Below are positions 1-64,000 of a DNA stretch of 64,000 nt, piece after piece. Location: positions 248,001 through 312,000 of the forward strand of contig JAFDXK010000005.1 in assembly GCA_018267965.1 (NCBI GenBank). Direction: 5' to 3'. The notes below the pieces were generated by a model. That model saw nothing but the letters and a program-made list of their open reading frames with translations. It ran no database searches and had not been told where the DNA came from. The DNA is from Bacteroidota bacterium (lineage in GTDB: Bacteria > Bacteroidota > Bacteroidia > Chitinophagales > Chitinophagaceae). A program made the position numbers and the translations under genes. Numbering within the stretch: the first letter of the stretch is position 1; each line of letters begins with the position of its first letter.

Positions 1-582
<582 letters not shown>

Positions 583-593
583 ATAATAGAATG

Positions 594-622
594 AAAAAAA
601 TGGGCACCAAACCCATTTTTTT
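594..622. terminator. bidirectional terminator after cas2
   Basis: An 11-bp perfect stem (AAAAAAATGGG / CCCATTTTTTT) with a 7-base loop lies just after the cas2 stop. A-tract and T-tract flank the GC core on both sides, so it can terminate cas transcription from the left and array transcription from the right. Confidence 0.75.
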
Positions 623-674
623 CATCGTAAAAATACCATACAACCCTTTACAGTAGCCGATTTTAAAGAATCGT

Positions 675-2255
675 GGTATCTAAGACCTAAGCTACGAATT
701 AATTTGAAAGCAAATCACAACTGAAACAATACGGTACCGACTGGGATTTGGGGTATCTAAGACCTAAGCTACGAATTAATTTGAAAGCAAATCACAACTT
801 ACTCGAAGGCTACGATATCCGATACACCGGTATCTAAGACCTAAGCTACGAATTAATTTGAAAGCAAATCACAACTGACAATGCACGAATCATTTAAAAA
901 AGCAGGGTATCTAAGACCTAAGCTACGAATTAATTTGAAAGCAAATCACAACTGTAAAGCCAACGATATACATTAACACCTTGGTATCTAAGACCTAAGC
1001 TACGAATTAATTTGAAAGCAAATCACAACTTTCTACAATTGTTGATTTGCCAGAACTGAGGTATCTAAGACCTAAGCTACGAATTAATTTGAAAGCAAAT
1101 CACAACTTAACGTTTTGTTAAAGCACATAAAAAAACGGTATCTAAGACCTAAGCTACGAATTAATTTGAAAGCAAATCACAACGACACGGCAACAACATC
1201 TTTACCGCTTGGAGGTATCTAAGACCTAAGCTACGAATTAATTTGAAAGCAAATCACAACTCAGTAAAGGTGGTTAAAGTGGTTAAAATAGGTATCTAAG
1301 ACCTAAGCTACGAATTAATTTGAAAGCAAATCACAACTCCTGAAATATAGTTATTGGTGTGCTACCGGTATCTAAGACCTAAGCTACGAATTAATTTGAA
1401 AGCAAATCACAACACTTCAAAAGAGAGAATAAGAAAAACGGCAGGTATCTAAGACCTAAGCTACGAATTAATTTGAAAGCAAATCACAACTTGGAAGGTA
1501 TGGCTAATTAAGAAAGCAAGGGTATCTAAGACCTAAGCTACGAATTAATTTGAAAGCAAATCACAACTCGCGCAACCATTCGAGCATATCTACTCCGGTA
1601 TCTAAGACCTAAGCTACGAATTAATTTGAAAGCAAATCACAACCCTTACTGCGTCCATTAGATTTTGAATTTGGTATCTAAGACCTAAGCTACGAATTAA
1701 TTTGAAAGCAAATCACAACTGTAGAAAAACGCTTTGACTTCCAAGTTGGGTATCTAAGACCTAAGCTACGAATTAATTTGAAAGCAAATCACAACTAGGT
1801 TGTAACAGTATTCTCATACCTTATTGGTATCTAAGACCTAAGCTACGAATTAATTTGAAAGCAAATCACAACATCTATGCCCTGCGGGTATTCCCACAGT
1901 AGGGTATCTAAGACCTAAGCTACGAATTAATTTGAAAGCAAATCACAACTTTTATATCGATGTTATAAATAGCTTTCATGGTATCTAAGACCTAAGCTAC
2001 GAATTAATTTGAAAGCAAATCACAACAAGCAATGCCTTGTCCATTCTTTGCTCATGGGTATCTAAGACCTAAGCTACGAATTAATTTGAAAGCAAATCAC
2101 AACCACAGGAAGACCCGAATATCAATGATGCGGGTATCTAAGACCTAAGCTACGAATTAATTTGAAAGCAAATCACAACGTGCAGCCGTGCGACTTCCAC
2201 CGAATTTTGGTATCTAAGACCTAAGCTACGAATTAATTTGAAAGCAAATCACAAC
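675..2255 (-). CRISPR. type II-C CRISPR array, 21 repeats of 47 nt, 20 spacers
   Basis: Read on the + strand, each 47-nt repeat begins GGTATCTAAGACC and ends GCAAATCACAAC. I located repeat starts at 675, 752, 829, 906, 983, 1060, 1137, 1214, 1291, 1367, 1444, 1521, 1597, 1673, 1749, 1826, 1903, 1980, 2057, 2133 and 2209. All 21 appear identical. Spacers are 29 or 30 nt. The reverse complement starts GTTGTGATTTGCTTTCAAATTA minus its last bases, matching the known Bacteroides II-C repeat start, so crRNA is inferred to be made from the minus strand, toward cas2. The leader would then be on the high-coordinate side. No spacer was seen to match the rest of the window by eye. Confidence 0.97.
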
Positions 2256-2502
2256 CTCAAAAGGATAAACTACGTGAAAATGAAAGTTGTTTATAAGAGC
2301 TAAATTATGTTTTCATTGTGATTTAACCCGTTTTATTTACCGTCTATTTCATGAATTTATTACTGTTTTTTCGCGGCTAGCGCGTAGTACAAACGGAAAT
2401 GTTTTCTTCAAGTCGCAAGTTCAGATAAATAGCCCCAGACACAAAGAACAGCACATTCAGTAATTGAAATTGCTATCTTGTATTACCCTAAAAAGACATT
2501 TC
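2256..2502. other. intergenic: probable array leader and upstream region of PLD gene
   Basis: This AT-rich stretch follows the last repeat and contains no gene. It would be the leader if the array is read on the minus strand. It carries a 10-bp piece related to the repeat end (ATTGTGATTT at 2315-2324, + strand). Read on the minus strand, TAGTTTAT next to the array is one mismatch from the Bacteroidota TAnnTTTG element. Neither observation is proof of a promoter. Confidence 0.4.
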
Positions 2503-3696
2503 ATGAAACTGATAATAACATCCGCGGAACTATCAACAACTTTTATCTCCCTATTGAACAAGTATAAGGAATACTATTTTGCAACAGCATGGGCTGGCAT
2601 ACCAGAAAGAATTTTTGACAAGCTCTCAGATAACAATGAGAGAATAAAGAAAATGGCTGTTGGTATTCATTTTTATCAAACAGACCCAGTATTCTTTGAA
2701 AGATTTGAAGGAAACAATAGCGTAAGAGCGATACTTCAACCAGATGGGACGTTTCATCCAAAAGTATTCCTGTTTTATAACAGCAACAATGATTGGACAT
2801 TGTTAATAGGAAGTGGAAACTTTACAAATGCAGCTTTTAGCAAGAATGCCGAGGCAATGTTAATGATAAGCTCCTCTGAAGCTACCGACACAATATTAGC
2901 AAATGCCAAAAAAATAGTGATAGAGAGCTGGGCGCATGGCAAGAAGCTTGACGATGCCTTTGTAAAGTCTTATAGACTGCAATGGCATAATCTGCGAAGA
3001 AAGAGAAAGGAGTTAGAAAAAGAAATAAGTAATCATAGCATTTTAACTACTGGTGCATCTGCATTTATGCAGGAGTCATGGGGGGAATATGTGGCACGGT
3101 ACAATCAAAAAAGAGAGATTGTCAACAAACGATTTGAAATGCTGGAATCTATCAGAAATATTTTTGCATCTGGACGTTCGCTTGTTGCAATGACTGAGGG
3201 CGAAAGACGTTTTATCGCTGGCAACCCGAACGACTTAGATTTGCCAGGAGCAGACAGATATGCTGATTTTGGCACAAGCGGCAATGGGCAATTCATGAAG
3301 AAAATGATAGAAGGCAATATACATTTCTCAAGTGCATTGGATAAAATTCCATTAATAGGGGATATAACCGAGGACAACTATAATAACTTTTTAGCCCTCT
3401 TTCTTGGAGATCCAGACACTACAGTAGGTTGGGTAAGTTCAGCTGCACGGTTATTAGCGATGAAAAGACCTGACACCTTTTATAACATAACTAGCGGGAA
3501 TAGAATTGGGTTTTGTGAGGACTTTGACAATGTGCGAGCACATACTCATTCCCTACATAACTATTGGTCATTAGTGGTTGAGAAAGTTCAATTATCAAAG
3601 TGGTACAATGTTCCCCAGCCATCAAATCGGTTCGAGAAAAAATTGTGGGAGACGCGTGCAGCTATGCTTGATGTGTTGTATTATGATGGTTTTTAA
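2503..3696 (+). CDS. phospholipase D-like (PLD) nuclease-family protein, putative defence gene
   Basis: A 397-aa protein with one PLD-type catalytic motif: H85-P-K87, D97 and G103-S-G-N106 followed by FTNAAFSKNAEA (HxK...GSxN). PLD enzymes use His for phosphodiester cleavage, and single-motif forms act as dimers; in defence loci they are usually nucleases. The N-terminal part (SAELSTTFISLLNKYKEYYFATAWAG split over residues 7-32) resembles restriction-associated PLD proteins. Residues ~140-300 are charged and helical. The C-terminal ~110 residues contain LLAMKRPDTFYNI and HNYWSLVVEKV, which I read as a second conserved module of unknown role. The frame opens at TTG 2464, but ATG 2503 starts the conserved region. 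The 3' end overlaps the convergent gene by 35 bp. Confidence 0.7.
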   Translation: MKLIITSAELSTTFISLLNKYKEYYFATAWAGIPERIFDKLSDNNERIKKMAVGIHFYQTDPVFFERFEGNNSVRAILQPDGTFHPKVFLFYNSNNDWTLLIGSGNFTNAAFSKNAEAMLMISSSEATDTILANAKKIVIESWAHGKKLDDAFVKSYRLQWHNLRRKRKELEKEISNHSILTTGASAFMQESWGEYVARYNQKREIVNKRFEMLESIRNIFASGRSLVAMTEGERRFIAGNPNDLDLPGADRYADFGTSGNGQFMKKMIEGNIHFSSALDKIPLIGDITEDNYNNFLALFLGDPDTTVGWVSSAARLLAMKRPDTFYNITSGNRIGFCEDFDNVRAHTHSLHNYWSLVVEKVQLSKWYNVPQPSNRFEKKLWETRAAMLDVLYYDGF

Positions 3697-5047
3697 CAGC
3701 CTCTTTGGTTTTACATCGAGGTTCATCGCACATAATATCCGAAGTATAATTATTGGCGAGATGATCAAGATTAAACAACTGTTCTTTAAGGTTGTTTTTA
3801 TATCCTGTGTAATATTCATTGAAACAGAACCGACAGATGTATTTTGAATTGTGCTTAAATGGTAATATTCCAAATTTACAAAGCTCTTCCTCTCTTTCCA
3901 TATTTAACAATGGATAGAAGTCTGTAACATTAATTCCCTTAGATATTTCTCCGAAATTATTCAAGGCATTTCTAACTAAATCATACTTTGTTATCCAAAG
4001 CTCACTGAATACTTCCTTCTTATCAGTGATTTTACTATAGTCCTTCTTATAAACTTGTAACTCCCATATCTTACCAAGTTCAGAAATGGAATTATAGAAA
4101 AACACGGCCTGCTCATAGACTGACATTTGAGCTCTGAGCAAGCTCACATACTCATATTTTTCATTTGGGGTTAAGAACTCTTGTTTATCTACGTATACTA
4201 CCGCATTATATATATTTCGAAAATAGTGTCCAAGTCGCCTCACATGTCCGCTATAGTACATCTCATCTTTATCGCCGCTGTCATACTCAGCATATTTTTC
4301 TTGAAAAGTGATATACTTAAATACTGAAACGCCAACATTAAATTCCAATAATCTCTTGACACGTATACCAGCTCCATAAAATACACATTGATAAATCTTG
4401 TCAATCATGCTATACTTTTCCTGGAGTGTCATTTCCCTATCGCCGAATCTGTTCTTCTGATACTCCTTTAGCAAATCAACTATCTCGTAATAAATCGCTG
4501 TAAAAACCTGAGTTCCTTCATGATGTTTTTCGTCCTTCATATCAGGTCTTCGGTATTTCATCTGACTAACATTATCTCTATGATAATCAATTAATTTGAA
4601 AAACTTGCTTTCGAATCTCTCTATTTGTATGTCTTTTCTTTGTTGCTTATTTGCCTCGATTTGTGCCCAAAATGCAAGAAATGTTGCGAGACCAACTATA
4701 GCGGCAATTACTGGTCCAACAGTCCCTCCAAAAGTATCACCTCTTGTACCTGTCTTTGAAGAAGAATGTACAGTTTCTTTGCTGGATTGGCCTGTTTGTG
4801 AATCAACATCAGAAGAGTCTACGATTGACATTACAATTTTGTTCGCAATCAAATTTGGTGCGTATATAAATGACAGTGATGTTAGGGAAATGAAAAGAAC
4901 AACTATGGTCGAGTATGCAAATGCTTTCGTTTTTATAATGTCCCGAATCTTATTCATAATAAAATCTTTGATTATACAATCATATAATATCAACCCAGCA
5001 ATTGTAATAATTGGAGCAAAAAGGATTATATCGAAGCCACTAGTCAA
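3662..5047 (-). CDS. putative abortive-infection membrane protein (putAbiC-like)
   Basis: A 461-aa protein with two clear N-terminal membrane helices (about residues 7-27 and 43-65) and a third hydrophobic stretch near 113-135 (GPVIAAIVGLATFLAFWAQI). The cytoplasmic part begins FESKFFKLIDYHRDNVSQM, the hallmark of the putAbiC family (putative phage abortive-infection proteins). The C-terminus holds a possible zinc site, CRFC...C-DEPR-C at about 410-450. The frame has no upstream ATG; TTG at 5047 keeps the first membrane helix, while the first internal ATG would remove it. It lies 57 bp downstream of the big helicase on the same strand, suggesting one transcript, and it overlaps the PLD gene tail to tail. 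Function in phage defence is inferred from family and neighbours. Confidence 0.65.
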   Translation of the reverse strand: MTSGFDIILFAPIITIAGLILYDCIIKDFIMNKIRDIIKTKAFAYSTIVVLFISLTSLSFIYAPNLIANKIVMSIVDSSDVDSQTGQSSKETVHSSSKTGTRGDTFGGTVGPVIAAIVGLATFLAFWAQIEANKQQRKDIQIERFESKFFKLIDYHRDNVSQMKYRRPDMKDEKHHEGTQVFTAIYYEIVDLLKEYQKNRFGDREMTLQEKYSMIDKIYQCVFYGAGIRVKRLLEFNVGVSVFKYITFQEKYAEYDSGDKDEMYYSGHVRRLGHYFRNIYNAVVYVDKQEFLTPNEKYEYVSLLRAQMSVYEQAVFFYNSISELGKIWELQVYKKDYSKITDKKEVFSELWITKYDLVRNALNNFGEISKGINVTDFYPLLNMEREEELCKFGILPFKHNSKYICRFCFNEYYTGYKNNLKEQLFNLDHLANNYTSDIMCDEPRCKTKEAVKNHHNTTHQA

Positions 5048-5104
5048 CGTACAATAGTTGGATTTACAAATACTAACATCTACCTCTTAGATTAGTCATT
5101 GTAC

Positions 5105-8100
5105 TTATTTTTCTCTAAGTTTCAGGAAACCATCATTATCTACTATTGTGTTTTCCGCTATCAACTTATTTATCTCACGTTCGATAATGTCTCGTAATTG
5201 TGTACTAGTTGACTTGAAGCCAAACAAGCGCGATGATTCTATCACCAATTGATCACGTCCGGCACCAAAGTTTGCCTCGATTAATGAACATATTGCCTTT
5301 CTTATTTCCTGCGGTGGGAGAGTCTCAATTTTCTTCAACGTCGGCGAAGCCATACTCCTATCCCTTACTTGCACAGTACCATTTGGGAATAGATAGAAGT
5401 CACCCTCGACGTTTATCCAACCCCGCTTGACAGCGGAATTTAAACTCTCCTTAACCTTACTTTGAATCCTGCTACCTGCTCGCGCAAGATTCCATAAAGA
5501 CCGAACGCGCGTAACAACTTCACTTTCATGTATTGGGGATTCGGCTTCAACTATTTTGGTTACAATCTGGGCCATCTCACTTTCCAACATCTCATGTGGC
5601 TCAATTTGCAACGGAACTGCAAATGAAGCTTCGCTATATAATACCGATAGCTCTCGTTTTCCGACTTTTATAGTTAATAGATCATCACTAGCTGCAATCT
5701 CAAAAACCCCTAATGGCTTTATGGCTTCCTGTTCACCCTCTTGTACGCTTAAAATTTGTTTTGCCCGTTCAACTGCCGCGACAACTTTGTCCAATTGTTC
5801 ATTAGGTCTACGGAACCAATCAGTACTCCATATTCTATGAATAACCCAGCCATGATCCTCTAAGACTGACTGACGCAGCCTGTCACGATCTCTAGCAGAA
5901 CGTGAACTATGGTAGCTTGCTCCATCACATTCAATACCTAGTAAAAACCGCCCAGGTCTGTCGGGGTCAACAATCGCCACATCTACAAAAAAACCTGCTA
6001 TGCCTATTTGAGTCTTTACATCAAAACCCTTTGCTCTCAATGCGTGAGCTACTTGTTCCTCAAAAATCGAATCAGGCTCCCTATCAGTTGATTTACCATA
6101 ATCCAACTTACCCGTCTGTGCAAACTTCAGGAATAGTTTTAACGATGTGACGCCAGCTCCTTTTGCTCTTTCTAAATCAATATCATCAGCGGTAATGGAC
6201 GAAAAAACCTCACACCTGCGCTTGGCTCGGGAAATTAGCACATTTAATCGGCGTTCCCCTCCCTCATTGCTGAGGGGGCCAAAACGCATGGCCATATATC
6301 CGTTTTGATTCCTACCGTATCCAACCGATATAAATATTACATCGCGTTCATCACCTTGGATATTTTCTAGATTCTTTACGAAAAAAGGCTCGTCAGGGTG
6401 AGGACCTGAAAAAAAACTTTCCGTTTCTGGAAACTGCCTACGTAGTAATTCTATTTCATCAATAATTGCTTGTCTTTGCTTCATAGAGAACGTCCCAACA
6501 CCTAGCGATAAGTTAGGCGTACCTTTTGCATGTTTTATAATAGCTTCTGCAACGGCTTTTGCTTCAATTTGATTTGCAGCAGTACCACCGCTATCAAAAA
6601 TCCCGTTGGGTAAATGGTTAAACTTCAACCCCATGCCAGAAGCGGCATCAAAAGGACTTGGAACAATAAATAAACGGTTTTCGTAGAACTCTTTATTAGA
6701 AACAGCAATAAGTGACTGGTGTTTACTCCTATAATGCCACCTAAGCATACGTTGTGGCAGTCCACGAGCCAAACAAAGACTTAGTATACTTTCAACATCC
6801 TGCGTCGCAGTTGTATTTTCCTCATCCTCTTCCACAACATTTCCCGTAACACGAGAAAAGAACCTTGTTGGTGGCAATTGTCTTGTGTCTCCTACCACGA
6901 CTATCTGTTTCGCTCGAGCAACTGCCCCTAATGCGTCAACGGGTTCGATCTGGCTCGCCTCATCTATAACGAGCAAATCAAAGTGCATACTTCCTGGCTC
7001 TAAAAATTGTGCGACGGACAGAGGACTCATCATAAAAACAGGCTTCAGTGCCTGAATTGCAGTCCCGGCCTTCTTTATCAATTGTCTTATCGGAAGATGG
7101 TTTCTCTTTTTTGCAAACTCCCCATTCAATATCCCAAGAGGCCCTATACCTCCCTCGCTACGTGGCATATTAATGTAATGCAGGCCCCTTAGGTCAATAC
7201 GTGCTTGTTCAATTCTATAGCTATCATTTTCTCGAAAATTCATCACATCTGCATGATGTTGATCTCCGTCGAAATCTCTCAAACGAGGATGAGACGTAAA
7301 AATTGTTTCTGTCATAGCGTCAAAATAAGCGCGCTGGAAAACCCTTACAGCATTGATGTGGTCTATCTTACCACTCCATAGTGCCTCCGCAAATACCTTC
7401 AGTCCTACTTGCTGCAATTGGTTATACCTATTCTTGAAGCTTATCCACTTTGAAAGTGCTTCTATATTCCTACTCCATTGAGTTACTTTTGATTGAAAGT
7501 CATCCGCGAGTATTTGCTCAATGGATTCAACGTTGAATGATGCTTTAATATCAAGCGATAGCAATGCAAACAATGATGTTATTTGTTCAAAGAATAACGG
7601 AATGTCTTTTTCAAAACTGGCATTGAGTTGCTTTATTTCATCGGGATTTGCGCCTTTTGATAAGCAGTTAAAAAAATCTTGAGGGAGTTCGTTCTGCAAT
7701 AGAGATTTACGCCAAGTCAATATTTTTAATGTCTCCGACCAGTTCGTTAACTGCTTTTGCCACATACTGCCAAATGCTAGAGACCCAATATTCTCACTTT
7801 CCTGCATTTTCCTTTCAAGTTGCTGTAGAATTACTATGTTGTCAATTAGTATAAGTTTTTCCTTATTGTCTTTCGGCAGGGGCACGGTAATAATCGATTT
7901 CAATAATGCCACGGATCGTTTGTATGGAGACTTTAGGAATCGAAAAAACGATTCGCCGTGCATTGCTATTTGCTGTCGACAATCATCCAAATTAGCTGTA
8001 AGGGCAGCGCTATTAATCTTATCTGATATACTTTGTTTAATATCGGTATGTTTTATTCCAGTATTTATGAGTTCCTCTATCAATCCTATGCTATCAGTCC

Positions 8101-9847
8101 AAACTTTATTGGACAAAGCAGAACAGTCAGCAGATGGCATTAGAAACAATGCATTGACTGTTGACTTCCCAACATTATAGCGACGCAATGTTGATTCATG
8201 AAGAGGGAAACGTTCTTCTAGCTTTTGCAAATTCGCCGCCAAAGTGCTAAATGAGCTTTCGACTCTTGTTAACAAATCTTCTAGCCTATCATATTCATTT
8301 GGCAGTAGCTGGTTACAACACACTCCTTTCCATACATGTTGGGAAGGAATACCAATTTCGCGTGTGCGTGATGCAACGTCAGCCAATAATTCCTCCCTAT
8401 CTTGCCGAGCTTGTGTGCTCCAAGTATGCGGATCTTCCAAAAGGTAACCTCTTGCGTCTATACCGCTATTTTTTAGGAAGACCAGATGCCCCATCGCATG
8501 ATAGGCCGTTAGCTCGGACGGAGTATGTCTATCATGAAGCGATAAGACGTGTGAATTAAGTTTTTCTCGTAGGACACTAAGTTTAGCTGTAGCAGCATCG
8601 ACATCATGATTCTTAGGTCTTACCAGGTCTTTAGTACGCTTTAATTCTTCAAGGACTGCCCTTTTGTTAGATTTTGAACTGTGCAATTCAAAACAGAGCG
8701 GACCCAAACCAATATTAGTCATACGCCGTTGTACTACTTCCAGTGCAGCCATTTTTTCAGCGACAAATAAGACTCTCTTTCCATCCTTAACAGCACTGGC
8801 AATAATATTTGTTATCGTTTGGGATTTCCCAGTTCCCGGAGGACCCTGAATTACCAAGTTTCTGCCGCGACGGACTTCTTCAATAGCTAAAGTTTGGGAA
8901 CTATCCGCATCGACAACGTGAAAAATTCTCTCGACAGGCAAATGCTCATCAACATTTGCATCCTCATCAATCATCCCATCAGCAGCAGGAAAGCCATCGT
9001 TTATCAGGCCCGCGATAAGAGGATGTTTATCGATTTTATCTCCATCTGGCCAATTGCTCCCATCCAAATCCCTGTACATCAAAAACTTTGCAAACGAAAA
9101 GAATCCCAACACTATTCTATCACCATCCACAGCAAAACGGCTTTTACAGGAGACAGCATCGCTTACCGACTGAAAATATGATTTTATGTCCCAATCTTCT
9201 CCCTCTGGAAGATCGGGGATAGCAATTCCAAATTCCAGCTTCATTTTTGCCTGAAGCGATAAATTTACCGCCGGGTCCTCGCTTCGCCATTTAATTTTAA
9301 ATCTTTCTGCTGCACTTCCACGATTTAACGATACAGGCAGTAAAACCAAGGGAGCCCATCTTTCCACAGTTGAATTGTCGTCTTCAAACCATTTCAGCAT
9401 TCCTAATGCAACGTATAATATATTAACGCCTTGTTCTTCTTCAAAAGTTATCGCGTCATAATATAGTGACAAGAGCCTCTTTTGTAAACCTTCAGAAGTA
9501 AGCAATGTTTGCAATCGATGGTCTGAATGCCGTTTTGATACACCTCTCTCGTCTATCTCATCATCCTCAGGCTGAGGTAATTCTCCATAATCAGAGTCTT
9601 CATCTTCAACACTAGCTGACGTGTTAGTCTCAGTAACGTCAGACTTCTTCTTTTCTTTACCCGGTAGAAAACTAAGAGATTTTTCTTCCTTCACTAGCAA
9701 TCGAAAGACTTCACTGGAAAGCTCATCAACAACCTCAATAATTTTTACTTGCTTTGAGTTGAGCGGTACATTTATAAGACGATTCCTAGTAGACAGATCA
9801 AGAAGCGCTTGTCGGCTGACATCTAATTTTGAAGCTATGTTAGTCAT
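5105..9847 (-). CDS. DUF4011-SF1 helicase-Vsr/DUF559-like nuclease-DUF3320 defence protein (Hhe-like)
   Basis: A 1580-aa multidomain protein. Residues 1-60 are DUF4011-like (RQALLDLSTRNRLINVPL). An acidic linker covers ~65-105. A superfamily 1 helicase core follows, with Walker A GPPGTGKS at 335-342, a long helical insertion ~380-880, Walker B VIDEAS at 960-965, GDTRQLPPT at 986-994 and the C-terminal motifs NIQGDERDVIF (~1162) and ERRLNVLISRAK (~1199). A Vsr/DUF559-type nuclease fold covers ~1260-1360 (D1289, E1306-C-D, then YHSSRSARDRDRLR). A DUF3320-like region lies at ~1425-1490. The same order is known from single-protein defence systems described as Hhe. The ATG at 9847 starts directly at the DUF4011 motif. 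Likely role: recognise and cut phage DNA. Confidence 0.85.
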   Translation of the reverse strand: MTNIASKLDVSRQALLDLSTRNRLINVPLNSKQVKIIEVVDELSSEVFRLLVKEEKSLSFLPGKEKKKSDVTETNTSASVEDEDSDYGELPQPEDDEIDERGVSKRHSDHRLQTLLTSEGLQKRLLSLYYDAITFEEEQGVNILYVALGMLKWFEDDNSTVERWAPLVLLPVSLNRGSAAERFKIKWRSEDPAVNLSLQAKMKLEFGIAIPDLPEGEDWDIKSYFQSVSDAVSCKSRFAVDGDRIVLGFFSFAKFLMYRDLDGSNWPDGDKIDKHPLIAGLINDGFPAADGMIDEDANVDEHLPVERIFHVVDADSSQTLAIEEVRRGRNLVIQGPPGTGKSQTITNIIASAVKDGKRVLFVAEKMAALEVVQRRMTNIGLGPLCFELHSSKSNKRAVLEELKRTKDLVRPKNHDVDAATAKLSVLREKLNSHVLSLHDRHTPSELTAYHAMGHLVFLKNSGIDARGYLLEDPHTWSTQARQDREELLADVASRTREIGIPSQHVWKGVCCNQLLPNEYDRLEDLLTRVESSFSTLAANLQKLEERFPLHESTLRRYNVGKSTVNALFLMPSADCSALSNKVWTDSIGLIEELINTGIKHTDIKQSISDKINSAALTANLDDCRQQIAMHGESFFRFLKSPYKRSVALLKSIITVPLPKDNKEKLILIDNIVILQQLERKMQESENIGSLAFGSMWQKQLTNWSETLKILTWRKSLLQNELPQDFFNCLSKGANPDEIKQLNASFEKDIPLFFEQITSLFALLSLDIKASFNVESIEQILADDFQSKVTQWSRNIEALSKWISFKNRYNQLQQVGLKVFAEALWSGKIDHINAVRVFQRAYFDAMTETIFTSHPRLRDFDGDQHHADVMNFRENDSYRIEQARIDLRGLHYINMPRSEGGIGPLGILNGEFAKKRNHLPIRQLIKKAGTAIQALKPVFMMSPLSVAQFLEPGSMHFDLLVIDEASQIEPVDALGAVARAKQIVVVGDTRQLPPTRFFSRVTGNVVEEDEENTTATQDVESILSLCLARGLPQRMLRWHYRSKHQSLIAVSNKEFYENRLFIVPSPFDAASGMGLKFNHLPNGIFDSGGTAANQIEAKAVAEAIIKHAKGTPNLSLGVGTFSMKQRQAIIDEIELLRRQFPETESFFSGPHPDEPFFVKNLENIQGDERDVIFISVGYGRNQNGYMAMRFGPLSNEGGERRLNVLISRAKRRCEVFSSITADDIDLERAKGAGVTSLKLFLKFAQTGKLDYGKSTDREPDSIFEEQVAHALRAKGFDVKTQIGIAGFFVDVAIVDPDRPGRFLLGIECDGASYHSSRSARDRDRLRQSVLEDHGWVIHRIWSTDWFRRPNEQLDKVVAAVERAKQILSVQEGEQEAIKPLGVFEIAASDDLLTIKVGKRELSVLYSEASFAVPLQIEPHEMLESEMAQIVTKIVEAESPIHESEVVTRVRSLWNLARAGSRIQSKVKESLNSAVKRGWINVEGDFYLFPNGTVQVRDRSMASPTLKKIETLPPQEIRKAICSLIEANFGAGRDQLVIESSRLFGFKSTSTQLRDIIEREINKLIAENTIVDNDGFLKLREK

Positions 9848-9980
9848 GGGGTCGGACGTTAAAGTACATTAAAAATGTTCTCACTAAATTAACAGATTAT
9901 ATTTTATTTTGATAGAGAAAGGAGAATTTTACAGTACTTTTTATCAAAACATATAATTTTCATTTATCAATCCTACCGCT

Positions 9981-10640
9981 ATGAGAGATAACCTTGGCTT
10001 ACTTGACTTAGTTGTTATTGTTCTATCATTTTACGTTCTCGGAGCATTAGTAGTTGATTCAACTGTAGTTCTACCTAAAGAAACCTCTACACTCTTGAGC
10101 TATATTGACACAGCTATTTGCGGTTTCTTTTTTATCGAATTTTGCGTACGCTTTTACCGATCTCCAAACAAATTAAAATTCATGCGTTGGGGTTGGATTG
10201 ATTTGATTGCAAGCATACCATCAGTGGACTTTTTGCGAGCCGGAAGGATATTTAGACTTATACGACTGTTGCGTATTGTACGTGCTTTTATGTCATCTCA
10301 CTACCTAATAAAACACTTATTCAAAAACAAGGCAAAAGGTGCATTTACTTCCGCTGTGCTACTTGCAATTTCACTTGTTATTTTTTCTGCTGTCGCAATA
10401 CTGCAGGTTGAGAATATTCCTGAAAGCAATATCAAAACAGCAGGAGATGCAATTTGGTGGGCTTACGTAACAATAACTACCGTCGGGTATGGTGACAAAT
10501 TCCCTGTGACAACGGAAGGAAGAATAATTGCTGCAGTTCTGATGACAGGAGGAGTTGGACTATTTGGTACATTTACAGCATATTTGGCTTCTTGGTTTGT
10601 TTCAGGCAAGGAAACGGATGAACAAGCCAACACTCAATGA
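9981..10640 (+). CDS. voltage-gated potassium channel, six-helix
   Basis: A 219-aa inner-membrane protein with the layout S1-S4, S5, pore loop and S6. The selectivity filter TVGYGD is at 167-172, the exact K+ signature. S4 carries arginines at every third position (R86, R89, R92, R95, R98, R101), so voltage sensing should be intact. S1 (8-27), S2 (41-57), S5 (119-140) and S6 (181-206) are visible. It lacks the cytoplasmic ligand-binding or TrkA_N domain seen in many bacterial channels. It is transcribed away from the defence helicase with a 133-bp divergent gap. Whether it belongs to the defence island is unknown. Confidence 0.88.
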   Translation: MRDNLGLLDLVVIVLSFYVLGALVVDSTVVLPKETSTLLSYIDTAICGFFFIEFCVRFYRSPNKLKFMRWGWIDLIASIPSVDFLRAGRIFRLIRLLRIVRAFMSSHYLIKHLFKNKAKGAFTSAVLLAISLVIFSAVAILQVENIPESNIKTAGDAIWWAYVTITTVGYGDKFPVTTEGRIIAAVLMTGGVGLFGTFTAYLASWFVSGKETDEQANTQ

Positions 10641-10865
10641 TGCATTTTTATTAAGTCCCTATACTCCTCGGTAATACCACAGGATATTAGTATCTATAGA
10701 CAACCAATTCCATTTTTTCGACAATTTACTTACCTAACACAGGTGCTTCCTGTTGCCCAAAATAGGACGGGTATATTTTCAGAAAGTAAAAAACTATTGC
10801 AGCTATGAAATAAACTTACAACACTTGTGCTTTCAGTGTAATTTCTTAAATTAAGATTCATTACT

Positions 10866-11201
10866 TTGTACAAACACGAACTCAAACAAGTGACCTCAAT
10901 CGCATTCATTGATAGTGAAATTGAGCCGAAGAGCCTTAAAATTCTTGATATTGGGAGCATCAAGGATGATGGAAGTTATTTTCATAATCATTCTATGACT
11001 GAGTTTATCAATTTCTTAACTGGAACACAATTTATTTGCGGCCACAATATTCTCAATCATGATATAAAATATATAGGTGATGCTCTAAATGGCGCTAAAA
11101 TAAGTTCAACAAATATCATTGATACTTTGTTTCTCTCCCCTCTAACAAAGGTTGACTACCAATTAATAAATGCTATACGTGGTTATATCTTCAAGTCCTG
11201 A
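10866..11201 (+). pseudogene. truncated DEDD-type 3'-5' exonuclease domain (RecQ-associated type)
   Basis: About 95 residues match the start of an exonuclease domain found N-terminally in some Bacteroidota RecQ-family helicases: FIDSEIEPKSLKILDIGSIK (catalytic D and E), then FICGHNILNHDIKYI and DTLFLSPL. After FLSPL the sequence departs from the family and stops within ~20 codons, and no helicase follows. There is no ATG; TTG 10866 or GTG 10890 would be the starts. It is therefore a gene fragment left in the island. A weak hairpin followed by CTTTTTTATT lies at about 11236-11266. Confidence 0.6.
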
Positions 11202-11374
11202 ATAAAAGAGTTCGATAATAGACCTCTCGTATCTACTACTGAACCACTCTTTGAGTAGCTTTTTTATTGAAGGCAACGAGATAGCTTTTGTCAGGAATAA
11301 CATTTTCCAAAGACATGCATATCGCCCAACACAGCTGCTTAATCATTTTTATTATAAACAACCAATCATACTTT

Positions 11375-11929
11375 CTATTGTAAAGGCTTTTTATCCAATT
11401 TGTCTACAATTCTCACTATCATCAAAAATATCAATACATAGACAACTATATTAAAAATAAGATGATGGTCTATTTTGGTGTGCTTCATTGAATTTACGGA
11501 ACGTATCATTACTAACCCAGCTACCCGCAGTATATTCAGCAATACGATTACAAGAGTACCTACCAATAAATACCGTGCTTTACTTTTTGCAGGTTGTGGA
11601 AACGACAAAACAAATGCCCACCAAAAACATAATATACCTGTGCCTATGCAGGAGAAAACCATCTTGACAGTAGAAACATTCGGTATGCGTAAATGATATT
11701 GATCAATAGTGTAATCAAATCCAAAATGATGTACAACAAACCCTGCACTTTTCAAGATAAGTGTCCTTAGGAATGCAACATAATTAAAATGATTGTCAAT
11801 CCACTCATTATAATACCCACCGGGGACAGTAATACCGGTCATCGCGTAATCAAAAGCATACGAAACCGTAAACAGCACAGAAAATTTCGCAATAAATACA
11901 GCAATAATATTTTCATGTATTTTTTTCAT
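11375..11929 (-). CDS. exosortase family membrane protease/transpeptidase
   Basis: A polytopic membrane protein of 184 aa. In the longest open frame (start 11956) the exosortase catalytic residues are visible: Cys103 in FSCIGTGILCFWW, Arg144 in NILRVAGLVMI and His164/165 in DHHLIFNIVVY, each at a membrane face. Exosortases process C-terminal sorting tails (motif, membrane helix, basic end) of surface proteins. I chose ATG 11929 (MKKIHEN) because the preceding residues are not helix-like; 11956 is possible. The tiny gene just upstream on the same strand has such a tail, so the two are inferred to be an enzyme-substrate pair. Subfamily (for example XrtY-like) cannot be fixed by eye. Confidence 0.78.
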   Translation of the reverse strand: MKKIHENIIAVFIAKFSVLFTVSYAFDYAMTGITVPGGYYNEWIDNHFNYVAFLRTLILKSAGFVVHHFGFDYTIDQYHLRIPNVSTVKMVFSCIGTGILCFWWAFVLSFPQPAKSKARYLLVGTLVIVLLNILRVAGLVMIRSVNSMKHTKIDHHLIFNIVVYVLIFLMIVRIVDKLDKKPLQ

Positions 11930-11988
11930 CTTTAATGAAAGACGTAATAAAAGCAAGACTATGAAATCCCGCTTTCATAGCTGTTCCT

Positions 11989-12180
11989 TTATTTCTTTCT
12001 ATTATATTCCTTAAGTTTTTTGGCACCATAAGCCACACCAGCTACTACAAGGGCACTCACGCCTCCATCCAAAGGAACTTCATCTACCACATCATCATCA
12101 AAGCCCGGGCCCTGTGCCATAGCACAGTTTACTGTAAGCAATAACCCCGCAAGAAGAAGTAATTGTTTTAGAGATTTCAT
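11989..12180 (-). CDS. small exported protein with PxDGG (PID-CTERM-like) sorting tail
   Basis: A 63-aa protein. Residues 1-22 are a signal peptide (LLLLAGLLLTVNCAMAQ). A short acidic stretch FDDDVVDE follows. The rest is a sorting tail: PLDGG, a hydrophobic segment VSALVVAGVAYGA and a basic end KKLKEYNRKK. This matches the PID-CTERM-type signal of Bacteroidota. There is almost no mature domain, so it may be a minimal exosortase substrate. It sits 32-59 bp upstream of the exosortase gene, depending on the start used. A decayed copy is present at 16929-17055. Confidence 0.75.
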   Translation of the reverse strand: MKSLKQLLLLAGLLLTVNCAMAQGPGFDDDVVDEVPLDGGVSALVVAGVAYGAKKLKEYNRKK

Positions 12181-12200
12181 ACAGAGATATTTTGAAGGGG

Positions 12201-14726
12201 TTATTGTTTGATTAGTGTTTGCGTGATTGTTTCATTGTCGTTTTCTATAGTCACTATATAGATGCCATCAGCTACATTGGTCAGTGTTACTGTTATAACA
12301 CTAGCTGTTGAACTTTGCTCCACCACTTTCACGCCCGTCATGTTCGTAATAGCAATTCGTATATTGCCTTCTGCTCCTTCTGTATATACCGTAAGCTTAT
12401 CAGTAGCAGGGTTAGGCACAAGCTTTACTCTTAGCTTACTGTTGTTGTTTGCTGCACTGATGCCTGTAGGTTTTCCTTGTGTGTTCAGCTCGAAACGGTT
12501 GTTGCCCCAGGTAGCAGTGTCACTTGTTACTTCAAACCAATATTCATATCCCGACCCTGTTATCTCTTCTGTTTTGCTCAGATATTTATCTTGCAAAAAC
12601 AGCTTGGTTCCTGCAGGCATATTGAAGTCAGCAGCTATTATCTTAAAACTTTTCTTCAGCGTACAGTACAGACCTAATGGTATTATACTACTATCCTTAT
12701 ACGGACGGGCATCTATACTCAACATACTGTCATCGGCACTTCTGGTATAGAATGTCATGTCAGGATTATACAATTTAGGAGCATCAGGAAAATCAACAGT
12801 TGCCATTGCATTATCATCGAAGTTGAGCAATAACCTGTCCCAGAAAATAGTACTGTCTTCTAATCTAAGTTGAACCATATTGGCTGTACCTGTAGTCTTG
12901 AACATTGTGCCTGATGTAGAGCTTGACTTATCGCTTTCTTCAAAAAGAATATTACCATTTGCCGATAATGTGGTTACAAACGAAGCGCATGATGGCAGTA
13001 TAAATGACGAGGTACCAAAAGGATAAGAAGTATAGCCCCCTTTTGTTCCCTGTTGAGCGTTCCATATGTAGAATGCGCTACCTAAGTTAGTTCCACTCAG
13101 CGCATCCATATTTACCTGTGAAGGGAAAGGATTACCAACCAGTATGAAATTTGTACTACTTCCTTTGGTCAGGCTTATGGCCTGGTTGCCTTGGTTCACT
13201 ACCCCACTCATATCTAAGGTAGCTGCACTAGGAGTATATGATGCAGAGGTCAGCCCTTCACCTTTCGCTCCACGCACCAATATACGTGCCGCCTGATATC
13301 GATTCCATGCATTGGCCCCACTGCCGTTAGTGCTTGTAAACTCTGTCCAGCCGGGGTTATTGCCAGTTGTTGTATTATCGCCGGCTGTTACATCGTACCA
13401 GAAGGAAGAGGCGCTGTTAGTGCCAGTAGTAGTAAAACCATTTGTTGACCCACCACTTCCTGTGATATCTATATCATCAGTCAACTGTGTTAATGCTAAA
13501 GAAGTACTGAAAGGATGTGCAAAAAAACGGAACGCGCGACGACCTCCGGGTATATAACGTTCTACAGTTACATTGCCACTGATAGTACCTGCACTATTGC
13601 CTATGCGGCCTGTGTTAGTAGAATTTGAGGACAGGGTGAGTTTATCGTTAGTAGTAAGTGTGGCACCTGAAGCTACGGTGACTGTGCCATTAAAAGAAAA
13701 AGCAGTGCCATTAAGTGCCTGTGTGCCTGTTTTGCTGAAAGCCAATGTACCTGTGCCTGTAAAACCGTTGCCGCTATTGGTAACATCACCATAAATGGTT
13801 GTTGTATTGCTTGTCCCCGTTGCTAAAGAAACGCCACTGTTGATGGTCAGGTTTTTACATGAAAAATTCCCAGGTGCAGTAGTGCTTGCGATAACAGCAT
13901 CGAGGCTTGATGTTGGTGAGCCATTGCTCCACGTGCTGCCGTTCCATGTAGTGGATGTAGGCGTAACAGAGAATGAACCTGAAATAGGGAAAGTATATCC
14001 TGTGGCATCGTTCATTGTCCAGTTGCTGTTGTTTAAAATCGCTGCCTGTAATGAAGCTTTAGTGCCTGACATGGTTCCCGAATAATAACCGTCATCAAAA
14101 TGCGTGGTGTATTCAACTTCATAGCCCGTGCCGGGGTCGGCTGAGATATTTTGCGAGGTAGCACACTGTGTTACTGAAGTCCAGTTAGGCGTACTTACGC
14201 TTTGATAATTGATGGACGCCAGCATCGTGATACTTGAGGGCTGGTTGCTGCCGTTTATCGTACCCTGAAATGCGTGTACAACCTCGCCTGTAGCCGTTAA
14301 TGCCATGCCGCTTCCGGTAACGGTAGGGCATTCTGCCACCAAAGAAAGAGAACCGATATTTGACGTCATTCCGGTTGCAGAAAGGTTAACGCCAATCACT
14401 AATTGAGTTCCTGCAGAAACTGCACTTGTGGCTGTCCATTTGATAATACCATCTGCTGACTGGCCTGTGCCTGAAGAACATCCGTTGTTTGTGCTTTGCT
14501 GAAAAAATGGAAATGAATTACCTATATAGCCAAAGTCTGTGAAGTATATAACTGTGCCGGATGTTACAGGCTCTAAGAATAATACATCAACTTCATCTGC
14601 ACCCGAAGCACCTGTAGGGTCTGAATTAAGGCCGATGAACATAATGTCCCCGGGCGATAATGTGGTTTGAGCATCGGTTAAGTGCGTAAAAAACAATAAT
14701 GTAGCTAACAACAGGAAGTATTTCAT
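12201..14726 (-). CDS. large secreted T9SS protein
   Basis: About 841 aa with a signal peptide MKYFLLLATLLFFTHLTDAQ and a C-terminal type IX secretion domain (VPNPATDKLTVYTEG...GIYIVTIENDNETITQTLIKQ). The N-terminal ~240 residues look like a DUF-type or LTD-like beta domain (GDIMFIGLNSDPTGASGADEVDVLFLEPV). The middle is Ser/Thr/Gly-rich and contains a passage (LTNDKLTLSSNSTNTGRIG-like, then ITVERYIPGGRRAFRF-like) common in Bacteroidota surface proteins. It should be exported and attached to or released from the outer membrane. The frame extends to 14756, but ATG 14726 begins the signal peptide. Binding target unknown. Confidence 0.75.
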   Translation of the reverse strand: MKYFLLLATLLFFTHLTDAQTTLSPGDIMFIGLNSDPTGASGADEVDVLFLEPVTSGTVIYFTDFGYIGNSFPFFQQSTNNGCSSGTGQSADGIIKWTATSAVSAGTQLVIGVNLSATGMTSNIGSLSLVAECPTVTGSGMALTATGEVVHAFQGTINGSNQPSSITMLASINYQSVSTPNWTSVTQCATSQNISADPGTGYEVEYTTHFDDGYYSGTMSGTKASLQAAILNNSNWTMNDATGYTFPISGSFSVTPTSTTWNGSTWSNGSPTSSLDAVIASTTAPGNFSCKNLTINSGVSLATGTSNTTTIYGDVTNSGNGFTGTGTLAFSKTGTQALNGTAFSFNGTVTVASGATLTTNDKLTLSSNSTNTGRIGNSAGTISGNVTVERYIPGGRRAFRFFAHPFSTSLALTQLTDDIDITGSGGSTNGFTTTGTNSASSFWYDVTAGDNTTTGNNPGWTEFTSTNGSGANAWNRYQAARILVRGAKGEGLTSASYTPSAATLDMSGVVNQGNQAISLTKGSSTNFILVGNPFPSQVNMDALSGTNLGSAFYIWNAQQGTKGGYTSYPFGTSSFILPSCASFVTTLSANGNILFEESDKSSSTSGTMFKTTGTANMVQLRLEDSTIFWDRLLLNFDDNAMATVDFPDAPKLYNPDMTFYTRSADDSMLSIDARPYKDSSIIPLGLYCTLKKSFKIIAADFNMPAGTKLFLQDKYLSKTEEITGSGYEYWFEVTSDTATWGNNRFELNTQGKPTGISAANNNSKLRVKLVPNPATDKLTVYTEGAEGNIRIAITNMTGVKVVEQSSTASVITVTLTNVADGIYIVTIENDNETITQTLIKQ

Positions 14727-14842
14727 AAAAAATGTTTTACGGATGGATAAAAACATTGAAAACTACGTGTGATAAGCTTTTTGTTAAATGCTTAGAACTA
14801 ATCATTTTTATAGTGAGTATTAAGCATGATATTTACACCGGA

Positions 14843-15469
14843 ATGAATAATACCCTGTTAGGCATTATATACACATCATTATCAATATTGCCTGTAATCC
14901 TTTGGTTGCTGCAGTGGCGTAAAAAGGAATTATTATGGATAGGGGTTTATAATATTTTATACTGCCTTTCGGATATGGTGCTGATGTATGTTATACCGGC
15001 AGGCTCATACGACCATTTTGCATATGCAGCGGATATGATGCTGATATCTTTTGGGATGTTCATGTATTTTGCGAGTGTACTGAGAACCCGGAAATCCTTT
15101 GTTGTTTATGCAATGTGTTACGGTTGTATGCTTTGGTTTTACATGAGCCATAAAATGTGGCTTCGTAATACTATAATGCCCGAGTATTTTGTAGCGGGAT
15201 ATTATGCCATACTTACTATTGCAACAACATTTTTTGTTTGGCAGGTAATTGTGCTTGATAAAAAGAATACAGCATCAAAGCCGTTATGGTTCGGCGCCGC
15301 TTTCATGTTTTTCTCTGTTATATTCCTGCTGGTGGAAAGTGTGATGTATGTAATACCGCTGGAGGCTATTAACCGTAAATACATGATGCTGGCCAATGAT
15401 ATGCTGAATGACAGCTTTCAACTGGTAAAGGCGGTAATTTTATTAAGGTTGTTAACTGTTAGAAAGTGA
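14843..15469 (+). CDS. multi-helix membrane protein, operon partner of histidine kinase
   Basis: A 208-aa protein with about six to seven hydrophobic helices (for example LLGIIYTSLSILPVILWLL, FAYAADMMLISFGMFMYFAS, FVAGYYAILTIATTFFVWQ). No catalytic motif was recognised. The frame opens at 14732 but the sequence before ATG 14843 is not membrane-like, so the later start is preferred. Its stop overlaps the GTG start of the histidine kinase by 4 bp, so it may be the sensing module for the kinase, which has only one membrane helix. That role is inferred from the overlap. Confidence 0.6.
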   Translation: MNNTLLGIIYTSLSILPVILWLLQWRKKELLWIGVYNILYCLSDMVLMYVIPAGSYDHFAYAADMMLISFGMFMYFASVLRTRKSFVVYAMCYGCMLWFYMSHKMWLRNTIMPEYFVAGYYAILTIATTFFVWQVIVLDKKNTASKPLWFGAAFMFFSVIFLLVESVMYVIPLEAINRKYMMLANDMLNDSFQLVKAVILLRLLTVRK

Positions 15470-16212
15470 TCAGTAATTTATACTATATCATGCTGTTTGC
15501 TGTAACTGTTTTTGCAGTACTGTTCCTATTTATGTATATGTTATACCGCCATTTTGTGCAGAAACTGGAAAGGCAGCAACGAGAGAGTGTGCAAGCTATA
15601 CTGGAGACGCAGGAAAATGAACGCCGCACGATTGCGCTTGAGGTGCATGATAACCTTGGACCGTTGCTCTCGATAACCAATATGCGCATAGAGGCTTTAA
15701 CTGCTGCAACGGATAATGAACATGCTAAGGGAGAACTGAACCATGTGCATAAACAACTGAAAGATGCGATTTTCGTTTGCAGGGATATATCTCATGAACT
15801 CACACCATTCCTGAATACCGAAATAGGGCTTCAGCAAATGATAAGTGACCATGTGCAAAAGATAAATGCTGCCGGTAAACTGCAGGTGGTATTTAATTGC
15901 AACATTGCAGATGTAAAAATACATCATCAAAAATCCGCATCATTATGCCGGGTGCTAATGGAATTGCTGAACAATACCATAAAACATGCCCATGCACAAC
16001 AGGCTGTTATTGATATGGGCGTAAAAGGCACACAGTTCATACTGGGTTATACTGATGATGGGGTGGGTATGAAAGCTACGACTGGGAACGGTATCGGTAT
16101 GAAAAATATTCAGAGCCGTGTGCAACTGCTGAACGGACAATTGCAAACTGTGCAGCATGACGGTAAGGGGGTGGATATAAGAATAAAAATACCTTTAAAA
16201 GAACTTATTTGA
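15466..16212 (+). CDS. NarL-type sensor histidine kinase
   Basis: A 248-aa kinase. One membrane helix (residues 5-27) is followed by a coiled region and a HisKA_3 dimerisation domain, ENERRTIALEVHDNLGPLLS, with the phospho-acceptor His61. The HATPase domain has the N box (MELLNNTIKHAH), the G1 box (DDGVGM) and the G2 box (GNGIGMKNIQSR). There is no extracellular sensor domain, consistent with sensing through the upstream membrane protein. GTG start at 15466 overlaps the previous stop (GTGA). The response regulator follows 4 bp later. Confidence 0.85.
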   Translation: MISNLYYIMLFAVTVFAVLFLFMYMLYRHFVQKLERQQRESVQAILETQENERRTIALEVHDNLGPLLSITNMRIEALTAATDNEHAKGELNHVHKQLKDAIFVCRDISHELTPFLNTEIGLQQMISDHVQKINAAGKLQVVFNCNIADVKIHHQKSASLCRVLMELLNNTIKHAHAQQAVIDMGVKGTQFILGYTDDGVGMKATTGNGIGMKNIQSRVQLLNGQLQTVQHDGKGVDIRIKIPLKELI

Positions 16213-16216
16213 CATA

Positions 16217-16867
16217 ATGACCGTATTGATAGCTGACGACCATATTATTTTCAGGGAAGGGCTTGCGGCACTGCTTAATAACATGCCACATGTATCGCGT
16301 GTATTGCAGGCAGGCAATGGACAAGAAGCAGTAGCTATTGTTCGTGATGAAAAAATAGATGTAGTATTGATGGATATAGAAATGCCTGTGATGAACGGCA
16401 TGGAGGCGACGCGTATCATCAAGGAGCAAAAGGATATACATACTGCTGTTGTGGCCCTGACGATGTTCAACAGGATGCCCGATGTAATAGGGTTATATGA
16501 TTTGGGTATTGATGGTTATCTGCTGAAAGACAGTTCTGTAAATGAAGTAGCCAAGGCATTGCAGTTTGTATCGGAAGGCAAAGAATATTATTGCGATGCG
16601 GTAAAAGAGCTGTTATTTAAAGCATTACTAAAAAGACAGAAAGATAAAATCCATTCGCCTGAAAGTGTATTAACGGAACGGGAAACAGAAGTGCTGCGGC
16701 TGATATGCGAACAATGTTCTACGGAAGAAATAGCTGCAAAATTATTTTTATCGCCGCTCACAGTTAATAACCACAGGCGCAGCATACTCAGTAAAACAAA
16801 ATCAAAGAACGTTGCGGGTATGGTGCTTTACGCACTGGAACATGATATATTCAAACTCTCGTCTTAA
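16217..16867 (+). CDS. NarL/FixJ-family response regulator
   Basis: A 216-aa regulator. The receiver domain begins VLIADDHIIFREGL with acidic pocket D7/D8, phospho-acceptor D53 in VVLMDIEMP and the switch Lys in YLLKDSS. The LuxR-type helix-turn-helix (LTERETEVLRLICEQCSTEE, then IAAKLFLSPLTVNNHRRSIL) is at ~150-205. It lies 4 bp downstream of the kinase. Likely target genes include neighbouring surface-protein genes, but nothing in the sequence shows this. Confidence 0.88.
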   Translation: MTVLIADDHIIFREGLAALLNNMPHVSRVLQAGNGQEAVAIVRDEKIDVVLMDIEMPVMNGMEATRIIKEQKDIHTAVVALTMFNRMPDVIGLYDLGIDGYLLKDSSVNEVAKALQFVSEGKEYYCDAVKELLFKALLKRQKDKIHSPESVLTERETEVLRLICEQCSTEEIAAKLFLSPLTVNNHRRSILSKTKSKNVAGMVLYALEHDIFKLSS

Positions 16868-16928
16868 GCCTCTCCATTTAGAGCGAAAAAATGCATAAAT
16901 AGAGATTCTTTTTGACTTGGTTATCTTT

Positions 16929-17055
16929 TCACTCCTTGAGTTTATTATCGCCATAAGCTACAAGTAGCTATCAGTGCATTTACGCAGCCATCAGGCTGCA
17001 ACTCATCAACCATATCATCATCTATACAGGACGCACAAATAACGAGTGCTAGCAT
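16929..17055 (-). pseudogene. decayed second copy of the PxDGG small protein
   Basis: On the minus strand, ATG 17055 opens a frame reading MLALVICASCIDDDMVDELQ then PDGCVNALIATC. After one frameshift it continues AYGDNKLKE and stops. This aligns with FDDDVVDEVPLDGGVSALVVAGVAYGAKKLKE of the intact gene at 11989-12180. The sorting motif has decayed (PLDGG to QPDGC) and the basic end is cut short. It is a pseudogene by frameshift. Confidence 0.7.
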
Positions 17056-17247
17056 TAGGTATTAGCTTAAAGGAAACTGGCAAAAGAACAGAGGTATATA
17101 TGCACTTAAAATTACTACAGCAAGTTTATAGAATATTAAATGACAGAAACCTTTCAATTGCTGCTTTAGCCCAATAAGACTTGGATTCAAGATTTGTCAT
17201 TAAAACGATTATACCAAAAATAGAATTTAGCATGATGAGAACTTTAA

Positions 17248-17336
17248 AATATCTTCGATAAAGTTCGAACTGGCTCCTGCCGGGGCTACACTAAAAACTA
17301 CTTCCTATGAAACCCTTTACTGTAAAGGGTTTCATA
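17248..17336 (+). repeat. intergenic repeat element, copy A, with hairpin
   Basis: A 42-bp core (17248-17289) begins AATATCTTCGATAAAG, contains the palindrome GTTCGAAC and ends GGGGCTAC. It is followed at 17306-17336 by a perfect 14-bp hairpin (TATGAAACCCTTTA, loop CTG). The core matches copy B (28960-29001) at all but four positions, and copy C (from 40674) less well. The hairpins differ in sequence. No T-run follows this hairpin. Confidence 0.7.
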
Positions 17337-17797
17337 GTTCGATATTTTATAACAAACCCTAAGTACCTTTAGAATCAACTGATTTTGAATACTCCATTGG
17401 TTCGATTCATGTAGACAAGTATATAGTTTATAAATAAAATCATCATGATTAAATTCAGGTTTTCTAATCTACACTAAGGCTTCATACAATATTATTTGCG
17501 CCATGAGAGAGTTAAGGCTATTGGGGTCTATAGCTTTGTACTCCCTAAAGAGGATAATAAAAACAGAGATCCCGCTAATTTAACCAGCATTGATATTAAT
17601 TTAGACTAAGCCCCTTACTTTTCTCTATTTATTAACCACATGAGGGCATAGGAAATTAAAAAGTCATTAAGACATACTAAAATCACAGTTAAAATGTAGT
17701 TAACCATTAATTAAAATATCTGTATGCAATAATTGATATAAACCGACTACATAGCTTGCATTTGACAATAATGTATTCGCTAATGTTTAAATCATAA
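17337..17797. other. gene-free stretch with possible gene relics
   Basis: No intact gene is seen. Frame 17478-17609 (+) is open for 43 codons and reads ...HERVKAIGVYSFVLPKED...LTSIDINLD, which resembles, weakly, an MNT-type nucleotidyltransferase core (GxxGS...D-I-D). It has no start codon. The remainder, and the part from 17056 to 17247, is AT-rich without clear signals. The promoter of the following beta-helix gene must lie here but no TAnnTTTG match was found with confidence. Confidence 0.4.
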
Positions 17798-20700
17798 ATG
17801 CATATGAAACGTAGTTACACCCTTCAGGTACGCACTATTCTTACCAGCCTACTAATTGTATGTAGTCATTTTGTTTTTGCAACCGTTACATCCGGAACAT
17901 ATACTATCGGTGCTTCGGGTGACTACGCAAACCTGTCAAATGCCATTAACGACCTTAATAGCTCAACCATTACCGGGCCGGTTATTTTTAATATTATTCC
18001 CGGCACATATTCAGGGTCAAGCTGGCAATCACAAATTAATGCAGTTAGCGGTGGCAGCTCGGTTAATACAGTAACTATTCAGGCACAAAATGGCCCAGGT
18101 ACAGTTACTATATCAGTATCAGGCACTTCAAGTGCTAATTATGTTTTTCGAATAAATGATGCGACTTATATAAAAATCAAAAACCTTACCTTAAAAAATA
18201 CCAGTACTTCTTATGGCACGATAATAAATTTTATTAATGCTGCATCACACGATAGTATTGTAGGGTGTAATATGATTGGGGCTACAGGCAGCACAACATC
18301 TACTAATAGGGCAATTATATACGCGACAAATGCAAATGACATGGATGGTAATGTAATAAGCAATGATACCATTCAAAATGGCTCATATGGCATATACTGG
18401 ACGGGCACTAGCAGCATAGGCAGCAATAATCATGTATTCAACAATAACAAATTCAGCAATAATTACTATGGATATATTTATAGCAGTTACATAGGTAATG
18501 CATCTATTGAAAATAATACTTTCACTGCTACGGGGATTTCAGGTTATCATTATGGCATATACAATAACTTTCCTGTAAATGGGATAAAAATTAAGAATAA
18601 TAGTATCACGACAAATACCACAAGCGGGTATTTATACGGCGTTTATATTTATTACGGCAATTATTATACAACAACGGGCTCAGAACTTATTGTTGAGGAT
18701 AACAACATTAGCCTTACAGGTACATCATATGTATATGGCATTAACTTCGATTATTATTGTTACAACATGCGAGTTGTTGGAAATACCTTAACCGATAACA
18801 CTAACAGCTCATATAATTATGGCATAAGGGTGTATTATTATTGTACGAATCTTACATGTACAGACAATAATATAACATGTACAAACAATGGTAGTTACAG
18901 TTATCCTTGGTATTTATACTATACCAATTATGGAAACCAAACTAACGGGTACTGTAATATTTCAAATAATATTTCTAATGGCGTCAATAATTCAACAAGT
19001 GGCTATGTTTATGCTACCTATATGTATGCCAATTATAACATGGAAGTGCATAACAATGTGTTTAACGCTACCACAAAGTATTATATGTATAACTATGGAC
19101 CTTTGTATTATGGCTACAACTCTACAGCTACAGACAATACTTTTAATTTCACAAATAATGGAACGGGGTATATCTATAATTATTGCAGTAATATTTACAA
19201 TCCAAATACAACACAAGATACATTTGCAAATAATACGTTCAACATACAGTCCACCAGCAGTGGTTCAATTTCGAACTACGCCTGTTACTACGTATCCCCT
19301 AGCAGTCTCGTAAAAGAGAATACATATAATATTAGTGTAAAAAACGGAACACTATATAATTATAGCTACTATGGTAATGGAGGAACTATTCAGAACAATA
19401 AATTCAATTTGTCATCTACTACCGGAACAATATACGGGAATTATAGTTACAACTACTCATCATATTCCGGTGCCAAATGGCTTGGAAATATATTTGATTT
19501 GAGCAGCAATACAGGAACACTTTATGCATTCGGCGGCTATCTACCGGGACAAGATAAATTCATAAACAACATTTTTACAACTAAAACAGCAGGTGCATCA
19601 TATTTATGGTATGAGTCGCCAAGTTATGGTGCCCAAACTGACTTATATTTTTTCAACAATACTTTTCATAGCAATTCAACGGGTTCTACTGACTATCTGA
19701 TTTATAAAACTGGTGGCGTATCTTATGCTGGCAGGAACTATTTCTTTAACAATATCTTTTCTTCCTCAAACCCATCAGGCACTAATGGGGTTATAATACG
19801 TGATACTAACAAGTTTGTTGCGGATTATAACTTGTATTATTCCAGTAACAACACAGTTAATTTTCAAAGTCAAACTTTTCCTTCAATCAATACAAGTGCA
19901 TTTAACACATGGAGGTCTACAGCCAATAGAGATAGGAATTCTCTTATTTACAACCCTGGGTTTGTTAATTCTGGCAACAAAGATTTTCATCCATCTCCAA
20001 CAGACCCAAATTCATGGTCTGTGCAAGGAAGAGGCTTACACTTGCCAGCAGATACATTTGACCTCACTGGTGCGCCGAGAGCCAAAACCAGGCAAGATGG
20101 TGTTCCTGACCTGGGAGCATATGAGTTTACACCAACCAGCACACCTCCTAATTGTATTGCAATTCCAACTAACCCCATTCCCAATGCTAAACAAGTTTTT
20201 ATATTCGGATATGATACTGTTGCTGCAATTACTTGGGGAGCTACTGTGCCTGCATCTGCGTCGATGCAACAGTATACGGGTTTGCAAGCCCCGTCTCCGA
20301 TGCCTACTGCTGTTGGAAGGGGATACATATATACCAAGCTAAATACATCCGGTAATTTTACTTACCAACATACACCTACATTGTATTACAAAGATGCTTG
20401 GTTAGGTAATATCTCTAACGAAACAAATACTAAAATTGCACGCTCCAGCAATAATGGTATATGGGAAGGCTATAACTATAGCAATGGCATTACCGATTCA
20501 ATATTAAATCAGGCCTATCCTTTGAATCAGTTAGATAGTGTTGGAGACTATACTATTGTTGAAAATGCAAGGATAGGTATCAGATGTATACAAGCACCTA
20601 GCAATATTACAATTAGCAATATTACTGCCTTTTCTGCTGATGTAACCTGGGATGGAGTCTTTCTACCTATTGGGTATCAAATATTAGTAGATACAAAATC

Positions 20701-21388
20701 TGGAACTCCTACTAGTGCAACTGGAGCTTTATTTAGTACTACTAATTCAATTGCCCTTACATCTTTAAATGAAAATACACATTATTATATCCACATACGA
20801 AATATTTGTGGTTTAAAAGACACTTCGGCATGGTCAACAGTACCACTTACAACAATTATCACTTGCCATACACCAATTGTAAAATTTACAGGAATAAACA
20901 ATTCACGTGCAATTGCGTACTGGGATACAATACAAACTGCCACACGTTACGAGTATGTAATCACTCATAGCCCCACACCTGTACCATCTTTTGGTACACC
21001 AACAACTGTAAATAGCACCTTTATAAATATTGTACCGGGCAAGGATTATTATGTTTTTGTAAGGGCATACTGCAATGGGATATATCCAAATTCAGAATGG
21101 GGAATGGGGTCATTCACTGTTTTCCCAACCGGGATAGGTAACGCTACAAATGATGTCAGGATTTTAGTTTATCCTAATCCTGCAGATGATGTATTGAATG
21201 TTTCTATTGACAAATACGTACCTGATTCGGAAATAGTAATAACGGACCTGATGGGTAAAGTTGTTTTTACCTATAAAGTCGAAAAGGAGACAACCTCAAT
21301 TCCAATAAAGCAATTATCAAAAGGATTGTATATCCTCAAGTATAACTTTAATAATACAACAACAATAGTAAAATTTAACAAAATATAG
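17798..21388 (+). CDS. large right-handed beta-helix surface protein with FN3-like and T9SS domains
   Basis: 1196 aa. A signal peptide (TILTSLLIVCSHFVFA) is followed by ~700 residues of parallel beta-helix sequence: repeated N-N-x-F/I and NNT-type turns (IENNTFTATG, VHNNVFNATTK), extremely rich in Asn, Tyr, Ser and Thr. FN3-like modules (IQAPSNITISNITAFSADVTW) cover ~930-1110. The C-terminal T9SS domain is VYPNPADDVLNVSIDKY...GLYILKYNFNNTTTIVKFNKI. The protein should be exported to the cell surface, as an adhesin or polysaccharide-binding protein. ATG 17804 (MKRSY) is an equally plausible start. A strong terminator follows the gene. Confidence 0.8.
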   Translation: MHMKRSYTLQVRTILTSLLIVCSHFVFATVTSGTYTIGASGDYANLSNAINDLNSSTITGPVIFNIIPGTYSGSSWQSQINAVSGGSSVNTVTIQAQNGPGTVTISVSGTSSANYVFRINDATYIKIKNLTLKNTSTSYGTIINFINAASHDSIVGCNMIGATGSTTSTNRAIIYATNANDMDGNVISNDTIQNGSYGIYWTGTSSIGSNNHVFNNNKFSNNYYGYIYSSYIGNASIENNTFTATGISGYHYGIYNNFPVNGIKIKNNSITTNTTSGYLYGVYIYYGNYYTTTGSELIVEDNNISLTGTSYVYGINFDYYCYNMRVVGNTLTDNTNSSYNYGIRVYYYCTNLTCTDNNITCTNNGSYSYPWYLYYTNYGNQTNGYCNISNNISNGVNNSTSGYVYATYMYANYNMEVHNNVFNATTKYYMYNYGPLYYGYNSTATDNTFNFTNNGTGYIYNYCSNIYNPNTTQDTFANNTFNIQSTSSGSISNYACYYVSPSSLVKENTYNISVKNGTLYNYSYYGNGGTIQNNKFNLSSTTGTIYGNYSYNYSSYSGAKWLGNIFDLSSNTGTLYAFGGYLPGQDKFINNIFTTKTAGASYLWYESPSYGAQTDLYFFNNTFHSNSTGSTDYLIYKTGGVSYAGRNYFFNNIFSSSNPSGTNGVIIRDTNKFVADYNLYYSSNNTVNFQSQTFPSINTSAFNTWRSTANRDRNSLIYNPGFVNSGNKDFHPSPTDPNSWSVQGRGLHLPADTFDLTGAPRAKTRQDGVPDLGAYEFTPTSTPPNCIAIPTNPIPNAKQVFIFGYDTVAAITWGATVPASASMQQYTGLQAPSPMPTAVGRGYIYTKLNTSGNFTYQHTPTLYYKDAWLGNISNETNTKIARSSNNGIWEGYNYSNGITDSILNQAYPLNQLDSVGDYTIVENARIGIRCIQAPSNITISNITAFSADVTWDGVFLPIGYQILVDTKSGTPTSATGALFSTTNSIALTSLNENTHYYIHIRNICGLKDTSAWSTVPLTTIITCHTPIVKFTGINNSRAIAYWDTIQTATRYEYVITHSPTPVPSFGTPTTVNSTFINIVPGKDYYVFVRAYCNGIYPNSEWGMGSFTVFPTGIGNATNDVRILVYPNPADDVLNVSIDKYVPDSEIVITDLMGKVVFTYKVEKETTSIPIKQLSKGLYILKYNFNNTTTIVKFNKI

Positions 21389-21437
21389 ATATGCAAATTA
21401 TTTATTGTTTAAAAGCTTTGTTTTAATGGAGATTTAG

Positions 21438-21467
21438 TAAGGAGATATTTATCTCCTTATTTTTTTT
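21438..21467 (+). terminator. rho-independent terminator
   Basis: A 10-bp perfect inverted repeat (TAAGGAGATA / TATCTCCTTA) is followed directly by eight T. It lies 50 bp after the beta-helix gene. Confidence 0.85.
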
Positions 21468-21562
21468 AATTCGCATTAATTAAAGTTTGATTAATAATAA
21501 GCGATTGAGAGTATTTGTCAGATTTATAAAATGTATTTTTAAAGGCCTTTACTTATATACTA

Positions 21563-22255
21563 ATGACTTTTACTTATTATGGACATTCTTGTTTTCTAAT
21601 CGAATCAGATGGCGTCAAATTTCTGTTTGACCCCTTCATAACGGGCAACCCTAAAGCAATTCATATCAATGTTGATTCTATAGAAGCCGATTACATTTTA
21701 GTATCACATGCACATCATAACCATATTGCAGATTTAAATAGAATTGCTAAACGGACTAAGGCAACAGTAATTGCTTCTTATGAAGTTGTAATGTGGGCAG
21801 AAGGGTGTCATAAGTTTCATGCAATGAACTACGGGGCATGCAATTTTGATTTTGGTGAAGTCCGTATGGTTCCTGCAGCGCATAGTAGTACGCTACCCGA
21901 TGGCAAAAGCGGTGGTTGCGCATGTGGCTTTATATTATCATTAAAGAGCGGAAATTTTTATTATAGTGGTGATACTGGATTAACAGTAGATATGAGGCTC
22001 ATACCTCAATATTATGCAAAATTGGATTTCGCAATTTTGCCTGTGGGAGGTAATTTTACGCTAAATCCAAGAGGTGCAGTAATTGCCAGTGATTTTATAC
22101 AATGCAATAAAATCATTGGTGTACATTTTGATACGTTTGAATACATTGCTATTGATAAGCCTCAAGCACTAAAATTATTTTCGGATGCCGGCAAGGAATT
22201 AATACTACCTGTAGTTGGCAGTACTTTTGAATTAGCCACGGCATTTCATATTTGA
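21563..22255 (+). CDS. metallo-beta-lactamase-fold protein (UPF0173/UlaG-like) with altered metal motif
   Basis: A 230-aa MBL-fold protein: N-terminal TYYGHSCFLIES, FDPFITGNP, then S-H49-A-H51-H52-N53-H54-I-A-D where the family has HxHxDH, then VPAAHSS, YYSGDTGL and VHFDTFEYI. The fold and length match UPF0173 metal-dependent hydrolases. The Asp of HxHxDH, normally a ligand of the second metal, is Asn53. The enzyme may therefore hold one metal, use another metal, or be inactive. It is monocistronic and convergent with the trehalose gene. Substrate unknown. Confidence 0.8.
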   Translation: MTFTYYGHSCFLIESDGVKFLFDPFITGNPKAIHINVDSIEADYILVSHAHHNHIADLNRIAKRTKATVIASYEVVMWAEGCHKFHAMNYGACNFDFGEVRMVPAAHSSTLPDGKSGGCACGFILSLKSGNFYYSGDTGLTVDMRLIPQYYAKLDFAILPVGGNFTLNPRGAVIASDFIQCNKIIGVHFDTFEYIAIDKPQALKLFSDAGKELILPVVGSTFELATAFHI

Positions 22256-22294
22256 ATATGATACTTGCAAAGATTTTAGTTTTCAAACAATGGC

Positions 22295-24523
22295 TTAATT
22301 GACAATTTCGTTGTCATGTTCAGCAATTAGATTCAGTATCTCCTGCGCTATGAATGGAGTATGTAAATTATATTTTGCAAAAGAGGGTTCTGAACCAATT
22401 TTTATTGTGACAGATTGCGGTAGTCTTGCAAGTTTCGCAAACATATCCTCATCTGTTTCATCATCCCCAATCGAAAATATAAAATCATACATATTGTCGG
22501 ATAATATTTTCTCCGTTACATAGCCCTTATTGATGCTTCTATTTCTTACCTCAATAATCTTATGACCATTGAGTATGTTCACAGGATGGGCATTCATTTT
22601 TTTATGCAAGTCTTGTTGCAGTTCAGATGCTCTTGTATTACCCTGAAGCGGGTCTGAATTTCTATAATGCCATGCAATTGAAAACTCTTTTCGTTCGATA
22701 AAAGAGTTAGGGCATTTTACCAAATATTGCTGCATTATTCTTTCTGCTTTTACTACCCAGTCGAATGTATCTAGTTCTGTATCAGTTTCCCATTCCCTAC
22801 CAATTAGCTTTAGTTTTGCCCCATGCTCTGCAATCAAATTAATCGGTAAGTTTCCAAACCACTCTTCAAGAGATTTGCTATCTCTACCGCTTATAATAAA
22901 TACATCATTTTGAGAATTGGAACCCAATGTCGCTAAAGTTTTCTTAAGTTCATCACTAGGCTTAGCCAGGCTGGGGTGTTTTGAAAATGGTACTAACGAA
23001 CCATCGTAATCAAGTAAAAATAATCTCTTTAAAGAAGTAGCATACTGGTCGAATATTTGCAGCCTCAGGCCTTTATCTACAAATTTGACTTCAAATTCAA
23101 GTTGTTCATTCTTCACATCATTCAATTGCCTGAAGAAATCACTTGCCCACATATTCACTGTATAATTCTGAACTTTTGACCGCATCTCAGTAAGTCTATC
23201 TGACTGCTCAGCACTGTTCATTTCAAGCCCATACTTTATCATCTCAGCAATTTCGCTTGCATCGTTAGGGTTAATCAGCAAAGCCTCGGTAAGCTCTTTT
23301 GCAGAACCAGCCATTTCGCTTAATATCAATACACCTTGCTTATCCTGCCTGCTTGCTACAAATTCTTTTGCAACAAGGTTCATCCCATCGCGAATTGGAG
23401 TAATTAATGCAAGGTCACATGCAGTATATAAGCCAACCAGTTCTTCAAAACTCAAATGATTATAATAGTATAACACAGGTTGCCAGCTAATATTACCTAA
23501 TCGGCTATTAAGGTTCCCGATATGTTCATCAAGCAATCTTTTCCTTTCTGCATATTTGGTAATCCCATCCCGTGATGGAATAATAGCCAATGCGAAAATT
23601 ACATTCTCCTTGTATTCAGGGTTTTCATTCAAAAACTGCTCATATCCCTTTAACCTATTAGATAATCCTTTTGTATAATCAAGCCTGTCAATAGAAAATA
23701 TGAGTTTTTTGTTACCCTTTAAATCAATGTATTTATTACGAATTTCGGCTACGCCTTTTTTTGTGTAAGCGTTATTAAATAATATGAAATCAATGCTAAT
23801 TGGGAAAGCATCAGTTTTTACTAATCTGTTATTCCATGATATGAAGTGGCCTTCATGTTCTGTTCTCAGTATCCTACTGACACATTCGTTAAAATGCTCA
23901 ACATAATCTAAAGTATGGAACCCAATTAAGTCGGCACCAAGCATACCAGTCAATATTTCGCGCTGCCAATGTTTTGGTATTACTCTAAATAACTCATAAG
24001 ATGGGAATGGTATGTGAAGGAAAAACCCTATTGTGAGTGTCGGAAACTCTTTTCGCAGCATTCCTGCTAAAGGAAGTAAATGATAATCATGTATCCAAAC
24101 TATATCATCTTTGTTAATCTGCTTAGAAATTAGGACATTAAAAAGTTTATTGACCTCTATATAAGCATCAAAATAAGTTTCATTATATTCAGCGTATGAT
24201 GGAAAATAATGAAATAGAGGCCATAGTAATGAGTTTGAAAAACCATTATAGTATAGCTCATAATTTTTCCAGTTAATAAATACCGGGGAGTAAGTGTATT
24301 CATCTTCATTTAGGTCGTTACTTACCGAAGCCCATATTGTTTCGTTACAACCCGGAGCCCCTACCCATATTTTTTCTGAATAATCATTATGTTCAAGACC
24401 TTGCAAATAAGAACTAATAGATGAAATCAATCCACCAGAAGATTGCCTACATATGTATTTATCTTCAGCTTGCTCAACGGTAAGCGGTAAACGATTGGAT
24501 ACAATAAATAGTTTTTTCTTCAT
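22295..24523 (-). CDS. otsAB: bifunctional trehalose-6-phosphate synthase/phosphatase
   Basis: 742 aa fusing both enzymes of the OtsA-OtsB trehalose route. The GT20 synthase half (1-~480) starts LFIVSNRLPLTVEQ and has the glucosyl-binding HDYHLLPLAGML, DRLDYTKGL and the RDGMNLVAKEFVASR motif. The HAD phosphatase half (~510-742) shows the catalytic aspartates LLDYDGSLVPF, then ISGRDSKSLEEWFG, IEVRNRSINKG and IGDDETDEDMF. All key residues seem present, so it should make trehalose from UDP-glucose and glucose-6-phosphate in the cytoplasm. The next genes, divergently transcribed, are ion transporters, a neighbourhood that suits osmotic stress. Confidence 0.95.
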   Translation of the reverse strand: MKKKLFIVSNRLPLTVEQAEDKYICRQSSGGLISSISSYLQGLEHNDYSEKIWVGAPGCNETIWASVSNDLNEDEYTYSPVFINWKNYELYYNGFSNSLLWPLFHYFPSYAEYNETYFDAYIEVNKLFNVLISKQINKDDIVWIHDYHLLPLAGMLRKEFPTLTIGFFLHIPFPSYELFRVIPKHWQREILTGMLGADLIGFHTLDYVEHFNECVSRILRTEHEGHFISWNNRLVKTDAFPISIDFILFNNAYTKKGVAEIRNKYIDLKGNKKLIFSIDRLDYTKGLSNRLKGYEQFLNENPEYKENVIFALAIIPSRDGITKYAERKRLLDEHIGNLNSRLGNISWQPVLYYYNHLSFEELVGLYTACDLALITPIRDGMNLVAKEFVASRQDKQGVLILSEMAGSAKELTEALLINPNDASEIAEMIKYGLEMNSAEQSDRLTEMRSKVQNYTVNMWASDFFRQLNDVKNEQLEFEVKFVDKGLRLQIFDQYATSLKRLFLLDYDGSLVPFSKHPSLAKPSDELKKTLATLGSNSQNDVFIISGRDSKSLEEWFGNLPINLIAEHGAKLKLIGREWETDTELDTFDWVVKAERIMQQYLVKCPNSFIERKEFSIAWHYRNSDPLQGNTRASELQQDLHKKMNAHPVNILNGHKIIEVRNRSINKGYVTEKILSDNMYDFIFSIGDDETDEDMFAKLARLPQSVTIKIGSEPSFAKYNLHTPFIAQEILNLIAEHDNEIVN

Positions 24524-24741
24524 AGCTAATTGCTTTTCAGATTGTTAAATATGCTGTAAATCAGACGAAGCGGACGCGGATAAAATGAAACTAATAAAAC
24601 CGCAATTGTGGAATATCACTAATATACGAAAAGTATGTTAAGCAGTTATACATATTGTATGTCACAACTACAATCTTAACATTGATTTTTACTATTTTAC
24701 TGAATAAAATGAAAACATAATTCGTTACTATACAGATACAA

Positions 24742-26010
24742 ATGACAGCATTAATAATTATCATTTTTACTATTGGTTATTTTGCAGTTGCTTTTGAACA
24801 TAAAATCAAAATCAACAAGACAGCTCCGGCACTTATGACAGGTGTGTTGTGTTGGACTGTTTACATGTTTAGTTCAATCGATAAACAATTAGTATCTGAA
24901 CAATTGTATGAAGACTTAGGTGAGTTTTCAGGCATACTTTTTTTCCTGATGGGTGCTATGACAATAGTAGAAATTATTGACTTGCATGATGGATTTCATG
25001 TAGTTACCGAAAAAATCACCCAGACCAACAAGAGGAGATTACTTTGGATCATATCGGGAATTACATTTTTCTTATCCCCTGTTTTGGATAACCTTACTAC
25101 AGCAATCGTTATGGTTTCTATGTTACAAAAAATTGTAGAAGACCCTAAAGAACGTTTATACTTCGTTGGAATGATAGTAATAGCTGCTAATGCGGGTGGT
25201 GCATGGTCTCCTATTGGTGATGTGACAACAACAATGCTATGGCTAGGTGGACAAATAACTGCCGGCAACATTATCAAAGTATTATTTATTCCCAGCGTTA
25301 TCAGCGTTGTTGTACCATTACTAATCGTTAGTCGAAAGTTTTCCGGTAATGTCAGTAAAAGCATAGCCACTTCTAATGGCTCTACTTTATCGCGAAAACA
25401 ACAACTAATTATTTTGATAACCGGAATAAGCGTACTGATACTTGTTCCTGTTTTCAAAACAGTAACGCATTTACCACCATATATGGGTATCCTAATAGGA
25501 CTGGCTATAATGTGGGTTATTGCCGAACGAATTGGGAGTAATAAGGAAGAACAAGAACGTTTCAAATTATCGCCAGCATACGCCCTCAGAAAAATCGATA
25601 CAGCAAGCATTCTTTTTTTTCTGGGTATATTACTAAGTATTGCGGCATTGGAAAGAACCGGAATATTGCATTCTTTGGCTCAAAGTATGGAAGCGGGAAT
25701 TGCGAATAAAAATGTAATAGTGCTTATCATGGGCATGTTATCTTCCATAGTAGATAATGTACCGTTGATGGCTGCTGCTCAGGGTATGTATCCTTTATCT
25801 CATTATCCTACAGATGATGCTTTATGGGAGTTTCTTGCATATTGCACTGGTACTGGTGGTAGCATTCTTATTATTGGCTCTGCTGCCGGAGTGGCGGTTA
25901 TGGGGATGGCAAATGTTAATTTCTTTTGGTATATGAAAAGAATCTCATGGATTGCACTAATAGGATATATTTCGGGTGCCATAAGTTTTATTTTGATAGA
26001 GGTATTGTAA
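24742..26010 (+). CDS. nhaD: NhaD-type Na+/H+ antiporter, copy 1
   Basis: 422 aa, about 12 membrane helices. NhaD family signatures are visible: FLMGAMTIVEIIDLHDGF, SPVLDNLTTAIVMVS, ANAGGAWSPIGDVTTTMLW and SSIVDNVPLMAAAQGMY, plus the C-terminal GTGGSILIIGSAAGVAVMGM. It should export Na+ (or Li+) in exchange for protons. It begins a rightward set with a DUF389 protein (13 bp gap) and a ClC channel (6 bp gap), so they are probably one operon. A close paralogue of identical length is at 54128-55396. Confidence 0.93.
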   Translation: MTALIIIIFTIGYFAVAFEHKIKINKTAPALMTGVLCWTVYMFSSIDKQLVSEQLYEDLGEFSGILFFLMGAMTIVEIIDLHDGFHVVTEKITQTNKRRLLWIISGITFFLSPVLDNLTTAIVMVSMLQKIVEDPKERLYFVGMIVIAANAGGAWSPIGDVTTTMLWLGGQITAGNIIKVLFIPSVISVVVPLLIVSRKFSGNVSKSIATSNGSTLSRKQQLIILITGISVLILVPVFKTVTHLPPYMGILIGLAIMWVIAERIGSNKEEQERFKLSPAYALRKIDTASILFFLGILLSIAALERTGILHSLAQSMEAGIANKNVIVLIMGMLSSIVDNVPLMAAAQGMYPLSHYPTDDALWEFLAYCTGTGGSILIIGSAAGVAVMGMANVNFFWYMKRISWIALIGYISGAISFILIEVL

Positions 26011-26023
26011 AAGTGCATTTAGC

Positions 26024-27337
26024 ATGAAAAAAATATTGCACGCGCTTCAACACTTTTTAAAAGACAGGTTTAATCTTAATGAGGATAAAGCTGATGAAAA
26101 TGCAATTGTCGAATCGATACGGAAGGAGGTAACATTTAAAGGAGTAAATGTTTGGACACTCATATTTGCCATCTTCATTGCTTCAATAGGACTTAATGTC
26201 AATTCACCTGCCGTTATTATAGGCGCAATGCTCATATCGCCACTTATGGGGCCGATTATGGGTATTGGCTTGGGAGTTGGCATAAATGACTTCGATTTAC
26301 TAAAACAGGCTGCAAAGAACCTTTTAATTGCAGCAATTATAAGCATAGGCAGTTCATTCCTTTATTTTATTATTTCACCATTGCATGATGCCAGTTCTGA
26401 ATTGTTAGCAAGAACAAATCCTTCTGTTTGGGATGTATTTATTGCGTTCTTTGGAGGACTTGCGGGAATAGTTGCCGGCACAAGAAAAGAGAAAAGCAAT
26501 GTTATTCCGGGTGTCGCAATTGCAACAGCATTAATGCCGCCTCTATGTACCGCAGGCTATGGCCTGGCAACTGGGAAATTATTTTATTTTCTTGGTGCGT
26601 TGTATCTTTTTTTTATCAATAGCCTTTTCATTTGTCTGGCAACATTCTTAATTGTGAAGCACTTAAAATTTCATAAGAAAGAATTTCCAACTCCTGAAAG
26701 GGCAAAACGTGTGTCCCGTTCAATATTGATAATTGTCATAATTACCACAGTTCCCAGCGTATACTTAGCCTATCGTATAGTAGAGAAAAGCATTTTTGAA
26801 AGTAATGCCAAGAAATTTGTGCAAGCAGAATTTCATTTTCAAAAAACGCAAGTTGTAACACACAATTACGTTTTTGATGGCAAAAAACGTTCTATTGAAT
26901 TGCTGCTATTGGGACAATCATTAACTGCGGAAAAATTAGACACACTCAAAGGGCTATTACCTAGATATAATCTTTATAATACTGAATTAATTGTTTATCA
27001 AGGGCTGAATGCTAAACAAGAAATTGATTTGGCTACTATAAAAGCAAGTATTTTGGAAGATGTATTTAATAATGAGAACAAAGATGAAACCACAGCCAAA
27101 AAAGCTCAGGTTTCTTTTCCTGATATTAGAAATGAACTAAAAGTACTATATCCTCAAATAGAAAATTACTCCATTCAACAAAGCATACTAAGAAATGTCA
27201 ACTTGTCTATGAATGATACTGTAACTTTGATTACAATTAAATCAGCCCCAAAGGTATTACCTAAGCAACAAGCAATGCTATCTGCTTGGCTTAACAAAAG
27301 GCTAAAAACAGACTCTCTAAAGATTATTTTTGAATAA
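26024..27337 (+). CDS. DUF389 membrane protein
   Basis: 437 aa. A short cytoplasmic N-terminus (DENAIVESIRKEVTFKGVNVW) is followed by the DUF389 core: SIGLNVNSPAVIIGAMLISPLMGPIMGIGLG, FFGGLAGIVAGTRKEKSNVIPGVAIATALMPPLCTAGYGLA (both conserved, each split here by helices), with about six helices to residue ~250, then a ~190-residue soluble C-terminal part. DUF389/TIGR00341 proteins have no firmly established function. Its place between an antiporter and a chloride channel suggests ion or pH homeostasis. Confidence 0.88.
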   Translation: MKKILHALQHFLKDRFNLNEDKADENAIVESIRKEVTFKGVNVWTLIFAIFIASIGLNVNSPAVIIGAMLISPLMGPIMGIGLGVGINDFDLLKQAAKNLLIAAIISIGSSFLYFIISPLHDASSELLARTNPSVWDVFIAFFGGLAGIVAGTRKEKSNVIPGVAIATALMPPLCTAGYGLATGKLFYFLGALYLFFINSLFICLATFLIVKHLKFHKKEFPTPERAKRVSRSILIIVIITTVPSVYLAYRIVEKSIFESNAKKFVQAEFHFQKTQVVTHNYVFDGKKRSIELLLLGQSLTAEKLDTLKGLLPRYNLYNTELIVYQGLNAKQEIDLATIKASILEDVFNNENKDETTAKKAQVSFPDIRNELKVLYPQIENYSIQQSILRNVNLSMNDTVTLITIKSAPKVLPKQQAMLSAWLNKRLKTDSLKIIFE

Positions 27338-27343
27338 CCGCGA

Positions 27344-28669
27344 ATGAAAAAACAGTGGGCTATATTTAAAGAAAAAAGGAAGAATCAGTTTGATATTATA
27401 GATGCGCAAAATCTAAAGACAAATATCGTATTAGGCATCCCATTTTGGATAGCTTCTATACTAACGGGTATTGTTGCTGTTGGCTACACGAAGCTATTTA
27501 CTTATACAGAAGTTTTACTTCAACATGTTTTAAAAAATGAATTCAGACTGATTTTTATTCTATCTCCTGTTTGTTTTCTAATTTCTTGGTTTCTTGTTAA
27601 AAGATTTGCACCCAACGCCAAAGGCAGTGGTATTCCACAAATAATGGCTTCTATTGAACTCGCCGCACCTAAGTATGAGCAGAAAATACCAGCCTTATTA
27701 AATCTCAAAATCGCATTTATCAAAATAGTATCAAGTTTATTTTTATTGTTGGGGGGTGGTGCGATAGGACGAGAAGGGCCGACTATTCAAATTTCAGGTT
27801 CTATCTTTCGATGGGTTTACCGATGGGTGCCCTCGACTTGGCAAAAATTGTCGCAAAAGAATTTCATAATAACTGGTGCTGCAGCTGGGTTAGCAGCAGC
27901 TTTCAATACACCTTTAGGGGGAATTGTATTTGCTATTGAAGAATTGGCAAGAGTACACATAAGCGTTTTTAGAACAACGCTTTTTACTGCTGTAATTATT
28001 GCGGGTTTGGTGGCTCAGGGCTTTTTAGGCCCTTATTTATATTTAGGATATCCTGACATAAAACAATCAGGAGGCATTGTATTTATTGGAGTATTCCTTG
28101 TGGCAATTGCTACCGGCTTAGCAGGCAGCATAATGAGCAAACTTATTTTAAAACTAATGAGGTGGAAAAAACAATTTAGTACTACACAAACTATCATTTT
28201 CATCATTGGGGCAGGGTTGTTTGTGGCAAATATCAGCTATTTCTTCAACGCTGACATTCTTGGCTCCGGGAAACACCTAATGATTGAAGATTTATTCGAC
28301 CAAAATAAACATAGGGGATTAGTCACAGCCATTATGCGAATAATTGGACCAATAATATCATTTAATGTTGGTGGAAGTGGTGGGATTTTTGCACCCTCGC
28401 TTGCTGCAGGTGCAACAATTGGTTCATTTTTATCATGGACACTTGGCTTTATCGGCGCGAATGCACATATAATTATATTATCAGGAATGGTAGGTTTCTT
28501 AACAGGAGTAACAAGAACCCCATTTACTTCTGCCATATTAGTTTTGGAAATGACAGACAGGCATGGTGCTATCTTTCATTTAATGCTTGCTGCGCTTGTT
28601 TCAAATCTTGTAGCCTTAATTATTGACAAGCGTTCACTGTACGAGCATCTAAAAAATGAATACTTATAG
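27344..28669 (+). CDS. ClC-family chloride channel/transporter
   Basis: 441 aa with the ClC selectivity motifs GSGIPQI (residues ~89-95), GREGPTIQISG (~140) with the gating Glu, and GGIFAPSLAAGA (~345). The length fits a bacterial ClC without CBS domains. It would move Cl-, probably in exchange for H+, across the inner membrane. It is the last gene of the nhaD-DUF389-clc set. The regulatory residue that separates channels from exchangers was not determined. Confidence 0.93.
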   Translation: MKKQWAIFKEKRKNQFDIIDAQNLKTNIVLGIPFWIASILTGIVAVGYTKLFTYTEVLLQHVLKNEFRLIFILSPVCFLISWFLVKRFAPNAKGSGIPQIMASIELAAPKYEQKIPALLNLKIAFIKIVSSLFLLLGGGAIGREGPTIQISGSIFRWVYRWVPSTWQKLSQKNFIITGAAAGLAAAFNTPLGGIVFAIEELARVHISVFRTTLFTAVIIAGLVAQGFLGPYLYLGYPDIKQSGGIVFIGVFLVAIATGLAGSIMSKLILKLMRWKKQFSTTQTIIFIIGAGLFVANISYFFNADILGSGKHLMIEDLFDQNKHRGLVTAIMRIIGPIISFNVGGSGGIFAPSLAAGATIGSFLSWTLGFIGANAHIIILSGMVGFLTGVTRTPFTSAILVLEMTDRHGAIFHLMLAALVSNLVALIIDKRSLYEHLKNEYL

Positions 28670-28686
28670 GTATAGATGTATAGCTA

Positions 28687-28857
28687 CTAAGCTTTAGTTG
28701 CAGTATAAATAATATCTACAGAATATGTACCTGTTGGATAAGAGAAACCCGGATTGGCGAAATATTTTACGCTAAAAGTGTTATTCCCACCTGGAGTGGC
28801 ATTATTTATTATTTTACTTCCACCAGCAGAAGCGCTATTTTGAATCCCAATGAGATT
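28687..28857 (-). pseudogene. C-terminal fragment of a surface/fimbria-like protein
   Basis: On the minus strand 56 codons read ...GIQNSASAGGSKIINNATP, GGNNTFSVKYFANPGFSYPTG, TYSVDIIYTATKA and stop. The pattern (F-x-V-x-Y..A.PGF.YP.GTY...I.YTAT) is the end of a beta-sandwich pilus-like or DUF4402-like secreted protein. Upstream an in-frame TGA precedes codon 1 and no start or signal peptide is present, so only the tail survives. Confidence 0.6.
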
Positions 28858-28959
28858 TCACGGCGTAAAAAGCAATAGAGCAAAGTTAAAACTTATAGCT
28901 CCTCAAAACTGATTTAACAGATCATGATGAAAAGCAACTTAGTAAGATGACATCGTTAG

Positions 28960-29033
28960 AATATCTTCAATAAAGTTCGAACTGGCTCTTGTCGGGACTA
29001 CTTATATAAGGATAGCTACATTGCTATCCTTAT
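28960..29033 (+). repeat. intergenic repeat element, copy B, with hairpin
   Basis: The core (28960-29001) differs from copy A at four positions, all transitions. An 11-bp hairpin follows at 29006-29033 (ATAAGGATAGC, loop TACATT) and then TTCATTTT. The rest of 28858-29247 holds no gene that I can support. Confidence 0.7.
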
Positions 29034-29247
29034 TTCATTTTACACAACTTTACTTTTAGCACTTGATTTTCAGTATTTTATAACAAGAAGGCTTGATGCG
29101 GTAATTCTACCTTTACAAGGGTTGACAGTTGTTTAATCGACCAAATAATTGAGATGATTGATATTTAATTCTTTACATCAATATATGTTCGAGTCTAACA
29201 AAATTATACAAAATAATGACAACCAGCACCATCCTTATTCAATTAAA

Positions 29248-29931
29248 CTATTTAAACCATTTTTCCTTATGGGCAATGCTTATTACTTCAGCTTTTGACT
29301 TCACATGAAGTTTAGCGTATATATTAGCTATGTGTTTCCTGACAGTTAGCACACTAAGATCTAGGACACCTGCTATACGTTTGGCATCCCAGCCATTAAT
29401 TGTATGCTGTAATATCTGTTGTTCGCGTTGCGTAATAGATACAGGTATACTAGTTTCCTTTTCAAGCCCACTATCCAAGGGTGCTTTACTAAGGAGGTTC
29501 AATGCCTTTCTTGCAATTGCAGGACTCATAGGAGCACCACCGAACTCTAATACATTGGCAATTGCATCCGCCAATACTGTGGCGGGTTCATGTTTTAATA
29601 AATAACCGGAGGCGCCTGATTTTATGGCTTCAAAAATTTTATCATCGTCATCAAATACTGTCAGTACTATAAAACAAATTTCCGGATACAGGGCATGTGC
29701 CATTGATATTGTTTGTATGCCATTTAATTGCGGCATTTCCAAATCCATAAAAATAACCTTAGGTATTTTTTGTACAGGAAGTCCTTTCAACTGTTCTAAA
29801 CAATCATAACCGTTTTGTGCTACAAAAAGCAAATTGCATCCATAAAGCAAAGGCATCTTATTCATGAATGTACTCCTGTTAATAGGATTGTCTTCAACGA
29901 GTGCTATGTTTATCAATGTGTCTTTTCCCAT
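29248..29931 (-). CDS. NarL/FixJ-family response regulator
   Basis: 227 aa from ATG 29931 (MGKDTLINIALVEDNP). The receiver has D13/D15-type acidic residues, phospho-acceptor D63 in VIFMDLEMPQL and Lys in YLLKHEP. The LuxR helix-turn-helix (ITQREQQILQHTINGWDAKR, then IAGVLDLSVLTVRKHIANIY) is C-terminal. The frame extends to 29967, but the extra residues precede the receiver fold. It follows the kinase gene on the same strand. The divergent giant surface gene at 31996 is a candidate target. Confidence 0.87.
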   Translation of the reverse strand: MGKDTLINIALVEDNPINRSTFMNKMPLLYGCNLLFVAQNGYDCLEQLKGLPVQKIPKVIFMDLEMPQLNGIQTISMAHALYPEICFIVLTVFDDDDKIFEAIKSGASGYLLKHEPATVLADAIANVLEFGGAPMSPAIARKALNLLSKAPLDSGLEKETSIPVSITQREQQILQHTINGWDAKRIAGVLDLSVLTVRKHIANIYAKLHVKSKAEVISIAHKEKWFK

Positions 29932-29970
29932 ACAAATAAAAATAGTAAGGTTATAATGTATTACCAATAA

Positions 29971-31902
29971 TCAATTTGTAGTAGACGTGATACATACAAC
30001 AGTACCTCGGGGTTCTGTATTTATCCATTCAATATTATAACCCGACGCTTCGGCCCTCATTTTCATATTAGACAACCCGTTACCAGTAGCAGCTTTTTTC
30101 TCATCCGGTATACCAGTACCATTATCGGCGATGGAGACATCCCAGTTTTTATCACCTCTCATTACCACAATAATTTCAGAGCAATTACTGTGTTTTAAAG
30201 CATTAGTAACTGCTTCCTGCATAATGCAAAACAAATGAAAAGCCTGAGATGGGGGCAATTTCAAGTCATTTATAATATCTTCACGCACCTCTATGTTTAT
30301 ATGCGGATAACTGACTTGTATCCTCTGAATAAAGATTTTAAGTCTATCACTTATATTAGTCAATGAGAGCTCGTCTTTTTTCAAAGCCCATATAGTATCA
30401 CTTAATTGCGAAACCATTGATTGTGAATTGGTCTTTAGCTCACGCATAGCTACTGCTTTATTTTCCGCATCTGACATGTTAGTTATATACTCTATGTTAG
30501 ATGCTATGGATGCTGCATAAACACCGAGATTATCGTGCAGATCGGCAGCAATACGTTTCCTTTCTCGTTCTTCTGCATCTTTTATCGCGTTAACAGACTG
30601 GCGTTTTTCATCTTCAAGCAAGTAAGCAAGTTTAAATTTTTGCTTCTTGCGGTAATTAAAGAAAATAACAGCAGCAAAAACGCTGATTAGCGCTGATAAA
30701 ATAAAGAGCCCATAAAAAAAATAGTTATTACGAGCGAGGGCAAACTGTTGTCTAATAATAATGTTGTCCTTCTTTTGAAGATTATATTTTGCCTGAATCT
30801 CAGCTAGTGCTTCCGATGTATTCTTTTTATACATTGTATCATTAAGAGCGATGATTGCTTCCAATGTGTTACTATAGTTTTTCATATCGCCTGCGGCTTT
30901 GTAAGAAAGTGATAGTGTGTGGTAGAACATGTAGAGTTTAGCAGGAATATCGTAGTGAGTAGCAGAGTCAATGCCCTGCTTGCATATTTCTATTGCCTTG
31001 TCTGATTGTTTATTCATTAAATAATATTCCGCCAGCTGATTCATATCAGAAAGTATATAGTACGGATCCCCTATCATTTTTCTGATACCTAGTGCCTCTT
31101 TTAATGATTGCTCTGCCTCAGTCATTCTATTTGTAGGCATTAATACCCCAGCCTTTATGTTCAATGCATTCGCCAGTGCAGATAGATTGTAATACTTTCT
31201 TGCAGCTATTATGGCCTTATTGATATAATACTCCCCGGAATCGTAACGTTCCATATTATTAAATATTGCTGCTATGTTGGAATATATGACAGCATATTCT
31301 TTTTCAGCTATCAAAGTATGTGCTGTATTTAAAGCATTATGACTCCATTTCAGCGCTTCGGGGTAATTAGACATTTCCATATTCACCCACCCAATACCTC
31401 TTTTTGCTATTACCTGGTATATTGTATCCTTAGATTCTTCACTATTACGTAACAGATTATAAAAACCGTCAATGCCTTCTTTGTATTTATTAGACCTCAC
31501 AAACAAGGTACTATTAAGGTGCAAAAAACGGCGATAAGTCTTAATTGATTTATTCTTCTTTAGATTACTCAATTGTGCTTGAACTATTTGCAAGGAACTA
31601 TCCAGTAAACCTGCTTTCTGTAATGCAAAAGCAACATAATATGCTGCTAATGATTGTTGCAGCGGGTCATTAATTTCTTTAGCAAGTGCATATGCTTCAG
31701 TTGCATAGTGTTGCACCTCTTTATTATTCAAAGAATTTGCCTCGTCACACAGGCTAAAAAGCACGGATAATTTATTGTCTGCGGGCTGTTCTAATTTTAG
31801 TACTTGCTTCAAACTGTCAATTACCGGCGTTTGGGCATCGCATTGAAAACAATACAATAACAGCACAATAAAAACTGCGAATAACCGCATAACGTATAAC
31901 AT
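29971..31902 (-). CDS. TPR-containing sensor histidine kinase
   Basis: 643 aa. A signal peptide (LFAVFIVLLLYCFQCDAQ) and ~350 residues of tetratricopeptide repeats (for example YPEALKWSHNALNTAH, SDKAIEICKQGIDSA) form a periplasmic sensor. One membrane helix (394-416, YFFYGLFILSALISVFAAVIF) follows. HisKA_3 has ERERKRIAADLHDNLG with His456. The HATPase domain has EAVTNALKHSN, DNGTGIPDE and GNGLSNMKMRAEASGY. ATG 31890 (MRLFAV) is an alternative start. It pairs with the regulator immediately downstream. Confidence 0.87.
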   Translation of the reverse strand: MLYVMRLFAVFIVLLLYCFQCDAQTPVIDSLKQVLKLEQPADNKLSVLFSLCDEANSLNNKEVQHYATEAYALAKEINDPLQQSLAAYYVAFALQKAGLLDSSLQIVQAQLSNLKKNKSIKTYRRFLHLNSTLFVRSNKYKEGIDGFYNLLRNSEESKDTIYQVIAKRGIGWVNMEMSNYPEALKWSHNALNTAHTLIAEKEYAVIYSNIAAIFNNMERYDSGEYYINKAIIAARKYYNLSALANALNIKAGVLMPTNRMTEAEQSLKEALGIRKMIGDPYYILSDMNQLAEYYLMNKQSDKAIEICKQGIDSATHYDIPAKLYMFYHTLSLSYKAAGDMKNYSNTLEAIIALNDTMYKKNTSEALAEIQAKYNLQKKDNIIIRQQFALARNNYFFYGLFILSALISVFAAVIFFNYRKKQKFKLAYLLEDEKRQSVNAIKDAEERERKRIAADLHDNLGVYAASIASNIEYITNMSDAENKAVAMRELKTNSQSMVSQLSDTIWALKKDELSLTNISDRLKIFIQRIQVSYPHINIEVREDIINDLKLPPSQAFHLFCIMQEAVTNALKHSNCSEIIVVMRGDKNWDVSIADNGTGIPDEKKAATGNGLSNMKMRAEASGYNIEWINTEPRGTVVCITSTTN

Positions 31903-31995
31903 TATTGATGGGTAAGATACCGCCTAATTTTGAGTAGCGCCATACTACAAATTAAGTATTTTCTACTGCGTGCCTTATAGAGATATTTACATAGT

Positions 31996-34900
31996 ATGAA
32001 TAAGTATCTTTTTCTATCTCTCTTTTGTTATGTTATTTGTTTTATTCCGCGCAATGCGGATGCACAAACAGCACGCAATAAACAGAAAACGCATGTAGCC
32101 TACCGCGATAATTACCAACGCATGGCAACAAGTGCATCAGCTTATGCTACATTCGAAATTCGTAACGGGCAATTATATGCGTGTGGGTATAATTTATACG
32201 GGCAATTAGGTATAGGTTCAACACCTGTTTCTCAATATTCACTTGTACAAGTGGGCTCTGCCAGCAATTGGGTTGCGGTACAAGGTGCTTATGAGCACTC
32301 TATAGGTTTACGTAGTGATGGTACATTATGGGCAGCAGGTGATAATACCTATGGTCAGTTAGGTATTGGCAGCACTACAGGCCAGACCTCATTTGTACAA
32401 GTAGGCACTGATAACAAATGGACATCAATATCATGTAATACTCAATTTAGCCTGGCTATCAAATCTGATGGTACATTATGGGCTTGGGGCTATAATACAC
32501 ATGGGCAGTTAGGAATTGGCAGCACAACCAATCAATCATCCCCAGTACAAGTAGGTACAAGTTCTAACTGGGTATCAGTTCAGGCAGGTGGAGAAGAGTA
32601 CGCAATTGGGTTAAAGAGTGATGGGACACTTTGGGCTTGGGGGCGCAATATTTACGGACAACTTGGTGACGGTACAACTACAGATAGAACCAGTCCTGTA
32701 CAAATAGGCTCACTTACCAACTGGATTAGTATTGCTACAGGTTTCGGTCATTCTATAGCTATAAGAGCTGATGGTACATTATGGGCTTGGGGCCATAATA
32801 ATAGTGGACAGTTAGGTATTGGCAATACTACCAATCAATCATCACCGGTACAAGTGGGCACAGCTAATACATGGGTTATGGTGGCAGGAGGTGGCGGACA
32901 TACGCTTGCATTAAAAGTAGATGGTACTTTGTGGTCTTGGGGAGATAATAGCACTTATGGACAATTAGGTATTGGTAGTACAACAAGTCAATCCAGTCCT
33001 GTTCAAGTAGGTAGTGCCAATACATGGGTGAGTATTGCGGCCGGAGGGTTTCATTCTTTAGCATTAAAAGCTGATGGAACTTTGTACAGTTGGGGAGGTA
33101 ATCCTAACGGTGCCATGGGGTTTGGCTCTGCTATCAGTAGCCAAACTGTTCCAACACTTCTATCTAGCCTTACTACAGATTGGTTACAAATATCTACAGG
33201 CGATGGTCATACATTAGCATTAAAAAGCGATGGAACTTTATGGGCATGGGGCAGGAATAGCTCTGGTCAATTAGGAATCGGCAGCACAACACAGCAACTA
33301 TCTGCCGTACAAGTAGGAACAGCAACTAATTGGATTTCAGTAAGTGCAGGAGGCAATCATAGCCTTGCACTCAAAAGTGATGGTACTTTATGGGCGTGGG
33401 GTTGGAATGGGTGGGGCCAATTAGGTATTGGCAGTACAACCAATCAATCCAGTCCCGTACAGGTAGGCTCAGCAACTACGTGGAAATGTATCTCAACGGG
33501 CTACTACCACAGCATGGCAGTGAGAAATGATGGTACCATATGGGGTTGGGGCTATGGCCTTTCGAGCCAATTGGGCATCGGTTCTTCATCATCTGCAAAT
33601 ACGCCCACTCAAGGTGGTAGTAACACGACCTGGGTATCGGTTAGTGGCGGAGCGGATCATAGTATGGCTTTACGAAGTGATGGTACATTATGGGCAACAG
33701 GTTCTAATGGGTTTGGAGATATCGGGCAGTCATCTGCGACAAGTAGTGTCTCGAGTTGGACTCAAATCGGGTCTGCAACGAACTGGATCAGCGGCATAGC
33801 CGGAGGTGGCCATTCCATAGCACTACAAGCAAATGGTGATTTGTATACCTGGGGATGGAACCTGTATGGAGAAGTAGGAATTGGTTCTTCTACAACAGTT
33901 ATATATACGCCTCAATTAGTGGCCAGCTCAAGTACAGCGATACAAATATGTGCTAAATGGCATAATGCATCTTATATCAAATCGGATGGTACTATGAAAG
34001 TCTTCGGTTATAATGCTTATGGCCAATTAGGCGATGGCACTACTACTAACAGGAATGTACCTGTTACTGCAACGGGTGTAACAGACGCCGTAACAATCGC
34101 AGCAAACAGCCTGGGAAATGTATCAGATGGCATTATCAGATCCTATAGAACAGAATTGTGTTTAACAGGATATGGTGGTGACGGGCAATTGGGCAATGGG
34201 GCTACAAACAATAGGAGTTCATTTGCATGTGGTTTGGTGCCGTCAATAACTACTAATCCGTCTAATAACACAATTTGTGCAGGTAGTAATACAAGTTTTA
34301 CCGTCGCTGCGTCTAATTCTCCTACGAGTTATACCTGGCAGGTAAATACTGGTAGCGGTTATACTAACGTCAGTAATAGTGGCGTGTACAGTAATGCAAC
34401 AACTGCTACATTAACTATAACGGCTGCGCCTACAACAATGAACGGATATTTATACAGAGTAATTGCAACCAATGCTGTAGGCAATAGCCTCAACAGTACA
34501 GCCGCTACACTCACAGTTAATCCTCTTACAGCAATTACTACAAATCCATCTAATGCTACAATTTGCGCTTCATCAAATACAACTTTTACCGTAGCAGCAT
34601 CCGGCACACCTACCAGTTACACATGGCAAGTAAATACAGGTAGCGGTTATACAAATATTTCAAACGGTGGCGTATATAGTACTGCTACTAGTGCGACGCT
34701 TAATATTACAGGTGCAACATCCGGTATGGACGGCTATTTATACAGGGCAATAGCAAATAATGGCTGTGGTTCATCATCTGCATCTACTGCCGCAATTTTA
34801 ACTATCAGTCCTGCTCCTAGTGTTGTAACAGATCCTTCTAACTCTACAATCTGTTCAGGAAGTAATACTACATTTGTTGTTTCTGCAAATAATACAACAG

Positions 34901-37900
34901 GATATCAGTGGTATGTGCAAATTGGAGTTTCTATTGTAATGCTGAGCAATTCAGGATTTTATAGTGGTGTCACGACGAATACTTTAACTATTACTGGTGC
35001 TGATGCAACGTTAAACGGCAATAAATATTATTGCATATTAACAAATGCTTGTACCCCATTCCCGGGAGTAGCATCAGCACAAGGCACCTTGACGGTAAAT
35101 TCATTACCTGCAATTACAACGCAACCATCTAACAGTTCTATTGCATCTGGAAACAACACTTCTTTTACTGTCGTTGCAACAGGCACGGGTCTTGCTTATC
35201 AGTGGCAAGAGAATACAGGAAGTGCCTGGACAAACGTTAGTAATGGTGGCATTTATTCTAACGCCAGTACAGCTACGCTTAATCTTACAGGTGTTACATT
35301 TGCCATGAACGGCTACCAGTACCGTTGTTATATTACAGGCACCTGCACACCGGCTGTTACTTCAAATGCTGCTACAATAACCGTGTCGGCACTTGTACCT
35401 TTAATTACGACAAACCCATCTAACAGCACTGTATGCAGCCCTGCTACAACAAGTTTTACAGTAGCCGCGTCTAACTCACCAACGAGCTATACATGGCAGG
35501 TAAATTCAGGCAGTGGTTATACTAATATTTTAAATGGTGGTGTATATTCTAATGCTACAACTGCTACTTTAAATATAAGCAATACAACTGGACTCAATGG
35601 GTATTTATATCGTGCTATAGCTACCAATGCAGATGGCTCATCATCACCTTCTTCAGCGGCTACACTAACTGTAAACATTGCACCAACTGTCACTACAAAT
35701 CCATCTAACGCGTCTGCTAATCCCGGCAATAATACATCATTTACAGTTACAGCATCGGGCACTTCTCTAACCTATCAATGGCAAGAAAATACCGGTAGCG
35801 GGTTCGCCAATGTATCGAATGGCGGCATATATAGCAATGCTACTACAGCAACGCTTAACCTTACAGGAGTTACCTTAGGTATGAATGGCTATACCTATCG
35901 TTGTGTAGTATCCGGTACTTGTTCGCCATCTGCTACAAGTACAGCAGCAACACTTACAGTTTCCGCTTTGACACCAACAATTACAACCAATCCGTCTAAC
36001 AGCATAGTATGTAGCCCTACTGCTACAAGTTTTACAATAACAGCATCAAATACACCTACAAGCTATACATGGCAAGTAAACTCAGGAAGTGGCTATTCTA
36101 ATATTTCAAATGGCGGCGTATATAGCAATGCTACTACAGCGACATTAAACATCAGCAATACTACAGGGCTTGATGGTTATTTATATCGTGCCATTGCTAC
36201 CAACGGAGGAGGCTCTTCATCACCATCTTCTTCAGCTACTCTTACCGTTAGTACTGCACCATCGGTAACAACACAACCATCAAACAGCTCTGTTCTCTCT
36301 GGTGGCAGTACATCATTTACAATTGCTGCAACCGGAACGGCGTTAACTTACCAGTGGCAAGAAAACACGGGAAGTACCTGGGTGAATGTTACTAACGGTG
36401 GTATATATTCTAATGCCACCACAGCTACGTTAAATCTCACCGGGGTAATACTTGCTATGAATAATTACCAATACAGGTGTATCATAACAGGAACATGTAC
36501 CCCTATAGCAACATCAAATGCTGTGACGTTAAGTGTCGGAACACCCTTCCCTGCCATTACAACTAACCCATCAAACAATACAGCATGTGCAGGCAGCATA
36601 GCTACGTTTACAGTGACAGCTTCAAACACACCTACCGGTTATACCTGGCAAGAGAATACAGGCAGCGGATATACTAATGTCACAAACGGTGGCGCATACT
36701 CGAGAGCAACCACTGCAAGCTTGAGTATAGCCACTACAATCAGCATGTCGGGTTATTTATATCGCGCTATTGCTACAAACGCAGGCGGCTCGTCCTCCCC
36801 TTCTACTACTGCAACACTTACAGTCAATGCATTACCTGCCATTATATCACAGCCATCTAATGCGTCTGTGCTGTCAGGAAGCAATGCAACCTTTACAGTA
36901 GTAGCTAACGGGTCAGGCATCAATTATCAATGGCAGGAAAACACAGGCAGTTCATGGATTAATATAATAAATGGTGGCGTATACAGTGGCTCAGGCAATG
37001 CCATACTTACACTTACAGCAGTTCCACTATCTATGAACGGGTATCAATATCGTTGTATTATTACAGGTACTTGTTCTCCATCAGCCACATCAAATGCAGC
37101 AACGTTATCTGTTGGTATGCCTGCCCCTGTTATCACAACAAACCCTGCCAACAGTACTACCTGCACAGGTAGCAGCACTTCATTTACAGTTGCAGCCTCT
37201 AACAGCCCATCATCTTATACATGGCAGGTAAATACCGGCAGCGGATTCACAAACGTTAGCAATGGTGGTGTATATAGTAATGCAAGTACAGCTACACTTA
37301 ATATCACAGGGGCTACGATTGCTATGACCGGTTATTTGTATCGCGCTATTGCTACTAATGGAACAGGCTCCTCAGTCCCATCTAATGCAGGGTCTTTAAC
37401 AGTTAATTCATTACCATCTATTTCTACGCAACCTGTAAATAGTACAATCTGCTCCGGCAACAGTACAAGTTTTTCTATTGTAGCGAGTGGCACTGCAATT
37501 ACGTATCAATGGCAGGAAAGCACTAATGGAGGCTCAAGCTGGAGTAATTTAAATAACATCGGAGTGTATAATAATGTAACCACATCTTCAATGAGTATCT
37601 CAGCTACAACAATTTCGATGAGCAGTAATCTATATCGTTGTACAGTTGGAGGTTCATGTACACCTGCAGCTATATCTTCTAACGCTATATTAACAGTTAA
37701 TAGTTTGCCTGTTATTACGAGCAACCCGTCTAACAGCACTATATGCTCAGGTGGTAGTACAGTCTTTTCTGTGACTGCAACGGGAACAAGTATCACTTAT
37801 CAATGGCAGGAAAGTATCAATGGCGGCAGTACATGGCTGAACCTTAGCAATACAGGAGTTTACAGTAATACTACCACAAATACAATGAGCATTACCGGAG

Positions 37901-40605
37901 GAGCAGCTATTATGAATGCTTATCAATACAGGTGCATTGTAACCGGTGCATGCTCTCCTACAGCTATATCATCAGCAGCTATTCTTACAATAAATACAGC
38001 GCCCGGCATATCATCTAATCCTTCTAATGCTTCTGTATGTCCTGCTACTGCAGCTTCATTTACGATTGCCGCGACAGGTACAAGCGTTAGTTATCAATGG
38101 CAAGAAAACACAGGAAGTTCATGGAACAATATCACCAACGGCGGCATATATAGCGGAGCTACAACTACAACACTTAACATCTCATCAGCAGTTGGTTCTA
38201 TGACCGGATATTTGTACCGGTGTGCATTAAATGGCACTTGTTCTCCGTCTGTACTTTCTAACGCAGCTTCTTTGACTGTACTAATACCTGTTACAATAAC
38301 CGGCAATCCAACAGCCACCACAGTATGTGTTGGGGCAAATGCGAATTTCACTGCTAATGCCACAGGCTCTGGCGTAACATATCAATGGCAGGAAAGCACA
38401 AATGGGGGTACTACTTGGAATAATTTATCTGCCTCTGCTACTTATACTAATGTTACCTCTTCTGCATTAACTATAATAACACCACCAAACAGCATGTCAG
38501 GTTATGTATATAGTTGCAGCATTCGTGGCACTTGTACTGCACCCAGCAATACAAACACTGCAATACTTACAGTAAATACTTTACCAAACATTACAGCTAA
38601 CCCAACAGCAGTAACAGTTTGTGAAGGCACATCAGCAAGCATGAGCATTACCGCCACAGGTACAGGCATTTCCTATCAATGGCAATTTGATGCCGGTTTC
38701 GGCTGGAATAATTGTCCAAACGTTTTGCCATATACGGGACTTTATTCTAATACGCTCTCTTTCACTAACCCTCCTACTACTATCAATGGTTATCTCTTCC
38801 GATGTGTTGCAACAGGTACATGTACACCTCCTGCCATCTCAGGGAGTGCACTATTAACAGTTTATTCTAAACCTGCAATAACATCACAACCATCTACTGC
38901 AGTAATATGTAATGGGGCTAATGCTTCATTTTCTATAAATGCTACAGGCACAGGCATATCTTATCAATGGCAACAAAACACTGGTACAGGATGGACAAAC
39001 CTTACTAATACCGCTCCATACAGCAATACAACTGCCGCAACACTAAACTTAACAATACCAGGCACTGCAATATACGGATACCAATTTCGCTGCGTAGTTT
39101 TAGGAACTTGCTCGCCTGCTGCCGTATCAAATCCTGCAACACTTTATGTAAACTCACCGGCTGGTATAGGCAACCAACCTTTTAACAAGACAGTATGTGA
39201 AGGATCTCCTGTCACTTTTAACATCACGCCTACAGGGTTTAGTAATACCGGGTTTACTTACCAATGGCAGGTAAATAACGGTGGCGGATTTAACAACCTG
39301 TCTAATGGCACGCCTTACAGCAATGTCACTACGCCAAACCTTACTATTTCGCCATCTAATTTCTCAATGAATGGTTCACAATATCGTTGTGTTGTTGCTA
39401 CAGCTTGCGCTCCTGCCGCCACTTCTAATGCTGCCGTACTCACGGTCAACCAACTGGTAACACTAGGACCACCACCTGTTGACAAAACAGTTTGTCCGGG
39501 TGTTAACACTACATTTAATGTAACAGCCACAGGTACCGGACTAATATACCAGTGGCAGGCTAACAGCGGGTCGGGCTTTACGAATATTATCAACAACGCA
39601 ACATATACCGGTGCGAATACTCCAATTTTAAATGTTATAGCTGCCCCTAATATGAATAATTATCAATTCCGTTGTTATGTTACGGGCGACTGTCCTCCGC
39701 CTGCTACCTCCGGTATTGCGGTATTACGTGTACTAAAACCTATCGCTTTTGCTTCACAAACAATTTCTGATAGTATTTGCGAGGGCGACTTCAGCAAAGT
39801 AGGTGTTGTAGCAGTAGGGAAAGGACTTACTTATCAATGGCAAATAAAACTGAGCTCAGGTAATTATGCCGACTTACCAACTATACCACCTTTCTCGGGT
39901 GAAAACAGGGATTCGTTAAGCATAACCAATGCTCCTGATACATTACTTAATAGAATTGTACGCTGCAAGGTAAGCGAAACACTCCTCTGCAATAGTTCTC
40001 AGTACAGTGATGATATTCCTATATTCATCTACGTAGCACCCTCCTCAACGCCATCACAGTTAACCACCAGCTATTTTGGTACAGCTATTTTTAATGTGCC
40101 TACAGGATTGGCTTCGTATCAGTGGCAAGAGAATTCAAATGACGGTGCCGGCTTCAGAGATCTTTCGGATATACCACCATACTCTGGTGTAAATACACCA
40201 ACACTAACAGTATCACCTGTAGGTTATCAGCATAATGGCTACTATTATCGTTGTGTTGTTGATGGCGCATGTTATCATGCGATGGGCAGCAAACAATCTA
40301 TGTTAATTGTAGACCCTGCATTATCTGTTGTGAAAACAAATATTCCTGAAACTACAATTAAGATTTATCCCAACCCGCTTGAGGGTAATCAACTTAGCAT
40401 AAGTTTCTCGAAAGCTACTACAGGCAGCACTGAAGTAAAGATTATGGATAAACTTGGTAAAATGATATACGAAAACACTATAGAAATTAATACAGCTAAT
40501 ATTTCTACAATTGACCTAAAGGAACTTGCAGCAGGAGTATATATGTTACAGATTGTTAATGAACATGAGAATATACGTCAAACTATCAATTTTACTAAGC
40601 AATAA
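31996..40605 (+). CDS. giant RCC1-propeller/Ig-repeat T9SS surface protein (2869 aa)
   Basis: A signal peptide ([18 protein letters not shown]) is followed by ~14 RCC1-type blades ([20 protein letters not shown], residues ~50-745), enough for two seven-bladed propellers. Then come about 21 Ig-like repeats of 80-90 residues ([11 protein letters not shown]...[23 protein letters not shown]...[10 protein letters not shown], each part separately conserved), spanning ~750-2780. Most Ig repeats keep a pair of cysteines or lose both. The C-terminal T9SS domain is [16 protein letters not shown]...[18 protein letters not shown]. It should be a cell-surface adhesin. The repeats are diverged at DNA level, so recombination has not kept them identical. 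A TCS gene pair lies divergently 93 bp upstream. Confidence 0.88.
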
Positions 40606-40673
40606 GACTACTATGCCACTGATAGCTGGTCTACTATATAGTTCAGCAGAATATGACCCTAACAATATCTTCT

Positions 40674-40740
40674 ATGAAGTTCGAACTCGTTCTATAGAGA
40701 GTACTAAATATGAAAGCTACTGATATTCAGTGGCTTTTTT
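40674..40740 (+). repeat. intergenic repeat element, copy C, with terminator hairpin
   Basis: The sequence from 40674 shares AATATCTTC, GAAGTTCGAAC and spacing with copies A and B but diverges after GTTCGAACT. It ends in an 11-bp hairpin (AAAGCTACTGA, loop TAT, TCAGTGGCTTT at 40727-40737) and a run of six T to 40740, which would terminate the giant gene. The remainder of 40606-40910 contains only the norC regulatory region. Confidence 0.65.
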
Positions 40741-40837
40741 GTTTCAGAAAACCAGGTTCGAAACTCAGCCTTTTTTCAGATTTACTTCAACTGTTTATAC
40801 ATTATACTTACAACTGATTTTGTAACAAACATCAATT

Positions 40838-40855
40838 AAGGACATTTTTATCCTT
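40838..40855 (+). promoter_or_regulatory. NO-cluster palindrome, site 1 (norC)
   Basis: AAGGACATTTTTATCCTT is an imperfect palindrome 55 bp before norC. GTCATATTTT (40869-40878) starts 29 bp after its GGAC. The same pair with the same spacing occurs upstream of the fasciclin gene and of the nosZ-operon cytochrome. If TATTTT is the -10/-7 element, the palindrome centres near -40. Confidence 0.6.
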
Positions 40856-40863
40856 CATTATGA

Positions 40864-40889
40864 TTGTCGTCATATTTTGATTACGACAA
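40864..40889. promoter_or_regulatory. second inverted repeat at norC
   Basis: TTGTCGT and ACGACAA form a perfect 7-bp inverted repeat 12 bp apart, enclosing the putative -7 element. Half-sites resemble those reported for HcpR-type Crp/Fnr regulators, although the spacing is longer. It was seen only at norC. Confidence 0.4.
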
Positions 40890-40910
40890 CACAATTACCT
40901 TGCAGTCGTT

Positions 40911-41312
40911 ATGTTCCTAAGAATCTGGATACTGCTGTTTTTAGTATTTCTTAGCTATACTATTTACCTATATATAAATTGTGATACTGGCAGGCAAATA
41001 CCGGTTGAACGAGCTGTTGTTGCGGGCAGAGATTTATGGCAAAAAAAGAATTGTCAGGCATGCCACCAACTATATGGGCTCGGGGGGTATATGGGGCCCG
41101 ACCTAACAAATATCACCCGTACAAAAGGTGAAAATAGCACTGCAATATTTATAAAATACGGTACCGGTAAAATGCCGAACCTGCAACTATCTGATGCAGA
41201 GGTGCAAAATCTTGTAGCCTACCTGTCCTGGGTTGATAAAAGCGGCACTTCTAAAGTGCCTGAAAACAAAGTACACTGGTCGGGTACATATTTAATAGAC
41301 ACAAAACAATGA
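40911..41312 (+). CDS. norC: nitric oxide reductase cytochrome c subunit
   Basis: 133 aa. One N-terminal membrane anchor (WILLFLVFLSYTIYLYI) is followed by a single-heme cytochrome c domain with C48-Q-A-C51-H52 and the axial Met88 in GTGKMPNL. It passes electrons to NorB in the cNOR complex, which reduces 2 NO to N2O on the outer face of the inner membrane. The stop overlaps the norB start by 4 bp (ATGA). Upstream are two regulatory inverted repeats. Confidence 0.92.
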   Translation: MFLRIWILLFLVFLSYTIYLYINCDTGRQIPVERAVVAGRDLWQKKNCQACHQLYGLGGYMGPDLTNITRTKGENSTAIFIKYGTGKMPNLQLSDAEVQNLVAYLSWVDKSGTSKVPENKVHWSGTYLIDTKQ

Positions 41313-42643
41313 AAGGAATTTTCAAAGGGTATATTCTATTTGCACTCCTCATGCTGGCTGCAACTTTGTTATTCGGGTTGCTGGCATCATGGGTATTCCT
41401 CTATCCGCAATCGTTCAACAATTCATTCCCATTTCAGCAACTACGGCCAATGCATGTATCGGCAGCACTCTTTTGGATAATTTCCGGAGCTACATGTTGT
41501 ACTATTTTTTTTAGCAATGAAGCATTTAGTGTATACAACAAAAGCAAAAAGGGTATTCACGCCTTCATTGGACTATGGATTGTTACAATCATAACTGTAT
41601 TCATTTATTATTTCAGGAAAGAATATGGTGGCAGGGAGTATTGGGAGTTCCCATCGTGGCTAAGCATTCCTTTATTAGTAAGCTGGATACTATTTATGGT
41701 TTCCTACTACAAACCCTGGCTGGCTATTGCCAACAAGAAGCCCATGTACCTGATAATGTGGGCCACTGGTATACTGTTTTTCTTTCTCACATTCCTTGAG
41801 CAAAACCTGTGGCATATCGATTGGTTCCGTCAATCGTATCTCAGAGAACTGACTGTTCAATGGAAGGCAAATGGCTCTATGGTAGGCGCATGGAACCAGA
41901 TGATTTATGGTTCATCGTTATACCTGATGGTAAAAATAAGCGGAGATAAATCTATAGCTGAAACTAAACAGGTACAGTTTTTCTATTTTTTAAGTCTCAC
42001 CAACCTGATGTTCAACTGGGGGCATCATATTTACAATGTACCTACAGCTAACTGGGTACGCCATGTATCCTATTTCATTAGTATGACTGAATGGCTATTT
42101 TTCATCAGTATGATAAGGAGTTTCAGATCAAAACTGGATGAATACAAAATTCACAATCATCTTATACCTTATAAATTCCTTAGCATTTCAGAGCTATGGC
42201 TGTTTTTGAATTTAACACTGGCGCTGATGATGAGCATACCTGCTATTAACCGCTATACACATGGCACACATATTACTGTTGCACATGCTATGGGAACCAC
42301 TATAGGCATCAATTCAATGATATTACTTGGTGCAATAGGCTATATACTACGCATTGAAGAAATCAACAAGCGAGAAAAGAAGCTGATTCAGTATGCATTT
42401 ACTGTAACACAAATTTCATTCTTCATTTTTTGGATTTCGCTTATTGCTGCCGGGATACTAAAAGGATACAGAAGTGTAGAATTGAACATGAGCAATTTCC
42501 AGGAAATGATGTATCCTGTACTAAGGGTATTAACCGTATTTTCTATTGCAGGCATATTCGTTGTGTTGGGTTTGCTGCTTATTATCATCATTTATTTGAA
42601 ACGACTTTGGATGATAAGAACAGAGGCATTCGGCAGCAAATAA
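41309..42643 (+). CDS. norB: nitric oxide reductase catalytic subunit
   Basis: 444 aa, about 12 helices of the heme-copper oxidase fold. Candidate heme and iron ligands are the His in RPMHVSAALFW, the pair in NWGHHIYNVP, and THITVAHAMGTTIGIN. The length and lack of an N-terminal cytochrome or quinol domain fit the cNOR type, which needs NorC. It catalyses NO reduction to N2O. It is translationally coupled to norC. Confidence 0.92.
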   Translation: MKGIFKGYILFALLMLAATLLFGLLASWVFLYPQSFNNSFPFQQLRPMHVSAALFWIISGATCCTIFFSNEAFSVYNKSKKGIHAFIGLWIVTIITVFIYYFRKEYGGREYWEFPSWLSIPLLVSWILFMVSYYKPWLAIANKKPMYLIMWATGILFFFLTFLEQNLWHIDWFRQSYLRELTVQWKANGSMVGAWNQMIYGSSLYLMVKISGDKSIAETKQVQFFYFLSLTNLMFNWGHHIYNVPTANWVRHVSYFISMTEWLFFISMIRSFRSKLDEYKIHNHLIPYKFLSISELWLFLNLTLALMMSIPAINRYTHGTHITVAHAMGTTIGINSMILLGAIGYILRIEEINKREKKLIQYAFTVTQISFFIFWISLIAAGILKGYRSVELNMSNFQEMMYPVLRVLTVFSIAGIFVVLGLLLIIIIYLKRLWMIRTEAFGSK

Positions 42644-42662
42644 TATATATCATTATAAAAGC

Positions 42663-42676
42663 GGACATTTTTGTCT
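42663..42676 (+). promoter_or_regulatory. NO-cluster palindrome, site 2 (fasciclin gene)
   Basis: GGACATTTTTGTCT lies 89 bp before the fasciclin gene. GTCATATTTT (42691-42700) begins 28 bp after the first G. The same 14-mer occurs exactly, reversed, as the core of site 3. Confidence 0.6.
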
Positions 42677-42765
42677 GAAATATGACTTCAGTCATATTTT
42701 ACCAGTTAATACAGGTATAGTTTTACGTCATAATCATATTCCCCAATACACAAAAAACGTATGAT

Positions 42766-43320
42766 ATGAAAAAGAACTTTTGGCTAATGATAGTAACCGC
42801 AATATCATTAGCATCCTGCCAAAATGCAGAAAATCAGCAAGCGCCTGCCTCTTCCGGAGAGGTGTCTATGTCTACTGTCCCTGCAGCTGAGGACAATGTC
42901 TCTCAACAGGATGTAGTACAGGTTGCCATAGGCAGCAAAGATCATACTACACTTGTAGCTGCTGTAAAACAGGCAGAGCTAGTTGAAGTGCTCAAAAAAA
43001 CCGGTCCTTATACGGTATTTGCGCCCGTAAATACCGCATTTGATAAACTACCTGCAGGCACTGTAGACGGCCTGATGAAACCTGACAAAAAAAGTGCCTT
43101 ACAAGACATTCTCGAATATCATGTTTCAGTTGGCATTTATAAAGAAGATATGTTGCAAGACGGACAAGTGATAGGCCAAGTGAACTCACAGAACATTACT
43201 ATAAGCAAAAAAGATGGGAAGATTAAGGTAAATGGCACAGCTAATGTACTGGCTGCCATACCTGCATCCAATGGTTTGATATATGTTATAGATGAAGTAT
43301 TGCTACCTCCTAAGAAGTAG
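42766..43320 (+). CDS. fasciclin-domain lipoprotein
   Basis: 184 aa. A lipoprotein signal ends ISLASC (lipobox, Cys18), followed by a Gln/Ala/Ser-rich linker and one fasciclin (FAS1) domain, ~50-184: DHTTLVAAVKQAELVEVLKK, GPYTVFAPVNTAFDKLP, LEYHVSVGIY, NGLIYVIDEVLLPP. FAS1 lipoproteins are often found in Bacteroidota nitrogen-oxide loci but their role is not established. The promoter shares the norC-type palindrome, so it is likely co-regulated with NO reduction. Confidence 0.88.
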   Translation: MKKNFWLMIVTAISLASCQNAENQQAPASSGEVSMSTVPAAEDNVSQQDVVQVAIGSKDHTTLVAAVKQAELVEVLKKTGPYTVFAPVNTAFDKLPAGTVDGLMKPDKKSALQDILEYHVSVGIYKEDMLQDGQVIGQVNSQNITISKKDGKIKVNGTANVLAAIPASNGLIYVIDEVLLPPKK

Positions 43321-43380
43321 TTATATTCGTATGATTATTAGCGAGTTATCTAATAAATAAATTTAATAAAAAGGAGTAGA

Positions 43381-43821
43381 ATGTTTTCAAAATCTTGCGA
43401 ATACGGCATCAGGGCTATTATATATATTGCTTCTGAAAATGAAAAAGGTGAGAAAGTAGGTATTAGCGAAATATGTAAGAACATTGAGGCTCCGGAACAT
43501 TTTACTGCCAAAATATTACAGATACTAAGCCGCAATAAAATTGTAAGTTCACAGAAAGGCGTGCATGGCGGTTTTTACCTGGACGATTTTCAAAAAGACA
43601 TCCGTCTTATAGATGTTGTAACAGCAATAGATGGTAAAGCACTATTTACAGGGTGTGGGTTAGGACTCAAGCAATGCTCTGAGGCTAACCCATGCCCTTT
43701 GCATAATAAATTCAAGGCCATACGTAACGACATAAAACGAATGCTTGAAGATACCAGTATTGATGAGTTAGCCAGAAACCTGAAAAAAGGTAAATCAGTT
43801 TTGAAATCCATAAGGGTATAA
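43381..43821 (+). CDS. Rrf2-family regulator, NsrR-like, with three-cysteine cluster
   Basis: 146 aa. The N-terminal winged helix (SKSCEYGIRAIIYIA, ISEICKNIEAPEHFTAKILQ, QKGVHGGFYL) is typical of Rrf2 proteins. C92, C99 and C105 (C-X6-C-X5-C in GCGLGLKQCSEANPCPLH) match the pattern of iron-sulfur ligands in NsrR/IscR-type members, which sense NO or cluster status. AAAAAGGAG just before the ATG is an unusually good ribosome site. Its position among norCB, ric and nos genes makes it the leading candidate to bind the shared palindromes. That link is inferred. Confidence 0.85.
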   Translation: MFSKSCEYGIRAIIYIASENEKGEKVGISEICKNIEAPEHFTAKILQILSRNKIVSSQKGVHGGFYLDDFQKDIRLIDVVTAIDGKALFTGCGLGLKQCSEANPCPLHNKFKAIRNDIKRMLEDTSIDELARNLKKGKSVLKSIRV

Positions 43822-43837
43822 AAAATTTATCCAAATA

Positions 43838-43856
43838 AAAGACAAAAATGTCCTTT
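43838..43856 (+). promoter_or_regulatory. NO-cluster palindrome, site 3
   Basis: AAAGACAAAAATGTCCTTT lies between the Rrf2 gene and the next membrane-protein gene. Its core 43840-43853 is the exact reverse complement of site 2. An in-frame ATG (43848) lies inside the palindrome, which argues for the later ATG at 43872 as the true start. No GTCATATTTT partner was found here. Confidence 0.55.
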
Positions 43857-43871
43857 ATTAAACATCTAATA

Positions 43872-45155
43872 ATGAGTTTAGGCAATAAAAAGAAATGGCT
43901 TAAGGTAGCATTAATAAACCTTTGTATTGTTGCAATGTTAGGATTTGTGCTGAGAAGTAAAATAGTATTCTCTATACCCTTAATAGACTACAAAAACACA
44001 TTACATGCACATTCCCATTTTGCATTTGGTGGCTGGCTGACACTAGCCTTAAATACACTGCTTATCTACGAGCTACTTTCTAAAGAAAGTAAACAACGGA
44101 AAGTGTACCAATGGCTATTGGGAAGTTTCCTTTTCAATGCGATAGGAATGTTAATAAGCTTTCTCATTCAGGGTTATGCATTCTACTCTATACTCTTTTC
44201 AACACTGTTTGTGTTCACTTCATACGTCTTTGCAGTGATGTTTATCAGAGACATAAACAGAAGTATTTCAAGTAAAACTGTTAAGCTACTAGCAGTTTCT
44301 GCAGTTGTGTATTTCTGCCTGTCTTCTGCAGGCCCGTTTACTTTAGGCTATCTTATTGCTACAAAATCGCAAAACGTGATACTATACAAAAACGCTATTT
44401 ACACATACCTGCATCTGCAATACAATGGATATTTCACATTATCAGTATTCGCTCTCTTTCTTAATAGAATTGAAAATTACCTATCCGACATCGGCCGCAA
44501 AAACTTTCATCGCTTTGCCGTAATGCTCAATTTATCAGTAGTGCCATCATTGTTCCTCTGTTATTTATGGCATTATCCCTCAAATACATTTATCGCGATT
44601 GCAATAGCAGGTGCTTTGCTCATGTTAATCTCATTATACTATTTCACAAAAGGCATTTCAGAAATCCGCAAGAAGCTTTATGGACAACCCCCACTGACCA
44701 GATACCCTTTACTATTATCGTTTCTGGCATTCTCGTTAAAAATTGTATTGCAATCGCTGACAATAATAAAACCCATAGGTGATGCCGTGTTCAGTAACAG
44801 GCCTGTTGTTATTGGCTTTCTGCACCTTGTATTACTTGGATTCATATCGTTATACCTATTGGCACACTATACATTGGTAGGTATGCTTAAAAATGACAAA
44901 CGAACTATGCTTGCCATGTCGCTTTTTATGTTTGCCGTTATCATGAATGAAGTGACCCTTATGTCGCAAGGCTTAGGTATAATGCTGATGGAAAGCAGCA
45001 AATTGTTTCCATGGACATTATGGATAGTTGCTTTGGCATTACTTATCAGTAGTATGCTATTAGTATCATTCGCTCTAAAAAACAGAACTAAAGGGAACGA
45101 CACACCTGCCCCTCTATCATTAGAATTTAAAAAGCTATTTATACAACATAAATAA
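43872..45155 (+). CDS. 12-helix membrane protein, heme-copper-like, in NO cluster
   Basis: 427 aa from ATG 43872. About twelve membrane helices carry clustered histidines: NTLHAHSHFAFGGWLTLALN, YTYLHLQYNGYFTLS and GFLHLVLLGFISLYLLAHY. The layout recalls heme-copper oxidase or NnrS-like proteins, with His in helix II and late helices, but the full set of catalytic ligands was not confirmed. Many such proteins in Bacteroidota are left as uncharacterised. Its place between an Rrf2 regulator and ric suggests a role in NO tolerance. The longer start at 43848 would put the start codon inside a palindrome. Confidence 0.5.
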   Translation: MSLGNKKKWLKVALINLCIVAMLGFVLRSKIVFSIPLIDYKNTLHAHSHFAFGGWLTLALNTLLIYELLSKESKQRKVYQWLLGSFLFNAIGMLISFLIQGYAFYSILFSTLFVFTSYVFAVMFIRDINRSISSKTVKLLAVSAVVYFCLSSAGPFTLGYLIATKSQNVILYKNAIYTYLHLQYNGYFTLSVFALFLNRIENYLSDIGRKNFHRFAVMLNLSVVPSLFLCYLWHYPSNTFIAIAIAGALLMLISLYYFTKGISEIRKKLYGQPPLTRYPLLLSFLAFSLKIVLQSLTIIKPIGDAVFSNRPVVIGFLHLVLLGFISLYLLAHYTLVGMLKNDKRTMLAMSLFMFAVIMNEVTLMSQGLGIMLMESSKLFPWTLWIVALALLISSMLLVSFALKNRTKGNDTPAPLSLEFKKLFIQHK

Positions 45156-45164
45156 ATACAGAAA

Positions 45165-46088
45165 ATGAATATTAAAATTGATGTAACAAAAATAATGCCT
45201 CGCAGAAAGCACCCTGCTATATTCGAAGCATTCGATGCACTAAGTGCCGGAGACTCAGTTATTATCCATAACGACCACGACCCCAAGCCGGTATATTACC
45301 AGTTGATTGGCACAAGGGGGCATTGCTTTACTTGGTCTTACTTATCCAGTGGCCCCGAAGTTTGGGAGGTAGAAGTACGAAAAAATGAGTCAACCCACAA
45401 TGGCGCTACTATCGGGAGCATTGTAACCAAAGATATTCGCAAAGCAGAAGTATTTAAAAAGCTTGGTATCGACTTCTGCTGTGGTGGCAAAAAAACACTA
45501 GAGCAGGCATGCAAAGAAAAAGGACTCGAAGAATCTGATGTCTTGCTGGCTTTAGAGAATACAAATAACAATACCGGAAATACACACGATTTTGACAAAT
45601 GGAAAATATCATTCCTTGCAGATTATATCATAAACCAGCATCACACATATGTACGAGACAGCACCCCTCTGCTATCTGAGCTTTCAATGAAAGTATCAAG
45701 TATGCATGGCGATAAAAACCCTGAATTAATCAACATCAATGAGAAACTCGGTCTTCTTTTAAAGGAGCTTGCCACACATATGAAAAAAGAAGAAGCCATT
45801 CTGTTTCCATACATAAAGAAACTGGAAGATAATATATGTAATGAAGTGAAATTTAATAATATCCAGGAAGCGGTATGGGTAATGGAACGAGACCATGATG
45901 TTGCCGGCGATTTGATGAGAGAGATTCGTGAATTATCAAACAACTATACAACACCCGTCAATGCTTGCAATAGCTACAAACTTCTTTACTATAAGCTGGA
46001 AGAATTTGAAAACGACCTTCACAGGCATGTGCATCTCGAAAACAACATCCTATTTCCTAAATCAATAGAGATTGAAAATAATGCTTAG
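45165..46088 (+). CDS. ric: DUF2249-Ric (ScdA/YtfE) di-iron iron-sulfur cluster repair protein
   Basis: 307 aa fusing two modules. Residues ~8-75 are DUF2249 (HPAIFEAFDALSAGDSVII, HDPKPVYYQL). Residues ~84-140 are the ScdA N-terminal domain with F-C105-C106-G-G. The hemerythrin-like domain follows with di-iron candidates H159/160, H181, H205, E209, H244, H286-H290 and E292. Ric proteins repair iron-sulfur clusters damaged by NO or oxidants. The gene is 9 bp after the membrane-protein gene and ends at a terminator, closing the rightward NO-stress group. Confidence 0.9.
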   Translation: MNIKIDVTKIMPRRKHPAIFEAFDALSAGDSVIIHNDHDPKPVYYQLIGTRGHCFTWSYLSSGPEVWEVEVRKNESTHNGATIGSIVTKDIRKAEVFKKLGIDFCCGGKKTLEQACKEKGLEESDVLLALENTNNNTGNTHDFDKWKISFLADYIINQHHTYVRDSTPLLSELSMKVSSMHGDKNPELININEKLGLLLKELATHMKKEEAILFPYIKKLEDNICNEVKFNNIQEAVWVMERDHDVAGDLMREIRELSNNYTTPVNACNSYKLLYYKLEEFENDLHRHVHLENNILFPKSIEIENNA

Positions 46089-46112
46089 TATATTCATGAC
46101 CTAAGAAGATGG

Positions 46113-46130
46113 GGGGAGTATTTACTCCCC
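46113..46130. terminator. bidirectional terminator between ric and nosY
   Basis: GGGGAGTA and TACTCCCC form an 8-bp perfect GC-rich stem with a 2-base centre, between convergent genes. No long T-run follows. Confidence 0.6.
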
Positions 46131-46139
46131 TATTCTGTT

Positions 46140-46907
46140 TTACAGATCTTTCCTTTTAAACACTCTTCGTGATAACATCAGCGGAACGATAACCCAGAAT
46201 AACATACAGGTAACGGCATATATACTTCCCGTAGCTGAGCCGAGAAACTTTTTAAACAATGCCCCGGAGTAGCCCATCAATACTGCTACATCAAGTTGCA
46301 GCAACATGAGTATCCTTGCCAAATCAATAGGATTAAAAGCCACAATACCTAATATAGGCTTATCTATTGGGTAATCGCTGAACGAATAAATGAACATTAA
46401 CAATAACCCGTCAAACAGCAGGCTGAAAAATAATGCTATAATAATTGCAGCCCCAATGCCTTTTGTTTTGTCCTTGAACAGAACAAATATCAGGAGAGCC
46501 ATTGCTGTAAAGCACAATGTGAGCAATAAGCCGCTAACCAACAGTGTGATAGCAGCCATATTGGGCGACAAAAAAAGTACGGGAACTCCAATACCTAATG
46601 CATAAGCCAAACACAATGCTGATGCAAGACCTGTATATTCGGCCAGCAGCACGCGTGTACGTTTTACCGGTTGTGCCAACAAAAGCTCGATGAATTCAAT
46701 TGAGTTAAAAAAATAGATGGTAGCAAACAGTATACTAATGATAGGCACAAACAGTAACGTAATATTCAACAGGCTTAGCAGCCCTTTAGACGTGTTACTA
46801 TCAATGCTCAACACACTAAAAGATAATGTAGCCAATAATAACGTATAAACCAGTACAATTTTGTTACGTACCAGGTCAAGCGCAACATATTTTACAATAG
46901 TGTTCAT
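46140..46907 (-). CDS. nosY: NosY-type ABC permease
   Basis: 255 aa with six helices in the ABC-2 permease layout. It begins VKYVALDLVRNKIVLVYTLLLA and contains FFNSIEFIELLLAQPVKRTRVLLAEY, the motif typical of NosY. With NosF and NosD it forms the transporter that supports assembly of the copper-sulfide site of nitrous oxide reductase. Its ATG overlaps the nosF stop by 4 bp. It is the last gene of the leftward nos operon. Confidence 0.87.
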   Translation of the reverse strand: MNTIVKYVALDLVRNKIVLVYTLLLATLSFSVLSIDSNTSKGLLSLLNITLLFVPIISILFATIYFFNSIEFIELLLAQPVKRTRVLLAEYTGLASALCLAYALGIGVPVLFLSPNMAAITLLVSGLLLTLCFTAMALLIFVLFKDKTKGIGAAIIIALFFSLLFDGLLLMFIYSFSDYPIDKPILGIVAFNPIDLARILMLLQLDVAVLMGYSGALFKKFLGSATGSIYAVTCMLFWVIVPLMLSRRVFKRKDL

Positions 46908-47629
46908 ACAGACATCTTTTTAGGTTGGGTCTGCTGCATTAATGCTGCAACAACCCTGTTTAATTTCAATTCACCCGTAATATCCTGCAACTCTTCTACC
47001 GTTTTATAAAAAGCCAGTTTGCCTTCCTGCAGATATACTAAATGACTGGTAATACCTTCCAAATCGCTCAATACATGCGATGTAATGAGTATCAGTTTAC
47101 CTTTATTACGTTCGGCTGTAATTTTTTCTTTCAGTATCTCGCTTGATACAGGGTCCAGTCCTGCAGTAGGCTCATCCAGTATAAATATGTCGGGTGAGAA
47201 CAGGAAGGCTAAACATGCACTCACTTTTTGTCGGGTGCCGCCAGAAAGGCTCCTCATCGTCTTGTTCTCCAGTTTATCTATACCTAACCCTTTTATCAAA
47301 TCGTCATCATACTTCTTTTCCTCGCTTCGTATCTCTTTTATCATATTAATTACCTGGCCTATTGACATATTATCCGGGTATCTGCCTATCTGTGGCATAT
47401 AACCTATGTGCGAACGGTAGGCCCAGTTATTACTCACCTCTTTGCCATTAATTGTAATAATGCCTTTGTCTGGAATAACCAACCCCAATATAGACTTTAT
47501 AAGAGTGGTCTTACCGGAGCCATTAGGACCTAATAGCGATATCGCCTGCCCTTTCTCCAGTAGCAGGTTGATATTATCAAGCGCCCTGAACTTGCCAAAT
47601 GATTTCGTTAATTCAATTATGTTGATCAT
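46904..47629 (-). CDS. nosF: NosF-type ABC ATPase
   Basis: 241 aa. Walker A GPNGSGKTT (~35-43), signature LSGGTRQKV, Walker B IFILDEPTAGLDP and the switch His in ITSHVLSD are all intact. It energises NosY. It is translationally coupled on both sides (4-bp overlaps with nosD and nosY). Confidence 0.92.
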   Translation of the reverse strand: MINIIELTKSFGKFRALDNINLLLEKGQAISLLGPNGSGKTTLIKSILGLVIPDKGIITINGKEVSNNWAYRSHIGYMPQIGRYPDNMSIGQVINMIKEIRSEEKKYDDDLIKGLGIDKLENKTMRSLSGGTRQKVSACLAFLFSPDIFILDEPTAGLDPVSSEILKEKITAERNKGKLILITSHVLSDLEGITSHLVYLQEGKLAFYKTVEELQDITGELKLNRVVAALMQQTQPKKMSV

Positions 47630-48861
47630 TTTAGTTTCCAGCTTTTCATCATAGGAGAATCATCTTTCAATTGATCAGGCACTACACTCGGCATCACTTT
47701 CTCTACCTGGTTCATTACATCCGTAAGAAAACTCCGGTATAATATCATAGCTGTGGGTATTTTTTCTGTTACCACAGAATACATACTTACCGGGTAATAG
47801 GGCACATCGCCTATCTTGTTTTTGTCCAGGTCGTAGCCATCGTATTTATCCCAATAATTATTTTTAAAAACACTGAGCATCATAGTGCCGTTTGTTGCTA
47901 CATCAAATGAGTTCGACATAAAGTTATTCATCTCGAACGAATTGTTATCGCAACTTGCCTGCACGCGCATTGCCCAGCCGTTTTCTTTAAACTCATTATA
48001 CCTCACATCTATTCTGCTGGTGCCTTCCATGTATATGCCGACCGTGTTTTTTATAAAGAGGTTATGCATGATTTTACTGTCCGATATTTCTTTCAGTAGA
48101 ATTGCATAAGCAGCATCACCCCAGTTGTGCCTGAATGTATTGTTATGCATATCTACGTATTTAGAATACATAACGGCAACACCAGATCCGTTATCTACAA
48201 ACTGGTTATTGATATATGTATCACGGTGAGAAAACATAAAATGCAGTCCGTAACGTACATTTTTTGTCGAAACATTATTTTCTATCCTCGAATCCGTAAC
48301 AAATTCAAAGTAAATACCATCTCTATGACCTGTAATGGTGTTATTGCGTATCAGCAAATGGGTAGACTTCCATGCGTGTATGCCATTACCGCTATTCAAC
48401 TCATCTACGGAGTTGGCAGATACCATATTATCAATTATAGTACAGTAATGACTATTCTGCATATAGATGCCATACGTATTATAGTATAGCTTATTGTTCT
48501 GCACAATGGCATACTGCACATTTTGTAACCTGATGCCTGCCATATCTGTAAGGCTTGACCTGCCTGTTTTTTGAATCTGCAGCCCTGTAATAGTAACCGA
48601 ATCATGTGTTACAACAAATAGCTGGCCTTTACTGCCACCATCAACTATAGGGAACGAGATGCCGGTTATAGTCAGCTTCTTGTTGACGAGTATATCAATC
48701 TCGTTGTAGATGCCTTTTTGTATAAGAATAGTATCGCCGGGGTTTGACCTGTTAATGGCATTTTGGATTTGCCTGCCCTTACCGGGGTATACATGTATTA
48801 CTCCGGCATTGGCCTGCCGGCATACAAACAGTAAGATTAATAGTGCAATAGCTTTGGGCAT
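47626..48861 (-). CDS. nosD: NosD periplasmic copper-site maturation protein
   Basis: 411 aa. Signal peptide (AIALLILLFVCRQANA) then a right-handed beta-helix of CASH type (repeated N-N-x-I/L turns: IVQNNKLYYNTYGIYMQNS, IRNNTITGHRDGIYF, MHNNTFRHNWGDAAYAILLK). NosD works in the periplasm with NosFY to build the active site of NosZ. Order nosL-nosD-nosF-nosY is the usual clade II arrangement. Confidence 0.9.
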   Translation of the reverse strand: MPKAIALLILLFVCRQANAGVIHVYPGKGRQIQNAINRSNPGDTILIQKGIYNEIDILVNKKLTITGISFPIVDGGSKGQLFVVTHDSVTITGLQIQKTGRSSLTDMAGIRLQNVQYAIVQNNKLYYNTYGIYMQNSHYCTIIDNMVSANSVDELNSGNGIHAWKSTHLLIRNNTITGHRDGIYFEFVTDSRIENNVSTKNVRYGLHFMFSHRDTYINNQFVDNGSGVAVMYSKYVDMHNNTFRHNWGDAAYAILLKEISDSKIMHNLFIKNTVGIYMEGTSRIDVRYNEFKENGWAMRVQASCDNNSFEMNNFMSNSFDVATNGTMMLSVFKNNYWDKYDGYDLDKNKIGDVPYYPVSMYSVVTEKIPTAMILYRSFLTDVMNQVEKVMPSVVPDQLKDDSPMMKSWKLK

Positions 48862-48865
48862 GCTA

Positions 48866-49312
48866 TTATAAATTATTCCAGCTAATAGCCTGAATGCTCA
48901 AGCTATCCTGTAAGTGTTTTGCTTCCTGGTTATTAAGAAATGCAGCAGCATTTCCATTCATTGGGCTTGTAAAGAACTCATGTTTCAGGTATATGGCATT
49001 TGCGGCGTCAATCAGGGTACCTTTTTCAGAACCAAAATCACTCACATAATATTTGGCTTCTTTTGTCAAATTGGTATAATCACCTGCAAACTGCCTCATA
49101 CAGTTTACATCATCAAATTTATACACCTTTCCTTTAGATGTAATCATCTCAGCTGCAAAATGATAATCCACAATTGTCATCTTACAATGTGCACACGCTT
49201 CATTACCATAATCTATCGGCTCCACACCAGCTTTGCATGCACTGAATAATATTAATATCCCGTACGATAGGATATTGATGTAAGCCCTTAGGCTGTTTTC
49301 CCTTTTTTCCAT
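48866..49312 (-). CDS. nosL: NosL copper chaperone lipoprotein
   Basis: About 148 aa. A lipoprotein signal ends ILFSAC. The metal-binding core is EACAHCKMTIVDYHFAAEMIT (C-x-x-C-x-M), then KVYKFDDVNCMRQF, as in NosL, which delivers Cu+ to apo-NosZ at the outer membrane or periplasm. The frame extends to 49363, but ATG 49312 begins the signal. This start overlaps the end of the upstream gene by 25 bp. Confidence 0.88.
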   Translation of the reverse strand: MEKRENSLRAYINILSYGILILFSACKAGVEPIDYGNEACAHCKMTIVDYHFAAEMITSKGKVYKFDDVNCMRQFAGDYTNLTKEAKYYVSDFGSEKGTLIDAANAIYLKHEFFTSPMNGNAAAFLNNQEAKHLQDSLSIQAISWNNL

Positions 49313-49866
49313 TCGTAAAAAGTTATAATGACTAATAATGCACCCGCAGCTAGGTAAAACCAACCAGCTACATGCGGTTGTGATAACACCTCAAAATTCA
49401 GCATCTTTTTATATCCTATTAATGGTGGCTGGTAAGCCATCCCCGGCACTTTAATAGGCGCTTCGGGATTGAGGTTATGTCCGTAATCATATTCCCATTT
49501 ATAGAAGTCGTAAAAAGAAAACAACCCTACTACCGTAAATATGCCAGTCCATATATAATATCCTACTTTTCTATTCCACAGAAACACCAACACTCCCAGT
49601 CCCATGAATAGCATCATTGTAATGGGTAGATATACAAACTCTTTAAAATCTTCTTTGTGTATCGTTTTCATACCAATGTAGTGGTTCAATCCATTGATAA
49701 CATCTACATCATCTTTTACATCATTTATCCATATTGTCATTGTTAACCCGCCCGGATATTGTGGTGCTCGCAAATCAATTCTCCACATTGGGAAGAACCA
49801 TAATGTTACCAGAAAACCAATAACTATAAACGTACTAAACCTACCTAATGTTGTTAGCTTTTTCAT
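49288..49866 (-). CDS. nos-cluster membrane protein, unknown function
   Basis: 192 aa with four helices (FIVIGFLVTLWFFPMWRI at 14-31, MMLFMGLGVLVFLW ~84-97, GYYIWTGIFTVVGLFSFY ~102-119, and WFYLAAGALLVIITFYEW near the end). A periplasmic loop after helix 1 contains RAPQYPGGLTMTIW. I recall similar proteins between nosZ and nosL in Bacteroidota nos operons, but the function is not assigned. Cotranscription with nosZ is likely. Confidence 0.65.
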   Translation of the reverse strand: MKKLTTLGRFSTFIVIGFLVTLWFFPMWRIDLRAPQYPGGLTMTIWINDVKDDVDVINGLNHYIGMKTIHKEDFKEFVYLPITMMLFMGLGVLVFLWNRKVGYYIWTGIFTVVGLFSFYDFYKWEYDYGHNLNPEAPIKVPGMAYQPPLIGYKKMLNFEVLSQPHVAGWFYLAAGALLVIITFYEWKKGKTA

Positions 49867-49922
49867 GACTAAAAATAATAATGGCAGTACACTACTTAAA
49901 AAGCAGCGTACTGCCGAGTTAA

Positions 49923-51905
49923 TTATTTACTTGCAGTTGGCGCATCAGCTTTCGGAGCAGCATCACCAGTACCATAACGTAATGGTACGTTACTACCCTT
50001 AGCAGATACACGCAGGTAACCTTGCATTTCCTGGTGCAGTGCAGAACAGAAGTCTGTACAGTAGAATGGATAAATACCTGTCCTATCTGGTACAAACTTC
50101 AATGTTGAAGTTTCGCCCGGCATTATCAGCAATTCAGCGTTATTGCCATATTTCACGGCGAAACCATGAGGCACATCCCAGTCTTGTTCCAGATTTGTTA
50201 CGTGGAAATACACTTCATCGCCAACAAATACGCCTTCTATATTATCAGGGGTCAGGTGAGAACGGATTGCCGTCATGTAAACATCTACCCTGTTGCCATT
50301 GCGTACAACTTTGGTAGCTTTTTCACCCATCGACACATATTGATGGTGATTTTTGTTGATGTCATATATTTTCACACTCCTGTCTTTTATTACTTTAGCA
50401 TCTATTGCCTGAGCATAGTGCGGTTCACCAATAGTTGGGAAGTCCAGTATCAATTGCATTTTGTCGCCACTGATATCGTACAATTGTGCAGATTGTGCCA
50501 GTTCAGGACCCGTAGGTAAATAACGGTCTTTAGTGATTTTGTTATATGCTATCACATATTTGCCCCAAGGTTTTTTAGTATCGCCACCAGGCACACACAA
50601 GTGGCCAACTGAATAGAATGTAGGAACACGATCCAGTACTTTAAGGTCTTTAATATTCCACTTAACCACTTCTGAAGACAGGAAGAATGAAGTATACGCA
50701 TTGCCCTTGCCGTCAAATTCGGTGTGTAATGGGCCTAAGCCTGGTTTCTGAACTTCACCGTGCAATGCAGCTTCGTATTTAACAACAGGTATTCCATAGT
50801 AGTCGCCTTCGAATGTTTTATCGTTAATTGCTTTTTGCAATTTTTCGAAAGAGAATACAGGAATCAAAGCAGCGAGTTTACCACTACCAACAATATATTC
50901 GCCGGTAGGGTCTACATCACAACCGTGTGGAGATTTAGGACATGGTATCATGTATACCATATCTTTCAGCTCTGCAGGGTCTAACACCAACACTTCATTT
51001 TCTTCTTTAGACACCGCAGTTTGTGCATCATCATTCATTGTATTATGCATGTAACGAGCTTTCATTTTAGTGCCTTTACCAGCCTTTACATACTCTTCTG
51101 CTTTTTTCCAGTTTACAGCTACTATGAAGTCTTTATCTTTTTGAGATGCGTTTACTTCTAGTAAAGTATTAGCCTGTTCAGTGTTATAAGATGAGAAGAA
51201 GAACCAACCATGAGATGGCCCTTTACCGGCCCTAGACAGGTCGAGGCTCATACCCGGAAGCGCTATCTGAAAGGCAATATTCATATTGCCGCTGTTAGGG
51301 TCAACCTTAATGAACGAAGCAACACTTTTAAAGTTTTGTTTAAAACTGCTGATAGGTACATCGGCTTCTCCCAGCGGAACACTGAAACGCGTACCCGCTA
51401 CCACGTACTCTGTGTTTTCTGTAATAAACGGAGAAGAGTGGTTACCACCACTATTTGGTATTTCCAGAATTTCCTTTGTTGTAAACGTAGTTAGGTCAAT
51501 ACGAGCAACGCGCGGCGTGTTATTCGCATTTGCAAAAATCCATTTACCGTCTTGTTCACCGTTAGTTTGCGATAATGCAAGGTGATGCTCATCATCCCAC
51601 GGAATGAAACCCGCAGATGTATTAAGCATCGGTTTGGTTTCTTCATTAAATCCATAACCATTTTCAGGATTCACTGAGAATACCGGAATCACTTTAAGCA
51701 AACGTCCTGATGGCAAACCGTAAACAGAGACCTGTCCGTTAAACCCGCCTGATACAAAGTTGTAGAATTCATCGTACTTACCGGGAGCGACATAGGCTTT
51801 AGATGCGGCATCCCCCTGAACTACGGAGCTCGTATCTTTCATTTTACAACTCTGCACGCTAAGCAAGGCGCCTATTGAACAGGTTATTAAGAGCAGCTTT
51901 TTCAT
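49923..51905 (-). CDS. nosZ: nitrous oxide reductase, clade II, lipoprotein
   Basis: 660 aa. The signal is Sec-type with a lipobox (ALLSVQSC), not twin-arginine, which places it in clade II. Residues ~30-500 form the seven-bladed propeller with the CuZ-site histidines, including DDEHHLALSQTNGEQDG, SGGNHSSPF, SPHGCDVDPTGEYIV, GPLHTEFDGKG and GEPHYAQAI. The C-terminal cupredoxin carries the CuA motif FYCTDFCSALHQEMQGYL at ~610-625. It reduces N2O to N2 outside the inner membrane. The cytochrome c encoded just upstream is a likely electron donor. Confidence 0.95.
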   Translation of the reverse strand: MKKLLLITCSIGALLSVQSCKMKDTSSVVQGDAASKAYVAPGKYDEFYNFVSGGFNGQVSVYGLPSGRLLKVIPVFSVNPENGYGFNEETKPMLNTSAGFIPWDDEHHLALSQTNGEQDGKWIFANANNTPRVARIDLTTFTTKEILEIPNSGGNHSSPFITENTEYVVAGTRFSVPLGEADVPISSFKQNFKSVASFIKVDPNSGNMNIAFQIALPGMSLDLSRAGKGPSHGWFFFSSYNTEQANTLLEVNASQKDKDFIVAVNWKKAEEYVKAGKGTKMKARYMHNTMNDDAQTAVSKEENEVLVLDPAELKDMVYMIPCPKSPHGCDVDPTGEYIVGSGKLAALIPVFSFEKLQKAINDKTFEGDYYGIPVVKYEAALHGEVQKPGLGPLHTEFDGKGNAYTSFFLSSEVVKWNIKDLKVLDRVPTFYSVGHLCVPGGDTKKPWGKYVIAYNKITKDRYLPTGPELAQSAQLYDISGDKMQLILDFPTIGEPHYAQAIDAKVIKDRSVKIYDINKNHHQYVSMGEKATKVVRNGNRVDVYMTAIRSHLTPDNIEGVFVGDEVYFHVTNLEQDWDVPHGFAVKYGNNAELLIMPGETSTLKFVPDRTGIYPFYCTDFCSALHQEMQGYLRVSAKGSNVPLRYGTGDAAPKADAPTASK

Positions 51906-51931
51906 ATTATTGTTCTTTTATGTTGAGTTGA

Positions 51932-52423
51932 TTAGTTTTTACCATCATTTTTCCTCATGAACTCTACTATATGCCTTGCTTCATCATCTTTCAGATTTTG
52001 ATTCGGCATACGCACCATACATACCTCCATCATAGCTTTTGCTTCAGCATCTTTATCCAGCATCTCGTCTGTATTGGTTGCAAAATTCATGATCCACTCC
52101 GGTGTACGTCTGTCTGTTACACCTTTCCAGCCAGGACCTACCAATTTTTCATCGGTAAGCTTGTGGCATGAAGAGCATTTAACATCATAAATAGATTTAC
52201 CGGCAGCCACCATTTTTTCATCCAGCGGATGTGTCAATTCTACGTTCGTAAATTTCCCAATGCCTCTTGCTTCTTTCGCATCAGTAGCCGGTGCTTGTGT
52301 TGCAGAAGGCGCTTGTTGACCTGGTGTTTCCTCGGTAACAGTCTTTTCTTGTCCACCGCCGCCACAGCTGTAAACAAAAATGCTGGTAGCCATTACAATC
52401 AGAATTATGCTTTTCTTTTTCAT
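51932..52423 (-). CDS. cytochrome c lipoprotein of the nos operon
   Basis: 163 aa. Lipoprotein signal IFVYSC at Cys20, a Glu/Pro/Ala linker, then one heme c domain with CSSCHK (~83-88) and a Met ligand in VRMPNQNLKDDEA. It is the first gene before nosZ (26-bp gap), so it probably donates electrons to NosZ. Its promoter region carries palindrome site 4. Confidence 0.88.
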   Translation of the reverse strand: MKKKSIILIVMATSIFVYSCGGGGQEKTVTEETPGQQAPSATQAPATDAKEARGIGKFTNVELTHPLDEKMVAAGKSIYDVKCSSCHKLTDEKLVGPGWKGVTDRRTPEWIMNFATNTDEMLDKDAEAKAMMEVCMVRMPNQNLKDDEARHIVEFMRKNDGKN

Positions 52424-52516
52424 TGGTATTATTTTTTTGCAGTTAAGAATGAGTGCTATTAGACAACAAAAATCTCATCGAATGATTAAAAAAAATATGA
52501 CTAAAATCACTAAAAA

Positions 52517-52530
52517 GGACTTTTTTGTCC
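52517..52530 (-). promoter_or_regulatory. NO-cluster palindrome, site 4 (cytochrome c-nosZ operon)
   Basis: GGACTTTTTTGTCC (+ strand) is a perfect GGAC/GTCC palindrome about 94 bp before the cytochrome gene. On the minus strand, GTCATATTTT (52492-52501) begins 29 bp from the palindrome's first G, the same offset as at norC. Confidence 0.6.
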
Positions 52531-52578
52531 TGTTTTAAATCATCATTATATTTTGTTGCCTTGTAGCGCATGATTATT

Positions 52579-52974
52579 TTATAAAGAAATTTTAAAAGTG
52601 CGGGATTGGGTAAGCGTATTGCCATCGTGATCTAATGTTGCAACAATAATGAGTTGTGCATCAGAAATAGCATCAGTTGTGTTTACCCAGGATTTGTTTA
52701 CAACAATATTATCGCCGTGTGTGTGTTCGTCCAAAACCAGCAAAGTATCATTATTAGAACTAACAATAAATAAATCATACCCATGCATTGCAGCCGGAGC
52801 TTTAATAGATGCAGTTATATTTAAGGTATCTCCTTTATTCACTACCTGATTTTCATAAGGAGAGTTTATTGTGATGCTTGTTAATGTAGCCATATTGTTA
52901 TGCTCATCTTTTTTGCAAGCTGAGATTGCCAACATGATAAACATCACGAATTGTATTTTGTATTTGAGTTTCAT
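52579..52974 (-). CDS. small lipoprotein with Ig-like fold
   Basis: 131 aa. Lipoprotein signal (FIMLAISAC, Cys20), then a single beta-rich domain: ITINSPYENQVVNKGDTLNITASIKAP, typical of a bacterial Ig-like module, with H64 and EHTHGD as possible metal-binding residues. It lies 10 bp after the outer-membrane gene and before the cytochrome. Role unknown; EHTHGD might bind copper, an inference. Confidence 0.65.
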   Translation of the reverse strand: MKLKYKIQFVMFIMLAISACKKDEHNNMATLTSITINSPYENQVVNKGDTLNITASIKAPAAMHGYDLFIVSSNNDTLLVLDEHTHGDNIVVNKSWVNTTDAISDAQLIIVATLDHDGNTLTQSRTFKISL

Positions 52975-52984
52975 GTGCTAATAT

Positions 52985-53905
52985 TTAGAATAGCCAATAA
53001 ATACCTGTTTCAATTTTTAGCTTATTATTCACCATACCATTAGCATAATTCTGAACTATAGGCTTGTGAAACGCCACCTGTATACCTATATGGTCATAAA
53101 ACGCCTGGATGCCCGCAGAGCCCGATAACCTACCACCACCGCTCATATCATTTTTGATTCCATAAAAATAATTTTCGTAATCGCGGTACGTATATTCATA
53201 ACGACCACCTATCTGTGGTATTAGTCGTAGTTTTTTAATACCCATGCTATAAAAAATAAGCATACCACCTTGAAAACGGTTACCAAACCTGTATTTATCC
53301 GGATTTGAAGTGGTATAGATATATGACACATCTGTATTAATGCCAGTATGTGTATGCTGAAATGTGTAATTAATATTAGTGATGAAATCTAGTGAAGCGG
53401 TGCCGGGTTGCATATTGGGTAAAGCATCGCTATATTTTATAGCCATTCTGTCGTATTTGCCCGCTGGCAACTTTATTCCGGCACCTGCCTGTAACACATG
53501 CTGCCACTCTTTTCCACTACATACAGCACCAAGAATTTTGTAGTTGGCAAGTATGCTTATATCACCGATACCATTATAGATGGTTTTAGCATTAGTCTCC
53601 TGATGAACATTTGATACATACGGAACAAATGCAAATACCTGTACCCTATTCGATATTTTATAACGCCCCCAAACCTGAGCCATATGGTAATACTCCTTAG
53701 ATATTTCTCCGTTTAACTCTCCGGCTTCAGGCATATGTGTATTGAAAAAAGAACGATATTGATATTGAACACCTATAAAATTGCTCTTTGACTGTGGAAG
53801 TATTCCCAGATACTGATTACTAGCTGAGCATCCGCAAATGTTGCAGGCTTTAACATAATCTATGCTCCCCAACATGACAAATAGGATAAATATCAGCTTC
53901 TTCAT
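52985..53905 (-). CDS. outer-membrane beta-barrel with CNICGC N-terminus
   Basis: 306 aa. After the signal peptide the mature start reads KACNICGCSASNQYLGILPQ, a cysteine cluster that could bind copper. The rest is alternating beta strands with aromatic ends (NFIGVQYQYRSFF, IPQIGGRYEYTYRDY, KLKIETGIYWLF) ending in Phe, as in transporter-like barrels. It starts the leftward nos region and is preceded by palindrome site 5 and a TAnnTTTG element, so a role in copper or N-oxide metabolism is plausible. Confidence 0.7.
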   Translation of the reverse strand: MKKLIFILFVMLGSIDYVKACNICGCSASNQYLGILPQSKSNFIGVQYQYRSFFNTHMPEAGELNGEISKEYYHMAQVWGRYKISNRVQVFAFVPYVSNVHQETNAKTIYNGIGDISILANYKILGAVCSGKEWQHVLQAGAGIKLPAGKYDRMAIKYSDALPNMQPGTASLDFITNINYTFQHTHTGINTDVSYIYTTSNPDKYRFGNRFQGGMLIFYSMGIKKLRLIPQIGGRYEYTYRDYENYFYGIKNDMSGGGRLSGSAGIQAFYDHIGIQVAFHKPIVQNYANGMVNNKLKIETGIYWLF

Positions 53906-53909
53906 AAAA

Positions 53910-53945
53910 CAAAGCTAATACCATGAATAAAAGACAAAGATGTCT
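53910..53945 (-). promoter_or_regulatory. NO-cluster palindrome, site 5, with TAnnTTTG promoter element
   Basis: AGACAAAGATGTCT (53932-53945, + strand) is a palindrome 27 bp before the outer-membrane gene. On the minus strand TAGCTTTG (53917 to 53910), a perfect Bacteroidota -7 element, follows it and lies 4 bp before the ATG, which implies a very short or absent leader. Confidence 0.55.
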
Positions 53946-54127
53946 TTTGTTAGTTAATTAGATGATATTAGTCATGGAAATTGTCATCAGCTGCTTTTAA
54001 CCTGTAAATTCTGCATTAATCGACGCGAAGCCTATATATATCAAAAGCAGCATTTACATATACTATTGTAAATAAGCACCACGTAAGATAATCTATATAA
54101 AGCCTAAGCTTGTTGTATATTTAAGTA

Positions 54128-55396
54128 ATGACACTATTACTAATTGCCATTTTTGCTATCGGTTATTTTGCAATTGCTTTTGAGCACAACATCAAAATAA
54201 CCAAGACAGCTCCTGCTTTAATCACTGGCGTATTGTGTTGGACAGTATATATATTGTATTCTGCCAACAAAGAATTGGTATCTGAACAGTTACTTGAAAA
54301 TTTAGGTGAATTTTCAGGCATTCTTTTTTTCCTAATGGGAGCCATGACAATAGTAGAAATTATTGACTTGCATGACGGCTTTGAAATAATTACAACAAAA
54401 ATTACTCAGACTAACAAACGGAAGTTACTATGGATCATTTCAGCAATAGCTTTTTTTCTTTCGCCCATACTTGATAACCTAACTACAGCAATCGTAGTAG
54501 TATCTTTATTACAGAAAATCATTGAAGACCCTAAGGAAAGATTATATTTCTTGGGCATGATTGTGATAGCTGCAAATGCAGGTGGTGTATGGTCTCCAAT
54601 AGGTGATGTAACTACTACTATGCTATGGCTCGGTGGGCAAATTACGGCAGTGAATATTATCAAAGCAATGTTTATTCCAAGCATTGTAAGTGTAATTGTT
54701 CCACTACTAATAATTAGCCCGAAATTCTCAGGGAATATCCAAAAAAATATCACAGCTACCAATGGATCTTCCCGGTCAAGAAAACAACAGTACGTTATTT
54801 TAATTACCGGCTTTAGCGTATTAATCTTTGTACCAATTTTCAAAGCAGTCACACACTTACCCCCATATATGGGTATCTTGATAGGATTAGCGATAATGTG
54901 GGTGATAGCTGAGAGAATTGGCAATAACAAGGAAGAACAAGACAGGTTTAAATTATCACCTGCATATGCATTGAGGAAAATAGACACTGCCAGTATACTC
55001 TTTTTTCTAGGTATTTTATTAAGTATTGCTGTGCTGGAAAGAACAGGTATACTGAATTCTTTAGCCCAAATAATGGAAGCTAAAATTGCTAATAAGAATG
55101 CAATAGTTTTAATTATGGGCTTGCTGTCATCTATTGTAGATAATGTACCATTAATTGCTGCAGCTCAGGGTATGTATCCTCTTTCTCATTATCCTACAGA
55201 TGATAGCATTTGGAAATTTCTTGCATACTGTACAGGCACGGGGGGTAGTATATTAATAATCGGTTCGGCGGCAGGAGTGGCAGTTATGGGAATGACAAAG
55301 ATTGATTTCATATGGTATCTAAAAAACATCTCATGGATTGCATTAATCGGATACTTATCAGGCGCCATTACATTCATTTTAATTCAGAGCATGTAA
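54128..55396 (+). CDS. nhaD: NhaD-type Na+/H+ antiporter, copy 2
   Basis: 422 aa, the same length as the copy at 24742 and alignable without gaps, roughly 80% identical by eye. All NhaD motifs are kept (IVEIIDLHDGF, SPILDNLTTAIVVVS, SSIVDNVPLIAAAQGMY). Unlike copy 1 it stands alone, without DUF389 and ClC partners. Differences cluster in loops such as residues 45-60 and 205-220. Confidence 0.93.
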   Translation: MTLLLIAIFAIGYFAIAFEHNIKITKTAPALITGVLCWTVYILYSANKELVSEQLLENLGEFSGILFFLMGAMTIVEIIDLHDGFEIITTKITQTNKRKLLWIISAIAFFLSPILDNLTTAIVVVSLLQKIIEDPKERLYFLGMIVIAANAGGVWSPIGDVTTTMLWLGGQITAVNIIKAMFIPSIVSVIVPLLIISPKFSGNIQKNITATNGSSRSRKQQYVILITGFSVLIFVPIFKAVTHLPPYMGILIGLAIMWVIAERIGNNKEEQDRFKLSPAYALRKIDTASILFFLGILLSIAVLERTGILNSLAQIMEAKIANKNAIVLIMGLLSSIVDNVPLIAAAQGMYPLSHYPTDDSIWKFLAYCTGTGGSILIIGSAAGVAVMGMTKIDFIWYLKNISWIALIGYLSGAITFILIQSM

Positions 55397-55466
55397 AAGC
55401 AAACACTACGAAAAGACTAGTATCATTCTGAAAAACCACCGATCCTAGAAACATTCTTGTTCAGCA

Positions 55467-56225
55467 TTACATATCATTGCTTTCAAAAGTAGATTTAGAA
55501 AGTAAATTCAAAAATGTGTCTTTCATATTTTTTGAAACAGGTATAGTATCACCATTCGACATCGTTAGCAAGCCTACAGCATCATACCTGTTGATGTGTC
55601 GAATATTTACAACAAATGACCTATGAACCTGGAGAAATATATCCCCTGGTATTAGTGATGTAAATTTACCAATATTGTAAGAGCTTAAAATGACTCTTTG
55701 CTTTTCAACAACTCTTGTATGACGTTTTAATGCCTCAAAATAAATAACGTCGTCAGCATTAACATAATCGTTTCCTTTAAAATTGGGTATCGCTATTTTA
55801 CTTAACAGATTGCCTTGCTTTAGCTGCCGTGCTTCATTCACAGCCTGCTTTTGAGAAACTCTCTCCAATGCCCTATCAACTGTCTTAATAAACAATTGTT
55901 CATCAATAGGTTTAAGTACATACCCTGCTACGCCACACTTAAAAGCATCAAGAGCATACTCGGCATACGCTGTAACAAGGATAATTTCTGACTTAAGGTC
56001 TGGCACGAGGGTCAGAAGATCAAATCCACTTTTTTGGGGCATTGATATGTCCAGAAAAATAATATCGACAGCATTAGATCTAATAAAGTCCAAAGCTTGC
56101 TTCCAATGTAAAAACGTTCCCAGTATTTCAATATTACTGTAAAGTTCTTTTATGCTATCGGACAAAAGTTCAATTGCATCAGGTTCATCATCAATTATTA
56201 TGCAGTTACATTTTATTGGTGTCAT
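55467..56225 (-). CDS. LytTR-family response regulator
   Basis: 252 aa. The receiver starts CIIIDDEPDAIELL with phospho-acceptor D59 in IIFLDISMPQKSG. The LytTR DNA-binding domain is at ~150-245 (YFEALKRHTRVVEKQ, FLQVHRSFVVNIRHINRY). The start overlaps the end of the kinase gene by 20 bp, so the two are coupled. Targets unknown. Confidence 0.9.
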   Translation of the reverse strand: MTPIKCNCIIIDDEPDAIELLSDSIKELYSNIEILGTFLHWKQALDFIRSNAVDIIFLDISMPQKSGFDLLTLVPDLKSEIILVTAYAEYALDAFKCGVAGYVLKPIDEQLFIKTVDRALERVSQKQAVNEARQLKQGNLLSKIAIPNFKGNDYVNADDVIYFEALKRHTRVVEKQRVILSSYNIGKFTSLIPGDIFLQVHRSFVVNIRHINRYDAVGLLTMSNGDTIPVSKNMKDTFLNLLSKSTFESNDM

Positions 56226-59200
56226 GGTTAGAATATTTTATTGTAATGACTACAGTTGTACCCGTTAAGGGTTGTTTTTTATCGATATATTCAATGCTAA
56301 TATTAATAGGCTCGTAAGTATTAAAAACATGTATAAGATCCTTGATTAAATCAGTACCGTAGGATTCAGGACTATTAGCCATACCTTTTTTAATTTCTGT
56401 AGACTTCTCTCGTCCGATACCGTCATCATCAACAATGCACACAATACCATCAGCGTTCTTTTTAAAGTGTATTAACAAATTACCCTCAGTTTCTTTATGA
56501 AACAATCCGTGCGTAATTGCATTTTCCACAATAGGCTGTAATAACAGAGAAGGCAATAGCGTTTGAGCCAGATTAAGGTCTGAATCAGTAATAATATTAA
56601 AATGGAACCTGTTTTTGAATCGGGCTTCCTGCAGCGTTATATAATTTCTTAAATTATCAATTTCATCCTTTAACGTTATAAATTTATTTCTCGATGCTTT
56701 TATATAAGCTCTTAATAAGCCAGAAAAAGCAGAAATATGAGTATACGCTTCATTTATTTTACCTCTTTTAATATAGAGGAGACACGTATTTAACGTATTA
56801 AAAATAAAATGAGGGTTAATTTGTGCATATATAGAACGCAACTCTAGAGTCATTCTTAAGTTTGACAATTCAAGTTCTAGTTTTGTTTTGGCATGTTTCT
56901 TAGACAGTATTACTTGGGTTATGCGAACAGTAAGTAGTATGGCTCCAATTGCTGATAATATTGCCAATAATGTAAAAATATAAACCCATAATCTTGTTTG
57001 ATACCACTTGGGTTGCCTGCAAAAAATGATATGCTTAACTATTGATTTCCCGATATCATCGGATGTAAAAATCTGTAGATTATAATATTCACCCGGTTTA
57101 AAAAGTGATACAAATAATTCATTATTTACCAGAGGTGCGAAACTCGTATCAACTCCAACTATTTTGTAGTAGTATCTTATGCTACCGTTTCCATTTGGGT
57201 TTATTACATCAAATTGTAATGATGCAGTTGAATTGGCCAAATTAATAGTATCATTTTCTCCAATAATTAAATAATTATCAAGATTTTTCACAAGCAATCT
57301 ACAATTATTATTGACAGCTACCCTGCTCCCTTTTATTACATCATCTGATGGAATATCAATGATATAACCACTATTTTCAGAGTTTAGGTAAATATGCTCG
57401 TTGGTAATACCGACATCTTGATTATCGAGACTTGAATAATATTGATTCTTCAAATTCTCATAAAGAAGTTCACCTGCAATTGTACCATTGGGCAAAATTT
57501 TGCTGAACAAGATTCCGAATTTCCCCACAATAATTAACGTGTTTTCCTGAAGAAATATAGAAGCATTAAATAAATTATACCCAACAAGCAGCTCCTCTAC
57601 TTTGTTTTGTTCCGGATAATATTTAAACAATTTATCATAGTCTTTTATCAGAATAGTCCCTGAGTTTCTATCTATTAGTAGCTTCTCAATTTTTTTTATT
57701 CCGAGGTTATTTAGTGCCTTTCGGTCAACATATCTTTCTGAACCGTTTAAGTTATATATAAAAATATAATTGTCTCCATAACACCAGAGCTCATTTTTCG
57801 ATAACCTCTTTTGCATGTCATTAAACTTGCCTATAAGTAGTCTCCTCTCAATTACTGTATCATTAGATTTTGTGTAGATAAATGCCCCGATCTGGGAGGT
57901 AGTAATTAATCTATTATCAGGAAGTATTTCACATCCCGAATAAGCAGCTATCGATGAGTTAGAAAAATTTTCTCTTACACCATCCCTTATAAAATATTTA
58001 ATTGCATTGGTGTCATAATATGGTTGAGATACTTGCATATGATGATAAAACCAGTAGACACCTGCATAAGACAATACAATTGATTTGTTGTAATTGTATG
58101 GAATTATCTTGTAAATAGGATTGTAATAATTTGAAGGCACAATTTCAGAAACAGGAAATGACTTACCGGATAAACTTGTAGATATTTGCTTTTTACTCTT
58201 GTTGTACCAAAATATCATGTCATCCGACGATCGCCCTATATATTTATAGTTAGGCATAAAATTGGAGGACTCAAAAAAAGAAGTGTCTTTTATTTTATAT
58301 ATGCCGGCATTATTTGTCACAACATACTGCCCCCATAATTTATCATTAAACAGGCTGGTAAAAGATGAGGATTCAATGTCATTCTTCTTAAGAATCTCGT
58401 CAATTTTTATGTATCCGGTTCTGTTAAGTTTTTCATCGAAAGTATAGACTGCTTTGTTGGTTGGCATTATTATCTTATCCGGGTTGGCAAATACTGTTAC
58501 TATTTGTTCTTCTGTATCAGAAAAGTTAAGATTATAAGCATTGCCGTTAGCAACATTTAGTATTGACAGGGATTTTGTTGGTCTGTTCAAAGGGTAGCTA
58601 ATCATATAATCTCCCAGCATTACGTAACGCATGTATAAAACATCAATGTTGTAATCTGTTGGTATATTAGAAATGAAACTATACTGTGTTTTAGTACCAT
58701 CAATGGGTTTCTTGTAGATTTTGCCATCCGATATCTTGTATATATTTCCACGACTGATAGCATATTGATCGTTACCTCTGCCATAGATTGATAAATTGGT
58801 AGATTTGAAACTATCATTCTTCTCTACGTATAAGGCGAGTTTTACATTACTATTTCTCGGCTTTGATAAAAATGCAATACCATCCCTTGTATCTGTAATA
58901 GCTATAGGATACTTTTCCTCATCGTAATTATCAAAATACGCTCTGTGATATACATCATTCTGAACATACCCTATCACGTTTGAAATGCTCAAAAACCATA
59001 TTCTCCCTTTTTTGTCTTCATGCAGCTGCCATACATCAGCATTTGGCAAGCCTTCTTGCAGACCAAAGGTTTTGAAAGTATATCCGTTATATTTTACTAC
59101 GCCTTTTTCAGTAGCAATCCACATATAACCATACCTGTCAACAATTACCTGATAAACATGATTGGAAGGCAATCCATTATGCAAATTGAAATTTATCTGC

Positions 59201-59271
59201 CCAGGGTGCTGTGCATGTACCTGCGAAGCAAATAACAAGTAGAATAAAAATGTCAGGTATAAAAATTTCAA
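56206..59271 (-). CDS. propeller-sensor LytS-type histidine kinase
   Basis: 1021 aa. Signal peptide (YLTFLFYLLFASQVHA), then a large periplasmic beta-propeller of two-component-propeller type (NGLPSNHVYQVIVDRYGYMW; EGLPNADVWQLHEDKKGRIW), a Y_Y_Y-like domain (~700-765) and one membrane helix (~775-800, VYIFTLLAILSAIGAILLT). The kinase is of the LytS/His_kinase type, YAQINPHFIFNTLNTCLLYI, with HATPase motifs LLQPIVENAITHGLF and VDDDGIGREKS. It signals to the LytTR regulator downstream. Confidence 0.9.
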   Translation of the reverse strand: MKFLYLTFLFYLLFASQVHAQHPGQINFNLHNGLPSNHVYQVIVDRYGYMWIATEKGVVKYNGYTFKTFGLQEGLPNADVWQLHEDKKGRIWFLSISNVIGYVQNDVYHRAYFDNYDEEKYPIAITDTRDGIAFLSKPRNSNVKLALYVEKNDSFKSTNLSIYGRGNDQYAISRGNIYKISDGKIYKKPIDGTKTQYSFISNIPTDYNIDVLYMRYVMLGDYMISYPLNRPTKSLSILNVANGNAYNLNFSDTEEQIVTVFANPDKIIMPTNKAVYTFDEKLNRTGYIKIDEILKKNDIESSSFTSLFNDKLWGQYVVTNNAGIYKIKDTSFFESSNFMPNYKYIGRSSDDMIFWYNKSKKQISTSLSGKSFPVSEIVPSNYYNPIYKIIPYNYNKSIVLSYAGVYWFYHHMQVSQPYYDTNAIKYFIRDGVRENFSNSSIAAYSGCEILPDNRLITTSQIGAFIYTKSNDTVIERRLLIGKFNDMQKRLSKNELWCYGDNYIFIYNLNGSERYVDRKALNNLGIKKIEKLLIDRNSGTILIKDYDKLFKYYPEQNKVEELLVGYNLFNASIFLQENTLIIVGKFGILFSKILPNGTIAGELLYENLKNQYYSSLDNQDVGITNEHIYLNSENSGYIIDIPSDDVIKGSRVAVNNNCRLLVKNLDNYLIIGENDTINLANSTASLQFDVINPNGNGSIRYYYKIVGVDTSFAPLVNNELFVSLFKPGEYYNLQIFTSDDIGKSIVKHIIFCRQPKWYQTRLWVYIFTLLAILSAIGAILLTVRITQVILSKKHAKTKLELELSNLRMTLELRSIYAQINPHFIFNTLNTCLLYIKRGKINEAYTHISAFSGLLRAYIKASRNKFITLKDEIDNLRNYITLQEARFKNRFHFNIITDSDLNLAQTLLPSLLLQPIVENAITHGLFHKETEGNLLIHFKKNADGIVCIVDDDGIGREKSTEIKKGMANSPESYGTDLIKDLIHVFNTYEPINISIEYIDKKQPLTGTTVVITIKYSNHDTNKM

Positions 59272-59729
59272 ATCACCTATAATTCTCTAATCTAAGATAG
59301 TCACTATGAATATGTGCGGCAAATGAATAAGGCAGCATAAAGCATAAATTGACATGAATTGCCGTTTTAATTGAACGAAATCGTAGATTATTGTAATGAA
59401 AGAAAACAGGGAACTGTAAATAGTTCATGCCTTGTTAGTAAAACTAATGTACATATAGGTAGCATACCTGCGCCACTCCAATCTTTTCTATATGCTAAGC
59501 TCGGGGGCGGTTCATATAAACATTACACAATATAACATCCGCTTAATACAATTAGCTAGCGGGCATTGAAAAAAGCAGAAATACGGACTATTAGACACCA
59601 ATTTTACCGTAAACAAGGATGAGTAATACCGCATAGGGATATTCAACAATTGGATAGTAGCTATTATTTCATTTTTACACCTTTTAGCTCAATTTTTTAG
59701 ATATTTGCTGCCTCAAGCATTAATATAGT
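59272..59729. other. 458-bp intergenic stretch
   Basis: No supported gene. The longest ATG frame is 25 codons (59492-59569, MLSSGAVHINITQYNIRLIQ and five more), without leader-core features. The region holds the divergent promoters of the kinase and the PqqD gene. A precursor peptide would be expected near the PqqD/B2 pair, but I see no convincing one here. Confidence 0.5.
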
Positions 59730-60017
59730 ATGAGCTATAACTCAACACAGCAATTTGCATTGACTGAAAAAACAGTATCGACAATTCTCGATGAAAATTC
59801 AATCATATTAAATTATGATCAGGGTATTTATTACGAATTAAATGAAGTAGGTTCTTTGATTTGGAAAACATTATCAGAAAGTACAGAAGCAGTGTCGTTG
59901 GAACAGTTAAAAACAAATGTTTTAAGTTCGTTTGAAGTTACTGAAGATGAATGCATACAAGACATCAATTCACTATTAGTTGAATTAATAGAAGCTGAAC
60001 TTGTTACAACTATATAA
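59730..60017 (+). CDS. PqqD-like RiPP recognition element (lasso B1-type)
   Basis: 95 aa with the PqqD/RRE fold: an N-terminal strand set (VSTILDENSIILNYDQGIYYELNEVG), then SLIWKTLSE and a helical part ending in DINSLLVELIEAELV. PqqD-like proteins bind the leader of a ribosomal peptide and present it to processing enzymes. Its 3' end overlaps the start of the B2-type protease, the usual lasso-peptide B1-B2 order. No precursor peptide was recognised next to it. Confidence 0.85.
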   Translation: MSYNSTQQFALTEKTVSTILDENSIILNYDQGIYYELNEVGSLIWKTLSESTEAVSLEQLKTNVLSSFEVTEDECIQDINSLLVELIEAELVTTI

Positions 60018-60435
60018 AAAATTAAAAACCTTCTACAACAAGCTTTATGCATATACCTACATGTTTGTAGTTATATGCAGTATTAAAATTGCAATTAAAA
60101 TATTCCCGTTCAGGACATTTAAATCAGTGTATAGCTCATTTATTAAACTAATACCTGTGTTATCAAAAAGGGATAACAAGAAGACACAGATAATGGTTAT
60201 GGCAATTCAACGGCTTCAGGCTAATTTGCCTTTTCAGGTTTTATGTCTTATTCAGGCCTTGGCTCTCAAATTCTATTTGAGAAAAGAAAATGATTACCTT
60301 CTTAAAGTGGGAGTTAAAAAGGATGAGCGTAACAAATTTGCTGCACATGCCTGGATAGAACATAACGGGACTACTATTATAGGAGATATGCCAGACTTTA
60401 ATTTTCGCGAATTGTGGCTCTGGAAAACTGACTAA
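60001..60435 (+). CDS. lasso peptide B2-type leader protease (transglutaminase-like)
   Basis: 144 aa, the typical B2 length. The catalytic Cys82 is in FQVLCLIQALALKFYLR, His116 in FAAHAWIEHNG and an acidic residue in IGDMPDF, giving the Cys-His-Asp triad of the family. It would cleave the leader bound by the PqqD partner, whose gene it overlaps by 17 bp. The lasso cyclase (asparagine-synthetase-like) was not found in the window and could lie beyond 64000. Confidence 0.83.
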   Translation: MLQLYKKLKTFYNKLYAYTYMFVVICSIKIAIKIFPFRTFKSVYSSFIKLIPVLSKRDNKKTQIMVMAIQRLQANLPFQVLCLIQALALKFYLRKENDYLLKVGVKKDERNKFAAHAWIEHNGTTIIGDMPDFNFRELWLWKTD

Positions 60436-60439
60436 CCAT

Positions 60440-61441
60440 TTACGGGTTATCATCTATCAAACATTCACAAACGTCGTTCAGATAGCTAATGTCGTTTGGA
60501 TGTTCTAAGGCTCTTACTTTTACATACTTCACAAGGTCCGATAACAACCTAAATTCTGAAGCGATAGACATACCCTCCAGCATATATCCGGCATAAGCAT
60601 TTTGAAGGATACTTCTTACAGCTTCATATTCTGAAACAGGCCTAATTGTTAACAAACCATCGGTGTTTCTGGGCTTCAAAAAATAAATGGCTTTTAACGG
60701 CAGTTCTGTTTCCTGAAATTTCAATTCATGTATGTTCAAATCTTTAGTAAGAGGTAAATAATATTTATCAGTAAAACTTAACACACGCTCAAATTGTTCT
60801 GCTTTTTGATTTGACACGTTCACAATAATATCTTCCCAAAGCCTGAGACAAGGATAGCCGGGCAGTACAGAATAATGGCCATCATTATTTGAAAAAGAAA
60901 GTGTAGCTATATCATCTGATAAAACAGGGCATCCTCTTGCTGCTAATGAAGCTATAAGTGTTGACTTACCTGCTTCTTTATGGCCGGTTATAATGACTGC
61001 GTTACCATTGATATTAATGACACCGCCATGTATACACGTGCTGTTCCTTAACCTGAGGATGCAACCAAATATTGGGCCATACAGATAAGCAATCATATCG
61101 TAAAATCGTACACCCTCTGACAAGTATACATTAATATTGTTACCGCTTCTATCACATGTAAAGGTTGCAATCTCTGTTCCAATTACATACTTGGCAATTA
61201 TATGCAGGCTTGCAAAATGTTGCCTCCATATGGTTAAATATGGAATACCGTCTGCATTCAATCCATCGCTAGCATATACAGGCTCAACAACAGGGTCAAT
61301 CTTAGGGTGCTTATCGACAGGCTGGTATATAATGTTAATAGACAAATCATACTCAGCATCAATGGATATAGCTAAATAAGGCAAAAATTCAGACGATTGT
61401 ACTCGCAGGCCATATATTCTATAGTAATATAAATTGGTCAT
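60440..61441 (-). CDS. HprK-like serine kinase
   Basis: 333 aa. An N-terminal beta-rich part of ~125 residues is followed by an HPr kinase-like P-loop domain: STCIHGGVININGNAVIITG, GHKEAGKST at 153-161, then PVLSDDIATLSF at ~172-183. Related kinases occur in lasso-peptide and RiPP clusters, where they phosphorylate the product, and in polysaccharide clusters. It is convergent with the B2 protease (4 bp apart). Its start abuts the glycosyltransferase stop (1-bp overlap), so it belongs to the leftward transcript. Confidence 0.75.
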   Translation of the reverse strand: MTNLYYYRIYGLRVQSSEFLPYLAISIDAEYDLSINIIYQPVDKHPKIDPVVEPVYASDGLNADGIPYLTIWRQHFASLHIIAKYVIGTEIATFTCDRSGNNINVYLSEGVRFYDMIAYLYGPIFGCILRLRNSTCIHGGVININGNAVIITGHKEAGKSTLIASLAARGCPVLSDDIATLSFSNNDGHYSVLPGYPCLRLWEDIIVNVSNQKAEQFERVLSFTDKYYLPLTKDLNIHELKFQETELPLKAIYFLKPRNTDGLLTIRPVSEYEAVRSILQNAYAGYMLEGMSIASEFRLLSDLVKYVKVRALEHPNDISYLNDVCECLIDDNP

Positions 61442-62493
61442 TAACCAGTGATTGCAGATTTGCTATTATAACGTTGATATACGGCAATAAAATCGTCAGT
61501 TGCTTCTTTTAATTTGCTCAAAATTTCTTTGTCTTTTATCAACGGGAGTGAAGGTACTGATTGATTATCTCTCATTGACAAAAACAATTGCAAAAAATAT
61601 TTACGTATTATGTTTCGATGCAAAAAGCGCTGATTATAGTTCATAATGTATTCATCATTTGAAACATAACGAGGTTTAAAACTGCGTTCAAATGCTTTTA
61701 TATCTCGTTTCAGAAAAAAACAATTAAAAGGCGTTCCCTTTAAATAACTTCTTATTTTTTGACGAACTGTTATAAACGAATTCCGATTAGCAGTTTCAAA
61801 ACTAAAACCACCTATATGACACAAAGCAGCTGTCTCTATGTTTTGGGTATAGCCTGAATTATCGTTAAGTAATACATTGACAACCTTTCCGGTATCATAT
61901 AATCTTTTATTAATATTTAGCTGTATCAGCCTATTTTGAGCTTTTTCAGGTATCTCACCCCATACATACTCAGAAAAATCTACGCCGTATTGTTCGATAA
62001 CATTCTTTAAAAACCAAGTTCTATATACTGCCAGGTAAGTATTGCCCAAACAAATACCATCGTGAGTTTCATTTAATGTTCCGACCATTTCATAATAATC
62101 AGGCTTCATAATATTCTCACCAGCCTTTACCCATATTGGCAAAGCAGCAAAAACTGCCTTACCATTATAATCCTTGATGATTTGCTCAAAATCAGGCAAT
62201 TGGCTTTTGGCAAAAATATCAGAATCGATAAAACAAAAATATTCATCTTTACACAAATGCAATAAACGATTCAACACATCGCTATGAGGAATCATTTTTG
62301 TTGAAATTTCATGATATGTCAAGCGAGACTTGTAGGCACTGCAAAGACTCCTCAACATCTCTGCTTCTTCTGCAGAACATCCATTATTAACTAAACAATA
62401 ATCATAAGTAGAATGACTTACAAGACTATGCACAAAAAAGCTAAGGTATTGAACACTGCCCGGGGTATATGTTATATAAAACAGCATAAACAA
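61441..62493 (-). CDS. glycosyltransferase (DxD type)
   Basis: 350 aa. A GT-A-type fold is suggested by the N-terminal Rossmann part (FYITYTPGSVQYLSFFVHSL, CLVNNGCSAEEAEML) and the DSD motif FCFIDSDIFAKS (~92-98) for metal-nucleotide sugar binding, plus LCHIGGFSFETANRN near 225-240. No signal or membrane helix is seen, so it should act in the cytoplasm. Sugar and acceptor unknown. It is between the kinase and the sulfotransferase on one strand. Confidence 0.7.
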   Translation of the reverse strand: MFMLFYITYTPGSVQYLSFFVHSLVSHSTYDYCLVNNGCSAEEAEMLRSLCSAYKSRLTYHEISTKMIPHSDVLNRLLHLCKDEYFCFIDSDIFAKSQLPDFEQIIKDYNGKAVFAALPIWVKAGENIMKPDYYEMVGTLNETHDGICLGNTYLAVYRTWFLKNVIEQYGVDFSEYVWGEIPEKAQNRLIQLNINKRLYDTGKVVNVLLNDNSGYTQNIETAALCHIGGFSFETANRNSFITVRQKIRSYLKGTPFNCFFLKRDIKAFERSFKPRYVSNDEYIMNYNQRFLHRNIIRKYFLQLFLSMRDNQSVPSLPLIKDKEILSKLKEATDDFIAVYQRYNSKSAITG

Positions 62494-62503
62494 GACCTCA
62501 TAT

Positions 62504-63421
62504 TTATTGCAGCCAATTACTAATATCCCAGTCTACAATAGCCTTTAATTTTTCTATATCTTCTTTAAAATATTGTCTGTTAAAGCTAATTTCTTCTTCT
62601 TTTGATAGCGTATATTGTTCAGGCTTATTTTTATTAAATGCCGTTGTATAGTCAATAAGCTGTTTCGAGGGGTTATGGATTATTTCGTCTACGTTTTGAT
62701 TGGGATGAAATAGCTTTCGCCAACCGCTTACCTCCTTTTTTTGCGAAACGACAACTGTATTACTTTCAGAATGAAAATTCATCGATAGCATTTCCAGTTT
62801 AGGATGCCCTGATTTGAAGGGAAGTCCATTTGGCAATACCTGATCAACACCCAAAAAACCATATAATTTAATGGCCAATGATGCCTGGTCTTTTAGTATT
62901 TCATTTTCGAAAGAGATAAACAGAATATTTTTTTTATCAAACCGTTGCAAATACCTCTTTATCTGAACTGAATACATTCCTCTGGAAATATACCCGAAAG
63001 GAGGTTCAATTACCTCACCTTGTTTTAATTGTTTTGCTTCATTCTCTAATACTTCAGTAAAAGGCCGACATTCCCTCATCATAGCCATATTATGCCGGTA
63101 ATGAGAGAATGCACGTTGTGCCGGGCTACGTAGAGAGATAATAAACTGAGTTTTCTCTCCCAGCGCATCAAATATTTTCTTTGCTGTATCAGGTACAAAT
63201 AAATACTCCGGACACTTTTCACCTACACGTTTCGCCGATTTGCGTCCTGCAAAAAACTTGGTCTCATATTTAACAACCCCCTCATTATACAAATGGTTAT
63301 CACAAAAAAAACGTGTTTCACGTGGCCAAGCCATGCAAATATCTTTATGTGCATTTAGGATATGCCAAATAGTGGTTGTTCCGCTTTTTTGAGCGCCTAT
63401 GCATAAAAAGTCAGGCAACAT
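62504..63421 (-). CDS. PAPS-dependent sulfotransferase
   Basis: 305 aa of the carbohydrate-type sulfotransferase family. The 5'-phosphosulfate loop is FLCIGAQKSGTTTIWHIL (residues 5-22), the 3'-phosphate motif is IISLRSPAQRAFSHYRH (~93-109), and GYISRGMYSVQIKRYLQRF follows. It would transfer sulfate from PAPS to a sugar or peptide hydroxyl. A PAPS synthesis gene is not in the window. Genes on either side are glycosyltransferases, so the acceptor may be a sulfated glycan. Confidence 0.85.
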   Translation of the reverse strand: MLPDFLCIGAQKSGTTTIWHILNAHKDICMAWPRETRFFCDNHLYNEGVVKYETKFFAGRKSAKRVGEKCPEYLFVPDTAKKIFDALGEKTQFIISLRSPAQRAFSHYRHNMAMMRECRPFTEVLENEAKQLKQGEVIEPPFGYISRGMYSVQIKRYLQRFDKKNILFISFENEILKDQASLAIKLYGFLGVDQVLPNGLPFKSGHPKLEMLSMNFHSESNTVVVSQKKEVSGWRKLFHPNQNVDEIIHNPSKQLIDYTTAFNKNKPEQYTLSKEEEISFNRQYFKEDIEKLKAIVDWDISNWLQ

Positions 63422-63424
63422 AAA

Positions 63425-64000
63425 TCAGTGACCGTTTATATAGGTGAATAATTCATTGTAATCATATTTCGGATAATCAAAGATATTCATCAGCGACAGA
63501 TGGCGATGCACTACCCTTGTTGTAATACCATGTTTATATCCATTTTTTTCAAAAGCATTACACAAGTCTTTATTACTAGCATACAATCTTGTATTATCAA
63601 TGGCCTCTGTTTTAGCTAATAACAAGCGTCCTGCGGGTCTAAACGGGTAAATAATTTCAGCAGTTTTAGGTGGGTTATTGCGCTCAGGGCTTTTGATCTT
63701 TATCAATTCAGACAGTTCTGTGTCGTCAAGCTGCGGCTCTAAATCCTTTGCTTTATCAATAGAAACGAAATCGCTTGTATCAATATATGAACCTAATAAT
63801 GAAACATCGGGGTTGCGCTCCGCTATGTCAATCATTATTGCAATCCAACAATGAGGCATTGGTTCAATAATAATATCAGTATCGCATAAGAAAAAATATT
63901 TGCCTATATTTTCCCGATAATGTTCGAATATCTTCTGCTGATTACCTCCAGCATTAGTTTCCATATAGTGAACAGCGTGAAACATTCCTCTGCGCTCAAA
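63425..64000 (-). CDS. glycosyltransferase, 5' end outside the window
   Basis: The frame is open to the right edge (reading FERRGMFHAVHYMETNAGG). About 190 residues are visible, with the metal-binding motif FFLCDTDIIIEPMPHCWI, as in GT2-like enzymes. The product ends RVVHRHLSLMNIFDYPKY and a short tail. It is 3 bp upstream of the sulfotransferase, so the leftward operon continues beyond 64000. Confidence 0.65.
   Translation of the reverse strand, partial: FERRGMFHAVHYMETNAGGNQQKIFEHYRENIGKYFFLCDTDIIIEPMPHCWIAIMIDIAERNPDVSLLGSYIDTSDFVSIDKAKDLEPQLDDTELSELIKIKSPERNNPPKTAEIIYPFRPAGRLLLAKTEAIDNTRLYASNKDLCNAFEKNGYKHGITTRVVHRHLSLMNIFDYPKYDYNELFTYINGH

Follow-up and report, generated by a model that had tools for sequence, protein, structure and literature searches.

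The 64,000-nucleotide stretch that is analysed here (the window) holds norCB-like genes next to a nosZ cluster, and the question that it raises is which proteins read the palindromes that precede these genes: the original prediction described five copies of RGAC-N6-GTCY as the mark of a probable NO regulon, and named a Crp/Fnr-like activator and the local Rrf2 protein as candidate binders. Many of the clade II nosZ genes, whose products consume the greenhouse gas N2O, are carried by Bacteroidota. The genes concerned are the following:

40911..41312, + strand: norC-like cytochrome c (cytochrome c families)
41309..42643, + strand: norB-like protein, COX1 family (PF00115)
42766..43320, + strand: fasciclin-domain protein (PF02469)
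43381..43821, + strand: rrf2 (Rrf2 HTH domain over the Pfam cut-off)
43872..45155, + strand: membrane protein conserved in NO clusters (ORF open from 43848; start at 43872 according to relatives)
45165..46088, + strand: DUF2249-RIC/YtfE-like Fe-S cluster repair di-iron protein (TIGR03652 over the cut-off)
49923..51905, - strand: nosZ, Sec-type (TIGR04246 over the cut-off)
51932..52423, - strand: cytochrome c heading the nos cluster (family match)
52985..53905, - strand: 306-aa protein, previously described as an outer-membrane barrel

The Pfam and NCBIfam profile searches give no family match for the 306-aa protein, and Pfam at a relaxed threshold gives no convincing family for the membrane protein, whose start at 43872 is backed by an alignment of seven sequences.

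Two palindromes in the window

RGAC-N6-GTCY is the core part of a longer, 26-bp palindrome, AATAAARGAYA-N4-TRTCYTTTATT (consensus derived from 38 sites), which we refer to as “site I”. All five predicted copies exist: four are exact in the short consensus (at 42663, 43840, 52517 and 53932, i.e. four per 64 kb), while the norC copy at 40840 (GGACATTTTTATCC) is a near copy with one mismatch. Shuffled windows hold the short consensus 0.94 times on average, with none of 100 shuffles reaching four; the genome-wide motif scan that had been proposed as a check finds 33 exact copies in 3.74 Mb, four of them here, and at that scale the short consensus is not special. The copies of site I (all palindromes are listed without strand) are located as follows:

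40834..40859: upstream of norC, AATTAAGGACATTTTTATCCTTCATT (matrix and surrogates)
42657..42682: upstream of fasciclin-rrf2 (exact core and matrix)
43834..43859: between rrf2 and the membrane-protein gene (exact core and matrix)
52511..52536: upstream of the nosZ-operon cytochrome (exact core and matrix)
53926..53951: upstream of the 306-aa gene, gene-proximal (exact core and matrix)

When the window is scored with a 26-bp weight matrix that was derived from 12 sites of other genomes, the top five scores belong to exactly these five copies (34.2, 28.2, 27.5, 18.5 and 16.4), and the sixth-best score is 10.8; among 40 Markov surrogates of this sequence, 4 hold a single match of at least 16, the highest reaching 22.9. 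With up to one mismatch, RGACAWWWWTGTCY occurs at 28 places in the genome, five of them within the 13 kb that hold the listed genes and palindromes, and the top matrix score seen at the other 23 is 15.6, under that of the weakest window site. The reversed RGACAWWWWTGTCY occurs at 118 places, against 28, so the pattern as such is not over-represented; we regard this reversed-pattern control as uninformative. For AAARGAYAWWWWTRTCYTTT, also with up to one mismatch, there are three places in the genome; judged by eye, it matches only two of the window's five sites, so that at least one candidate site lies elsewhere in the genome.

A second palindrome, ATGAY-N4-RTCAT (“site II”), is found at four of the five window promoters, one copy having a mismatch:

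40860..40873: at norC, ATGATTGTCGTCAT, centre 20 bp from site I
42682..42695: at fasciclin-rrf2, ATGACTTCAGTCAT, centre 19 bp from site I
52497..52510: at the nosZ-operon cytochrome, one mismatch, ATGACTAAAATCAC, centre 20 bp from site I
53962..53975: at the 306-aa gene, gene-distal, ATGATATTAGTCAT, centre 30 bp from site I

The centres are located 19-20 bp apart, except at the barrel gene, where the distance is 30 bp. At the site I that separates rrf2 from the gene of the membrane protein, no site II was found. Site II has the FNR/DNR/HcpR register and is probably a Crp/Fnr-type site: compared with TTGAY-N4-RTCAA, the TGA-N6-TCA core and the register match, the outer base being A and not T.

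Association of site I with rrf2

The flanks of rrf2 genes (up to 200 bp upstream or 150 bp downstream) were searched with a matrix made of the five window sites, at a score of at least 14. Site I flanks the orthologous rrf2 in 23 of the 30 closest and 11 of the 20 next family loci (34/50), and is present in none of the 20 flanks of distant Rrf2 paralogues; the corresponding shuffled-flank controls give 21/6000, 12/4000 and 8/4000. Among 80 named rrf2 loci, which partly overlap the first locus set in genomes, site I is located beside rrf2 in 52 (shuffles 21/4000); of the 28 others, 12 have a site I (score of at least 18) at another place in the locus, and 16 lack it altogether. Two genomes, G132 and G005, carry close relatives of the window's Rrf2, at 70% and 59% identity, and no strong site I. 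Site I also occurs at rrf2 in loci near which no nor genes like those of the window were found: at rrf2-RIC (L158-L160), at rrf2-globin (L161), and with rrf2, a cupredoxin and a large COX1-family protein (L162).

The norCB loci were tallied separately, with 27 loci counted, the weak norB matches L117 and L118 excluded, and an Rrf2 relative defined by at least 99 bits: site I (score of at least 16) is located near norCB in 10 of the 21 loci with an Rrf2 relative and in none of the 6 without one. L104, uncounted among 28 norCB loci since norC was not found there, has both an Rrf2 relative and a strong site I. Immediately upstream of norC, site I is rare (4/27 loci at a score of at least 14, the window included), and one of these four cases (15.0) is in a genome without an Rrf2 relative.

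The window's rrf2 is the sole Rrf2 gene above the cut-off in the genome (HTH domain at 95 bits, Pfam cut-off 30). Its product has the three conserved cysteines for an Fe-S cluster, C92, C99 and C105, and the arrangement C92-X6-C99-X5-C105-X2-H108, together with E7, is invariant across 25 aligned sequences; in NsrR, the Cys spacing is X5-X5. The protein does not reach the NCBIfam models of NsrR (43.4 bits, cut-off 182) or IscR (55.7 bits, cut-off 207.55), and the site I consensus of the 38 sites does not match the NsrR operator. Site I is best read as the predicted operator of the local Fe-S-type Rrf2, and not as a Crp/Fnr site. The genome comparison, in which site I tracks rrf2 and is absent from the paralogue flanks, makes the three-Cys Rrf2 the likely binder among those first proposed, and the rrf2-linked sites and their gene contexts also support the palindrome as the mark of a probable NO regulon.

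Recurrence of the site pair in the phylum

Elsewhere in the phylum, sites I and II again occur as a pair, upstream of genes of the same kinds. Near 178 copies of site I, there are 23 exact copies of site II, 15 of them at 19 or 20 bp. A gene-blind scan for the pair in 395 phylum genomes gives 26 matches, against 5 in a reversed control, and 13 of the 24 non-window matches adjoin nirK (7), cytochrome-fasciclin-nosZ (5) or norC/RIC (1); a scan at off-phase spacing gives 7 matches, and none of these adjoins any of the 25 probe genes. The norC arrangement is kept at 19 bp in L233 and L234, and the barrel-head pair is kept at 30 bp in L312; in L293, the pair is present with no nirK in the locus. 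The order of the two sites relative to the gene varies between genes: site I is the nearer to the gene at 7/7 nirK genes, and site II at 5/5 nosZ heads, like the window's nosZ head. Upstream of norC, site II is present in 8/27 norCB loci (shuffles 27/13500), independently of Rrf2 (6/21 loci with an Rrf2 relative, 2/6 without).

A two-regulator reading and its alternatives

What is observed is the two motifs, with their spacing, conservation and gene contexts, and from this we consider it likely that two operators serve two regulators, with Rrf2 on site I, a Crp/Fnr activator on site II, and repression relieved by NO; the identity of the binders, the repression, NO as the signal and the competition are predicted from sequence. 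The local Fe-S Rrf2 would act like NsrR: its cluster-loaded dimer would repress norCB, fasciclin-rrf2 (its own gene), membrane protein-RIC, cytochrome-nosZ and the barrel gene, and would be released when NO damages the Fe-S cluster. The protein on site II would be an activator of oxygen-limited respiration from the Crp/Fnr family. Since the boxes adjoin or share one base (centres 19-20 bp apart, about two helical turns), Rrf2 at site I probably blocks the activator, or the core promoter where site I is nearer to the gene, so that transcription would require the activator and NO together. A wider proposal, to which we give slightly less than even weight, is that Bacteroidota have a composite element read by an NO-sensing Rrf2 and a Crp/Fnr activator, whose two sites keep a preferred helical phasing (19-20 bp, or a further turn) and an order that depends on the gene; this element may form an AND gate for low oxygen and NO, may have spread in one piece to positions upstream of nirK, norCB and nosZ across lineages, and may be bound by proteins that touch or exclude each other.

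It is unlikely that the two proteins instead bind their abutting, phased sites jointly and co-activate, with Rrf2 being no repressor here. The preferred distance of 19-20 bp, and that of 30 bp for the barrel-head pair of the window and of L312, suggests the same DNA face, and site I is located upstream of site II at the window's norC, fasciclin and nosZ; however, at the barrel gene and at the 7/7 nirK genes found by the pair scan, site I separates site II from the gene, which is a repressor-like position, and a Crp footprint, which is about 22 bp, would overlap with the 26 bp of site I at a distance of 20 bp.

Less probable still, Rrf2 may sense Fe-S or iron status like IscR or RirA, the NO genes responding indirectly: the NCBIfam matches of the protein include IscR and RirA, all below the cut-off, and its C-X6-C-X5-C-X2-H resembles the IscR ligands, but all nameable neighbours and targets of site I belong to NO detoxification or denitrification, isc and suf being outside the search.

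We find it very improbable that site I is occupied near -40 by a Crp/Fnr protein and that GTCATATTTT serves as the -7 element, as originally suggested. The spacing of 28-29 bp is real: the window has three exact copies of GTCATATTTT, those of norC, fasciclin and the nosZ cytochrome, each at this distance from the base with which the 14-bp core begins, and the genome has five Crp/Fnr genes over the cut-off, none of them in the window. However, GTCATATTTT is one arm of site II, both arms of which are conserved in relatives, while site I follows rrf2 even where no window-like nor genes were found nearby, and its GA..TC spacing departs by one base in each half-site from the FNR/DNR/HcpR consensus given in PMC1274295. 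A Crp/Fnr activator is thus probably involved, but at the presumed promoter box and not at the palindrome first described. A search for -7 elements finds none at norC and one-mismatch matches at fasciclin and nosZ (background 0.9%); with matches this weak or absent, the activator positions are guesses. Lastly, chance or terminator-like repeats, to which the 33 genome places of the short consensus might point, are very improbable, being contradicted by the matrix, paralogue, shuffle and gene-blind scans and by the conservation across genomes.

The two-regulator reading has known counterparts. NsrR is the Rrf2-family NO-sensing repressor of Proteobacteria and Firmicutes, with the operator gATGyAT-N5-ATrCATc (PMC1274295); its regulon, as described there, shares with the present system a three-Cys Rrf2 regulator, NO-detoxifying targets (dnrN/ytfE) and a palindromic operator, whereas the site I consensus differs, the Cys spacing is X6-X5 and the protein is far under the NCBIfam NsrR cut-off. 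E. coli hcp and Neisseria aniA are described as being under dual FNR and NsrR control (PMC1274295, PMC10187123), with sites for an FNR-type activator and an Rrf2-type repressor likewise in one nitrogen-oxide gene promoter; unlike these, the Bacteroidota pair is a recurrent composite, with a preferred 19-20 bp, before nirK, norC, fasciclin and nosZ, and would add a variant to a logic that is already known. The DNR/HcpR-type Crp/Fnr sites TTGATnnnnATCAA and TTGACnnnnGTCAA have the same register and half-site core (TGAY-N4-RTCA) as site II, but not its outer base A (ATGAY) (PMC1274295). The rrf2-nosZ neighbourhood of the window has already been noted in metagenome scaffolds, where rrf2 is located beside clade II nosZ, one CFB-assigned scaffold also having an nnrR-like (Crp/Fnr) gene (PMC6264515); the available text of that account gives no operator or activator site, and in the literature searched, as far as its text was available, we found no operators described for Bacteroidota denitrification genes. 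With a defined pair of boxes, the regulators and their inputs become directly testable, and the regulons can be read from genomes.

Crp/Fnr genes are located near norC in L145, L143 and L154, and further copies of site II precede ccoN and a small ORF with a heavy-metal P-type ATPase, beside a receiver-Crp gene.

Site I and the Rrf2 protein

The window derives from contig C9 of a 3.74-Mb genome, and its 40.9-53.9 kb region encodes NorC, NorB, a fasciclin-domain protein, Rrf2, a membrane protein, a RIC/YtfE-like protein (a DUF2249 Fe-S cluster repair di-iron protein), the nos products, a cytochrome c and a 306-aa protein, with the nos genes located on the opposite strand to the norC, norB and rrf2 group. 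The membrane protein (43872-45155) has no convincing family match in Pfam and NCBIfam scans; it is kept in the NO clusters of six relatives at 45-50% identity, with invariant histidines, e.g. within the stretch HAHSHFAF.

The palindrome RGAC-N6-GTCY, originally predicted to occur in five copies, is exact in four, while the fifth (norC, 40840) carries a mismatch. This short consensus alone is common, occurring at 33 places in the genome, while a longer, 26-bp element (site I) singles out the window's five sites; judged by sequence, the true element is longer than the short consensus. The 26-bp matrix has been built from 12 sites in rrf2-surrounding loci (up to 3.4 kb) of other genomes; its sequences are independent of the window, but the choice of motif is not, because these sites were picked with the window's short consensus. 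The window's five sites are its five top matches, with a clear gap before the sixth; of 40 Markov surrogates generated from the window, 4 contain a single match of at least 16. Taken over 38 non-window sites, the consensus reads AATAAARGAYA-N4-TRTCYTTTATT.

A second matrix, derived solely from the window's five sites, has been applied to the flanks of rrf2 (up to 200 bp upstream and 150 bp downstream of the gene, score of at least 14): a site I copy is present there in 23 of the 30 closest loci of the family, the window counted in (shuffled flanks, 21/6000), in 11 of the 20 next-closest (12/4000), and in none of 20 loci of distant Rrf2 paralogues with 28-35% identity (8/4000). Among the best 80 of at least 567 candidates in a public scan (including records of Flavobacterium, Pedobacter, Mucilaginibacter, Chryseobacterium and Chitinophagaceae, some genomes being shared with the family loci), site I flanks rrf2 in 52 (shuffles, 21/4000); 12 of the other 28 carry it elsewhere in the locus, and 16 have no copy anywhere in the locus. 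The rrf2 gene and site I are constant while the neighbours vary (RIC, globin, cupredoxin, a large COX1-family protein, norCB, nosZ). Across the 27 norCB loci that have been read, site I (at least 16) is found near norCB in 10/21 with an Rrf2 relative and in 0/6 without, one of the six scoring 15.0; the window's genome has one Rrf2 gene above the cut-off. Site I thus likely belongs with Rrf2, as its predicted operator.

In Rrf2, C92-X6-C99-X5-C105-X2-H108 and E7 are all invariant across 25 aligned sequences, and a profile search matches solved Rrf2, IscR, NsrR and CymR chains. Because the protein scores below the equivalog cut-offs of the NCBIfam models of NsrR, IscR and RirA, and the NsrR operator (PMC1274295) differs from site I, we do not class it as NsrR; by analogy, its working is probably NsrR-like.

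A lopsided site like AATAAARGATAAAAAGGTATTAATAT, with one site I arm and a different second arm, recurs just after rrf2 (L046, L047, L050, L056 and other loci), perhaps as a variant operator serving the gene that follows. In L279, which is labelled Azovibrio restrictus, a Bacteroidota-type rrf2 occurs with site I; this is probably a mis-binned metagenome contig.

Site II in the window, the genome and relatives

The 28-29 bp spacing of GTCATATTTT from three of the palindromes is confirmed in the window; this sequence, previously read as a -7 box, is instead one arm of another palindrome, ATGAY-N4-RTCAT (site II, predicted Crp/Fnr-type). Candidate matches to a -7 element are weak, and the boxes are not directly placeable relative to a transcription start. 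Exact site II copies occur at 40860, 42682 and 53962, the only three in 64 kb (10 Markov surrogates: mean 0.6, largest 2); the nosZ copy at 52497 has one mismatch and rests on its place, because copies with at most one mismatch occur often, with 20 in the window versus a mean of 15.3.

Genome-wide, there are 40 exact copies, three of them in the window (reversed control, 32); 16 of the 29 others that have been read lie inside open reading frames, and therefore single copies mean little. One copy precedes ccoN, and another precedes a 139-aa ORF, after which comes a heavy-metal P-type ATPase gene, with a receiver-Crp gene adjoining; copies near tryptophanase, mutL, aspS and catalase-peroxidase genes have no clear link. 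The region C6:843132-850600 (L181) of the same genome, with ccoN, the heavy-metal P-type ATPase, site II copies and the receiver-Crp fusion gene, is likely an oxygen-limitation cluster.

Site II is located upstream of norC in 8 of 27 loci (shuffles, 27/13500), independently of an Rrf2 relative (2/6 loci without, 6/21 with). In three relatives, Crp/Fnr genes are located about 1.5 kb or less from norC, their products having at most 34% identity to the Crp/Fnr proteins of the window's genome. Also near norC in relatives, a 602-610-aa protein is encoded (L144:5721-7553, L145:14551-16368, L149:13041-14870, L147:11477-13285; 60-66% mutual identity), without a match in Pfam (L144 and L145 copies) or NCBIfam (L145 copy); site II copies precede its genes in L144 and L145. 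MbnH-like (below cut-off) and MbnP-family genes (L312:1486-2532, L144:1032-1766, L169:734-1456) occur near the barrel-gene region (that of the 306-aa protein) in relatives and beside one site II copy of the window's own genome.

The pairing of sites I and II

The near relatives L233 and L234 have a centre-to-centre spacing of 19 bp before norC, as does L233 before the fasciclin gene. Around 178 distinct site I copies (at least 15) from all fetched loci, there are 23 exact site II copies, with 15 spacings at 19/20 bp, two at 30, two at 27, three at 59 and one at 50, counts that are not independent events, because many come from related sequences, L247 and L249 are near duplicates, and the window itself supplies two of the 15; 13 one-mismatch copies have spread spacings.

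A gene-blind scan for the pair in 395 genomes is a stronger test than this tally: it yields 26 matches, spread over 22 genomes (reversed control, 5), while shifting the spacing by five bases gives 7 (reversed control, 2), with none adjoining any of 25 probe genes. Thirteen of the 24 non-window matches adjoin nirK (7), cytochrome-fasciclin-nosZ (5; divergent rrf2 at three) or norC/RIC (1); a further match (L339) has a good score, with none of the probe genes found there, and the remaining 10 have site I scores below 9.

Box order is kept by gene type: the gene-proximal box is site II at 5/5 cytochrome-nosZ heads, as in the window, whose norC, fasciclin and nosZ-cytochrome genes are all arranged as I, II, gene; it is site I at 7/7 nirK genes of other genomes, at the single norC of the scan (opposite to the window's norC) and at the window's 306-aa gene. 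Boxes that abut with centres about two helical turns apart, whichever comes first, would fit a repressor on site I that excludes an activator from site II, or covers the core promoter. By analogy with NsrR and FNR biology (PMC1274295, PMC10187123), we infer that Rrf2 would repress, NO would release the repression, and a Crp/Fnr-type activator would act at site II.

Control of one promoter by both FNR and NsrR is already known; PMC6264515 reports rrf2 adjoining clade II nosZ on metagenome scaffolds, and HcpR of Porphyromonas is treated in PMC12750200. Among the literature matches listed, with few subscription journals covered, none has been found on the site I operator or the pair.

In L288, L301, L304 and L309, the pair, with a spacing of 20 bp, precedes a Flavobacterium-type nirK encoding a protein of about 480 aa; NirK is over the family-model cut-off in the Flavobacterium loci L288 and L301, where its C-terminal part weakly matches cytochrome c models, and is assigned by similarity in L304 and L309.
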